Assembly (NCBI GenBank): GCA_014190295.1 | Contig: BJGF01000007.1 | Span: 1-33,881, forward strand | Source of the DNA: Actinomycetes bacterium | Lineage (GTDB): Bacteria > Actinomycetota > Acidimicrobiia > Acidimicrobiales > Ilumatobacteraceae | Direction: 5' to 3' | Length of the DNA stretch: 33,881 bases | In this document: in pieces, positions 1 through 33,881 of the stretch | Position numbering within the stretch: the first letter of the stretch is position 1 | How the letters are laid out: every line of letters begins with the position of its first letter | Position numbers and translations under genes: made by a program | Notes under the pieces: model-generated | Database searches by the model: none | The model's input: the letters and a program-made list of their open reading frames with translations, nothing else | Told to the model about the DNA's origin: nothing

Positions 1-116
1 CCGCAATGGCATCCAACGAAGCAGAACCCCAAAGTGATCTGAACGCTTCTACCGAATACCGCAAGCATTTAGCGTCGGTACTCGTTCGCCGTGCACTTGA
101 GGCTGCTTCAAAATAA
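1..116 (+). CDS. C-terminal end of a CoxM-like FAD-binding subunit (partial)
   Basis: The reading frame beginning at base 3 is open from the window edge to a TAA at 114-116, so only about 37 C-terminal residues are visible. The residues DLNASTEYRKHLASVLVRRA resemble the closing helix of the FAD-binding (medium) subunit of CO-dehydrogenase/xanthine-dehydrogenase-family molybdenum hydroxylases. In those enzymes this subunit passes electrons between the iron-sulfur and molybdenum subunits. The assignment rests on this short tail. It is strengthened by coxD, coxE, XdhC and MocA-like genes on the same strand within 9 kb, and by a CoxG-like gene at 31704-32342. The catalytic subunit is not in the window, so the substrate (CO, purine, aldehyde or other) cannot be told. 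Confidence 0.6.
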   Translation, partial: AMASNEAEPQSDLNASTEYRKHLASVLVRRALEAASK

Positions 117-223
117 AAGATTTACGTCTAATTCGTTTTAGGCCAATATCAGTTTTCGTCTACTGCATAGTTTTTCTGTGGTCCGCTAAACGATTCGGGC
201 TTCCAGTTGATCGCATCGCGGTC

Positions 224-1012
224 GTGTCATGGATGTTGGGCGCACTGGTTTGTGGAAACTTTGGCAAGTCGTTGCATCAACAATATGAAATGGTTCGTGA
301 CTGGGCAATTTTGGTTGTGCTGCTCTTCGCATACGAATACAGCCGTGGCATTGCCGACCAACTAGGCACTCGAGTTCACTTGACTGCAATTCGTGACGTA
401 GATCGATGGCTATTTTTCGGTAATGATCCCAACGTCTGGGTTCAAAGTCATTTCAATGTCTCAAGCAAGGTCTCGTGGTATGAACTGCCACTTGCGGTTG
501 TTTACATGACACATTTTGTGTTTCCGGTCGCGCTCGCGGTGATCTTGTGGTTGTTTGATCGCGGCCAATGGGCACGATATATGCGGCGCTTTGCACTGTT
601 GCTTGGTTCGGGTGTGGTGACATACATTTTGTTTCCCGTCGCACCCCCGTGGATGGCAGCACGCGACGGCTATATGGGACACATCGCGCGAATCACCGCG
701 CGTGGTTGGCGCAGTATGGGGCTTTCAACCGTCTCTAAAGTCTTTGATCGCGGCAAAGAAATAACGAATCCAGTTGCTGCCTTGCCATCACTTCATGCTG
801 CTTTTTCGCTTCTGGTTGTTGTGTTCTTGTTTGGTGTAATGCCGAAGTGGTTGCGTGTTGTTTCGTTGATTTTGCCGCTGTCAATGGCCTTCACGCTCGT
901 ATATTTCGGTGAACATTATGTCACCGATATTTTATTGGGCTGGATTTATGTTGCTGTGGTTAGTTATATCGCCACAGTTTACGAACGCAAAAAACTAGTA
1001 ACTAGTAACTAA
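224..1012 (+). CDS. PAP2-family (Aur1/inositolphosphotransferase-like) membrane protein
   Basis: This is an integral membrane protein of about 262 residues with several hydrophobic helices. The PAP2-type catalytic segments are visible: ALPSLHAAF in the C-terminal half and FGEHYVTDILLGW near the end, giving the conserved His and the HxxxD pair. Family members hydrolyse or transfer lipid phosphate groups at the membrane; the substrate here is unknown. GTG at 224 is the first ordinary start codon. The frame is open further upstream, to just after a TGA at 98-100, and codes for a plausible additional hydrophobic stretch (PISVFVYCIVFLW), so the true N-terminus may lie upstream on a rare start codon. 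The gene ends in a CTAG-rich repeat and overlaps the convergent Dabb gene by 11 bp. A second family member lies at 28009-28911. Confidence 0.75.
   Translation: MSWMLGALVCGNFGKSLHQQYEMVRDWAILVVLLFAYEYSRGIADQLGTRVHLTAIRDVDRWLFFGNDPNVWVQSHFNVSSKVSWYELPLAVVYMTHFVFPVALAVILWLFDRGQWARYMRRFALLLGSGVVTYILFPVAPPWMAARDGYMGHIARITARGWRSMGLSTVSKVFDRGKEITNPVAALPSLHAAFSLLVVVFLFGVMPKWLRVVSLILPLSMAFTLVYFGEHYVTDILLGWIYVAVVSYIATVYERKKLVTSN
995..1012. repeat. CTAGTAA tandem repeat at a gene end
   Basis: CTAGTAA occurs twice in tandem (995-1001 and 1002-1008) and is followed by CTAA, which supplies the stop codon of the PAP2 gene. The convergent Dabb gene also ends here. The array is one of five CTAG-rich gene-end arrays in the window. 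It carries TAG on both strands and TAA on the plus strand. Confidence 0.5.
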
Positions 1013-1298
1013 TTTGCGAGGCAGTACGACTGGCAATAAACGGCTTAAAATATTTCGCGCGAATCTCATTATGTAGAGAGTTCTCGTCGTAAATACGCCA
1101 GCCTGCAACATCATCAAAAGTTGCTGCAATTAAATAATTGGCATTTGTTGAGGCCGAAACTTGCAAGTCTGGGCCACATCGGTAACTTCGAACTGTGGGT
1201 ATCTGCCTAGCCATGTCTTGTAATACTTTGTCGATTATCTCGTGATAATTTGCGGGCACTTGATCGTTCCAAGTGATCGCTACAACATGTTGCAACAT
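1002..1298 (-). CDS. Stress-responsive A/B barrel (Dabb) domain protein
   Basis: This 98-residue protein has the length and pattern of a single Dabb domain. It opens MLQHVVAITW, has a VRSYRCGPDL segment followed by an alternating beta strand (NYLIAATFDDVAGWRIY), and ends with a His/Phe-rich helix and a basic tail. Dabb proteins are dimeric ferredoxin-fold proteins. Some are small-molecule enzymes or cyclases, but most are uncharacterised, so no reaction is assigned. Its ATG shares one base with the stop codon of the SDR gene upstream on the same strand (TGATG at 1300-1296), so the two are probably translationally coupled and may act on one substrate. Its 3' end overlaps the convergent PAP2 gene. 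Confidence 0.75.
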   Translation of the reverse strand: MLQHVVAITWNDQVPANYHEIIDKVLQDMARQIPTVRSYRCGPDLQVSASTNANYLIAATFDDVAGWRIYDENSLHNEIRAKYFKPFIASRTASQISY

Positions 1299-2050
1299 CA
1301 GATCAGACCAGAATATTGGCCACCGTCAACTTGCAAGTTAGCCCCAGTAATAAACTTCGCCGACTCACTACATAAAAAAGCAACGACACTGCCAAAATCT
1401 TTTGGATCACCAATCACTCCGGCAGGAATATCCAGCGCTTTAGCATCTGGGGCTGCACCGTAAAGTTGCACAATTCGATCAGTGGCATGAGTGCCAGGTT
1501 GAACCGTATTTACAGTTACACAGTCGCCAGCGACTTCACGGGCAACTGTTTTTAGAAAACCAGTTAATCCGGCCCGCACCGTATTCGACAAAATCAGATT
1601 TGCTATTGGCTGGCGAACCGCAATTGAGGTAATCGCCACGACTCGTCCCCATTTTTGCGATTGCATTTGTGGCACGACGAGTTTTGTCATCGCGATCATT
1701 GACATCAAACCGTTTTGCAGTGCAGTCTCGTAACTTTCGACGCTTGTGCTCGCAAAGTTTCCGGCAGACGGTCCGCCACTGTTCAAGACGACAATGTCTA
1801 GATGCCCAAGTGCAGATGTTGCCTGCTCTATGAAACTTTTGCCACCGGCAACACTCGAAACATCGCATGCGACACCGATGCAAGATTTACCGATTTTTGT
1901 CGCAGCATCTTTGGCGCGTTTGGCGTCACGACCACAAATGATTACCTTCACGCCATTATTGGCAAGTGCTTGTGCCGTGGCAAAACCAAGACCAGCCGAA
2001 CCACCAGCCACCGCAGCCGTGCGCCCAGCAATTTCAAGATCCATAAACAT
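1298..2050 (-). CDS. Short-chain dehydrogenase/reductase lacking the usual YxxxK
   Basis: This 250-residue protein has a classical SDR fold. The cofactor glycine motif GGSAGLG lies at residues 16-22, followed by ICGRD at the adenine-ribose end, a CDVS segment near 62, an LNSGG segment near 89 and a C-terminal LQVDGG. The catalytic Ser is present (TS at 141-142). Where family members carry YxxxK, the sequence reads SNTVR (155-159), so Tyr appears replaced by Ser and Lys by Arg. This resembles a known divergent FabG-like subgroup with SN..RA in place of YxxxK. Oxidoreduction is therefore uncertain. ATG at 2050 or 2044 could start the protein. The gene is coupled to the Dabb gene and diverges from the flavoenzyme gene. 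Confidence 0.85.
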   Translation of the reverse strand: MFMDLEIAGRTAAVAGGSAGLGFATAQALANNGVKVIICGRDAKRAKDAATKIGKSCIGVACDVSSVAGGKSFIEQATSALGHLDIVVLNSGGPSAGNFASTSVESYETALQNGLMSMIAMTKLVVPQMQSQKWGRVVAITSIAVRQPIANLILSNTVRAGLTGFLKTVAREVAGDCVTVNTVQPGTHATDRIVQLYGAAPDAKALDIPAGVIGDPKDFGSVVAFLCSESAKFITGANLQVDGGQYSGLI

Positions 2051-2054
2051 TTAG

Positions 2055-2076
2055 ATTAGTTCTCAACGCTTATAAT
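2055..2076. promoter_or_regulatory. Divergent promoter elements between SDR and flavoenzyme genes
   Basis: On the plus strand TATAAT at 2071-2076 is a perfect -10 box, about 24 nt before the ATG at 2101 and followed by AGGTGG (2086-2091) as ribosome-binding site. On the minus strand TAATCT (2060-2055) lies a few bases before the SDR ATG at 2050, which fits a leaderless transcript. No convincing -35 box is seen for either. Confidence 0.4.
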
Positions 2077-2100
2077 TGGCGTGTTAGGTGGTGAGACCCA

Positions 2101-3534
2101 ATGGGCCGATCGGCAAACCCGCCGCGGTCGAGTAAGCGTTACCTTGATGCAATAGCCGACGCGGATACCTTTCCGTATTGGTTAGATGATGTCGACGAGC
2201 CCGACTCGAACCCAACTGCAGTTCACAATGAAGACTGCGACCTGTGCGTGGTCGGTGGCGGTTTCACCGGCTTGTGGACGGCAATCATCGCCAAACAACG
2301 TGATGCGCATCGTGATGTAGTGCTAATCGAATCTCACGAAATCGGCTCTGGTGCGAGCAGTCGCAACGGCGGATTCATGGACTATTCGCTGACGCATGGC
2401 ATCGCCAACGCTCAAGAACGGTTTCCGAACGAGGTAGCGATTCTTGAACAACTTGGTCGTGACAACATCATCGAGATTGAAAAAGTAATTCGAGAATACG
2501 ACATCGACTGCGATTTCGAGCGAAACGGTGTGATCGAAGTCGCCAGCAGTTGGCATCCCGAAAACTACACCTATGAATTAAAGGAAGACTTTTTTCAATT
2601 GCGTGATCTCGGACACGACGTTGAGTGGCTAGATCAAGAAGCGATGAATGCCCAAGTGCACTCACCCGTGTTTACGGGCGGCTTGTGGACCAAAGATTCG
2701 TCGGCGCTTGTCGACCCAGCACGTTTGGCGTGGGGATTAAAACGCGTCGCACAAACTCTCGGCGTGCGAATTTATGAGGACACTCTCGCCACAAATATCA
2801 ACGAAAATAAATCTGGCATCGAAATCAAAACTGCACTCGCAAAAATTCAAGCACGCAACGTTGCTTTGGCGACGAATACCTTCAAACCTCTATTGCGTCA
2901 AATGAATAAATACATTGCGCCCGTCTACGACTACTGTCTGGTCACAGAACCATTGACCAAAGATCAACTTGTAAGCATCGGCTGGAAGAATCGTCAAGGT
3001 CTCGCCGATGTTTCAAATCAATTTCACTATTTTAGATTGACCGCCGATAACAGAATTTTATGGGGCGGATACGACGCGATTTATTATTTCGGTGGACAGA
3101 TGGATAAACAACTTGAGTCGCGCCCGGAAACTTGGGCGATGTTGTCGAGTCAGTTCTTTACGACTTTTCCTCAGCTTGAAGGCGTGAAGTTTTCGCACAT
3201 GTGGGGTGCACCAATTGACACTTGTGCCCGATACAGCGTGTTCTGGGGAACACACTTTGACAATCGTGTCGCATATGCACTTGGCTATACAGGTCTCGGT
3301 GTTGCCGCATCAAGATTCGGGGGCGAAGTCATGCTCGACCTACTGGCTGGAAATAAAACCCCCGCAACACAAACAGAGTTTGTGCAATCCAAGCCACGGG
3401 CGTTTCCGCCTGAACCATTTCGATTTTTTGGCATTCAGGCCACACGATGGTCACTTGACTACGAAGACCGCACCGGCAAACGCAACCTATGGCTCCGTTT
3501 ACTGGACCGCCTCGGCTTGGGTTTTGACTCGTGA
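2101..3534 (+). CDS. FAD-dependent amine/amino-acid oxidoreductase (DAO family)
   Basis: This 477-residue protein carries an N-terminal extension and then the FAD-binding Rossmann motif (CVVGGGFTGLWTA, about residues 49-61), the downstream acidic strand end (VVLIESHEIGSGASSRNGGF) and a C-terminal return to FAD (YALGYTGLGVAASRFGGE). This layout matches DAO-family enzymes such as gamma-glutamylputrescine oxidase and glycine or sarcosine oxidase relatives, which oxidise a C-N bond. The substrate cannot be read from the sequence. The start is supported by AGGTGG at 2086-2091 and a TATAAT at 2071-2076. It is followed after 61 bp by coxD, but nothing visible links it to the molybdenum enzyme. Confidence 0.85.
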   Translation: MGRSANPPRSSKRYLDAIADADTFPYWLDDVDEPDSNPTAVHNEDCDLCVVGGGFTGLWTAIIAKQRDAHRDVVLIESHEIGSGASSRNGGFMDYSLTHGIANAQERFPNEVAILEQLGRDNIIEIEKVIREYDIDCDFERNGVIEVASSWHPENYTYELKEDFFQLRDLGHDVEWLDQEAMNAQVHSPVFTGGLWTKDSSALVDPARLAWGLKRVAQTLGVRIYEDTLATNINENKSGIEIKTALAKIQARNVALATNTFKPLLRQMNKYIAPVYDYCLVTEPLTKDQLVSIGWKNRQGLADVSNQFHYFRLTADNRILWGGYDAIYYFGGQMDKQLESRPETWAMLSSQFFTTFPQLEGVKFSHMWGAPIDTCARYSVFWGTHFDNRVAYALGYTGLGVAASRFGGEVMLDLLAGNKTPATQTEFVQSKPRAFPPEPFRFFGIQATRWSLDYEDRTGKRNLWLRLLDRLGLGFDS

Positions 3535-3595
3535 TACCAGAATTGCTTGCTATCCGAATTACTTGCCAACAAGATTTGCGCTCTAGCCTGACGAG

Positions 3596-4513
3596 ATGAG
3601 TTTGCAGACCGTCGCCGAAGTTCGTAGCGCACTAGATGCGAACAATTACCTTGCCAGCGATGGTCTGGCAACCGCGGTTTTTCTGGCGATGTCATTGAAC
3701 CGACCATTACTACTTGAGGGTGAAGCCGGTGTCGGCAAAACTGAACTGGCGAAAGTCTTGGCGACGATTCGCAACAGCGAATTAATTCGTTTGCAATGCT
3801 ACGAAGGTATCGATGCCGCACAAGCGATGTACGACTGGGATTATTCACGCCAGTTGTTGCATCTGCGAACCGTCGAAGCCACTGGAGAAGCAACAAAACT
3901 TGGTGCCGACAAACTTGAAAATCAGTTATACAGTGAAAAATTTTTGATTCGCCGTGCACTATTGCGCGCAATTGATCAGCACGACGGCACTTCTCCGGTT
4001 TTGTTGATTGACGAAATCGATCGTGCAGATGATGAATTTGAAGCATATTTACTAGAAGTGCTTTCAGATTTTCAGATCACGATCCCTGAACTTGGTACAT
4101 ACAGGGCGACTACTCCGCCATTAGTTGTTTTGACTTCAAATCGCACACGCGATGTGCACGATGCCCTAAAGCGCCGTTGTTTGTATCACTGGGTTGAGCA
4201 CCCCGATTTTGAACGAGAAGTCGAAATTGTGCGCCGTCGCGTGCCACAAGTTGCCGAAACACTCGCTCGACAAGTTGCTGGTGCGGTTGAAACTTTGCGC
4301 AAGATGCAGTTGTACAAGCCGCCTGGCGTTGCAGAAACAATTGATTGGGCTACCGCACTCGGTCGACTCGGCGTACGAGAACTCGACGAATCAATGGTTG
4401 AAGCCACATTGGGTACCGTGCTCAAATATCGCGAAGATCACGAGCGTGTGCGAGATAACGGGGTTGCTGAACTTGTTAAGCAAGCTTTCGAGCGAGGCTT
4501 ACTGAACAACTAA
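3596..4513 (+). CDS. coxD: MoxR-type AAA+ ATPase, CoxD-like
   Basis: This 305-residue ATPase has Walker A GEAGVGKT at residues 42-49 and Walker B LLIDEID near 136-142, plus a sensor-1-like VVLTSNRTR and a RRCLYHW segment typical of MoxR proteins. MoxR ATPases act with a von Willebrand factor A protein. In the CO-dehydrogenase system CoxD and CoxE help assemble the active-site metal cluster. The next gene is a VWA protein whose ATG shares its A with this gene's TAA stop (TAATG at 4511-4515), which supports the CoxD/CoxE assignment and translational coupling. A methanol-dehydrogenase-type MoxR is less likely given the XdhC genes that follow. Confidence 0.87.
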   Translation: MSLQTVAEVRSALDANNYLASDGLATAVFLAMSLNRPLLLEGEAGVGKTELAKVLATIRNSELIRLQCYEGIDAAQAMYDWDYSRQLLHLRTVEATGEATKLGADKLENQLYSEKFLIRRALLRAIDQHDGTSPVLLIDEIDRADDEFEAYLLEVLSDFQITIPELGTYRATTPPLVVLTSNRTRDVHDALKRRCLYHWVEHPDFEREVEIVRRRVPQVAETLARQVAGAVETLRKMQLYKPPGVAETIDWATALGRLGVRELDESMVEATLGTVLKYREDHERVRDNGVAELVKQAFERGLLNN

Positions 4514-5673
4514 TGACAAAAACTGAGTCTTCAGCCCATAAAATTGCCGTGGCATTCGCCCGTATCTTGCGTGGTGCTGGTCTGGATATTCCGCTTGATT
4601 CGGTAATTATTTTTGTCAACGCGCTTGGTCAACTCGGGCTCGAAGACCGTAACGATGTCTATTGGGCGGCACATGCGACGTTGATTCGCCGTCACGAAGA
4701 TACTCCGATTTTTGATCGTGCTTTTGCGGTTTTTTGGGATCAGCGAATCGCGATTGACACCGCCAACATTGAACGAGAACTCGTCTCGATGACATTGCTG
4801 ATCGACGACGAAAATACAAGCGCCGACGACACTGCTGGTGAGCCAGTTGATGACGAAAATACAATCACACTACGTTTTTCAAGTGTTGAGACTTTGCGTG
4901 AAAAAGATTTTGCCGAATATAACCCTGCAGAACTTCGCGAGGCAGAACAATTTATGTCAAGTCTGCGACTGGCAGGACCGCCCAAGAAGTCGCTGCGATC
5001 AATCAAAACGAATCGTCACGGCGCAAGACATGATATTCGTCGCACAATGCGAGCATCTCTGCAACACGACGGCGAACCAATCGAGCGATATTGGCGTGAG
5101 CCGGGCACTCGTTTACGTCGCTTGGTAGTGCTTCTGGATATTTCTGGCTCAATGGAACCTTACGCACGGGCGTTGCTGAGATTTATGCACGCCGCCGTCG
5201 TGGGTCGTCAACGAGTTGAAGCATTTACATTTGGTACCCGCTTGACTCGGATAACGAAAGAACTTACAAGTCGAGACCCCGATAAAGCATTGTCACAAAC
5301 TTCGGCGCAAGTTTCAGACTGGAGTGGTGGCACACGACTCGGTGAATGTCTGCGAACCTTCAACGACAAATGGGGCGTCGGCGGAATGGCTCGCGGCTCA
5401 ATTTTTGTTGTGCTCTCAGATGGTTGGGATCGTGGTGACCCAGAAGTATTGGCCGAACAGATGCAACGACTTAACCGAATTGCATACCGCGTGATTTGGG
5501 TAAACCCGCTAAAGGTAAGCCCTGGCTATGCGCCACTGGCTCGCGGCATGGCCGCAGCATTGCCATACATTGATGACTTCGTTGAAGGACACTCTCTCGA
5601 GGCTTTGCAACATTTAACAGAAGTAATCTCACGGAACTCAAATGAAATTCGAAAGGTGGTTGCCAATGCGTGA
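4513..5673 (+). CDS. coxE: VWA domain protein, CoxE-like
   Basis: This 386-residue protein has an N-terminal helical region, an acidic low-complexity linker at about residues 97-117, a basic segment, and a VWA domain starting near residue 205. The metal-ion-dependent adhesion motif DISGS is at 209-213, with GGTRLG and LSDGWDRGD as the later metal-site loops. CoxE is the partner of the MoxR ATPase CoxD in maturation of aerobic CO dehydrogenase. The gene overlaps coxD by one base and the XdhC N-terminal gene by 8 bases, so coxD, coxE and the XdhC genes are very likely one operon. Confidence 0.87.
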   Translation: MTKTESSAHKIAVAFARILRGAGLDIPLDSVIIFVNALGQLGLEDRNDVYWAAHATLIRRHEDTPIFDRAFAVFWDQRIAIDTANIERELVSMTLLIDDENTSADDTAGEPVDDENTITLRFSSVETLREKDFAEYNPAELREAEQFMSSLRLAGPPKKSLRSIKTNRHGARHDIRRTMRASLQHDGEPIERYWREPGTRLRRLVVLLDISGSMEPYARALLRFMHAAVVGRQRVEAFTFGTRLTRITKELTSRDPDKALSQTSAQVSDWSGGTRLGECLRTFNDKWGVGGMARGSIFVVLSDGWDRGDPEVLAEQMQRLNRIAYRVIWVNPLKVSPGYAPLARGMAAALPYIDDFVEGHSLEALQHLTEVISRNSNEIRKVVANA

Positions 5674-5983
5674 AATTCTCGCCGACATCGATCACTGGCG
5701 TTCACAAAATAAACGTATTGCCGTCGCCCGAGTTGTAGATATCGAAGGTTCTGGTCCGCGCGACCCAGGTGCGGCAATGGCCGTGAACCAAGACGGCGAA
5801 GTTAGCGGATCTGTTTCAGGAGGATGCGTCGAAGGCGCAGTAGTAGCAGAAGCACTCGAAATTTTGGCGAGCAATAGCCCAGGTCGACTCGTGAAATTTG
5901 GTTACTCAGACGATGAAGCCTTTGCTGTTGGATTAACTTGTGGCGGAACAGTTCACTTATTTATTCAGCCACTCACCTGGTGA
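5666..5983 (+). CDS. XdhC/CoxI family protein, N-terminal domain only
   Basis: This is a 105-residue protein equal to the first domain of XdhC/CoxI. The family signature GSVSGGCVEG lies at residues 48-57 and is followed by FGYSDDEAFAVGLTCGG, containing the conserved Cys of the second motif. XdhC-type proteins bind the molybdenum cofactor and help sulfurate and insert it into xanthine or CO dehydrogenases. ATG at 5666 is preferred over the in-frame ATG at 5642 because AAGGTGG sits about 7 nt upstream and only 8 bases of coxE are overlapped. The protein stops exactly where a full-length XdhC would continue; the rest is encoded by the next gene. Confidence 0.82.
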   Translation: MREILADIDHWRSQNKRIAVARVVDIEGSGPRDPGAAMAVNQDGEVSGSVSGGCVEGAVVAEALEILASNSPGRLVKFGYSDDEAFAVGLTCGGTVHLFIQPLTW

Positions 5984-5993
5984 TTGGGTAACG

Positions 5994-6794
5994 ATGATTT
6001 ATACGACTCTCGCTGAACGAATTCGCAATAATAAACCAGTTGTGCTTTTAACAGTTATCGATGGCCCAAATGTTGGCGCGACATTATTGGCATCGCCAAA
6101 CCTGAATAATCTCGGCACCATCGGTGACCCAGAATTAGATCGCGTCGCCGTGCGTGATGCCCTCGGTGAACTAGAAGCGGGTCGCACGAGTGTGCGCAAT
6201 TACGGGCCATCGGGCCAAGTCACGCCTGAAGATCTGCGTGACACGCCAACAGTTCGAGTATTTATCGAATCGTTTTCTCCACCACCACAAATGATTATTT
6301 TTGGAGCCGTTGACTTCACGGCTGCGCTGGCAAGAGTCGCAAAAGTTCTGGGTTATTACGTCGTGGTCTGCGATGCCCGCGAAGTTTTTGCAACGAAGCG
6401 CAGGTTTCCGATGGCTGATGAAGTTCTTGTAACTTGGCCGCAGCCCGTTCTAACTGCACGCGGTGCAGACCTTGGGCCGCGTGATGCAGTTTGTATTCTG
6501 ACCCACGATCCGAAATTCGATGTGCCAGCAATTCAAGGGGCACTGGCAACAAATGTTGGCTACATCGGGGTTATGGGCAGCCGCAAAACTCACGCAAAAC
6601 GACTTGAGCGATTGACCGAGGTTGGCGTCACAAACTCGAAAGATCTTGATCGCTTGATGTCACCTATTGGTCTTGACATCGGTTCGCGCACTCCTGAAGA
6701 AACAGCCATTTCGATTTGTGCAGAGATTATCGGCAAAAGAGTTGGACGCAGTGTTCCGTCACTTGCAAAAAGTGACGGCCCGATTCATAGATAA
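5994..6794 (+). CDS. XdhC/CoxI family protein, middle and Rossmann domains
   Basis: This 266-residue protein corresponds to the remainder of XdhC. It opens IYTTLAERIRNNKPVVLLTV, the segment that follows the first domain in fused homologues. The XdhC Rossmann domain follows with MIIFGAVDFTAALARVAKVL, VVVCDAR, a DAVCILTHDPKFD segment and YIGVMGSRKTHAKR. An earlier in-frame ATG at 5940 would place the N-terminus inside the preceding gene and adds residues with no family match, so 5994 is chosen. The two pieces total about 371 residues, matching one ordinary XdhC. They lie in different frames with a 10-nt gap. The 3' end carries a strong hairpin and abuts the convergent NlpC gene. Confidence 0.85.
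   Translation: MIYTTLAERIRNNKPVVLLTVIDGPNVGATLLASPNLNNLGTIGDPELDRVAVRDALGELEAGRTSVRNYGPSGQVTPEDLRDTPTVRVFIESFSPPPQMIIFGAVDFTAALARVAKVLGYYVVVCDAREVFATKRRFPMADEVLVTWPQPVLTARGADLGPRDAVCILTHDPKFDVPAIQGALATNVGYIGVMGSRKTHAKRLERLTEVGVTNSKDLDRLMSPIGLDIGSRTPEETAISICAEIIGKRVGRSVPSLAKSDGPIHR
6756..6778. terminator. Perfect 9-bp hairpin between convergent genes
   Basis: CCGTCACTT (6756-6764) and AAGTGACGG (6770-6778) form a perfect 9-bp stem with a 5-nt loop. It lies inside the last codons of the XdhC gene, and the NlpC gene ends convergently at 6796. No long T-run follows on either strand, so a bidirectional terminator is inferred from symmetry and position only. Confidence 0.5.
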
Positions 6795-6795
6795 T

Positions 6796-7479
6796 TTATT
6801 GCGTGGGGTCAACCCATCGCATCCACTCAACACGGGCTTCGTCAATTTTATGAACTTCGACATTGCGACCATTCATCGGTGCCTGAATCACAATATTTTC
6901 AAGACCGAGTGATATCGAAATATGACCCGGGTACCAGGCCAAGTCACCAAGTTGCACTTCGCTGCTTTTTATATGTTCGCCAAATTGAAATTGTTGCAAT
7001 GAACCGCGGGGCATAAATATGCCCGCGCTTTGCCACGCGAACTTGGTGAGCGCTGAGCAATCAAGTGCCCTACCCGGCAGATCCGCATTTGTTTTATATG
7101 GCACGCCAAGTTGTGTCAATGCGGCAAACAAGACTTTTTGCCGAGCGATACTTGACTGCTGCCAAGATTGCTCTAGGGATTTACTGCTGATCTCTAAATG
7201 CTCGGCAACTATCAACGAGATAGTTTGTACCCATCGTGACGCAACATCGCGTTGTTCAACTGTGCTGATATCTTGTGCGGCATTAAGCGCCTCAAGAGCA
7301 AGCCTGGCCTGGATTGCCACCCATGCCGATTCGATGGCGGGCATCGGTTTGGCTGAGACATATTGCACAGGCGACACAACTGGCACGTAGAAAAGACCTG
7401 ACGAAATGAAACAAGCCAATAAACACGCCCGAATCAGCACTTTAAGTGATTTTGGATAATACGAAACTCGATCTGTCAT
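6796..7479 (-). CDS. Exported NlpC/P60 cell-wall hydrolase
   Basis: This protein has about 227 residues. A basic N-terminus and a hydrophobic segment (VLIRACLLACFISSGLFYV) act as signal peptide or anchor. A helical region follows, then a C-terminal NlpC/P60 domain with LDCSALTKFAW (catalytic Cys), GDLAWYPGHISISLG (catalytic His) and a polar third site. NlpC/P60 enzymes cleave peptide bonds in peptidoglycan stem peptides outside the cell. The start at 7479 is preferred over 7521 because AAAGGA lies about 10 nt before it and the residues between 7521 and 7479 fall in a structured leader. The ribosome-binding site sits inside a hairpin. The gene diverges from an Xre-type regulator. Confidence 0.82.
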   Translation of the reverse strand: MTDRVSYYPKSLKVLIRACLLACFISSGLFYVPVVSPVQYVSAKPMPAIESAWVAIQARLALEALNAAQDISTVEQRDVASRWVQTISLIVAEHLEISSKSLEQSWQQSSIARQKVLFAALTQLGVPYKTNADLPGRALDCSALTKFAWQSAGIFMPRGSLQQFQFGEHIKSSEVQLGDLAWYPGHISISLGLENIVIQAPMNGRNVEVHKIDEARVEWMRWVDPTQ

Positions 7480-7489
7480 GTTTTTGATT

Positions 7490-7550
7490 GTCCTTTCGGA
7501 CCCGCCAAATCTGGCAGGCATTCGACTGTTAAACGACCCTCCGCCCGGAG
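7490..7550 (-). promoter_or_regulatory. Structured mRNA leader with sequestered ribosome-binding site
   Basis: In the minus-strand leader of the NlpC gene three hairpins follow one another. CTCC-GGGC-GGAG occupies 7550-7539. An eight-pair stem, GCCTGCCA with TGGCGGGT (two G-U pairs), occupies 7519-7500. GTCC-GAAA-GGAC, with a GNRA-type loop, occupies 7501-7490, so the last two stems compete for two bases. The AAAGGA ribosome-binding site lies in the loop and 3' arm of the last hairpin, which could control translation. I could not match it to the conserved core of the c-di-AMP riboswitch. Confidence 0.4.
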
Positions 7551-7754
7551 AACCCAGTTCGCGCCTTGTGCTTTAGTTACTGCTTATTGTTTTGAAGTAT
7601 TGATCTCATGACCATATAACAAGCGTGTTGCAGTGTACTGGCGAATCTGTAACCGAATTGTAATAATTTTGCTTGGCGACTCGTAAATAATTAGTAGAGC
7701 CTGTAAGGTTTATGCGTAATTTACCGCCGAATACCATAAAAGGATCGCAAAATA

Positions 7755-8015
7755 ATGGTCATCTCCCAACGAACACTCAAAGTCAAAAGTTCACTCCAGC
7801 AAGAAGTTGTTGCAGATCAATTGCGAAAACAAAGAATTAAAGCAGAGTTGAGTCAGGACGAACTTGCAAAACTTGCTGGCATTGACCGAAAAACAATTAA
7901 CCGCATCGAAAATGGGCACTTCTCTCCAACACTCGACACGATTACGCGATTATGCGTCGTGCTCAAGATCACCCCAGGTACTTTATTGGGTAGTGGTCGA
8001 TCAACACGCAAATAA
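7755..8015 (+). CDS. Xre-family helix-turn-helix regulator
   Basis: This 86-residue protein is a single helix-turn-helix domain. The segment LRKQRIKAELSQDELAKLAG leads into IDRKTINRIENG, the recognition helix, and then SPTLDTITRLCVVLKITPG, the fourth and fifth helices of the Xre/Cro fold. It has no ligand or toxin-antitoxin partner domain. AAAGGA (about 7739-7744) precedes the ATG by roughly 10 nt. The 275-bp spacer to the divergent NlpC gene holds the structured leader of that gene and presumably both promoters, so autoregulation or control of NlpC is plausible but unproven. The mocA-like gene follows after about 21 nt and may be co-transcribed. Confidence 0.85.
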   Translation: MVISQRTLKVKSSLQQEVVADQLRKQRIKAELSQDELAKLAGIDRKTINRIENGHFSPTLDTITRLCVVLKITPGTLLGSGRSTRK

Positions 8016-8036
8016 TAAAATCGTAAGAGCGTCTTG

Positions 8037-8645
8037 GTGAGCGCCAATTCGCAAACAGTTGCAATTTTGCTTGCGGCAGGTGGTGGAACTCGATTCGCTG
8101 GCACCGAACATAAATTAACTGCACTTATCGCTGGTCGTGCCGTTTGTTCATGGTCGTTGCAACATCTACTTGAAGCCGAATTCAAGAACGTTGTAGTTGT
8201 AACTGGTTCAGTTGATTTAAGCGCTTCGCTGAATATCACAGATTTAAAAAATAACGGGACGATACAAATTGTGCAGAACTCACTCTGGCAATCAGGGCTG
8301 GCGAGTTCGTTGCAATGCGGAATAAAAGTTGCAAGAGATCTGGGTGCACAAGCAGTTGTGGTTGGTCTTGCTGATCAGCCTGCGATTCCTGCCACGGCGT
8401 GGCAACAAGTTGCCGCATCGAATTCTCCGATTGCTGTCGCAACGTACAACGCAATACGCGGCAATCCAGTTCGGCTACACGCAGAACTTTGGCAATTATT
8501 GCCAGAGACCGGTGACGACGGCGCACGAATGCTTTTTAAATCGCATCGAGATTTGGTCGAAGAAATTGCTTGCCTCGGCTCGGCGCAAGATGTTGACACG
8601 ATTTCTGACCTTGAAACTGTTCGTAAAATATTTGGTGGTAATTAA
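8037..8645 (+). CDS. mocA: MocA-like molybdenum cofactor cytidylyltransferase
   Basis: This nucleotidyltransferase-fold protein has about 202 residues. The N-terminal loop is LLAAGGGTRFAGTEHKL (nucleotide binding and the conserved Lys), then VVGLADQPAI (metal-binding Asp) and RGNPVRLHAELWQLL followed by GDDGARMLF. MobA/MocA proteins attach GMP or CMP to molybdopterin. CO-dehydrogenase-family enzymes use the cytosine form, which fits MocA next to coxDE and the XdhC genes. TTG at 8034 and GTG at 8037 are both possible starts; GTG is chosen. The DUF501 gene starts 2 nt after its stop. A MobA guanylyltransferase cannot be excluded by reading alone. Confidence 0.8.
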   Translation: MSANSQTVAILLAAGGGTRFAGTEHKLTALIAGRAVCSWSLQHLLEAEFKNVVVVTGSVDLSASLNITDLKNNGTIQIVQNSLWQSGLASSLQCGIKVARDLGAQAVVVGLADQPAIPATAWQQVAASNSPIAVATYNAIRGNPVRLHAELWQLLPETGDDGARMLFKSHRDLVEEIACLGSAQDVDTISDLETVRKIFGGN

Positions 8646-8647
8646 AT

Positions 8648-9097
8648 ATGTCTGGTGCGACAGAACAGGACATAGCTCGAGTTACCGAACTTCTCGGACG
8701 CCGACCACAGGGTGACTTTGAAGTTGTTTTGCGCACAGTTGACGGAGACCCGGTTGTTGTGAGAAATTCGCCACTACTTTATGACGGTACGCCAATGCCA
8801 ACTCGATTTTGGCTGGTCGGTGCCGAACCAAATTTGCTTGTCAGTCGTTTAGAGTCGGCGGGTTGCATCGACATTGCTGAAAGTGAAATTGATCCAGAAG
8901 AACTTGCGCAAACACACAACAGTTATGCGCTCGAACGTGATAGTCAAATACCAAAAAATCACATCGGCCCACGCCCGCACGGAGGAGTCGCCGGCACACG
9001 AATCGGCATCAAGTGTTTGCATGCTCACTATGCAAACTGGCTCGTGAATGGCCAAGACGTCGTTGGTGCTTGGGTCGCCAAGCGACTGGCTGAATAA
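8648..9097 (+). CDS. DUF501 family protein
   Basis: This 149-residue cytoplasmic protein matches the DUF501 pattern known from Actinobacteria. It has an N-terminal LLGRRPQGDFEVVLRTVDGDP, a central TRFWLVGAEPNLLVSRLESAG, and a C-terminal GVAGTRIGIKCLHAHYANWL with conserved Cys and His residues. No biochemical role is established for the family. It is commonly found next to ppx, as here (45 nt before the ppx start). It starts 2 nt after the mocA-like gene, which probably reflects a shared transcript rather than a role in molybdenum metabolism. Confidence 0.82.
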   Translation: MSGATEQDIARVTELLGRRPQGDFEVVLRTVDGDPVVVRNSPLLYDGTPMPTRFWLVGAEPNLLVSRLESAGCIDIAESEIDPEELAQTHNSYALERDSQIPKNHIGPRPHGGVAGTRIGIKCLHAHYANWLVNGQDVVGAWVAKRLAE

Positions 9098-9141
9098 TGC
9101 GCTGTCACACAAGCGTGCATTCTTACTAGGGTTCGTTGCTA

Positions 9142-10065
9142 ATGGATACTAAATTCGCCGCGATAGACATCGGCAGTAACTCGACCAATTTGTTGATCAC
9201 CAACAATGCTGGCGAGACGCTTGAACGAATTGTGCGCTCGACACGACTGGGTGCTGGTCTCACAAAAACTGGACTACTCAGCCCAGAGTCAATCGCCCAA
9301 ACGGTGTCGTGCATCGCCGACTATGCGGCAATAATCAAAAATTATGGGGTTACTGATAAACGGATTGTTGCCACCGCAGCATGCAGGATGGCCAAAAATA
9401 CACCGGAGTTTTTTGAAAAAGTAACTGATGCCAGCGGCTTGACGCCAGAGATAATTTCGGGCGAACAAGAAGGTGCGCTCGCCTACCTGGGTGCAACAAT
9501 TTCATTTAGTGAGTTACCTAAAAAGCAATTTTTGGTCATAGATATTGGTGGTGCTTCAACCGAATTGATGATTGGATCAGAGTCGTTGACTACAGCAGTC
9601 AGCATTCCATATGGGGCAGTCACAGTGAGCGAGAGCGAATTGCATCGTGACCCACCCCGTCCCGAAGAATTAACAAATGCCATTTCGCTCGTATCTGACG
9701 CCGTTGATGATGTAGTTCATATGCATCCAGAGTTTGCTTCGGCCGATCAAATAATCGGCGTTGCCGGAACCATCGTCACAGTGGCGGCTGTCGAGCTTGG
9801 GCTAAAACAATTCGACCCCGAGAAATTGCACGCAATGTGCTTGCGACGCGACGCAGTTGAAGATGTTTTTCGGACCCTTGCGACAGAACCGTTAGCCGAC
9901 AGGGTTTTCAACCCGGGCCTGCCGCGCGACCGAGCCGAGATAATTGTGGGTGGATGTTGTGTACTAGTAGCAGTGATGCGAAGACTACAAATTTCTGAAT
10001 TAATTGTCAGCCAGCATAATTTGCTGGATGGCATCATTGAGAGTCTGCGAAATAAAAAATTATGA
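9142..10065 (+). CDS. ppx: Ppx/GppA exopolyphosphatase
   Basis: This protein of about 307 residues has the ASKHA phosphatase fold. The first phosphate loop is AAIDIGSNSTNLLI at the N-terminus, the second is LVIDIGGASTELMIG mid-protein, and IGVAGTIVTVAAVE forms the adenosine-type motif. Ppx removes terminal phosphates from polyphosphate, and GppA acts on pppGpp. The short single-domain form typical of Actinobacteria is seen here. TTG at 9136 is in frame, but ATG at 9142 sits about 10 nt after TAGGG and is preferred. The stop overlaps the start of the acetyltransferase gene by 4 nt (ATGA). Confidence 0.87.
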   Translation: MDTKFAAIDIGSNSTNLLITNNAGETLERIVRSTRLGAGLTKTGLLSPESIAQTVSCIADYAAIIKNYGVTDKRIVATAACRMAKNTPEFFEKVTDASGLTPEIISGEQEGALAYLGATISFSELPKKQFLVIDIGGASTELMIGSESLTTAVSIPYGAVTVSESELHRDPPRPEELTNAISLVSDAVDDVVHMHPEFASADQIIGVAGTIVTVAAVELGLKQFDPEKLHAMCLRRDAVEDVFRTLATEPLADRVFNPGLPRDRAEIIVGGCCVLVAVMRRLQISELIVSQHNLLDGIIESLRNKKL

Positions 10066-10742
10066 GTGAGACATCTCGATTCACCGCCAGTTCGGCCAGT
10101 TCAATTATCCGCAGCCAACATCCCGCAGGCACACCAATGGTGTCACTGCGACTTGTGGGCCAGCGAATCACGATGCGACCTCTTGTGGCAAGTGACTACA
10201 AGGCTTGGAGTGAAGTCAGGCTGAGAAATAGTGAATGGCTACTCGTTTGGGAGCCACGCAGATCAGATTTCATTGCTGACCCAGCAATAGATCTTCAAGC
10301 ATTTGAACGACGTTGCATCGCACGTGACCGAGAGAGGCAGGCAGGTACTGCCTACACGCTCGGCTTATTTATTGAAAATACTTTGGTTGGAGAAGTCAAT
10401 CTCAACAACGTCGTGCGCGGTGCAATACAAACTGGGACCGTGGGGTACTGGATCGACCGCAAACACGCTGGTCATGGATACGTTGCCGAGGGCGTAGTCG
10501 CATTAGCGCAATTTGCGTTTGAAGACCTCAAACTGCACCGCATCGAAGTATGTATTATTCCGAGAAACACAAATAGCAAAAGAATCATGGAGAAACTTGC
10601 ATTTCGCCTTGAGGGTTTATCCGAAAGATTTCTAGAAATAAACGGCGTCTGGGAAGACCACCTGCGCTATGCGTTCACAATTGAAGAATGGCAAAATCGC
10701 AAATCAGCGTTGGCACAACAGTGGTTGATAACTAAATCTTAA
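10062..10742 (+). CDS. RimJ/RimL-type GNAT acetyltransferase
   Basis: This protein of about 226 residues has a GNAT domain. ITMRPLVASDYKAW opens the fold, LVGEVNLNNV and TVGYWIDRKHAGHGYVAEGV give the acetyl-CoA-binding strand and loop, and HRIEVCIIPRNTNSKRIMEK gives the later helix typical of ribosomal-protein-alanine acetyltransferases. The target is unknown. The first 25 or so residues are outside the domain, and the ATG near MVSLRL is a possible alternative start. The assigned start overlaps the ppx stop by 4 nt. A RimJ homologue commonly sits beside glp/moeA in Actinobacteria; here it is with ppx, about 9 kb from moeA. Its end overlaps the convergent 171-residue gene. Confidence 0.82.
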   Translation: MSETSRFTASSASSIIRSQHPAGTPMVSLRLVGQRITMRPLVASDYKAWSEVRLRNSEWLLVWEPRRSDFIADPAIDLQAFERRCIARDRERQAGTAYTLGLFIENTLVGEVNLNNVVRGAIQTGTVGYWIDRKHAGHGYVAEGVVALAQFAFEDLKLHRIEVCIIPRNTNSKRIMEKLAFRLEGLSERFLEINGVWEDHLRYAFTIEEWQNRKSALAQQWLITKS

Positions 10743-11247
10743 ATCCACCGAGGCACGAAATAAATTTAGTGCAGATGTCTGCCATCTCAAGGTTGTCACG
10801 ACAAGTCACTCGAGATTCGAGTTCATCTGATCCACTGCAATCGCTATTACATTTTAGAACTGACTGACCAAAAAAATTTTCAAAATCTGCGATTGAGTTC
10901 ATCGGTGATAAATATGTGCCACACATCGCCACGATGCAGGGCAAACAACTGACCCCAAACGGGCTGTCAACATTCGGCGGAACAATGATCTCACCACTAC
11001 CCCATGCGTCGATCACAATCGGAACGTCCAATTCTTTTGGCTTATATTTAGGGCTGTGTAGCCTGCCGTTTTTTGAAACCGATTTATCGACAATTGGAAT
11101 AATATTTTTTTGTGAAACGGCAACTTTAAGTTCTGCCAAAATCGGATGTGACTGGCTTAAGTGGGTTGAAACTGCGGCATCAAGTAAATGAGATGCGATT
11201 GCCGCTTTTCGGCGATGGGAATCACATACAACTAAAACGATTCCCAT
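10732..11247 (-). CDS. Unrecognised 171-aa protein, possible degenerate LMW phosphatase
   Basis: I do not firmly recognise this protein. Its N-terminus, GIVLVVCDSHRRKAAIASHL, resembles the first strand, phosphate loop and helix of low-molecular-weight protein tyrosine phosphatases, whose loop is C-x5-R-S. Here the Cys is present at residue 8, but position 14 is Lys and the following Ser is Ala. A DSPFGVS segment near residue 94 weakly recalls the DPFG region. It contains an unusually high number of cysteines, clustered in the C-terminal half. It would be an inactive or altered phosphatase if the resemblance holds. It starts 8 nt after the stop of the basic 103-aa gene, so the two form an operon. 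The 3' end overlaps the acetyltransferase gene by 11 bp. Confidence 0.6.
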   Translation of the reverse strand: MGIVLVVCDSHRRKAAIASHLLDAAVSTHLSQSHPILAELKVAVSQKNIIPIVDKSVSKNGRLHSPKYKPKELDVPIVIDAWGSGEIIVPPNVDSPFGVSCLPCIVAMCGTYLSPMNSIADFENFFGQSVLKCNSDCSGSDELESRVTCRDNLEMADICTKFISCLGGFKI

Positions 11248-11255
11248 AAATATAT

Positions 11256-11567
11256 TTACGGTACACGATATACATCTAGCAGTGCGCGCTCTCGACGCAG
11301 AGCCTTACGGCGCTTCCATGACTTAGTTTTCCAATGCCCGAGACGCTGACGCCTGCTCTTTTGCATCGCGATTTTTGGGTCGTGATGATGCAGTGGCTTC
11401 CAATTAGCACCGGGCTCATCAATGTCTTCTGGCTCAACACCATGCTGAACTTGTTCGGTCATTGAATGCAATGCCGAATGAACTCGATGACGTTCGTTGT
11501 GAGCGTGCGCTCGCAACTCTTGTTTGACCGGCGGAATCGCTTCAACTCGTCTGTGTCGCTGACTCAT
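11256..11567 (-). CDS. Small very basic protein of unknown function
   Basis: This is a 103-residue hypothetical protein rich in Arg, Lys and His. The N-terminal half has a helical, His-rich stretch (RAHAHNERHRVHSALHS) and a short acidic patch (EPEDIDEPG). The C-terminal half is strongly basic (KSRRQRLGHWKTKSWKRRKA). Such a tail suggests nucleic-acid or ribosome binding, but this is inference. The ATG at 11567 is chosen over one at 11579 because GGAGGA lies just upstream of it and the region before 11579 has no ribosome-binding site. The 171-aa gene follows 8 nt after the stop. Three 13-bp tandem repeats lie 64-102 bp upstream. Confidence 0.65.
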   Translation of the reverse strand: MSQRHRRVEAIPPVKQELRAHAHNERHRVHSALHSMTEQVQHGVEPEDIDEPGANWKPLHHHDPKIAMQKSRRQRLGHWKTKSWKRRKALRRERALLDVYRVP

Positions 11568-11630
11568 CTTTCCTCCCATGTCTGGAAATACTTGAATGTT
11601 CTAGCTCCCCTTGAGCGTCACAATACACCT

Positions 11631-11669
11631 GTTTATAACCGTCGTTTATAACTCTCGTTTAAAAATGCC
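11631..11669. repeat. Three 13-bp tandem repeats upstream of the basic-protein operon
   Basis: GTTTATAACCGTC (11631-11643), GTTTATAACTCTC (11644-11656) and GTTTAAAAATGCC (11657-11669) follow in tandem, the third copy being degenerate. They lie in the 135-bp gap between the end of the enoyl-CoA hydratase gene and the start of the basic-protein gene, both on the minus strand. Read on that strand each full copy contains TATAAA. Iterated operator sites or overlapping promoter boxes are both possible. Confidence 0.5.
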
Positions 11670-11702
11670 GGACAACCTAATTAGTGGATATTGCCCTGCT
11701 TA

Positions 11703-12461
11703 TCAAGACTTCTTGATTCGACTCTGCAACACAGCCAGGCGCTCTGCAAACCATGGCTGGCGGGTCGTCCATACTTGTGGCTCAAGTTCTTTGGCAACTG
11801 CTTCTTCGTGAGTCGCAATATTGGCCATCTCTTGAATCGTGCGTTTCGTCAAGATCGCCAACTCGCGCGGGGCGCTCGCGGCACGCACCGCCATGACTCG
11901 TGATGCTGACATCAATTCGTCGTCAGGCACGCACTTGTAGACCAAACCAATTCGTTGCGCTTCGTTGCCGTCAAGAATCTCACCGAACACAACTGCTGCC
12001 ATTGTTGCTTGTGGCCCGGCAATGTTGCGAAACATCCAAGTGTGACCGCCACCAGGATGCAAACCAATCTGCAAAAACCTGGTATCAAATTTTGCCCTGT
12101 GCGCCGCAATGCGCACGTCACAACACAATGCGAGGTTCATGCCAGCACCAACGGCGGCACCGTTGACAGCCGCAATCGTCGGCAACGGTGTTCGCGCGAT
12201 ACGCAAAAATCCTTCATAAATTTTGCTCAACGATTCGCCATCGGCCTCGGCGAGATTTCCTAAATTGGCACCGGCACAAAACGCTGGTGCTGCTCCGGTA
12301 ATGATTATTGCGCCGACCGTCTTATCAGCTTCAATTTCATCCATCGCTTGTTTAATATCGGCGACCATTTCGGCGGTCATCGTGTTGCGCTCGGCTGGGT
12401 TATTCAGCGTCAGGGTTGCAACCCCCTCGCTGCGTTCAAGGATTACGAGACTCATGAGCAT
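11703..12461 (-). CDS. Enoyl-CoA hydratase/isomerase family protein
   Basis: This 252-residue crotonase-fold protein has the oxyanion-hole segments FCAGANLG and AAVNGAAVGAGMNLALCCDV, and then IGLHPGGGHTWMF, corresponding to the second catalytic region. The usual catalytic Glu of hydratases before IGL..PGGG is not evident (TRFLQIGLHPG), so it may be an isomerase, hydrolase or atypical hydratase rather than a beta-oxidation hydratase. It presumably acts on acyl-CoA thioesters in the cytoplasm. ATG at 12461 or 12455 starts it. It diverges from the 201-aa gene across 32 bp. The acyl-CoA synthetase at 15426-17150 could supply substrates, but the two are not in one operon. Confidence 0.85.
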   Translation of the reverse strand: MLMSLVILERSEGVATLTLNNPAERNTMTAEMVADIKQAMDEIEADKTVGAIIITGAAPAFCAGANLGNLAEADGESLSKIYEGFLRIARTPLPTIAAVNGAAVGAGMNLALCCDVRIAAHRAKFDTRFLQIGLHPGGGHTWMFRNIAGPQATMAAVVFGEILDGNEAQRIGLVYKCVPDDELMSASRVMAVRAASAPRELAILTKRTIQEMANIATHEEAVAKELEPQVWTTRQPWFAERLAVLQSRIKKS

Positions 12462-12493
12462 TTAGTTTGGCACATTGTTAGCGTAAGAACCGC

Positions 12494-13099
12494 ATGTTGG
12501 ACCATGTCTTTAGCGATGCCATCAGCGCACTGCGCGATGCCTTTACAAACGCGTTCCTTGAGCGTCAGGCCTTCGACGAGCACTTTCAATCTGACGTCCT
12601 GCTTGGCGATCTCGTCTGGGAAACAAGTTATGGATTGCCGGGCGAAGGTCGACCACCAAGGGTTGTTGCCCACATCACATTGACTTGGCCAAGTTGGAGT
12701 CAGGCAAATTATCGCGCGTGGTACACAGAAGAAATATTTCACGAGTCACCTGCAATCGAAATGGAAATCGTGTTTCGAGTGCAGCGACTTGCAGGCCAAC
12801 CAGACTCATCGCTTGTTGATGGCATCGCGCCAATCAAGAGTCCACAGATTAGTGCCAGCCAACTAGAGCGCGAAAGTATCACAGTCGAAATCACTCGACC
12901 CACGCAACCGCCCGAACATATCGATTATGCGATCGAAGTTACATATACGGGCGACTACGAACTCGCAGAAGAAACTTTGCAAGACGGCACCAGCAAATTA
13001 TTGGATGAGCACTTCAACACACTCGGCGGATGGATTGCTTCGACACTTGTCAAACTTGGCGATTTGCAACTTATATTTTTGCCTGCTGACGAAAATTAG
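12494..13099 (+). CDS. Hypothetical 201-aa protein
   Basis: I do not recognise this protein. It is soluble by appearance, with no membrane segment or signal peptide and no catalytic motif. It has an N-terminal amphipathic helix (SALRDAFTNAFLERQAF), a Trp-rich beta-like stretch (HITLTWPSWSQANYRAWYTE), a central strand (IEMEIVFRVQRLAG) and a C-terminal part ending in a hydrophobic strand (TLVKLGDLQLIFLP). Codon use looks like that of its neighbours and the frame is intact, so it is probably real. It diverges from the enoyl-CoA hydratase gene with only 32 bp between starts. Its last codons form one arm of a hairpin shared with the convergent kinase gene. Confidence 0.65.
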   Translation: MLDHVFSDAISALRDAFTNAFLERQAFDEHFQSDVLLGDLVWETSYGLPGEGRPPRVVAHITLTWPSWSQANYRAWYTEEIFHESPAIEMEIVFRVQRLAGQPDSSLVDGIAPIKSPQISASQLERESITVEITRPTQPPEHIDYAIEVTYTGDYELAEETLQDGTSKLLDEHFNTLGGWIASTLVKLGDLQLIFLPADEN

Positions 13100-13104
13100 C
13101 AGGC
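13081..13104. terminator. 7-bp hairpin between convergent genes
   Basis: GCCTGCT (13081-13087) and AGCAGGC (13098-13104) form a perfect inverted repeat around a 10-nt loop that contains the start of the TAG stop codon (13097-13099) of the 201-aa gene. The convergent PfkB kinase gene ends at 13116. No T-run follows the stem in the direction of either transcript, so termination is inferred from position and symmetry. Confidence 0.42.
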
Positions 13105-13115
13105 TTACAAAGCAA

Positions 13116-14144
13116 CTATTGTAAGTTTTTTGGCACGACTGTTTTTAGTTGCACCAGCGGTCTTGAGCCGATATGCGAAATAACTTCGGAGGCGACAATC
13201 GAGCCGATTTTGCCGCACTGCTCAATTGGCTTGCCGCGCACAAAGCCATACAAGAACCCGGCTGCATACATATCGCCAGCCCCAGTCGCGTCAACAACGC
13301 TGTCAACTGGCTCTGCATCAATAATCACGACTTCATCGCCGTCAATCACTACCGAGCCGTGCTCATTGCGTGTGACAGCAGCGAATTCGCAGTCATTTCG
13401 CAGTTGATGAAGTGCTTCATTGATTGAGTCAACTTGATAAAGCGATTTAATCTCATCCTCGTTTGAAAACAAAATATCAATATCGTTTTTCACCAGTGAC
13501 AAAAAGTCTGATCGATGACGGTCAACGCAAAATGAATCTGAAAGTGTCAGTGCAACTTTGCGACCAGCAGCGTGTGCATATTCTGCGGCTACGCGAAAAG
13601 CTTCTTTGGCTGCATCACGGTCAAACAAATAACCTTCAAGCATCACTACTGCAGCGCTTTGCACTGCCTCACGTGAAATATCGGCAGCATCTAAAAGTGA
13701 TGCGGCACCAAGAAATGTATTCATCGTGCGGTTGCCATCTGGCGTGACGACGATCAAACACCGGCCAGTATCTTCTGTCTTGCAGGTAGCGCCCGGAAAA
13801 AACTTCACGCCAACATTCGCAAGATCATTAGCGAAAGACTCGCCAAGTCGGTCAGCCGCGATTTTGCCAATAAAGCCTGCTTTGCCGCCGAGGCTGGCTA
13901 ACCCATAAGCAGTATTGGCCGCGCTTCCACCACTCATTTCGGTTCGCGAATTAACCAACGAATGTAAATGTTTCGAGCGAGACATCTCGACTAAGTTCAT
14001 CGAGCCTTTGACAATCTTTTCGCGAATCAAAAACCCTTCATCGACCGTAGCCAACACATCAACAAGGGCGTTACCGATCGTCAGTGAATCAAGATCTACG
14101 CCGCTCACCCCCGTGAGATTTACTGGTGGCACAAGACGAAACAC
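13116..14144 (-). CDS. PfkB-family carbohydrate/nucleoside kinase (adenosine-kinase-like)
   Basis: This 342-residue protein is a ribokinase-fold kinase. The first PfkB signature region is GGSAANTAYGLASLGGKAGF and the second is DATGAGDMYAAGFLYGF, which contains the catalytic Asp and the anion hole. The lid region and the C-terminal IGSIVASEVISHIGSRPL fit the adenosine-kinase-like branch of PfkB kinases. It would phosphorylate a nucleoside or sugar with ATP in the cytoplasm; the substrate is not certain. GTG at 14144 gives the full frame, and GTG at 14108 would remove 12 residues that precede the domain. It diverges from the MFS transporter gene with 54 bp between starts. Confidence 0.83.
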   Translation of the reverse strand: MFRLVPPVNLTGVSGVDLDSLTIGNALVDVLATVDEGFLIREKIVKGSMNLVEMSRSKHLHSLVNSRTEMSGGSAANTAYGLASLGGKAGFIGKIAADRLGESFANDLANVGVKFFPGATCKTEDTGRCLIVVTPDGNRTMNTFLGAASLLDAADISREAVQSAAVVMLEGYLFDRDAAKEAFRVAAEYAHAAGRKVALTLSDSFCVDRHRSDFLSLVKNDIDILFSNEDEIKSLYQVDSINEALHQLRNDCEFAAVTRNEHGSVVIDGDEVVIIDAEPVDSVVDATGAGDMYAAGFLYGFVRGKPIEQCGKIGSIVASEVISHIGSRPLVQLKTVVPKNLQ

Positions 14145-14198
14145 TAGTTGATTATTGATGGCTACTATCGCAGCTAGATAAACAACTACCGTGTTTGT

Positions 14199-15425
14199 GT
14201 GATTTTGAAACTGCTCGCAGTGCCATCTAGTGCGACGACTGATGGGCGAAAATTGATCATCACTCGCGCGTTACGAGCATTTGTTGACGGCATGGTTTAT
14301 GTGATGCTGCCCGGATTCCTACTTGTGCTCGGATTATCAGGCGTACAGATCGGCGCCGTCGTGACTGCATCGCTTTTAGGCTCTGCGCTAACAACGATTC
14401 TTGTGGGCATCTACGGACATCGAATTGCGCCAGCCAAAATGCTCGCACTCGCCGCAGTATTGATGGTGGCAACTGGCATTGCTTTTGGCGTCGTCTCAAG
14501 CTTCGTGATGTTGCTGGTTATCGGCATCATCGGAACGATGAACCCTTCGGCAGGTGATGTGAGTGCATTCTTGCCGCTCGAACAAGCAAGTCTTTCGGCT
14601 TCCGTTACCAATGACCAACGCACGGCAATGTTCGCGCTCTACAACTTGAGCGGCGCCCTTGTCGGCTCAATCGGTGCATTGTGTGCGGCTGTGCCACTGT
14701 GGTTTGCACGCAAACAGAAACTCACCGATCTAACCGGATACAGAATTACATTTTTTGTTTATGCAATTGCTGGTGTAGTCGTTTATCTGATCTATCGACG
14801 AATGTCGGTTTTGTCGCAAGTAAAACCAACTGGTACAAAATCTGCACTTGGTGATTCGCGTCGAATAATTTTCAAACTTGCTGCACTATTCAGTCTTGAC
14901 TCATTTGGCGGTGGTTTTGCGGTTCAGTCAATTTTTGCACTGTGGATATACCGACGATTTGATCTCTCTATTGGCACACTCAGCGTCGTATTTTTTGCAA
15001 CAGGCACGCTGTCGGCTATTTCATCGCTGCTCTCAGTACGCATCGCCAAGCGAATCGGTTTGGTGCGAACAATGGTCTTTACCCATGTTCCCGCCAGCGT
15101 TCTTTTGATCGGTGTTGCTCTCGCCCCAAATGTCTGGCTCGCAGTGACACTATTTATTGCGCGTGGATTACTCAGCCAAATGGATGTACCTGTTCGCAGC
15201 AGTTATGTGATGGCAGTGGTCAAACCCCATGAGCGCACGGCTGCAGCCAGTGTCACCAATGTTCCGCGCAGTTTGGCTTCGGCTCTACCACCGATTGCCG
15301 CTGGCTGGATGTTGGATCAATCTCGTTTTGCCTGGCCATTGCTGATTTGCGCGGCCTGCAAAATTATTTACGACTTTTTATTGCTATGGCTTTTTCGCCA
15401 TATTCGACCGCCTGAAGAACAGTAA
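14199..15425 (+). CDS. Major facilitator superfamily transporter
   Basis: This 408-residue membrane protein has about twelve hydrophobic segments, with a cytosolic central loop at about residues 200-225 (KPTGTKSALGDSRR). The loop after the second helix (IYGHRIAPAKML) and the equivalent segment in the second half (SVRIAKRIGLVRTM) are in the usual MFS positions. The N-terminal half shows GLSGVQIGAVVTASLLGSAL. The substrate is unknown; drug or metabolite export is the commonest role for such proteins. GTG at 14199 is the start. The stop TAA (15423-15425) abuts the stop of the convergent acyl-CoA synthetase with no gap. Confidence 0.82.
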   Translation: MILKLLAVPSSATTDGRKLIITRALRAFVDGMVYVMLPGFLLVLGLSGVQIGAVVTASLLGSALTTILVGIYGHRIAPAKMLALAAVLMVATGIAFGVVSSFVMLLVIGIIGTMNPSAGDVSAFLPLEQASLSASVTNDQRTAMFALYNLSGALVGSIGALCAAVPLWFARKQKLTDLTGYRITFFVYAIAGVVVYLIYRRMSVLSQVKPTGTKSALGDSRRIIFKLAALFSLDSFGGGFAVQSIFALWIYRRFDLSIGTLSVVFFATGTLSAISSLLSVRIAKRIGLVRTMVFTHVPASVLLIGVALAPNVWLAVTLFIARGLLSQMDVPVRSSYVMAVVKPHERTAAASVTNVPRSLASALPPIAAGWMLDQSRFAWPLLICAACKIIYDFLLLWLFRHIRPPEEQ

Positions 15426-17150
15426 CTATTTCGTCTTAACTGTGGCCTTGAGCTCGCCTTTGGCGAGGCGCTGTTGCAATTCGCGTTTCAAAAACTTGCC
15501 TGCCGCATTACGTGGTAAGAGTTCGTTCATGATCACTACGTGCGACGGAATCTTAAACGGCGCAATTTTGCCTTCGAGAAACTTCCACAAATCTTGTGGG
15601 TCAAGAGTTGCTCCATCCTTTGGCAAAATCGCTACACCGACTTCTTCGCCAAGTCGCTCGTGTGGCACGCCGAAAACGGCTGCTTCATGCACGGCCGGAT
15701 GATCGTAAATTGCGTTCTCGACTTCGGCACCATAAATGTTTTCGCCTGCGCGCAAGATCATGTCTTTGACGCGGTCTTCGACATAAACGAAACCTTCCGC
15801 ATCAAAGCGCCCAATATCACCCGAACGCAGCCAACCGTCGACAATTGTCTCGGCATTTGCTTCTGGGCGGTTCCAATATCCACGAATCAACATCGGGCCA
15901 AAGAACCAAATCTCGCCAGCCTGACCGCTCGGAACTGGTTTCAAATTTTCGTCGCGCACTTCAACACGCATTGGCAATACTGCTCGACCAGTGCTCGTTG
16001 GGTGCGCGAGATAGTCAGAGCCAGTGATCGCCGGGCCGAAAGCGTTTGTTTCGGTCATGCCGTAACCAAGTTGCGGACTGCCGTTCTTGACTTTGTCGTT
16101 GACTTTGCCGACGAGAGATGATGGCGAAGGTGCACCACCACCACCGACTGCACGCAAACTTGTTGTGTCGTATTTATCGAACGCCGGCGAATTGACAAGA
16201 TCCCAACTTTGGGTTGGTACACCAACAAAATTCGTGATCTGCTCACGCTCGATCATTTCGAGTGCTTTTTCGGCATCCCATTTATACATGATCGCAAGTT
16301 TCAACCCAGCGATAAAACAACTCATCATTACCGGCACGCAACCAGTGACATGAAACAATGGCACGATCAAAATAAACGAAGTCGGAATCTCGGGGCCCGT
16401 GACTTCTTTTAATTTCGTGCCCGACAAAGTCAACACAGAATTACGCGAAGAGAACGCCATCAGCGAAGAGATAATCGCGCGATGTGTCGAGACTGCACCT
16501 TTCGGGCGACCAGTGGTGCCTGATGTGTAGAGAATTGTTGCATCGTCATCAGGAGAGATATCTATAACTGGGCACTTTTTTCCAGCCGCCAAATGCGGCA
16601 CTAAAACTTCTTGCCATTTGTCGACACCAGTTGGCAGAGGTTTTTCGGCGCGAACAACCAAAACTTTGATGCCGAGTTCTTTGCAACTTGCAGCGCCGAT
16701 ATCAAATCGTTGCTGATCACAGATTAAAACTTTTGCTTGAGAGTCTTTCAACGCGAAATCCATTTCGTCTTCAACCCACCACGAGTTCATTGACACAGAA
16801 ATAGCGCCGACTGAAATGATCGCCGCAAACGACATCACCCATTCGGGATAATTGCGCATCGCCACGGCAACACGGTCGCCTTTCTTCACGCCATAACCAC
16901 TCACGAGCAGATTCGACAGCGCATCAATCTGATCCATTGCTTTCGTGAATGAATACGTTTCGCCTTCGTACACCAGAAACGTCTTTTCGCCGTGGCCACG
17001 AGCGCCGGCAAAAACCTGACCCAAATGTGCGGGGGCATTCTTGAAAACTTGCATCTTCACGCCCATCACTTCGGCATCGATCAACTCAAAAATTTGCCCA
17101 GGTGCGGTAACAGCGAGATTCGCTTCATTCCAAGTCATTGTCATCTTCAA
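15426..17150 (-). CDS. Acyl-CoA synthetase (AMP-forming)
   Basis: This 574-residue class I adenylate-forming enzyme has the P-loop motif ILYTSGTTGRPKGA, then YGMTETNAFGPA, the GWLRSGDIGRFDAEG segment and the hinge and catalytic Lys region LPRNAAGKFLKREL. It would activate a carboxylic acid to its CoA thioester through an acyl-adenylate. Chain length is not predictable, but resemblance to fatty-acid CoA ligases of Actinobacteria is good. The start is preceded by GCGGGGGAT, a strong ribosome-binding site. Upstream on the same strand lie a 12-bp CTAG repeat and tRNA-Ala. TTGACA (17222-17217, minus strand) is a possible -35 box, but I see no good -10 box at the right distance. Confidence 0.88.
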   Translation of the reverse strand: MKMTMTWNEANLAVTAPGQIFELIDAEVMGVKMQVFKNAPAHLGQVFAGARGHGEKTFLVYEGETYSFTKAMDQIDALSNLLVSGYGVKKGDRVAVAMRNYPEWVMSFAAIISVGAISVSMNSWWVEDEMDFALKDSQAKVLICDQQRFDIGAASCKELGIKVLVVRAEKPLPTGVDKWQEVLVPHLAAGKKCPVIDISPDDDATILYTSGTTGRPKGAVSTHRAIISSLMAFSSRNSVLTLSGTKLKEVTGPEIPTSFILIVPLFHVTGCVPVMMSCFIAGLKLAIMYKWDAEKALEMIEREQITNFVGVPTQSWDLVNSPAFDKYDTTSLRAVGGGGAPSPSSLVGKVNDKVKNGSPQLGYGMTETNAFGPAITGSDYLAHPTSTGRAVLPMRVEVRDENLKPVPSGQAGEIWFFGPMLIRGYWNRPEANAETIVDGWLRSGDIGRFDAEGFVYVEDRVKDMILRAGENIYGAEVENAIYDHPAVHEAAVFGVPHERLGEEVGVAILPKDGATLDPQDLWKFLEGKIAPFKIPSHVVIMNELLPRNAAGKFLKRELQQRLAKGELKATVKTK

Positions 17151-17166
17151 ATCCCCCGCTAAATAG

Positions 17167-17197
17167 CTAGTCGATTAACTAGTCGATTAACTAGTCG
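17167..17197. repeat. CTAGTCGATTAA 12-bp tandem repeat
   Basis: CTAGTCGATTAA occurs at 17167-17178 and 17179-17190, followed by a partial copy CTAGTCG at 17191-17197. CTAG recurs every 12 bp. On the minus strand the array follows tRNA-Ala and precedes the acyl-CoA synthetase, and any two units can form a CTAGT/ACTAG hairpin. An 18-base stretch here recurs at 21395-21412 with one mismatch. Confidence 0.6.
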
Positions 17198-17228
17198 TTT
17201 TTGTTCTCAGCCATTATGTCAAGATAAG

Positions 17229-17301
17229 TGGAGCTGAGGGGAATTGAACCCCTGGCCTGTACATTGCGAACGTACCGCTCTACCAACTGAGCTACAGCCC
17301 C
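17229..17301 (-). tRNA. tRNA-Ala (anticodon CGC)
   Basis: The minus strand gives a 73-nt cloverleaf. The acceptor stem GGGGCTG pairs with CAGCTCC and includes G3:U70, the alanine identity pair. The D-arm is GCTCAGTTGGTAGAGC, the anticodon stem-loop is GTACG-TTCGCAA-TGTAC (anticodon CGC, reading GCG) and the T-arm is AGGGGTTCAATTCCCCT. The discriminator is A. The following bases are CTT, so CCA is added after transcription. It lies 31 bp after the GlpR-like gene on the same strand and may be processed from that transcript. Confidence 0.95.
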
Positions 17302-17332
17302 AAACTGCGCCTTAAACGCTAGCCCTGACTAA

Positions 17333-17857
17333 TTAAGCAGCGTGATTGCGATAATTACGCGAGTAGCGGGTATTTTCACGCTTGACGCGCATCTGCACCA
17401 ATACGTAGCAATAACCAAGTAACCCGATGAGGCTCAAAGTGAAAGCGTAAACAAGCACAATTGAGCCGGTCGTAAACGCCAAAAACAATGAAATGACAAC
17501 TGCCGAACTCAAGCCAACAACCGTGTGTTGGCGACGTTGGCGAACCAGTTCGCGCGCGTAGAACTCTCCAGATTGGATTTGGTGCGACCTGGTGCCCTGT
17601 GGGCGCAAGATAGGGCTCGTCAAATTGGACAAGTGACTAATGCTGCGCTGGCGATGCTGGTTTGGCGCGAGTTCTCGAGACATGCCGCGCAAATGACTCT
17701 GCGGGTTACGGATGTTTGAATTCTGCAAAGAATAAAGGTGCCTGCGAAAATGACTCACCGACATAGATGGTGAGTTATTGATCCGGGCGCGTACAAGCGG
17801 CGGCAAAAGAACTGCGAGCCAGGCTGCACCAACGATTAACAAAATCAGTTTGCTCAT
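17333..17857 (-). CDS. Three-helix membrane protein, candidate Glp receptor (GlpR-like)
   Basis: This 174-residue protein has an N-terminal membrane helix (residues 3-22, ending PPLVRAR), then SVSHFRRHLYSLQ, an Arg/Ser-rich disordered linker (about 45-95), and two C-terminal helices (about 112-130 and 133-155) with a basic tail. This layout and the PPLVRAR...SVxxFRRxL pattern match the actinobacterial membrane protein encoded near glp/moeA. In Corynebacterium a homologue is reported to be the membrane receptor of the gephyrin-like protein Glp in cell division. Here it lies next to moaC-moaA-moeA on the same strand, as in many Actinobacteria. The family match is from memory of the pattern. Two inverted repeats and a CTAG gene-end motif separate it from moaC, so it probably has its own promoter. 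Confidence 0.65.
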   Translation of the reverse strand: MSKLILLIVGAAWLAVLLPPLVRARINNSPSMSVSHFRRHLYSLQNSNIRNPQSHLRGMSRELAPNQHRQRSISHLSNLTSPILRPQGTRSHQIQSGEFYARELVRQRRQHTVVGLSSAVVISLFLAFTTGSIVLVYAFTLSLIGLLGYCYVLVQMRVKRENTRYSRNYRNHAA

Positions 17858-17888
17858 GGGGTCTTCAAAGTGTATTGGAGAACCGCCA

Positions 17889-17961
17889 CAATTAGTGAAA
17901 TATCGCTAATTGGACGACTATTTACGAGATAATTTCCGGCTGAAACCCATATAAAATATGG
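17889..17961 (-). promoter_or_regulatory. Two inverted repeats upstream of the GlpR-like gene
   Basis: CAATTAG (17889-17895) and CTAATTG (17906-17912) are perfect 7-bp arms around 10 nt. CCATAT (17947-17952) and ATATGG (17956-17961) are perfect 6-bp arms around AAA. Both lie in the 116-bp gap between moaC and the GlpR-like gene, 32 and 90 bp before its start. They look like operator sites, with the second possibly a weak hairpin. No regulator can be named. Confidence 0.4.
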
Positions 17962-17973
17962 ACTTAAGAATTA

Positions 17974-18459
17974 CTAGAGACTAGTTTCACGACGGTACAA
18001 GCCCTGCCTGCCACCCGATTTCTCCCACAGGGTCAGATCTCCAATGACCATCGCCCGATCGGCGCTCTTGCACATGTCATAGATCGTCAGCGCCGCCACC
18101 GAGCAGGCGTGCAGAGCTTCCATCTCGACACCCGTGCGGTCAATTGTGTCAACCTGAGCTTCGACTGCGATGTGGTCATCGCCAATTTCAAAATTGATAT
18201 AAACAGCCCCCACCAAAAGCGGATGACAGAGCGGAATCATCTCGGCGGTTCGCTTGGAGGCTTGAATTCCGGCGACTCGCGCTACGGCCAAAACGTCACC
18301 TTTTTTCACTTCGCGGTTGGCGATTGCCGCCGTTGTGGCTGGTTGCATGAATACTTTGCACCGAGCAATCGCACGACGGTGAGTCGGCTCTTTTGGTGTT
18401 ACATCAACCATTCGGGCCCGACCCATTGGGTCAAGATGAGAAAAATTTAAATCAGACAT
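17974..18459 (-). CDS. moaC: Cyclic pyranopterin monophosphate synthase MoaC
   Basis: This 161-residue enzyme has the full MoaC pattern: MVDVTPKEPTHRRAIARC near the N-terminus, then KKGDVLAVARVAGIQASKRT, MIPLCHPLLVGAV, TGVEMEALHACSVAALTIYDMCKS and LWEKSGGRQG at the end. MoaC converts the MoaA product into cyclic pyranopterin monophosphate. The length is normal for the family. It begins 18 nt after the moaA stop on the same strand, so moaA and moaC are co-transcribed. Its stop codon lies in a CTAG pair (17974-17984), one of the gene-end motifs of this window. Confidence 0.93.
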   Translation of the reverse strand: MSDLNFSHLDPMGRARMVDVTPKEPTHRRAIARCKVFMQPATTAAIANREVKKGDVLAVARVAGIQASKRTAEMIPLCHPLLVGAVYINFEIGDDHIAVEAQVDTIDRTGVEMEALHACSVAALTIYDMCKSADRAMVIGDLTLWEKSGGRQGLYRRETSL

Positions 18460-18477
18460 GATCTTTGATTGGCATAT

Positions 18478-19497
18478 CTAGCCACCAATCTGACTCATTG
18501 AGCGTTTTGGTCGCACAAACGTAACGTTGCCGATTGCATGACCTGCCCACTTTGTGCCGACTGCCCGCTTGATTTCTGCGGCAAGTTGATCATCGGTTGC
18601 AGTGCCACGCAACATTGCGCGCAAATCAAACTCGGATGTAGAAAACAAACAAGTTCGAAACTGCCCTTCTGCAGTTAGGCGTACACGATCGCAATCACCA
18701 CAAAATGGTTTGGTGACAGACGGAATCACACCAACGGTTCCACCGCCATCTAGATATCTCCAGCGATCAGCCGGTGCCGCCCCTCGTGCAGATAATTGTT
18801 CAAGCGGATAAACGTTGTTGATCGTTGTGACGATCTCATTTTGACTGACAACATCATTGCGTTGCCAGTGACCTTGTGCATCAAGTGGCATGAACTCGAT
18901 ATAACGAATTTCGATTTGCTTTTCGCGACCAAAACTTGCCAGTGCAATAATTTCGTCATCATTAACACCGCGCTGAATCACTGCATTTATTTTGACTGGC
19001 GTAAAACCGGCTTGCACTGCAGCATCGATACCATCCAAGACATTTGCGAGATGGTCACGGCGGGTAATTTTGAAGAATTTTTCACTTTGCAAAGTATCGA
19101 GGCTGATGTTGATTCGCGATAAGCCAGCCGACTTAAGTTCATCTGCGATTAAGCGCAAAGTTGCGCCGTTTGTTGTCATCGCCAGATCGATATTTTTTCC
19201 GGCCAGATGAGAATTCGCCGATTGAGGCACCCGTAACTTTGCAAGTTTCTTAACTAGAACTGGCAAACGAGCACGAACAGTTGGTTCGCCGCCCGTAAGT
19301 CGAATGCTGTCAACATCAAATCGCTCGACGCAAATCTTCGACAGACGATAAATCTCTTCAAAAGTTAAAATCTCTTTGCGATCCAACCATTGCATGCCCT
19401 CTTCTGGCATGCAGTAGGTGCATCTAAAATTGCACCGATCGGTGATCGAGATGCGTAAATCGCGTACGGTTCTGCCGAACGGATCTATTAATTCCAT
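18478..19497 (-). CDS. moaA: GTP 3',8-cyclase MoaA (radical SAM)
   Basis: This 339-residue radical SAM enzyme has its N-terminal iron-sulfur motif at Cys22, Cys26 and Cys29 (CNFRCTYC) and its C-terminal cluster ligands at Cys266, Cys269 and Cys283 (FCGDCDR ... RTCLFS). LTGGEPTVR is the SAM-binding GGE region. The protein ends in Gly-Gly, the conserved tail needed for activity in MoaA. It catalyses the first step of molybdenum cofactor synthesis from GTP. It lies between moeA (35 bp upstream, with a hairpin) and moaC. MoaB/MogA, MoaD and MoaE are not in the window. Confidence 0.94.
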   Translation of the reverse strand: MELIDPFGRTVRDLRISITDRCNFRCTYCMPEEGMQWLDRKEILTFEEIYRLSKICVERFDVDSIRLTGGEPTVRARLPVLVKKLAKLRVPQSANSHLAGKNIDLAMTTNGATLRLIADELKSAGLSRINISLDTLQSEKFFKITRRDHLANVLDGIDAAVQAGFTPVKINAVIQRGVNDDEIIALASFGREKQIEIRYIEFMPLDAQGHWQRNDVVSQNEIVTTINNVYPLEQLSARGAAPADRWRYLDGGGTVGVIPSVTKPFCGDCDRVRLTAEGQFRTCLFSTSEFDLRAMLRGTATDDQLAAEIKRAVGTKWAGHAIGNVTFVRPKRSMSQIGG

Positions 19498-19520
19498 GAT
19501 CGCGAATCCATGAACTGAGC

Positions 19521-19539
19521 CTATTAGCGCGACTAATAG
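19521..19539 (-). other. Hairpin at the moeA-moaA junction
   Basis: CTATTAG (19521-19527) and CTAATAG (19533-19539) are perfect 7-bp arms around CGCGA. The moeA stop codon lies within one arm, and moaA starts 23 nt beyond the hairpin on the same strand. It could be an attenuator, an mRNA processing site or a weak terminator. No T-run follows. Confidence 0.4.
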
Positions 19540-20753
19540 CCGAGCAACATCACTTCTACTTCGGAACCCACAACTAAGCCTTCACCGTCTGGCACGAGCG
19601 CCAAGCCATTGGCGAGGGCCGTTGCCGCAAGTTGGTGACTGCCTTGTGGTCCTGTGTCACGAACATGCAAACGACCGTCATCCTCAAACGCACCGAAAAC
19701 TCGCATCAGATGAATTTTGCCGTCTTGGCGTCGTTTCAACTGTTTATCAACGATTGCGCGCACTGTGGGTCGCATCAAGTTCTGCGTGTGACCCATCATC
19801 TTGCGAAGCGCCGGACGAGCAAGCAACTCAAAACTAATCATTGACGAGACCGGATTACCCGGCAAACCAAAAACCGGGATCACTCTCGAGTCGCTTGTTG
19901 TTAGTTTGCCAAATGCAAATGGTTTGGCTGGCTTGATCGCCATTTGCATCCATTGCATCTGCGCAATGCGCGATAAAACAATCTTGACAACGTCAAAGTC
20001 GCCTTGACCCACACCGCCACTAGTGACTATTGCGTCGCACCGCAATGCAACTTCGCGCAACACCGTTTCAAGTTTTGATTCGTCGTCGCTGATTATCCCA
20101 AGATTTATTACTTCACAGTCAGTGGCAGCAATCATCGCCGACAGCATTGTTAGGTTGCTTTCACGAATCTGACCGGGCTTCAGCGGTGCGCCATCAATAA
20201 CCAGTTCATCACCAGTCGAAAGCATCGCTACTCGCAAACGTGGATACGTCAACACTTGACGCGCGTTGATGCCCGCGAGCACACCAGCGCCAGCACTGTT
20301 GATCACTGAGCCCACAGTAAACACGACATCTCCAGCACGAACATCTTCACCAATATTGCGAATCGCTTCGCCAAGTTTTGCTGCTTTGTTGCATCGCACA
20401 CGAGTTTGACCAATCACGGTTGCATCTTCAATCATTACGATCGCATCAGCACCTTGCGGCACTGGAGCGCCGGTCATAATTCGTGCGGCTTGTCCTGCCC
20501 CGATTACATAATTCGCCACGTGTCCGGCGCCGATCACGCCTAACACGTTGAGTTCAATCCCAGCAGTTGAAACATCTTGGGCTCGCACCGCAAAACCATC
20601 GACTGCCGAGTTTGCAAACGGAGGAATAAATTCTGTGGCGACAACATCTTGCGCTACGACTCGACCCGTCATTTGTCGACAATCGGCGAGCACTGGTTTC
20701 AACGGCTCACAACCGCCAATGACAATTTCTTGCGCTTCGGCCAGAGAAATCAC
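19533..20753 (-). CDS. moeA: MoeA/Glp: molybdopterin molybdenumtransferase, gephyrin-like
   Basis: This protein of about 406 residues has the MoeA layout. The N-terminal ISLAEAQEIV leads into the SAVDGFAVRA loop with its conserved Asp, then IGEDVRAGDVVF, the MoeA/MPT-binding domain with LSTGDELV, SGGVGQGDFDVV and PVFGLPGNPVSSM, and a C-terminal barrel. It would insert molybdate into adenylated molybdopterin. In Corynebacterium a MoeA-like protein, Glp, instead links FtsZ to a membrane receptor, and a receptor-like gene lies nearby here. GTG at 20753 is chosen because residues upstream of it match nothing in MoeA and an ATG at 20876 would overlap the divergent gene by 79 bp. The Moco-site acidic residues I can see are retained, so both roles are possible. 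Confidence 0.88.
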   Translation of the reverse strand: MISLAEAQEIVIGGCEPLKPVLADCRQMTGRVVAQDVVATEFIPPFANSAVDGFAVRAQDVSTAGIELNVLGVIGAGHVANYVIGAGQAARIMTGAPVPQGADAIVMIEDATVIGQTRVRCNKAAKLGEAIRNIGEDVRAGDVVFTVGSVINSAGAGVLAGINARQVLTYPRLRVAMLSTGDELVIDGAPLKPGQIRESNLTMLSAMIAATDCEVINLGIISDDESKLETVLREVALRCDAIVTSGGVGQGDFDVVKIVLSRIAQMQWMQMAIKPAKPFAFGKLTTSDSRVIPVFGLPGNPVSSMISFELLARPALRKMMGHTQNLMRPTVRAIVDKQLKRRQDGKIHLMRVFGAFEDDGRLHVRDTGPQGSHQLAATALANGLALVPDGEGLVVGSEVEVMLLGY

Positions 20754-20797
20754 ATCGCTGACGGTATCGCCACAGATATGGCGGCAGGCTGCGTAAT

Positions 20798-21376
20798 ATG
20801 AACGCCGACATGAATGCTTATCAGCCACTTTCTGCCTCTGGTCATGCGGCCTCGTGGCAGTCTTTGAACTCGTCACAAAAATCTTTCACCAGCACCATAA
20901 ATTTGCGTTGGGAGAACGAAGGCTGGACAGCCGAAGGCACTCTCGGTGCCGATAACGCACAATTCGTTCTGCGACTTTCTGCTGGCTGGATAATTCAACA
21001 GTGTCTGTTGTTTCGTGATCTTGAAGACCCGGATTTATGGCTCGGCACCGATAGCCATGGTCGCTGGGGCGAAATCAACGGTGCACACCGCACCGAACTC
21101 GACGGCTGTACTGATCTCGACTTTGTCAACACGCCGTTCACAAACTGCATACCAATTCGCAGATTGCCATTATTGATCGGCCACAGCGCGACGATCACAG
21201 TTGCGGTGATCGACATTGAGACACTTGGCATCACCAAGCAAACACATCAGTACACAAAAGTGGCGCAAGATAAGTGGCGTTATCTGAGTTCCGGCACCAA
21301 CACTGAAGTTGAAGTCAAAGTTGACGAGTTTGGTTTCGTGCTCGACGAACCAAATAATTTTCAGCGCATTATTTAA
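20798..21376 (+). CDS. Putative glycolipid-binding family protein (PF06475-like)
   Basis: This 192-residue protein has the pattern of the putative glycolipid-binding family (formerly DUF1089). The central DGCTDLDFVNTPFTNCIPIR is followed by a beta-rich region and YLSSGTNTEVEVKVDEFGFV, ending NNFQRII. The family was named from a structure of a Pseudomonas protein with a long hydrophobic groove; cellular function is unknown. It diverges from moeA across 44 bp. ATG at 20798 or 20810 is the start. It ends just before a CTAG-rich repeat that also holds the stop codon of the convergent serine hydrolase. Confidence 0.75.
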   Translation: MNADMNAYQPLSASGHAASWQSLNSSQKSFTSTINLRWENEGWTAEGTLGADNAQFVLRLSAGWIIQQCLLFRDLEDPDLWLGTDSHGRWGEINGAHRTELDGCTDLDFVNTPFTNCIPIRRLPLLIGHSATITVAVIDIETLGITKQTHQYTKVAQDKWRYLSSGTNTEVEVKVDEFGFVLDEPNNFQRII

Positions 21377-21388
21377 TTGACCCGTTAA

Positions 21389-21418
21389 CTAGCGCTAGTC
21401 AATTAACTAGTCAACTAG
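21389..21418. repeat. CTAG-rich repeat between convergent genes
   Basis: CTAG occurs four times in 30 bp (21389, 21395, 21407, 21415). The 18-mer at 21395-21412 differs at one base from 17167-17184. The serine hydrolase stop codon (21407-21409, minus strand) lies inside the array, and the plus-strand gene stops at 21376. TAG and TAA occur in several frames on both strands. Confidence 0.55.
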
Positions 21419-22657
21419 TGCTGCGTAAACCAGAGAACGTAAATATGGACGAATCGGATAAGTGCTTGAAGGCACTAACTGTGTGAAGAACATCGCGCTG
21501 ACCTCATTGACAGGGTCAACCCAAAATGCGGTACTGGCCATTCCGCCCCAGCCGAATGTTCCATTCGGGCACATCACACGACTCTTAGCCATATCCACGA
21601 CAACCGAGAAGCCCAGACCAAAGCCAAGCCCGTCGTAGAAAATTTCTTCACCCAGCGGGCGACCGAATGTCGAAATGTCGGCATTATTTGGTAAATGATT
21701 TTGCGTCATGAACTCAATCGTGCGAGATGACAAAATTCGAACATCACCGAGTTTGCCCTTCCCTTCGAGCATTCGAATAAATTTAAAGTAGTCAGCGACA
21801 GTCGAAATTAAACCACCGCCACCCGATAAAAACTCTGGCTTCGAAAACGCGTTGGCACCGAATTTTTCGAGTTTGACTTTTGAATGAGTCGGCTCGTGAT
21901 ACCCGTAGAGAGACGCCATGCGTGAACGCTTTTCTTCCGGCACATAAAACGCCGTATCTGTCATGCCGAGTGGGCCAAGAATATTTTTTTCTAAAAATTC
22001 ATCTAGCGGCATTTTTGAAACTACTTCAATGACTCGACCAACTATGTCGGTGGCCACGCTGTAGTTCCAACTTGAACCTGGCTGAAACAACAACGGCAAC
22101 GCTGCATATTTATCGCAGACAACTTCGAGCGAATCATGAAAAGCAACACCTGACTCAAAGCCAGCGCGTCGATACATATCATCTACGACATCTGTGTACA
22201 TAAACCCGTAGGTCAAACCTGCTGTGTGCGTGAGCAGATGCCAAATACGCACTTCCTCTGTCAGTGCCGCTGTTAATGGCTTGAGTACCGTGCCTGTGCT
22301 CCAAACTCGAGTTTCACCAAATGACTTGATGAACTTGCTGACTGGATCAGTTAGTTGCAACAGACCTTGTTCGACGAGGATCATCAATGCAACTGAAGTA
22401 ATCGGCTTTGTCATTGAATAGATGCGATACATCGTGTCGGCCGTGATTGGTGTACCAGCCTCAGAATCTTTTGCGCCGTACATCGAGAAGTGAGCAACTT
22501 TGCCTTGACGAGCAACTGCAACTGCGTAGCCAGCCAAGCGACCTTCATCTACATAGCGATTAAAGTGACCATCTATTTTTTTCAGGCGACTTGGATCAAA
22601 CCCAACTTCGCTCGGCTCGACTGTTGCCGCAAAACTCACGCTTTTATTTGAACTCAA
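21407..22657 (-). CDS. Serine hydrolase, beta-lactamase class C/esterase family
   Basis: This 416-residue protein has the class C beta-lactamase fold used by esterases and D-peptidases. The SxxK motif is SMTK (Ser81 and Lys84), the Tyr motif is WNYSVATD near residue 194, and the third site is the Gly-rich FGWGGMASTAFW. There is no clear signal peptide, so the protein may be cytoplasmic. An esterase of the EstB or LACTB type is more likely than a true beta-lactamase. It lies 26 bp after galU on the same strand and could be co-transcribed with it. Its end meets a CTAG repeat. Confidence 0.83.
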   Translation of the reverse strand: MSSNKSVSFAATVEPSEVGFDPSRLKKIDGHFNRYVDEGRLAGYAVAVARQGKVAHFSMYGAKDSEAGTPITADTMYRIYSMTKPITSVALMILVEQGLLQLTDPVSKFIKSFGETRVWSTGTVLKPLTAALTEEVRIWHLLTHTAGLTYGFMYTDVVDDMYRRAGFESGVAFHDSLEVVCDKYAALPLLFQPGSSWNYSVATDIVGRVIEVVSKMPLDEFLEKNILGPLGMTDTAFYVPEEKRSRMASLYGYHEPTHSKVKLEKFGANAFSKPEFLSGGGGLISTVADYFKFIRMLEGKGKLGDVRILSSRTIEFMTQNHLPNNADISTFGRPLGEEIFYDGLGFGLGFSVVVDMAKSRVMCPNGTFGWGGMASTAFWVDPVNEVSAMFFTQLVPSSTYPIRPYLRSLVYAALVD

Positions 22658-22683
22658 AATAGTCTCCAGTTCGTTTCTATAAT

Positions 22684-23487
22684 TCAGCTTCGAAATTTAT
22701 TCTCGAGCCATGTCTGTAATTGCGGGCCAATATCTTTGCGACCAAGTGCGATCTCTATTACGGCACGCAACAGGCCCATCGGTGTACCCGTGTCGTATCT
22801 AGTGATATCGCTGACGATACCAAGTAATTGACTTTCAACTGCTAGCAGGGCAAGTGCGTCAGTTAACTGCAACTCGCCATTCGGGCTTGGTTTAATTGCG
22901 GCTAGATGATCAAAAACATTGGGCGCCAAAACATAGCGACCGATAATCACTAGGTCACTGACGATTTCGGCAGGTTTTGGCTTTTCAATTATTTGATTGA
23001 TCGTGACTATGTTTTCGCTGGATGTATTACTGGCTCCGACATTGCCATAACTTGAAACTTCAGTTGTCGGAACTTTTTTTAATCCAATACTGCTCTTGTT
23101 CGTCTTTTCATAAAGTTTGACGAGTGCTTTAATTAGCGAAGAGTCGCCCATTATCTCATCGGGCAACATAACTGCAAACGGCTCACCCGCAACTGCATCA
23201 CGTGCGCAACTAATCGCATGACAAAGACCAAGTGGTGAATCTTGATAGACGACGCTGACGGCAACTTTGTCTGTGCTGGCAGATGCCGCATACATCTCGA
23301 TTGACGGCTTGGATCGACTGGTGACGATCACGACTCGTTCAATACCCGCCGCAGCCGCTTCGTCGATCACGAACTGAATCGCCGGAGTGTCATATATAGG
23401 TAGCAATTCTTTTGGTATCGCACGCGTGGCTGGAAGGAACCTGGTGCCCATTCCGGCCGCAGGAATCACCGCAGTGCGTACAGCCAC
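22684..23487 (-). CDS. galU: UTP-glucose-1-phosphate uridylyltransferase GalU
   Basis: This 267-residue nucleotidyltransferase has the GalU motif AAGMGTRFLPATRAIPKELL at the N-terminus, followed by DTPAIQFVIDEAAAAGIERV, a central ISCARDAVAGEPFAVMLPDE and a C-terminal KPKPAEIVSDLVIIGRYV. It makes UDP-glucose from glucose-1-phosphate and UTP for cell-wall and exopolysaccharide synthesis. The start GTG at 23487 is preceded by TATGAT (23499-23494), at a distance that fits a leaderless transcript. It diverges from the FmdB/Ruc-like gene across only 26 bp. In Actinobacteria galU commonly sits between an FmdB-like gene and glp, as here. Confidence 0.9.
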   Translation of the reverse strand: MAVRTAVIPAAGMGTRFLPATRAIPKELLPIYDTPAIQFVIDEAAAAGIERVVIVTSRSKPSIEMYAASASTDKVAVSVVYQDSPLGLCHAISCARDAVAGEPFAVMLPDEIMGDSSLIKALVKLYEKTNKSSIGLKKVPTTEVSSYGNVGASNTSSENIVTINQIIEKPKPAEIVSDLVIIGRYVLAPNVFDHLAAIKPSPNGELQLTDALALLAVESQLLGIVSDITRYDTGTPMGLLRAVIEIALGRKDIGPQLQTWLENKFRS

Positions 23488-23493
23488 ACATTC

Positions 23494-23503
23494 ATCATAG
23501 AAT
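23494..23503. promoter_or_regulatory. Overlapping divergent -10 boxes between galU and the FmdB-like gene
   Basis: On the minus strand TATGAT (23499-23494) lies 6 nt before the galU GTG. On the plus strand TAGAAT (23498-23503) lies 10 nt before the ATG at 23514. The two -10-like boxes overlap by two bases, so the promoters would compete and any -35 regions would lie in the opposite gene. Neither gene has a clear Shine-Dalgarno sequence. Confidence 0.4.
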
Positions 23504-23513
23504 CAAAAGCCCT

Positions 23514-23891
23514 ATGCCCACTTATGTTTACAAGTTCATTGACTCAGGTGAGACCATCGAGGTGCACCAAGCGTTTACTGACGACGCACTGACCGAGGCA
23601 TCGCACCCATCAGATGGCAAGATGCGCCCCGTCAAAAAAGTCTTCACACCAGTTGGCATCACTTTCAAGGGTGGTGGGTTCTACAAAAATGACAGCGCGG
23701 CGGGTTCTAAAACTGGGGCTAGTTCAAATTCTGGTTCTGCAGCAAACTCGACTGCTGCTGCAACAAGCACGCAAAGCACTAGTACGACCTCGACAGATAG
23801 CGAAAAGACTGCCAGCAAGCCTGAAACAAAAACCGAAACAAAGAGCGAGACGAAAACCGAAACGAAAGCTAGTCCAGCCAAAAGCGAATAA
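23514..23891 (+). CDS. FmdB/Ruc-like protein without zinc-ribbon cysteines
   Basis: This 125-residue protein starts MPTYVYKFIDSGETIEVHQA and continues FTDDALTEASHPSDGKM and VKKVFTPVGITFKGGGFYKN, which aligns with FmdB-type zinc ribbons. In the family, CxxCG occupies the position of FIDSGE and a second CxxC the position of ASHPSDG. Neither cysteine pair is present, and the protein has no Cys at all. Residues 61-125 are a disordered tail, first Ser/Ala/Thr-rich and then with ETK/SETK repeats. The Mycobacterium homologue Rv0991c (Ruc) is a redox-regulated chaperone whose cysteines bind zinc and sense oxidation, and its gene is near galU as here. This homologue cannot use that switch. ATG at 23514 starts the family match. 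Confidence 0.75.
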   Translation: MPTYVYKFIDSGETIEVHQAFTDDALTEASHPSDGKMRPVKKVFTPVGITFKGGGFYKNDSAAGSKTGASSNSGSAANSTAAATSTQSTSTTSTDSEKTASKPETKTETKSETKTETKASPAKSE

Positions 23892-23913
23892 CTGGCACAC
23901 ATGGCTTCTAGCC

Positions 23914-24324
23914 ATGCGAACAAAACTCATTGACCAGTGGCATGCGTTGTGTCGCGATGCTTCACGACAACGAGTCGTAATTATTTTGCTCTCAGTATTG
24001 AGTGCGTTGTTTTATTTAGTAACTGCACTTTCTTTTTCTCCTGACACGAGAGTTACCGCGGTTCAAGATTCGCGCTACGAAATACCCGTCGGGTTTCGTG
24101 CAGTTGCGATGCAAAGTGTTGGGCCACTGCCACAACTTCGCCCGGGCGATTACGTCGACGTGATCATTGATGCGGCAGTTGTGCTTGATCGAGTTTTAGT
24201 GATTGATGTTTCTTTGCAATCTGGTCACACCGAAACCGTGGTGCTTGCGGTGCAATCTAATCAAGCCCCACAAATCGCTAATGCTTCAGCGTTAGGCATA
24301 GTGACGCTAGTTCTAGTCGGCTAG
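23914..24324 (+). CDS. Membrane-anchored SAF-domain protein (CpaB-like)
   Basis: This protein of about 136 residues has a basic N-terminus, one membrane helix (about residues 21-43) and an extracytoplasmic part. RYEIPVGFRAVAM and LRPGDYVDVIID match the start and end of a SAF domain, as in CpaB/RcpC pilus-assembly proteins, whose SAF domains may bind polysaccharide. ATG at 23914 is the first start in frame with the helix; upstream codons of this frame lie within the FmdB-like gene. It follows that gene by 22 nt on the same strand. A SAF gene after the FmdB-like gene is common in Actinobacteria. Its stop TAG lies in a CTAG repeat. Confidence 0.7.
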   Translation: MRTKLIDQWHALCRDASRQRVVIILLSVLSALFYLVTALSFSPDTRVTAVQDSRYEIPVGFRAVAMQSVGPLPQLRPGDYVDVIIDAAVVLDRVLVIDVSLQSGHTETVVLAVQSNQAPQIANASALGIVTLVLVG

Positions 24325-24340
24325 CTCTAGTCGGCTAGCG
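24307..24340. repeat. CTAGTCGGCTAGC 14-bp tandem repeat at convergent stops
   Basis: CTAGTCGGCTAGCT (24313-24326) is followed by CTAGTCGGCTAGCG (24327-24340). CTAG occurs five times in 32 bp (24307, 24313, 24321, 24327, 24335). The SAF gene's TAG (24322-24324) is in the first unit and the uppP stop (24335-24337, minus strand) is in the second. The two units can form a hairpin. Confidence 0.6.
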
Positions 24341-25177
24341 CCAGTTTGTTGCGAGTGCGATCAATACTCCGGCACCGATCACGCAACGATAAACGACATA
24401 CGGTGCGAAAGTTTTCGTCCGCACCAAACGAATCATTGACGACATCGCAAAGAACCCTGAAATTGCGGCAGTTACGATTCCGACAATCATTGGCACAAGC
24501 AAACCGTCCGGAACCCCGTCACGCATAAGTTTTGCAACCGAGAACACGACTGCCCCTGAGATAATCGGCACGCTCATTAAAAACGACAACCTCGCAGCAG
24601 CATCGCGCGAATATCCTGAAAGTCGTGCGGCAGTAATCGTGATTCCAGATCGCGAAGTGCCGGGGTTGAGCGCCAGTACTTGTGCCAGACCAATGACAAG
24701 CGCATCGCGCGTCGTTAACGACTCGGCTGATTCTGAACTATTTTTGAATGTTGCTCGCCGATCAGCCCAGATAAGCACAAGACCAAAAACAATCAGACTC
24801 ACGCTGATCAGCGCGGGGCTACCAAGTTTCTCAGTGATCTTGTCTTCAAATGCTGCGCCGACGATGCCAGCAGGCACTGCAGATAGAACCAGCAACCATG
24901 CTCGACGGCCAACTGCAGTCAGAGGTTGTTTAGGGCGAAGAATTATTTGTGAGCCTTGACGAACATACAAAAACAAATCAGCACGCAAATAAATCAGAAC
25001 CGCAACAAGGGTGCCCAGATGCAAAGCCGTGTCAAAAGCCTTTTCTGTGGCTGGACCATCAAAATCACTCCAGCCAAATAGCCAGGGCACGATTTCTAGA
25101 TGACCGCTTGAAGAAATCGGCAGAAACTCTGTAAGCCCTTGCACAATACCCAGCACGATTGCGTGCAGGATTGGCAT
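24335..25177 (-). CDS. uppP: Undecaprenyl-diphosphatase UppP (BacA)
   Basis: This polytopic membrane protein has about 280 residues. The family motif IVQGLTEFLPISSSGHL is near the N-terminus and LNPGTSRSGITIT in the middle forms the second half of the active site. UppP removes a phosphate from undecaprenyl diphosphate, recycling the lipid carrier of peptidoglycan and other wall polymers; overproduction gives bacitracin resistance. ATG at 25177 gives the usual MPILHAIVLG start, while a GTG at 25192 would overlap the pmbA stop. It lies just after pmbA on the same strand. Its end shares a CTAG repeat with the SAF gene. Confidence 0.92.
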   Translation of the reverse strand: MPILHAIVLGIVQGLTEFLPISSSGHLEIVPWLFGWSDFDGPATEKAFDTALHLGTLVAVLIYLRADLFLYVRQGSQIILRPKQPLTAVGRRAWLLVLSAVPAGIVGAAFEDKITEKLGSPALISVSLIVFGLVLIWADRRATFKNSSESAESLTTRDALVIGLAQVLALNPGTSRSGITITAARLSGYSRDAAARLSFLMSVPIISGAVVFSVAKLMRDGVPDGLLVPMIVGIVTAAISGFFAMSSMIRLVRTKTFAPYVVYRCVIGAGVLIALATNWR

Positions 25178-25181
25178 GTTG

Positions 25182-26534
25182 TTATGAACCACTCATCATG
25201 ATGTCGCTGATTACAAGAGAAAGCCCCACGCTGCGCATCGGCAACCAGTCGATGTCGTTACCGAGATCAACAATGTTCAACAACATTTTTTGCAGTGTTG
25301 ATGCAATCGTGAACTCGCGAATAGGTGAACCAAGCGTGCCGTTTTTAATTACTATGCCAGATGCACCAGTCGAAAAATCTCCCGAAATCGTGTTGACTCC
25401 ACTGTGCATTCCAGAAACATCTTGAATCAGTACACCATCATCGATCGCGGCAATCAATTCGGCTTGGGTTTTATTGCCCGGCTGAACTTGCATCGCTAGA
25501 CATCCAACACCAGGCGAACCAGCAAAACCCCCGCGTACGGCGTTGCCCGTGCTCTGCGTGTTCATGCGGCGCGCACTGTAACTCGAATGCACGAATTTTT
25601 TAAGTACACCATTTTCGATTAATACGTTTCGTCGCGCGGCCAGACCTTCACCGTCGATATCTGTTGCCGTATATGCCAACTCGTTAGTCGGGTCGTCGAC
25701 AAGCGTGAATCGCGCGTCAGCAACTTGTTGGTTCAGACGATCGGCGAACAAACTGCGACCTTTGGCCAGGCTCTCACCATTTAATGCGCTCGACAAAATA
25801 CTGACGAATTGTGATGTGACGTACGGGTCTAAAACAATCGTGACTTTCTTGCTTGCTGGTTTTGTTGCGCCGAGCAAACGTGTGGCGCGATCGGCCGCTT
25901 CACGAGCAGCTTTGTTTAGATCAAATTCTTTTGGTGAGTCACCAACAGAAAACCCAAAACCAGTTTGCGCTTCGTCGCCGTCATCAGCGAGCGTCGCCAC
26001 AGACACATAACACGAGTTGCCCCGACCACTCTCACGAATCCCCGTTGTTGTGGATACTGCTGTTTCTCCCCAGCCATCTTCGTAGTTTGACTGCTCGGCT
26101 CGCACCCGGGCATCAGCCGCCAAAGTAAGTTTTTCTAGTTCTTTGGTGATCGAAATTTTTTGATCTGTTGGAAAATTCGCAAGATCTTCGTCCCAAAACT
26201 TTTGCGGAATCTGCGCGACACCATCTGGTTCTGCCAAACCGGCCCACTCATCTAAAGTGCCGAATTGAACATTGTCACGCGCTTGCGCGAGAACTTCGGC
26301 AACTGCATCGGCTTCAAGCGTGCCCGCATATGCAAAACCTGTTCGACCATCTTTAATAATCCGAATTCCGATGCCTTCACTTTGTGCCGAAACAAAATGC
26401 TCGACCTCGCCTTCGTAAACCCGAACTGAAGTTTCTCCACCGCGTGAGACATACGCTTCAATTTGCTCACCAGATTTTGCTAGACCAACTACTGAGTCTG
26501 CAAGTGCTTGTAATTCTGAAACACCAGAACTCAT
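25182..26534 (-). CDS. pmbA: TldE/PmbA, non-catalytic subunit of the TldD/E protease
   Basis: This 450-residue protein has the TldD/PmbA fold: the N-terminal VSRGGETSVRVYEGEVEHFV, a middle part with SGRGNSCYVSVATL, and the C-terminal GDFSTGASGIVIKNG. It has no HExxxH zinc site. In E. coli TldE (PmbA) forms a heterodimer with TldD and processes peptides such as microcin B17 and the CcdA antitoxin. The partner tldD is directly upstream and its stop overlaps this gene's ATG by 4 nt (ATGA at 26534-26531), so equal amounts are likely to be made. Confidence 0.9.
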   Translation of the reverse strand: MSSGVSELQALADSVVGLAKSGEQIEAYVSRGGETSVRVYEGEVEHFVSAQSEGIGIRIIKDGRTGFAYAGTLEADAVAEVLAQARDNVQFGTLDEWAGLAEPDGVAQIPQKFWDEDLANFPTDQKISITKELEKLTLAADARVRAEQSNYEDGWGETAVSTTTGIRESGRGNSCYVSVATLADDGDEAQTGFGFSVGDSPKEFDLNKAAREAADRATRLLGATKPASKKVTIVLDPYVTSQFVSILSSALNGESLAKGRSLFADRLNQQVADARFTLVDDPTNELAYTATDIDGEGLAARRNVLIENGVLKKFVHSSYSARRMNTQSTGNAVRGGFAGSPGVGCLAMQVQPGNKTQAELIAAIDDGVLIQDVSGMHSGVNTISGDFSTGASGIVIKNGTLGSPIREFTIASTLQKMLLNIVDLGNDIDWLPMRSVGLSLVISDIMMSGS

Positions 26535-27955
26535 GCCGCGGTGCCACCGATTGTCAGCGATTTCACGCGAAGTGTTGGCTGACCGTCACCGACAGGCACA
26601 CCTTGACCATCTTTGCCACACATGCCAGGGTTGCCCATTGCGAAATCGTTGCCGAGCAGATCGATATCTTTCAAAACTTCTGGACCATTGCCAATCAAGT
26701 TTCCTTCACGAAGAGGCTCGGTTATTTCACCGTTCTCAATCAAGTAAGCCTCGGTCATGCCGAATACAAAATCACCACTTGCCGTATCAACTTGTCCACC
26801 ACCGAGTTTGGCGATGTAGACACCATGTTTGGTGTCGCGAACAATGTCATCTGGATCTTCTTTGCCATTGAGCACAAAAGTATTCGTCATGCGCACCATC
26901 GGCAGATGTTGATAACTCTGGCGTCGGCCATTGCCGCTTTGCACGCGACCTTCTTTTCGTGCACGCAAATAATCCCACATGTAGTCGGTGAGTACGCCAT
27001 CTTTGATCAGCGTGTTGCGCTGCGACGGGTGACCTTCGTCGTCGACACCAATCGCGCCCCACTCGGCGGTCATCGTGCCGTCATCAATCAACGTCACAAG
27101 TGGTGAGGCAACGAGTTCACCCATCTTGCCGCGATACACGCTTGCACTTTTACCGACGAGGTCGGCTTCAAGTCCGTGTCCACATGCTTCATGAAATAAA
27201 ACTCCACCGCTACCGCGCTTGATAACTACCGGCATTGATCCAGATGGTGCTGGTCGTGCGCTGAGTTTTGTTACTGCTTGTTTGGCTGCGCGAATTGCCA
27301 ACTCTTCGACATCATTTTCGTCGAACATTTCGAAACCAATCGTGTGGCCGAGTGAGTCGTAGCCGGTTTGCATGCCACCATCACCAGTAGCAACGACACT
27401 GACTCGCAATAACGTACGAACCTGATCGTCGGCGCTCAGCACCCCGTTGCTGTTGGCAATCAAAATTCGTCGAAGTGAGTCGCCGTAGCCGGCAGATACT
27501 TGAACGATGGCCGAGTTCACTGCCCGTGCAGCAGCGTCAGCGCGTTTCAACAGTTCAACTTTGCGAGATTTTTCTACGCCATCTGGAGAAATTTTTATAT
27601 TGTTTACCGAGTGTCGCAACATCGAACCAAGTTGAACTTTGTTGACGCCGCCTCCCCCTTGCTTGGCGGCCATTGCTGCGGCCTCTGCGGCGGCAAGCAA
27701 GCCTCGCTCAGACAAATCTGAGGTGTGCGCAAAGCCGGTTGTTTCACCCGAAACAACTCGAATACCTGCGCCCCGATCACGACCAGAAGTAACTTGCTCA
27801 ACCTTGCCGTCATCTAAGCCTGCCGAAGTTGATCGTTTGTCCTCTATATACACTTCTGCGAACTCGGCACCCGTGCTACGCCCTTTAGCGAGCACCCGCT
27901 CTAATACATCTGGGGCTACTAGCGGTTCTGAATTTTGTGTCTTGGCCATTGCCAC
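26531..27955 (-). CDS. tldD: TldD zinc metalloprotease subunit
   Basis: This 474-residue protein has the HEACGH zinc site (His255, Glu256, His260, counting from the 27955 start) and the C-terminal metal ligand Cys446 in NPGMCGKDGQ. TGFAHTSDLS and TSASGDFVFGMTEAY-like segments fit the TldD fold. With TldE it forms the active protease; the substrate in this organism is unknown. ATG at 27955 or 27949 starts it. It overlaps pmbA by 4 nt and is followed by uppP, so tldD-pmbA-uppP is probably one operon. It diverges from the PAP2 gene by about 53 bp. Confidence 0.92.
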   Translation of the reverse strand: MAMAKTQNSEPLVAPDVLERVLAKGRSTGAEFAEVYIEDKRSTSAGLDDGKVEQVTSGRDRGAGIRVVSGETTGFAHTSDLSERGLLAAAEAAAMAAKQGGGGVNKVQLGSMLRHSVNNIKISPDGVEKSRKVELLKRADAAARAVNSAIVQVSAGYGDSLRRILIANSNGVLSADDQVRTLLRVSVVATGDGGMQTGYDSLGHTIGFEMFDENDVEELAIRAAKQAVTKLSARPAPSGSMPVVIKRGSGGVLFHEACGHGLEADLVGKSASVYRGKMGELVASPLVTLIDDGTMTAEWGAIGVDDEGHPSQRNTLIKDGVLTDYMWDYLRARKEGRVQSGNGRRQSYQHLPMVRMTNTFVLNGKEDPDDIVRDTKHGVYIAKLGGGQVDTASGDFVFGMTEAYLIENGEITEPLREGNLIGNGPEVLKDIDLLGNDFAMGNPGMCGKDGQGVPVGDGQPTLRVKSLTIGGTAA

Positions 27956-28008
27956 AGCCTAGGCGCAGCGAACTCTTTGCAACTTGTTGCACGCCGTATT
28001 CTCTAGTT

Positions 28009-28911
28009 GTGGATAATGCGACTTCTAAATCAATCAAAAAACGTGGTCGTCGCCCACTTCTGCCCGCCGATTTTGAACATCGGATGGTCTGGTGGAAAGA
28101 AGCACTGATCATTAGCGCCTTCTATTCGGTTTACACATTGATTCGAAATCAATTCGGCTCGACGCTTGTCAAAGGTGTCTCAGTGCCCGAGCATGCATTC
28201 ACCAATGCACTAAGAGTTATTCGTTTTGAGCGGTGGATTGGATTATTTCACGAAGAAACTATTCAGGATTGGTTCTTGCCGCACATTTGGTTTATCAAAA
28301 CGATGAATGTCTATTATGGCACGGCACATTTTTTTGTCACACTGGGTGTGTTCATCGCACTTTATAAACTTCGGCCATCGGTTTTCGGTCAATGGCGAAA
28401 TACTCTCGCGGTGATGACTGCACTGGCGATCATCGGCTTCTCAATGTTTCCGTTAATGCCACCCCGATTGCTCGATGCTCCATGCCCTGACGCCGGTTAC
28501 GGTGCTCAGTGCATCACTAGTGAACTGCGCACACGTAACGGTGCAGAAAATTTTGGTTTTATCGACACAGTAAAAGAATTTGGTGGGCCATGGGCATTCG
28601 ATAGCGGGCCTGCGAGCAAACTGACCAACCAATATGCAGCGATGCCGTCACTACATATTGGTTGGGCAACATGGTGTGCGTTTGGTCTCTGGCCGATCGC
28701 ACGAAAATTATGGATGCGTCTTGCACTATTGATTTATCCGAGCGTGACAATGGTGTGCATTATCGTCACCGCCAATCATTTTTGGATTGATGGGGCTGGC
28801 GGAATACTGGCGTTTGCTGTGGCTTATTTCATGGGAACTGAAATTCATTATTTCAACCACCGCCGTCTTGCATCCCAAATCGCTGGGACTCATCCGACAA
28901 CTCGGCACTAG
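28009..28911 (+). CDS. PAP2-family (Aur1/inositolphosphotransferase-like) membrane protein
   Basis: This is a polytopic membrane protein of about 300 residues. AAMPSLHIGWATW and ANHFWIDGAGG give the catalytic His and the HxxxD pair of PAP2-type enzymes. LHIGWATW and a two-part hydrophobic layout resemble inositol phosphorylceramide synthase relatives (PAP2_3). The enzyme would move or remove a phosphate head group at the membrane. GTG at 28009 is chosen: TATTCT (27997-28002) lies 6 nt upstream, which fits a leaderless transcript, and the longer frame to 27937 would overlap tldD. dxs starts 13 nt after its stop. It is a paralogue or distant relative of the protein at 224-1012. Confidence 0.78.
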   Translation: MDNATSKSIKKRGRRPLLPADFEHRMVWWKEALIISAFYSVYTLIRNQFGSTLVKGVSVPEHAFTNALRVIRFERWIGLFHEETIQDWFLPHIWFIKTMNVYYGTAHFFVTLGVFIALYKLRPSVFGQWRNTLAVMTALAIIGFSMFPLMPPRLLDAPCPDAGYGAQCITSELRTRNGAENFGFIDTVKEFGGPWAFDSGPASKLTNQYAAMPSLHIGWATWCAFGLWPIARKLWMRLALLIYPSVTMVCIIVTANHFWIDGAGGILAFAVAYFMGTEIHYFNHRRLASQIAGTHPTTRH

Positions 28912-28924
28912 CGTTAAGGGCGCT

Positions 28925-30904
28925 ATGGCGCTCTCAGATATTCGACAACCAAGTGATCTCGCGAACTTAACATACGAGCAACTTGCCGAACTGTCCAGTG
29001 AAATTCGAGATTTCATCGTTGAATCGGTAGCAAAAAATAGTGGGCATCTTGGTTCTAATTTAGGGGCGGTAGAACTGACACTCGCCCTGCACCGAGTTTT
29101 TGAATCTCCACGAGATGCAATTTTGTGGGATACAGGTCATCAGGCTTATGTGCACAAAATTGTTACCGGTCGCCGTGGGGGGTTTAGTACTCTGCGACAA
29201 GCCGGTGGTATCTCGGGCTATCCAAGTCGCGAAGAAAGTGTGCATGACTTCATAGAAAATAGTCATGCATCAACTGTGTTGAGTTATGCATATGGACTCG
29301 CCGTTGCACGCGACGTATCTGAAACATCGAGTCACCGCCACATTGTTGCAGTGATTGGTGACGGCTCACTGACAGGCGGCATGGCCTACGAAGCGCTGAA
29401 CAATCTTGGTCACTCGAAGCGTCGCGTGATCATCGTGCTGAATGACAACGGTCGCTCGTATGCCCCGACAATTTCGAACTTAACGAGCCCAATTAGCGTG
29501 AGCACGGCGCCCAACGCACTCGACACGACAGATGGCATGACCCGCCCACAAGATCGACTTACAAAAAAACTTTCACGCGCGCTCACAGATATTCGGTTGA
29601 ACCCGGTTTACGTTCGTCGTCAACGCAAACTCGAAAAATTTCTTTATGAGTTGCCGATTGTTGGTCAACAGGCCGAACGTGGCCTTGAAGCATTCAAGGC
29701 CGGCATTCGCGAATACTTGCAACCAACTGCTTTTTTTGAAGCACTCGGAGTTCGATATATCGGACCAATAGATGGTCACGATCAAGAAGAACTCGAACAT
29801 GCTTTAAAGTCGGCAACATTACGCGTCGAAGAAGGACCGCTAGTGATTCATGTGATCACACAAAAGGGTCGCGGTTACCCGCCAGCAGAAGACGACGACG
29901 AAAAGAATTTGCACGATGCACCAATTTTTGATCCGGTTACGGGTCCACCAAAGTCTTTGCCGACTGGCTACACCCAAGTATTTGCAGATTCGATAATCAA
30001 AATTGCCGAACAAGATGCACGCGTGATTGCAATTACCGCCGCGATGCCCGGACCAACAGGTTTGTTGCCGTTTCAGTCGCGCTTTCCTGATCGTTTTTTA
30101 GATGTTGGTATTGCCGAACAACACGCCGTAACTGCAGCAGCGGGCATGGCAATGGGTGGTCTGCGACCAGTTATCGCGTTGTATTCGACATTTCTCAATC
30201 GTGCGTGGGATCAAGTTGTTTACGATGTTGCGTTACACCGCTTGCCGGTAATTTTTTGTTTAGACCGCGCCGGCATTACCGGCGACGATGGCCCAAGTCA
30301 TAACGGCATTTTTGATATGGCGATACTTTCTAAAGTGCCGGGCATGCGACTATTCGCGCCGTCAAGCGCACAAGATTTAGCCAAGATGCTCGAAGATTCA
30401 GTTGCACTAGCAGACTCTGGCCCTGTGGCGATTCGTTATCCAAAAGGCTTGGCCAGAATCGTCAGTGAGCAAGAAGTTGGTTCTGGTTTGCAGGCTCGCA
30501 AATTGCGAACCTCTGCTGTGCCAAATGTTTGCGTTTTGGCGATCGGCAAAATGGTTGATGCCGCCGAAAAAGCAGTGGACATACTCAAAGAACGCGGTAT
30601 TGAAATCACCTTATGGGACGTTCGTTGTTGCGTGCCGGCAGATCTGCAGATGATCAGCGATGCATCCAAACATTGCGTGGTCGTAACTATTGAAGATGGC
30701 ATTCGAGATGGTGGCATCGGAATGATGCTCGCCGATGCAGTAAACAACATCGAAGGATCAGTTCATCCGCGAATCGAAATTCTTGGCTTGCCAACTAAGT
30801 TCACGCCTCAGGCCAAACCTGCTGCAATTTTAAAACAATTGGGTCTTGACGCTGACTCACTTGTTGAAACCATCACAAAACTTGCAACTGTGACCTCAGA
30901 ATAA
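28925..30904 (+). CDS. dxs: 1-deoxy-D-xylulose-5-phosphate synthase
   Basis: This 659-residue protein has the complete Dxs pattern. GHLGSNLGAVELTLALH is near the N-terminus, VIGDGSLTGGMAYEALNN is the thiamine-diphosphate site, IDGHDQEELEHAL is in the linker, and the transketolase C-terminal domains contain FLNRAWDQVVYDVALHRLP, DRAGITGDDGPSHNG and APSSAQDL. It joins pyruvate and glyceraldehyde-3-phosphate in the first step of the MEP pathway to isoprenoids. ATG at 28925 follows AAGGG closely and avoids a long overlap with the PAP2 gene. PAP2, dxs and the HisN-like gene are spaced 13 and 7 nt apart and are probably one operon. Confidence 0.94.
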   Translation: MALSDIRQPSDLANLTYEQLAELSSEIRDFIVESVAKNSGHLGSNLGAVELTLALHRVFESPRDAILWDTGHQAYVHKIVTGRRGGFSTLRQAGGISGYPSREESVHDFIENSHASTVLSYAYGLAVARDVSETSSHRHIVAVIGDGSLTGGMAYEALNNLGHSKRRVIIVLNDNGRSYAPTISNLTSPISVSTAPNALDTTDGMTRPQDRLTKKLSRALTDIRLNPVYVRRQRKLEKFLYELPIVGQQAERGLEAFKAGIREYLQPTAFFEALGVRYIGPIDGHDQEELEHALKSATLRVEEGPLVIHVITQKGRGYPPAEDDDEKNLHDAPIFDPVTGPPKSLPTGYTQVFADSIIKIAEQDARVIAITAAMPGPTGLLPFQSRFPDRFLDVGIAEQHAVTAAAGMAMGGLRPVIALYSTFLNRAWDQVVYDVALHRLPVIFCLDRAGITGDDGPSHNGIFDMAILSKVPGMRLFAPSSAQDLAKMLEDSVALADSGPVAIRYPKGLARIVSEQEVGSGLQARKLRTSAVPNVCVLAIGKMVDAAEKAVDILKERGIEITLWDVRCCVPADLQMISDASKHCVVVTIEDGIRDGGIGMMLADAVNNIEGSVHPRIEILGLPTKFTPQAKPAAILKQLGLDADSLVETITKLATVTSE

Positions 30905-30911
30905 TTTAGAA

Positions 30912-31685
30912 ATGAATTTGGCTGACGAACTTGCACTGGCGATTCGGTTAGCCGACGCTGCTGATGCAGTGAGCCTTGCAGGCTTCAACGCTCGAACTTT
31001 CACTGTCGAACGCAAAGCCGACAAGAGTGAAGTGACCGAAATAGATCGTGCGACTGAGACTGCGATAACAAATATTTTGCTCGCCGAGCGGCCAAGTCAC
31101 AGTGTCTACGGCGAAGAGCACGGCATCGTCGGGCCAAGCGATGCAAAGTTTCAGTGGGTAATTGATCCAATTGATGGCACAAGCAATTTCGTGCATGGCG
31201 TACCGGTGTGGGCGTCATTGATTGCACTCGTCGAAAATAATGTGCCTGTGCTGAGTGTCGTTTCGGCACCGGCACTTCAAATGCGCTGGTGGGCCCATGT
31301 CGACGGTGGAGCGTTTTACAATTCATCACCGATTCGTGTCAGCAAAGTCGACACATTGCGCCGTGCAAGTTTGAGCATCACCGCAAACAAGGGATGGGAC
31401 GCACTCGGTGCGACGCCGGCACTTACACAATTACAACAAGATGTTTCTCGCGTGCGCGGATATGGCGATTTCTGGCAACACATGTTGGTCGCCCAAGGTG
31501 CTGTTGATGTCGCAATTGACAGTATCGGTTTGGCGCCATATGACATCGCGGCGCTTGTGCCGATTGTTCAAGAAGCCGGTGGCAAATTTAGCGATCGCAT
31601 CGGCACACCTGACTGGCGAGCCAACTCATTGATTACTTCTAACTCACTGTTGCACGATGCAATACTCGCCTATTTGCCAAAATAG
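30912..31685 (+). CDS. hisN: Inositol monophosphatase-family enzyme, HisN-type histidinol-phosphatase
   Basis: This 257-residue protein has the inositol monophosphatase metal-site motifs: GEEHG (Glu), VIDPIDGTSNFVHG (Asp pair and lithium-sensitive site) and SIGLAPYDIAALVPIVQEAG near the C-terminus. GYGDFWQHMLVAQGAVDVAI is typical of HisN-type histidinol-phosphatases of Actinobacteria. It would remove phosphate from histidinol phosphate; a true inositol monophosphatase is the alternative. It begins 7 nt after dxs and probably shares its transcript. No other his gene is visible. Confidence 0.85.
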   Translation: MNLADELALAIRLADAADAVSLAGFNARTFTVERKADKSEVTEIDRATETAITNILLAERPSHSVYGEEHGIVGPSDAKFQWVIDPIDGTSNFVHGVPVWASLIALVENNVPVLSVVSAPALQMRWWAHVDGGAFYNSSPIRVSKVDTLRRASLSITANKGWDALGATPALTQLQQDVSRVRGYGDFWQHMLVAQGAVDVAIDSIGLAPYDIAALVPIVQEAGGKFSDRIGTPDWRANSLITSNSLLHDAILAYLPK

Positions 31686-31703
31686 TTTTTAGTTACGCGC
31701 GCT

Positions 31704-32342
31704 TCAGTGCGTAACAAACCACGTGATTACGGCGGCGGCAAGAATTAAAACTGGTGCGATGCGCTTGAGAATTGGCAAAGCGAGTGACAAGCCGGTTGAA
31801 CCCAGCAAATTTAGCGGTGCATTTTCGACGAGCGTATTCTGAGCCAACTTATTTTCGACTATTAAATTAGTCGTTACTTCAGTTTTGCTTATTTCTTGCG
31901 ATAACACTGTGGTCTCAAGATTGATCACGAATTGTTTGAGCAACTTATCGCTCACATCGGCGAGTGCACCACGACCAAATTGTGCAATTTTGCCCGTGAT
32001 CGTCAAATCGGTGCTTACGGTGCAACGAGTTGTGTTGGCGTCGACAACCTCAAGTTGGGCAGTGATAATTGCCGACGCGTTGCCTTTGCCAGTTGAGTCA
32101 CGACCTTCGCCCTTTAATACGGCACGGTGTTCTGTGTCGTTTCGTTCTTGAAAGATTGCTTGGCCACCAAACTTGGCAACAATTGGCCCAACCTTCACAG
32201 TTACATGACCCTTATATATGTCACCTTCGACGCTGGTCAACGTCGCACCTGGCAAACATGGCGCAATTCGGGCTAAATCTGTAAGCGTTGCCCAAGCAAC
32301 ATCTATCGGGGCTTTTACTTCGAAAGCGTTGTTAATTTCCAT
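31704..32342 (-). CDS. coxG: CoxG-like SRPBCC protein with membrane anchor
   Basis: This 212-residue protein begins with a SRPBCC domain: NNAFEVKAPIDVAWATLTDL, IAPCLPGATL, KVGPIVAKFGGQAIF and DLTITGKIAQFGRGALADVS, all typical of CoxG. It continues into a polar linker and a C-terminal membrane helix (about residues 193-210, APVLILAAAVITWFV). CoxG anchors aerobic CO dehydrogenase to the membrane and was shown in mycobacteria to carry quinone to it. GAGGAA lies about 8 nt upstream of the start. It is about 31 kb from the CoxM-like tail, so the link to that enzyme is inferred. It diverges from the amidohydrolase gene. Confidence 0.87.
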   Translation of the reverse strand: MEINNAFEVKAPIDVAWATLTDLARIAPCLPGATLTSVEGDIYKGHVTVKVGPIVAKFGGQAIFQERNDTEHRAVLKGEGRDSTGKGNASAIITAQLEVVDANTTRCTVSTDLTITGKIAQFGRGALADVSDKLLKQFVINLETTVLSQEISKTEVTTNLIVENKLAQNTLVENAPLNLLGSTGLSLALPILKRIAPVLILAAAVITWFVTH

Positions 32343-32391
32343 TGTTTGTTTTCCTCGCCAGCAATACTAGTTACCCATCTAGGCTTGGCTC

Positions 32392-33881
32392 ATGGCAACA
32401 ACTGTGATCCGCGATGCATCACTTGTCGACGGCACCGGCGCACCACAACGGCCTGCAGACATCGTGATCAAAGACGGACGTATCACAGAAATTACTCCGG
32501 CGTTAAAAGCATCCACTGCACATGCGGCACATGTAATCAACGCCGACGCGATGCTTGTTGCGCCAGGTTGGGTAGATGTGCATACACATTACGACGCGCA
32601 AGCAACTTGGGATCCATGGTTGACACCGAGCAGTTGGCACGGTGTAACGACTGCTGTGATGGGAAACTGTGGAGTTGGTTTTGCGCCCGCAGTTCCTGAA
32701 CGACACGAGTGGTTGATCGAATTAATGGAAGGTGTCGAAGATATTCCTGGTGCGGCGATGACCGAAGGAATCAAATGGGATTGGGAGTCGTTTCCTGAAT
32801 ATCTTGATGCACTCGACCGACGCAAGCGCGTGATTGATCTCGGAGCACAAATTGGTCACGGTGCACTTCGTGCGTTTGTCATGGGTGATCGCGGTGCGAA
32901 TAATGAAAATGCAACACCTGACGACATCGAAAAAATGGCTGCACTAACTGAGCAGGCGTTGCGCGCTGGTGCTCTGGGCTTTTCGACTTCGCGAACTTCT
33001 CTGCATAAAAGCAAAAACGGCGAATACGTGCCTGGTACGAGTGCTCAACCTGACGAGTTGTACGGCATCGCTGATGGAATCCGTCGTGCTGGTCACGGAA
33101 TATTTCAGATGGCTGCAGAACATTGGCGAGTGCCTGGCGATGAATGGGGTTGGATGCGCGAACTGACGCGTCGCACCGGAGTGAAAATGAGCATTAACTT
33201 AAATCAACCTGCCGATGACGCTGAGTTGTGGCGCGAGACTCTCGCTCTAATTGAAGAGTCGGCGCGCTTAGGTGAAAAAATAGAAGCACAAGTTGCTGGT
33301 CGCAGCATCGGTTTAATTATGTTCTTGCAGGGCACTGTCCACCCACTGATGATGCACAATGCATATACCGAGGTCGCATCATTGCCAATTGCTCAACGAG
33401 CGATTGCACTTGCAGAGCCTGCTCGTCGCGAACGGCTTACTCAAGAGCAGCCAACACATCGTTTCTTTCAACAATTTGTTGGCGATAATTTTCACACGAT
33501 GTTTCCGATTACTTCAGCAACAATCGATTACGAACCGACTCGCGAGCAATCAGTTGCGGGCATTGCGTCTCGAACAGGCAGATTGCCTTTTGAAGTAATC
33601 ATTGATCACCTGCTTTCAGGTGGTGGCACCGGCATGATCTATCGTCCGTTTTTAAATTATGCATACGGCGATTTGTCAATGACTCACAAATTGTTGCAGC
33701 ATCCAAATACTCGCAATGGGCTGAGCGATGCCGGCGCCCACTGCGGCGTGATCTGCGATGGAGGCATGCCGACATTCATGTTGACTCACTGGGTGCGAGA
33801 CCGCGAGCGTGGCCCAAGACTTGAACTCGAGCACATGGTCAAACGCCAAACTCGCGACACAGCCGAGTTGCATGGCCTGCT
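32392..33881 (+). CDS. N-acyl-D-amino-acid deacylase-type amidohydrolase (partial)
   Basis: The gene runs off the window end, and about 496 residues are visible. It begins MATTVIRDASLVDGTG and has APGWVDVHTHYDAQATWDP, giving the HxH metal site of the amidohydrolase superfamily. LGFSTSRTS, LSGGGTGMIYRPF and GLSDAGAHCGV follow, the last carrying the late metal-binding Asp. This pattern matches D-aminoacylase and related deacylases that hydrolyse N-acyl amino acids or similar amides; the substrate is not clear. ATG at 32392 follows a spacer of 49 bp from the divergent coxG-like gene. It is not evidently linked to CO-dehydrogenase genes. Confidence 0.87.
   Translation, partial: MATTVIRDASLVDGTGAPQRPADIVIKDGRITEITPALKASTAHAAHVINADAMLVAPGWVDVHTHYDAQATWDPWLTPSSWHGVTTAVMGNCGVGFAPAVPERHEWLIELMEGVEDIPGAAMTEGIKWDWESFPEYLDALDRRKRVIDLGAQIGHGALRAFVMGDRGANNENATPDDIEKMAALTEQALRAGALGFSTSRTSLHKSKNGEYVPGTSAQPDELYGIADGIRRAGHGIFQMAAEHWRVPGDEWGWMRELTRRTGVKMSINLNQPADDAELWRETLALIEESARLGEKIEAQVAGRSIGLIMFLQGTVHPLMMHNAYTEVASLPIAQRAIALAEPARRERLTQEQPTHRFFQQFVGDNFHTMFPITSATIDYEPTREQSVAGIASRTGRLPFEVIIDHLLSGGGTGMIYRPFLNYAYGDLSMTHKLLQHPNTRNGLSDAGAHCGVICDGGMPTFMLTHWVRDRERGPRLELEHMVKRQTRDTAELHGL

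Follow-up and report, generated by a model that had tools for sequence, protein, structure and literature searches.

A cysteine-less variant of the Ruc/FmdB zinc-ribbon protein throughout the Ilumatobacteraceae

The gene at 23514-23891 (+) of the window, the 33,881-nucleotide stretch of DNA that was analysed, encodes a Ruc/FmdB-type protein of 125 residues in which there is no cysteine. Judged by profile homology and gene order, the protein is an orthologue of Ruc by descent. Relatives of the protein become active when oxidation removes the zinc atom that their cysteines hold. The loss of its zinc ligands is a feature of the whole family, one of aquatic actinobacteria, to which the window belongs, and the gene is under purifying selection. 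The best reading of the protein, and a probable one on the present analysis, is that of a redox-uncoupled, zinc-free Ruc chaperone.

The gene, its reading frame and the predicted fold

The ORF has an ATG start at 23514, with the stop codon following the 125th residue. The N-terminal domain, derived from a zinc ribbon, spans residues 1-61 (23514-23696, +), as delimited by the AF2 model and by conservation. Alignments place F8-I-D-S-G-E13 (23535-23552, +) where the CxxC-G of the first zinc knuckle is expected, and H31-P-S-D-G35 (23604-23618, +) in place of the CPxCG of the second. Compared with the Cys-bearing orthologues of the order, the hairpin of the second knuckle has about two extra residues on either side. 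In the family the four ligand positions are occupied by F, S/T, H and D/T/S, of which a single one is a good zinc ligand.

Past ASHPSDG the protein continues with FTPVGITFKGGGFY and then an ETK-rich tail. The most conserved segment, FTPVGITFKGGGFYKND (residues 44-60; 23643-23693, +), is common to the Cys-bearing orthologues and has low confidence in the AF2 model. It is followed by a low-complexity tail of 64 residues, rich in S, T, A, G, K and E (23697-23888, +), which is predicted from composition and AF2 to be disordered. This hydrophilic C-terminal tail is of the Ruc type, and it resembles the tails of the Cys-bearing orthologues in length and composition. An earlier note on this DNA had described FIDSGE and ASHPSDG at the sites of the two CxxC pairs, a complete lack of Cys, the core and the disordered tail; the ORF translation, alignments, composition and AF2 model agree with it on each point.

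In the AF2 model residues 1-40 form, with high confidence, a ribbon that includes no metal; the strands are at 3-8, 14-18, 28-30 and 37-43/44. The mean pLDDT is about 90 over these 40 residues and falls thereafter; for the domain modelled alone, pLDDT is 80-88. Foldseek returned no PDB match below E 0.001 (best E 0.57). The non-significant matches include the zinc ribbons of RbpA, Rpo12 and the MCM N-terminal domain, which are consistent in kind. No convincing solved homologue was found by sequence.

The start codons of ruc and of the divergent galU-like nucleotidyltransferase gene (22684-23487, -) are only 26 bp apart. The leader contains TAGAATCAAAAGCCCT (23496-23513, +; 23496-23516 reads TAGAATCAAAAGCCCTATG) and is near-invariant across the genus. 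It holds no CIRCE site and may be a -10 element, in which case the transcript leader would be very short or absent. An in-frame extension from a TTG at 23412 does carry Cys, but it runs antisense through galU and is not conserved, since relatives have stop codons in it at different points. The Cys-less domain is present, ungapped and in the same frame, in 54 homologues. A start or frame error hiding cysteines upstream, which the earlier note named as grounds for rejecting its reading, is thereby excluded, and the gene is not a frame error, a pseudogene or a local oddity.

Downstream lies a genus-conserved gene for an RcpC/CpaB (SAF)-type protein, recognized by profile search (23914-24324, +; start codon chosen by eye). 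At L003 / L092 (G004:C11) the ruc frame reads without a stop into this SAF gene to give 277 aa. This run-on is probably a sequencing frameshift, a real fusion being the alternative.

Descent and extent of the cysteine loss

Homology to FmdB/Ruc over about the first 60 residues, as proposed in the earlier note, is borne out by an hhalign comparison of 34 Cys-less with 11 Cys-bearing sequences (99.8%, E 2.4e-28). The order moaC-moaA-moeA-galU | ruc, for which the galU-like gene (profile search, gene order) serves as orthology anchor, is common to Cys-less and Cys-bearing loci. As the two forms occupy the same slot, they are taken to be the same gene, changed: a Ruc orthologue minus its zinc ligands. 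Profile and synteny together also answer the concern, raised in that note, that the fold might be unrelated to FmdB. The window protein scores 15.6 bits against PF09723 (cut-off 34.4) and 17.4 bits against TIGR02605 (cut-off 31.3). These low single-sequence scores are what models anchored on Cys would be expected to give; the current family models miss Cys-less members. The protein thus has the homologous domain and the genomic slot of a Ruc orthologue, lacks the CxxC...CxxC ligands of an FmdB zinc ribbon, and has no cysteines of its own through which oxidation could activate it. Its most fitting classification is as a Cys-less variant within the FmdB zinc-ribbon kind.

The window comes from a 1.77 Mb MAG and was assigned to the Ilumatobacteraceae by named relatives, many of which are freshwater MAGs, some labelled acIV. 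The earlier note had asked whether the loss is clade-wide, and it is: Cys is absent from the domain in 55/55 family loci read (one truncated by a contig end), whereas the 35 loci sampled from the order's other families all have 3-4 Cys. In a census by DNA pattern, the Cys-less form was found in 187 of 222 family genomes (25/27 genera) and the CxxC form of Ruc in 0/222. Checked locally, the patterns recovered 54/55 Cys-less and 31/35 Cys-bearing loci, with no cross-hits. Some members of the order have incomplete or shifted ligand sets, namely three Cys (L057, L059, L080), CxC spacing (L056), or His for Cys; L057, L059, L080 and L056 are possible intermediate states. Plasmid-borne relatives gave four matches at 44-50% identity.

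The census gave no further Ruc-type gene with Cys in the family; there is only a different, short FmdB-type paralogue. This second protein of about 75 aa (L171; G000:C10:26610-26729) is encoded in the window's genome and in those of many relatives. It shares an FmdB-like start, MPVYEFRC in the paralogue, with the window protein. Unlike the latter, the paralogue keeps CxxC...CxxGH, ends in a GCGSGCGCH tail and lies at a different locus. Its likely zinc ligands indicate that ribbons of this kind are still in use in the clade.

Selection on the Cys-less domain is evident from a median dN/dS of about 0.2 and from the comparison of the window gene with its nearest relative, in which the domain has 8 synonymous and 0 nonsynonymous changes. 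Among the family homologues F8, E13 and P32 are invariant (54/54), H31 and G35 are each present in 53/54, and the KVF-P-VG--FKG-GF-K-D segment has an invariant core.

Cysteine-less forms also occur in a second lineage. A sample of 109 loci from across the phylum contained 102 with 3-5 Cys and seven with none; six of the latter belong to the window's family and one to another, f78, probably of the Thermoleophilia, a guess based on the type of sequence. The relatives in f78 include 19 Cys-less loci (the sample locus counted) and three with one Cys, although these were chosen for low scores, so that their Cys-less share says nothing on frequency. Their sisters keep C-x-x-G-H...CxxC. The f78 Cys-less form also matches by hhalign (99.0%), and both lineages have xP(E/D/S)(T/S/D)G in place of CPxCG, the f78 version being DPETG. 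In a tree built without the knuckle columns the Ilumatobacteraceae form one clade (100/97). A tree constrained to unite the two Cys-less forms is worse by 39.9 log-likelihood units, at an AU p of 0.061 (39 columns); the result favours two origins without proving them. It is probable that f78 lost its Cys separately, as suggested mainly by taxonomy and the Cys-bearing sisters. Two further observations concern f78. One locus (L324, G421) has one Cys; its second knuckle reads SCPTTGQ and its core is altered to FIPRYKGTGFYSTD, another type of replacement. L329 and L330 are Cys-less copies in tandem, about 400 bp apart, in two genomes.

HrcA operators and the proposed function

The 350 bp upstream of each gene were scanned for the HrcA operator CIRCE, TTAGCACTC-N9-GAGTGCTAA. 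It is present in 7 of 54 family loci, from seven Cys-less genera (1-3 mismatches), and in 21/35 Cys-bearing loci of the order (0-4 mismatches). No control window among 87 came below six mismatches, and 3/1760 shuffles had four or fewer. Of 20 f78 loci with no or one Cys, three match a slightly degenerate consensus with 1-2 mismatches, and the others have six or more. The sites in all three groups lie 13-61 bp upstream of the gene. No site was found in the 350 bp upstream of the window's gene. Some genera of the family have retained the operator and others, that of the window among them, have lost it. HrcA is encoded in 94/100 relatives. CIRCE sites are few genome-wide: the single site in the window's genome lies upstream of groES, and most of the others inspected stand before groES, groEL or hrcA. 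That the operators are shared with groES/groEL points to chaperone physiology.

It has been reported that M. tuberculosis ruc is repressed by HrcA, that the Ruc double mutants C8S,C11S and C29S,C32S bind no zinc and in the reduced state suppress the aggregation of luciferase, and that the disordered tail is needed as well (PMC7448276). Beyond this paper, the literature on FmdB-family ribbons yielded nothing useful.

In the proposed mechanism, both knuckles have been exchanged for turn-type segments, F-x-D-S/T-G-E and H-P-x-x-G. With turns in these places the ribbon would need no zinc and would fold without metal, and thiol oxidation could not switch it. The protein would then be an always-competent, ATP-independent chaperone that binds clients, its supply being set by expression, under HrcA/heat shock in some genera and HrcA-free in the window's genus. 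The earlier note had offered a constitutively active chaperone or a structural protein. The former appears better supported, because HrcA operators are kept in Cys-less genera and in f78 and because Cys-to-Ser Ruc is active when reduced; the structural reading is without specific support.

The replacements, resembling turn stabilisers, could instead lock the domain in a compact, inactive-like state. The protein would then not be a client-binding chaperone in either state, and the FKGxGFY segment and tail would serve another role, such as docking to GroEL/DnaK, RNA polymerase or the ribosome. The turn-forming character of DSGE, HPSDG and DPETG is in keeping with this, as is the confident metal-free ribbon over residues 1-40. 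Residues 44-60, the most conserved, lie outside the confident fold and look like a binding segment, and there is the weak, non-significant structural likeness to the RbpA and Rpo12 ribbons. Nevertheless, this alternative is rather unlikely, as the HrcA operators are held in common with groES/groEL and Ruc is active in each of the two reported Cys-pair mutants (PMC7448276). Retention of zinc or another metal through H31 and D/E residues is quite improbable. H31 and several acidic residues are nearly invariant in the family, but the ligand positions there supply one good ligand only, and those of f78 contain neither His nor Cys.

The small genomes of the window's genus and the missing CIRCE site would suit a decaying gene that lost its function and has since drifted, in plankton with small genomes. 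This is largely refuted by the dN/dS of about 0.2 and the 8 synonymous against 0 nonsynonymous changes in the closest pair, and the gene is retained in most family genomes, including those of 4-6 Mb, leaving decay very hard to credit. Even less credence is due to an unrelated protein or a start or frame artefact; the sub-threshold Pfam and NCBIfam scores might suggest one, but it is refuted by the profile E of 2.4e-28, the synteny and the shared frame of the 54 homologues.

The redox-uncoupled chaperone thus stays the preferred reading. A wider proposal may also hold, and is put forward more tentatively: that two lineages independently made a zinc- and redox-gated chaperone zinc-free and always on by means of beta turns, with HrcA control kept in part of each. 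If so, the zinc/redox switch would be a regulatory layer that can be taken off a more ancient chaperone, itself controlled by HrcA and working through the FKGxGFY segment and the disordered tail. With a clade-wide Cys-less Ruc that has kept HrcA operators in several genera, the question whether this chaperone family needs redox gating or has it as an optional extra can be put directly to the test, and natural zinc-free ribbons become available for comparison with their zinc-bound sisters.

Comparison with known systems

The window protein aligns across the whole of the TIGR02605 model, but it reaches only about half of the curated cut-offs of TIGR02605 and PF09723 (Zn_ribbon_8) and lacks the CxxC...CxxC for which the family is named. 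The f78 protein (MPIYEYRRPDGTTFE...DPETGVPVERV) is similar to it in the loss of all four ligands, the xP(E/D)TG second knuckle and, in some loci, an upstream CIRCE. It differs in its first knuckle, changed to RRPDGT, in a hairpin of the same length as in its own Cys-bearing sisters, and in belonging to a separate lineage.

Hsp33 is an analogue of Ruc, a redox chaperone with four zinc cysteines, and is unrelated in sequence to the window protein. As a candidate replacement redox chaperone it is absent from 100/100 relatives, Cys-bearing and Cys-less alike. The closest system is Ruc (Rv0991c) of M. tuberculosis, a redox-regulated chaperone whose family is described as having four cysteines (PMC7448276). 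The two share the type of N-terminal domain and the hydrophilic disordered tail, and several Cys-less relatives share the HrcA operator. In contrast to Ruc, the window protein, being without Cys, has no such zinc site and no disulfide switch, and its genus has no HrcA site at the gene. The natural Cys-less protein would thus resemble a Cys-to-Ser mutant of Ruc that has been fixed by evolution.
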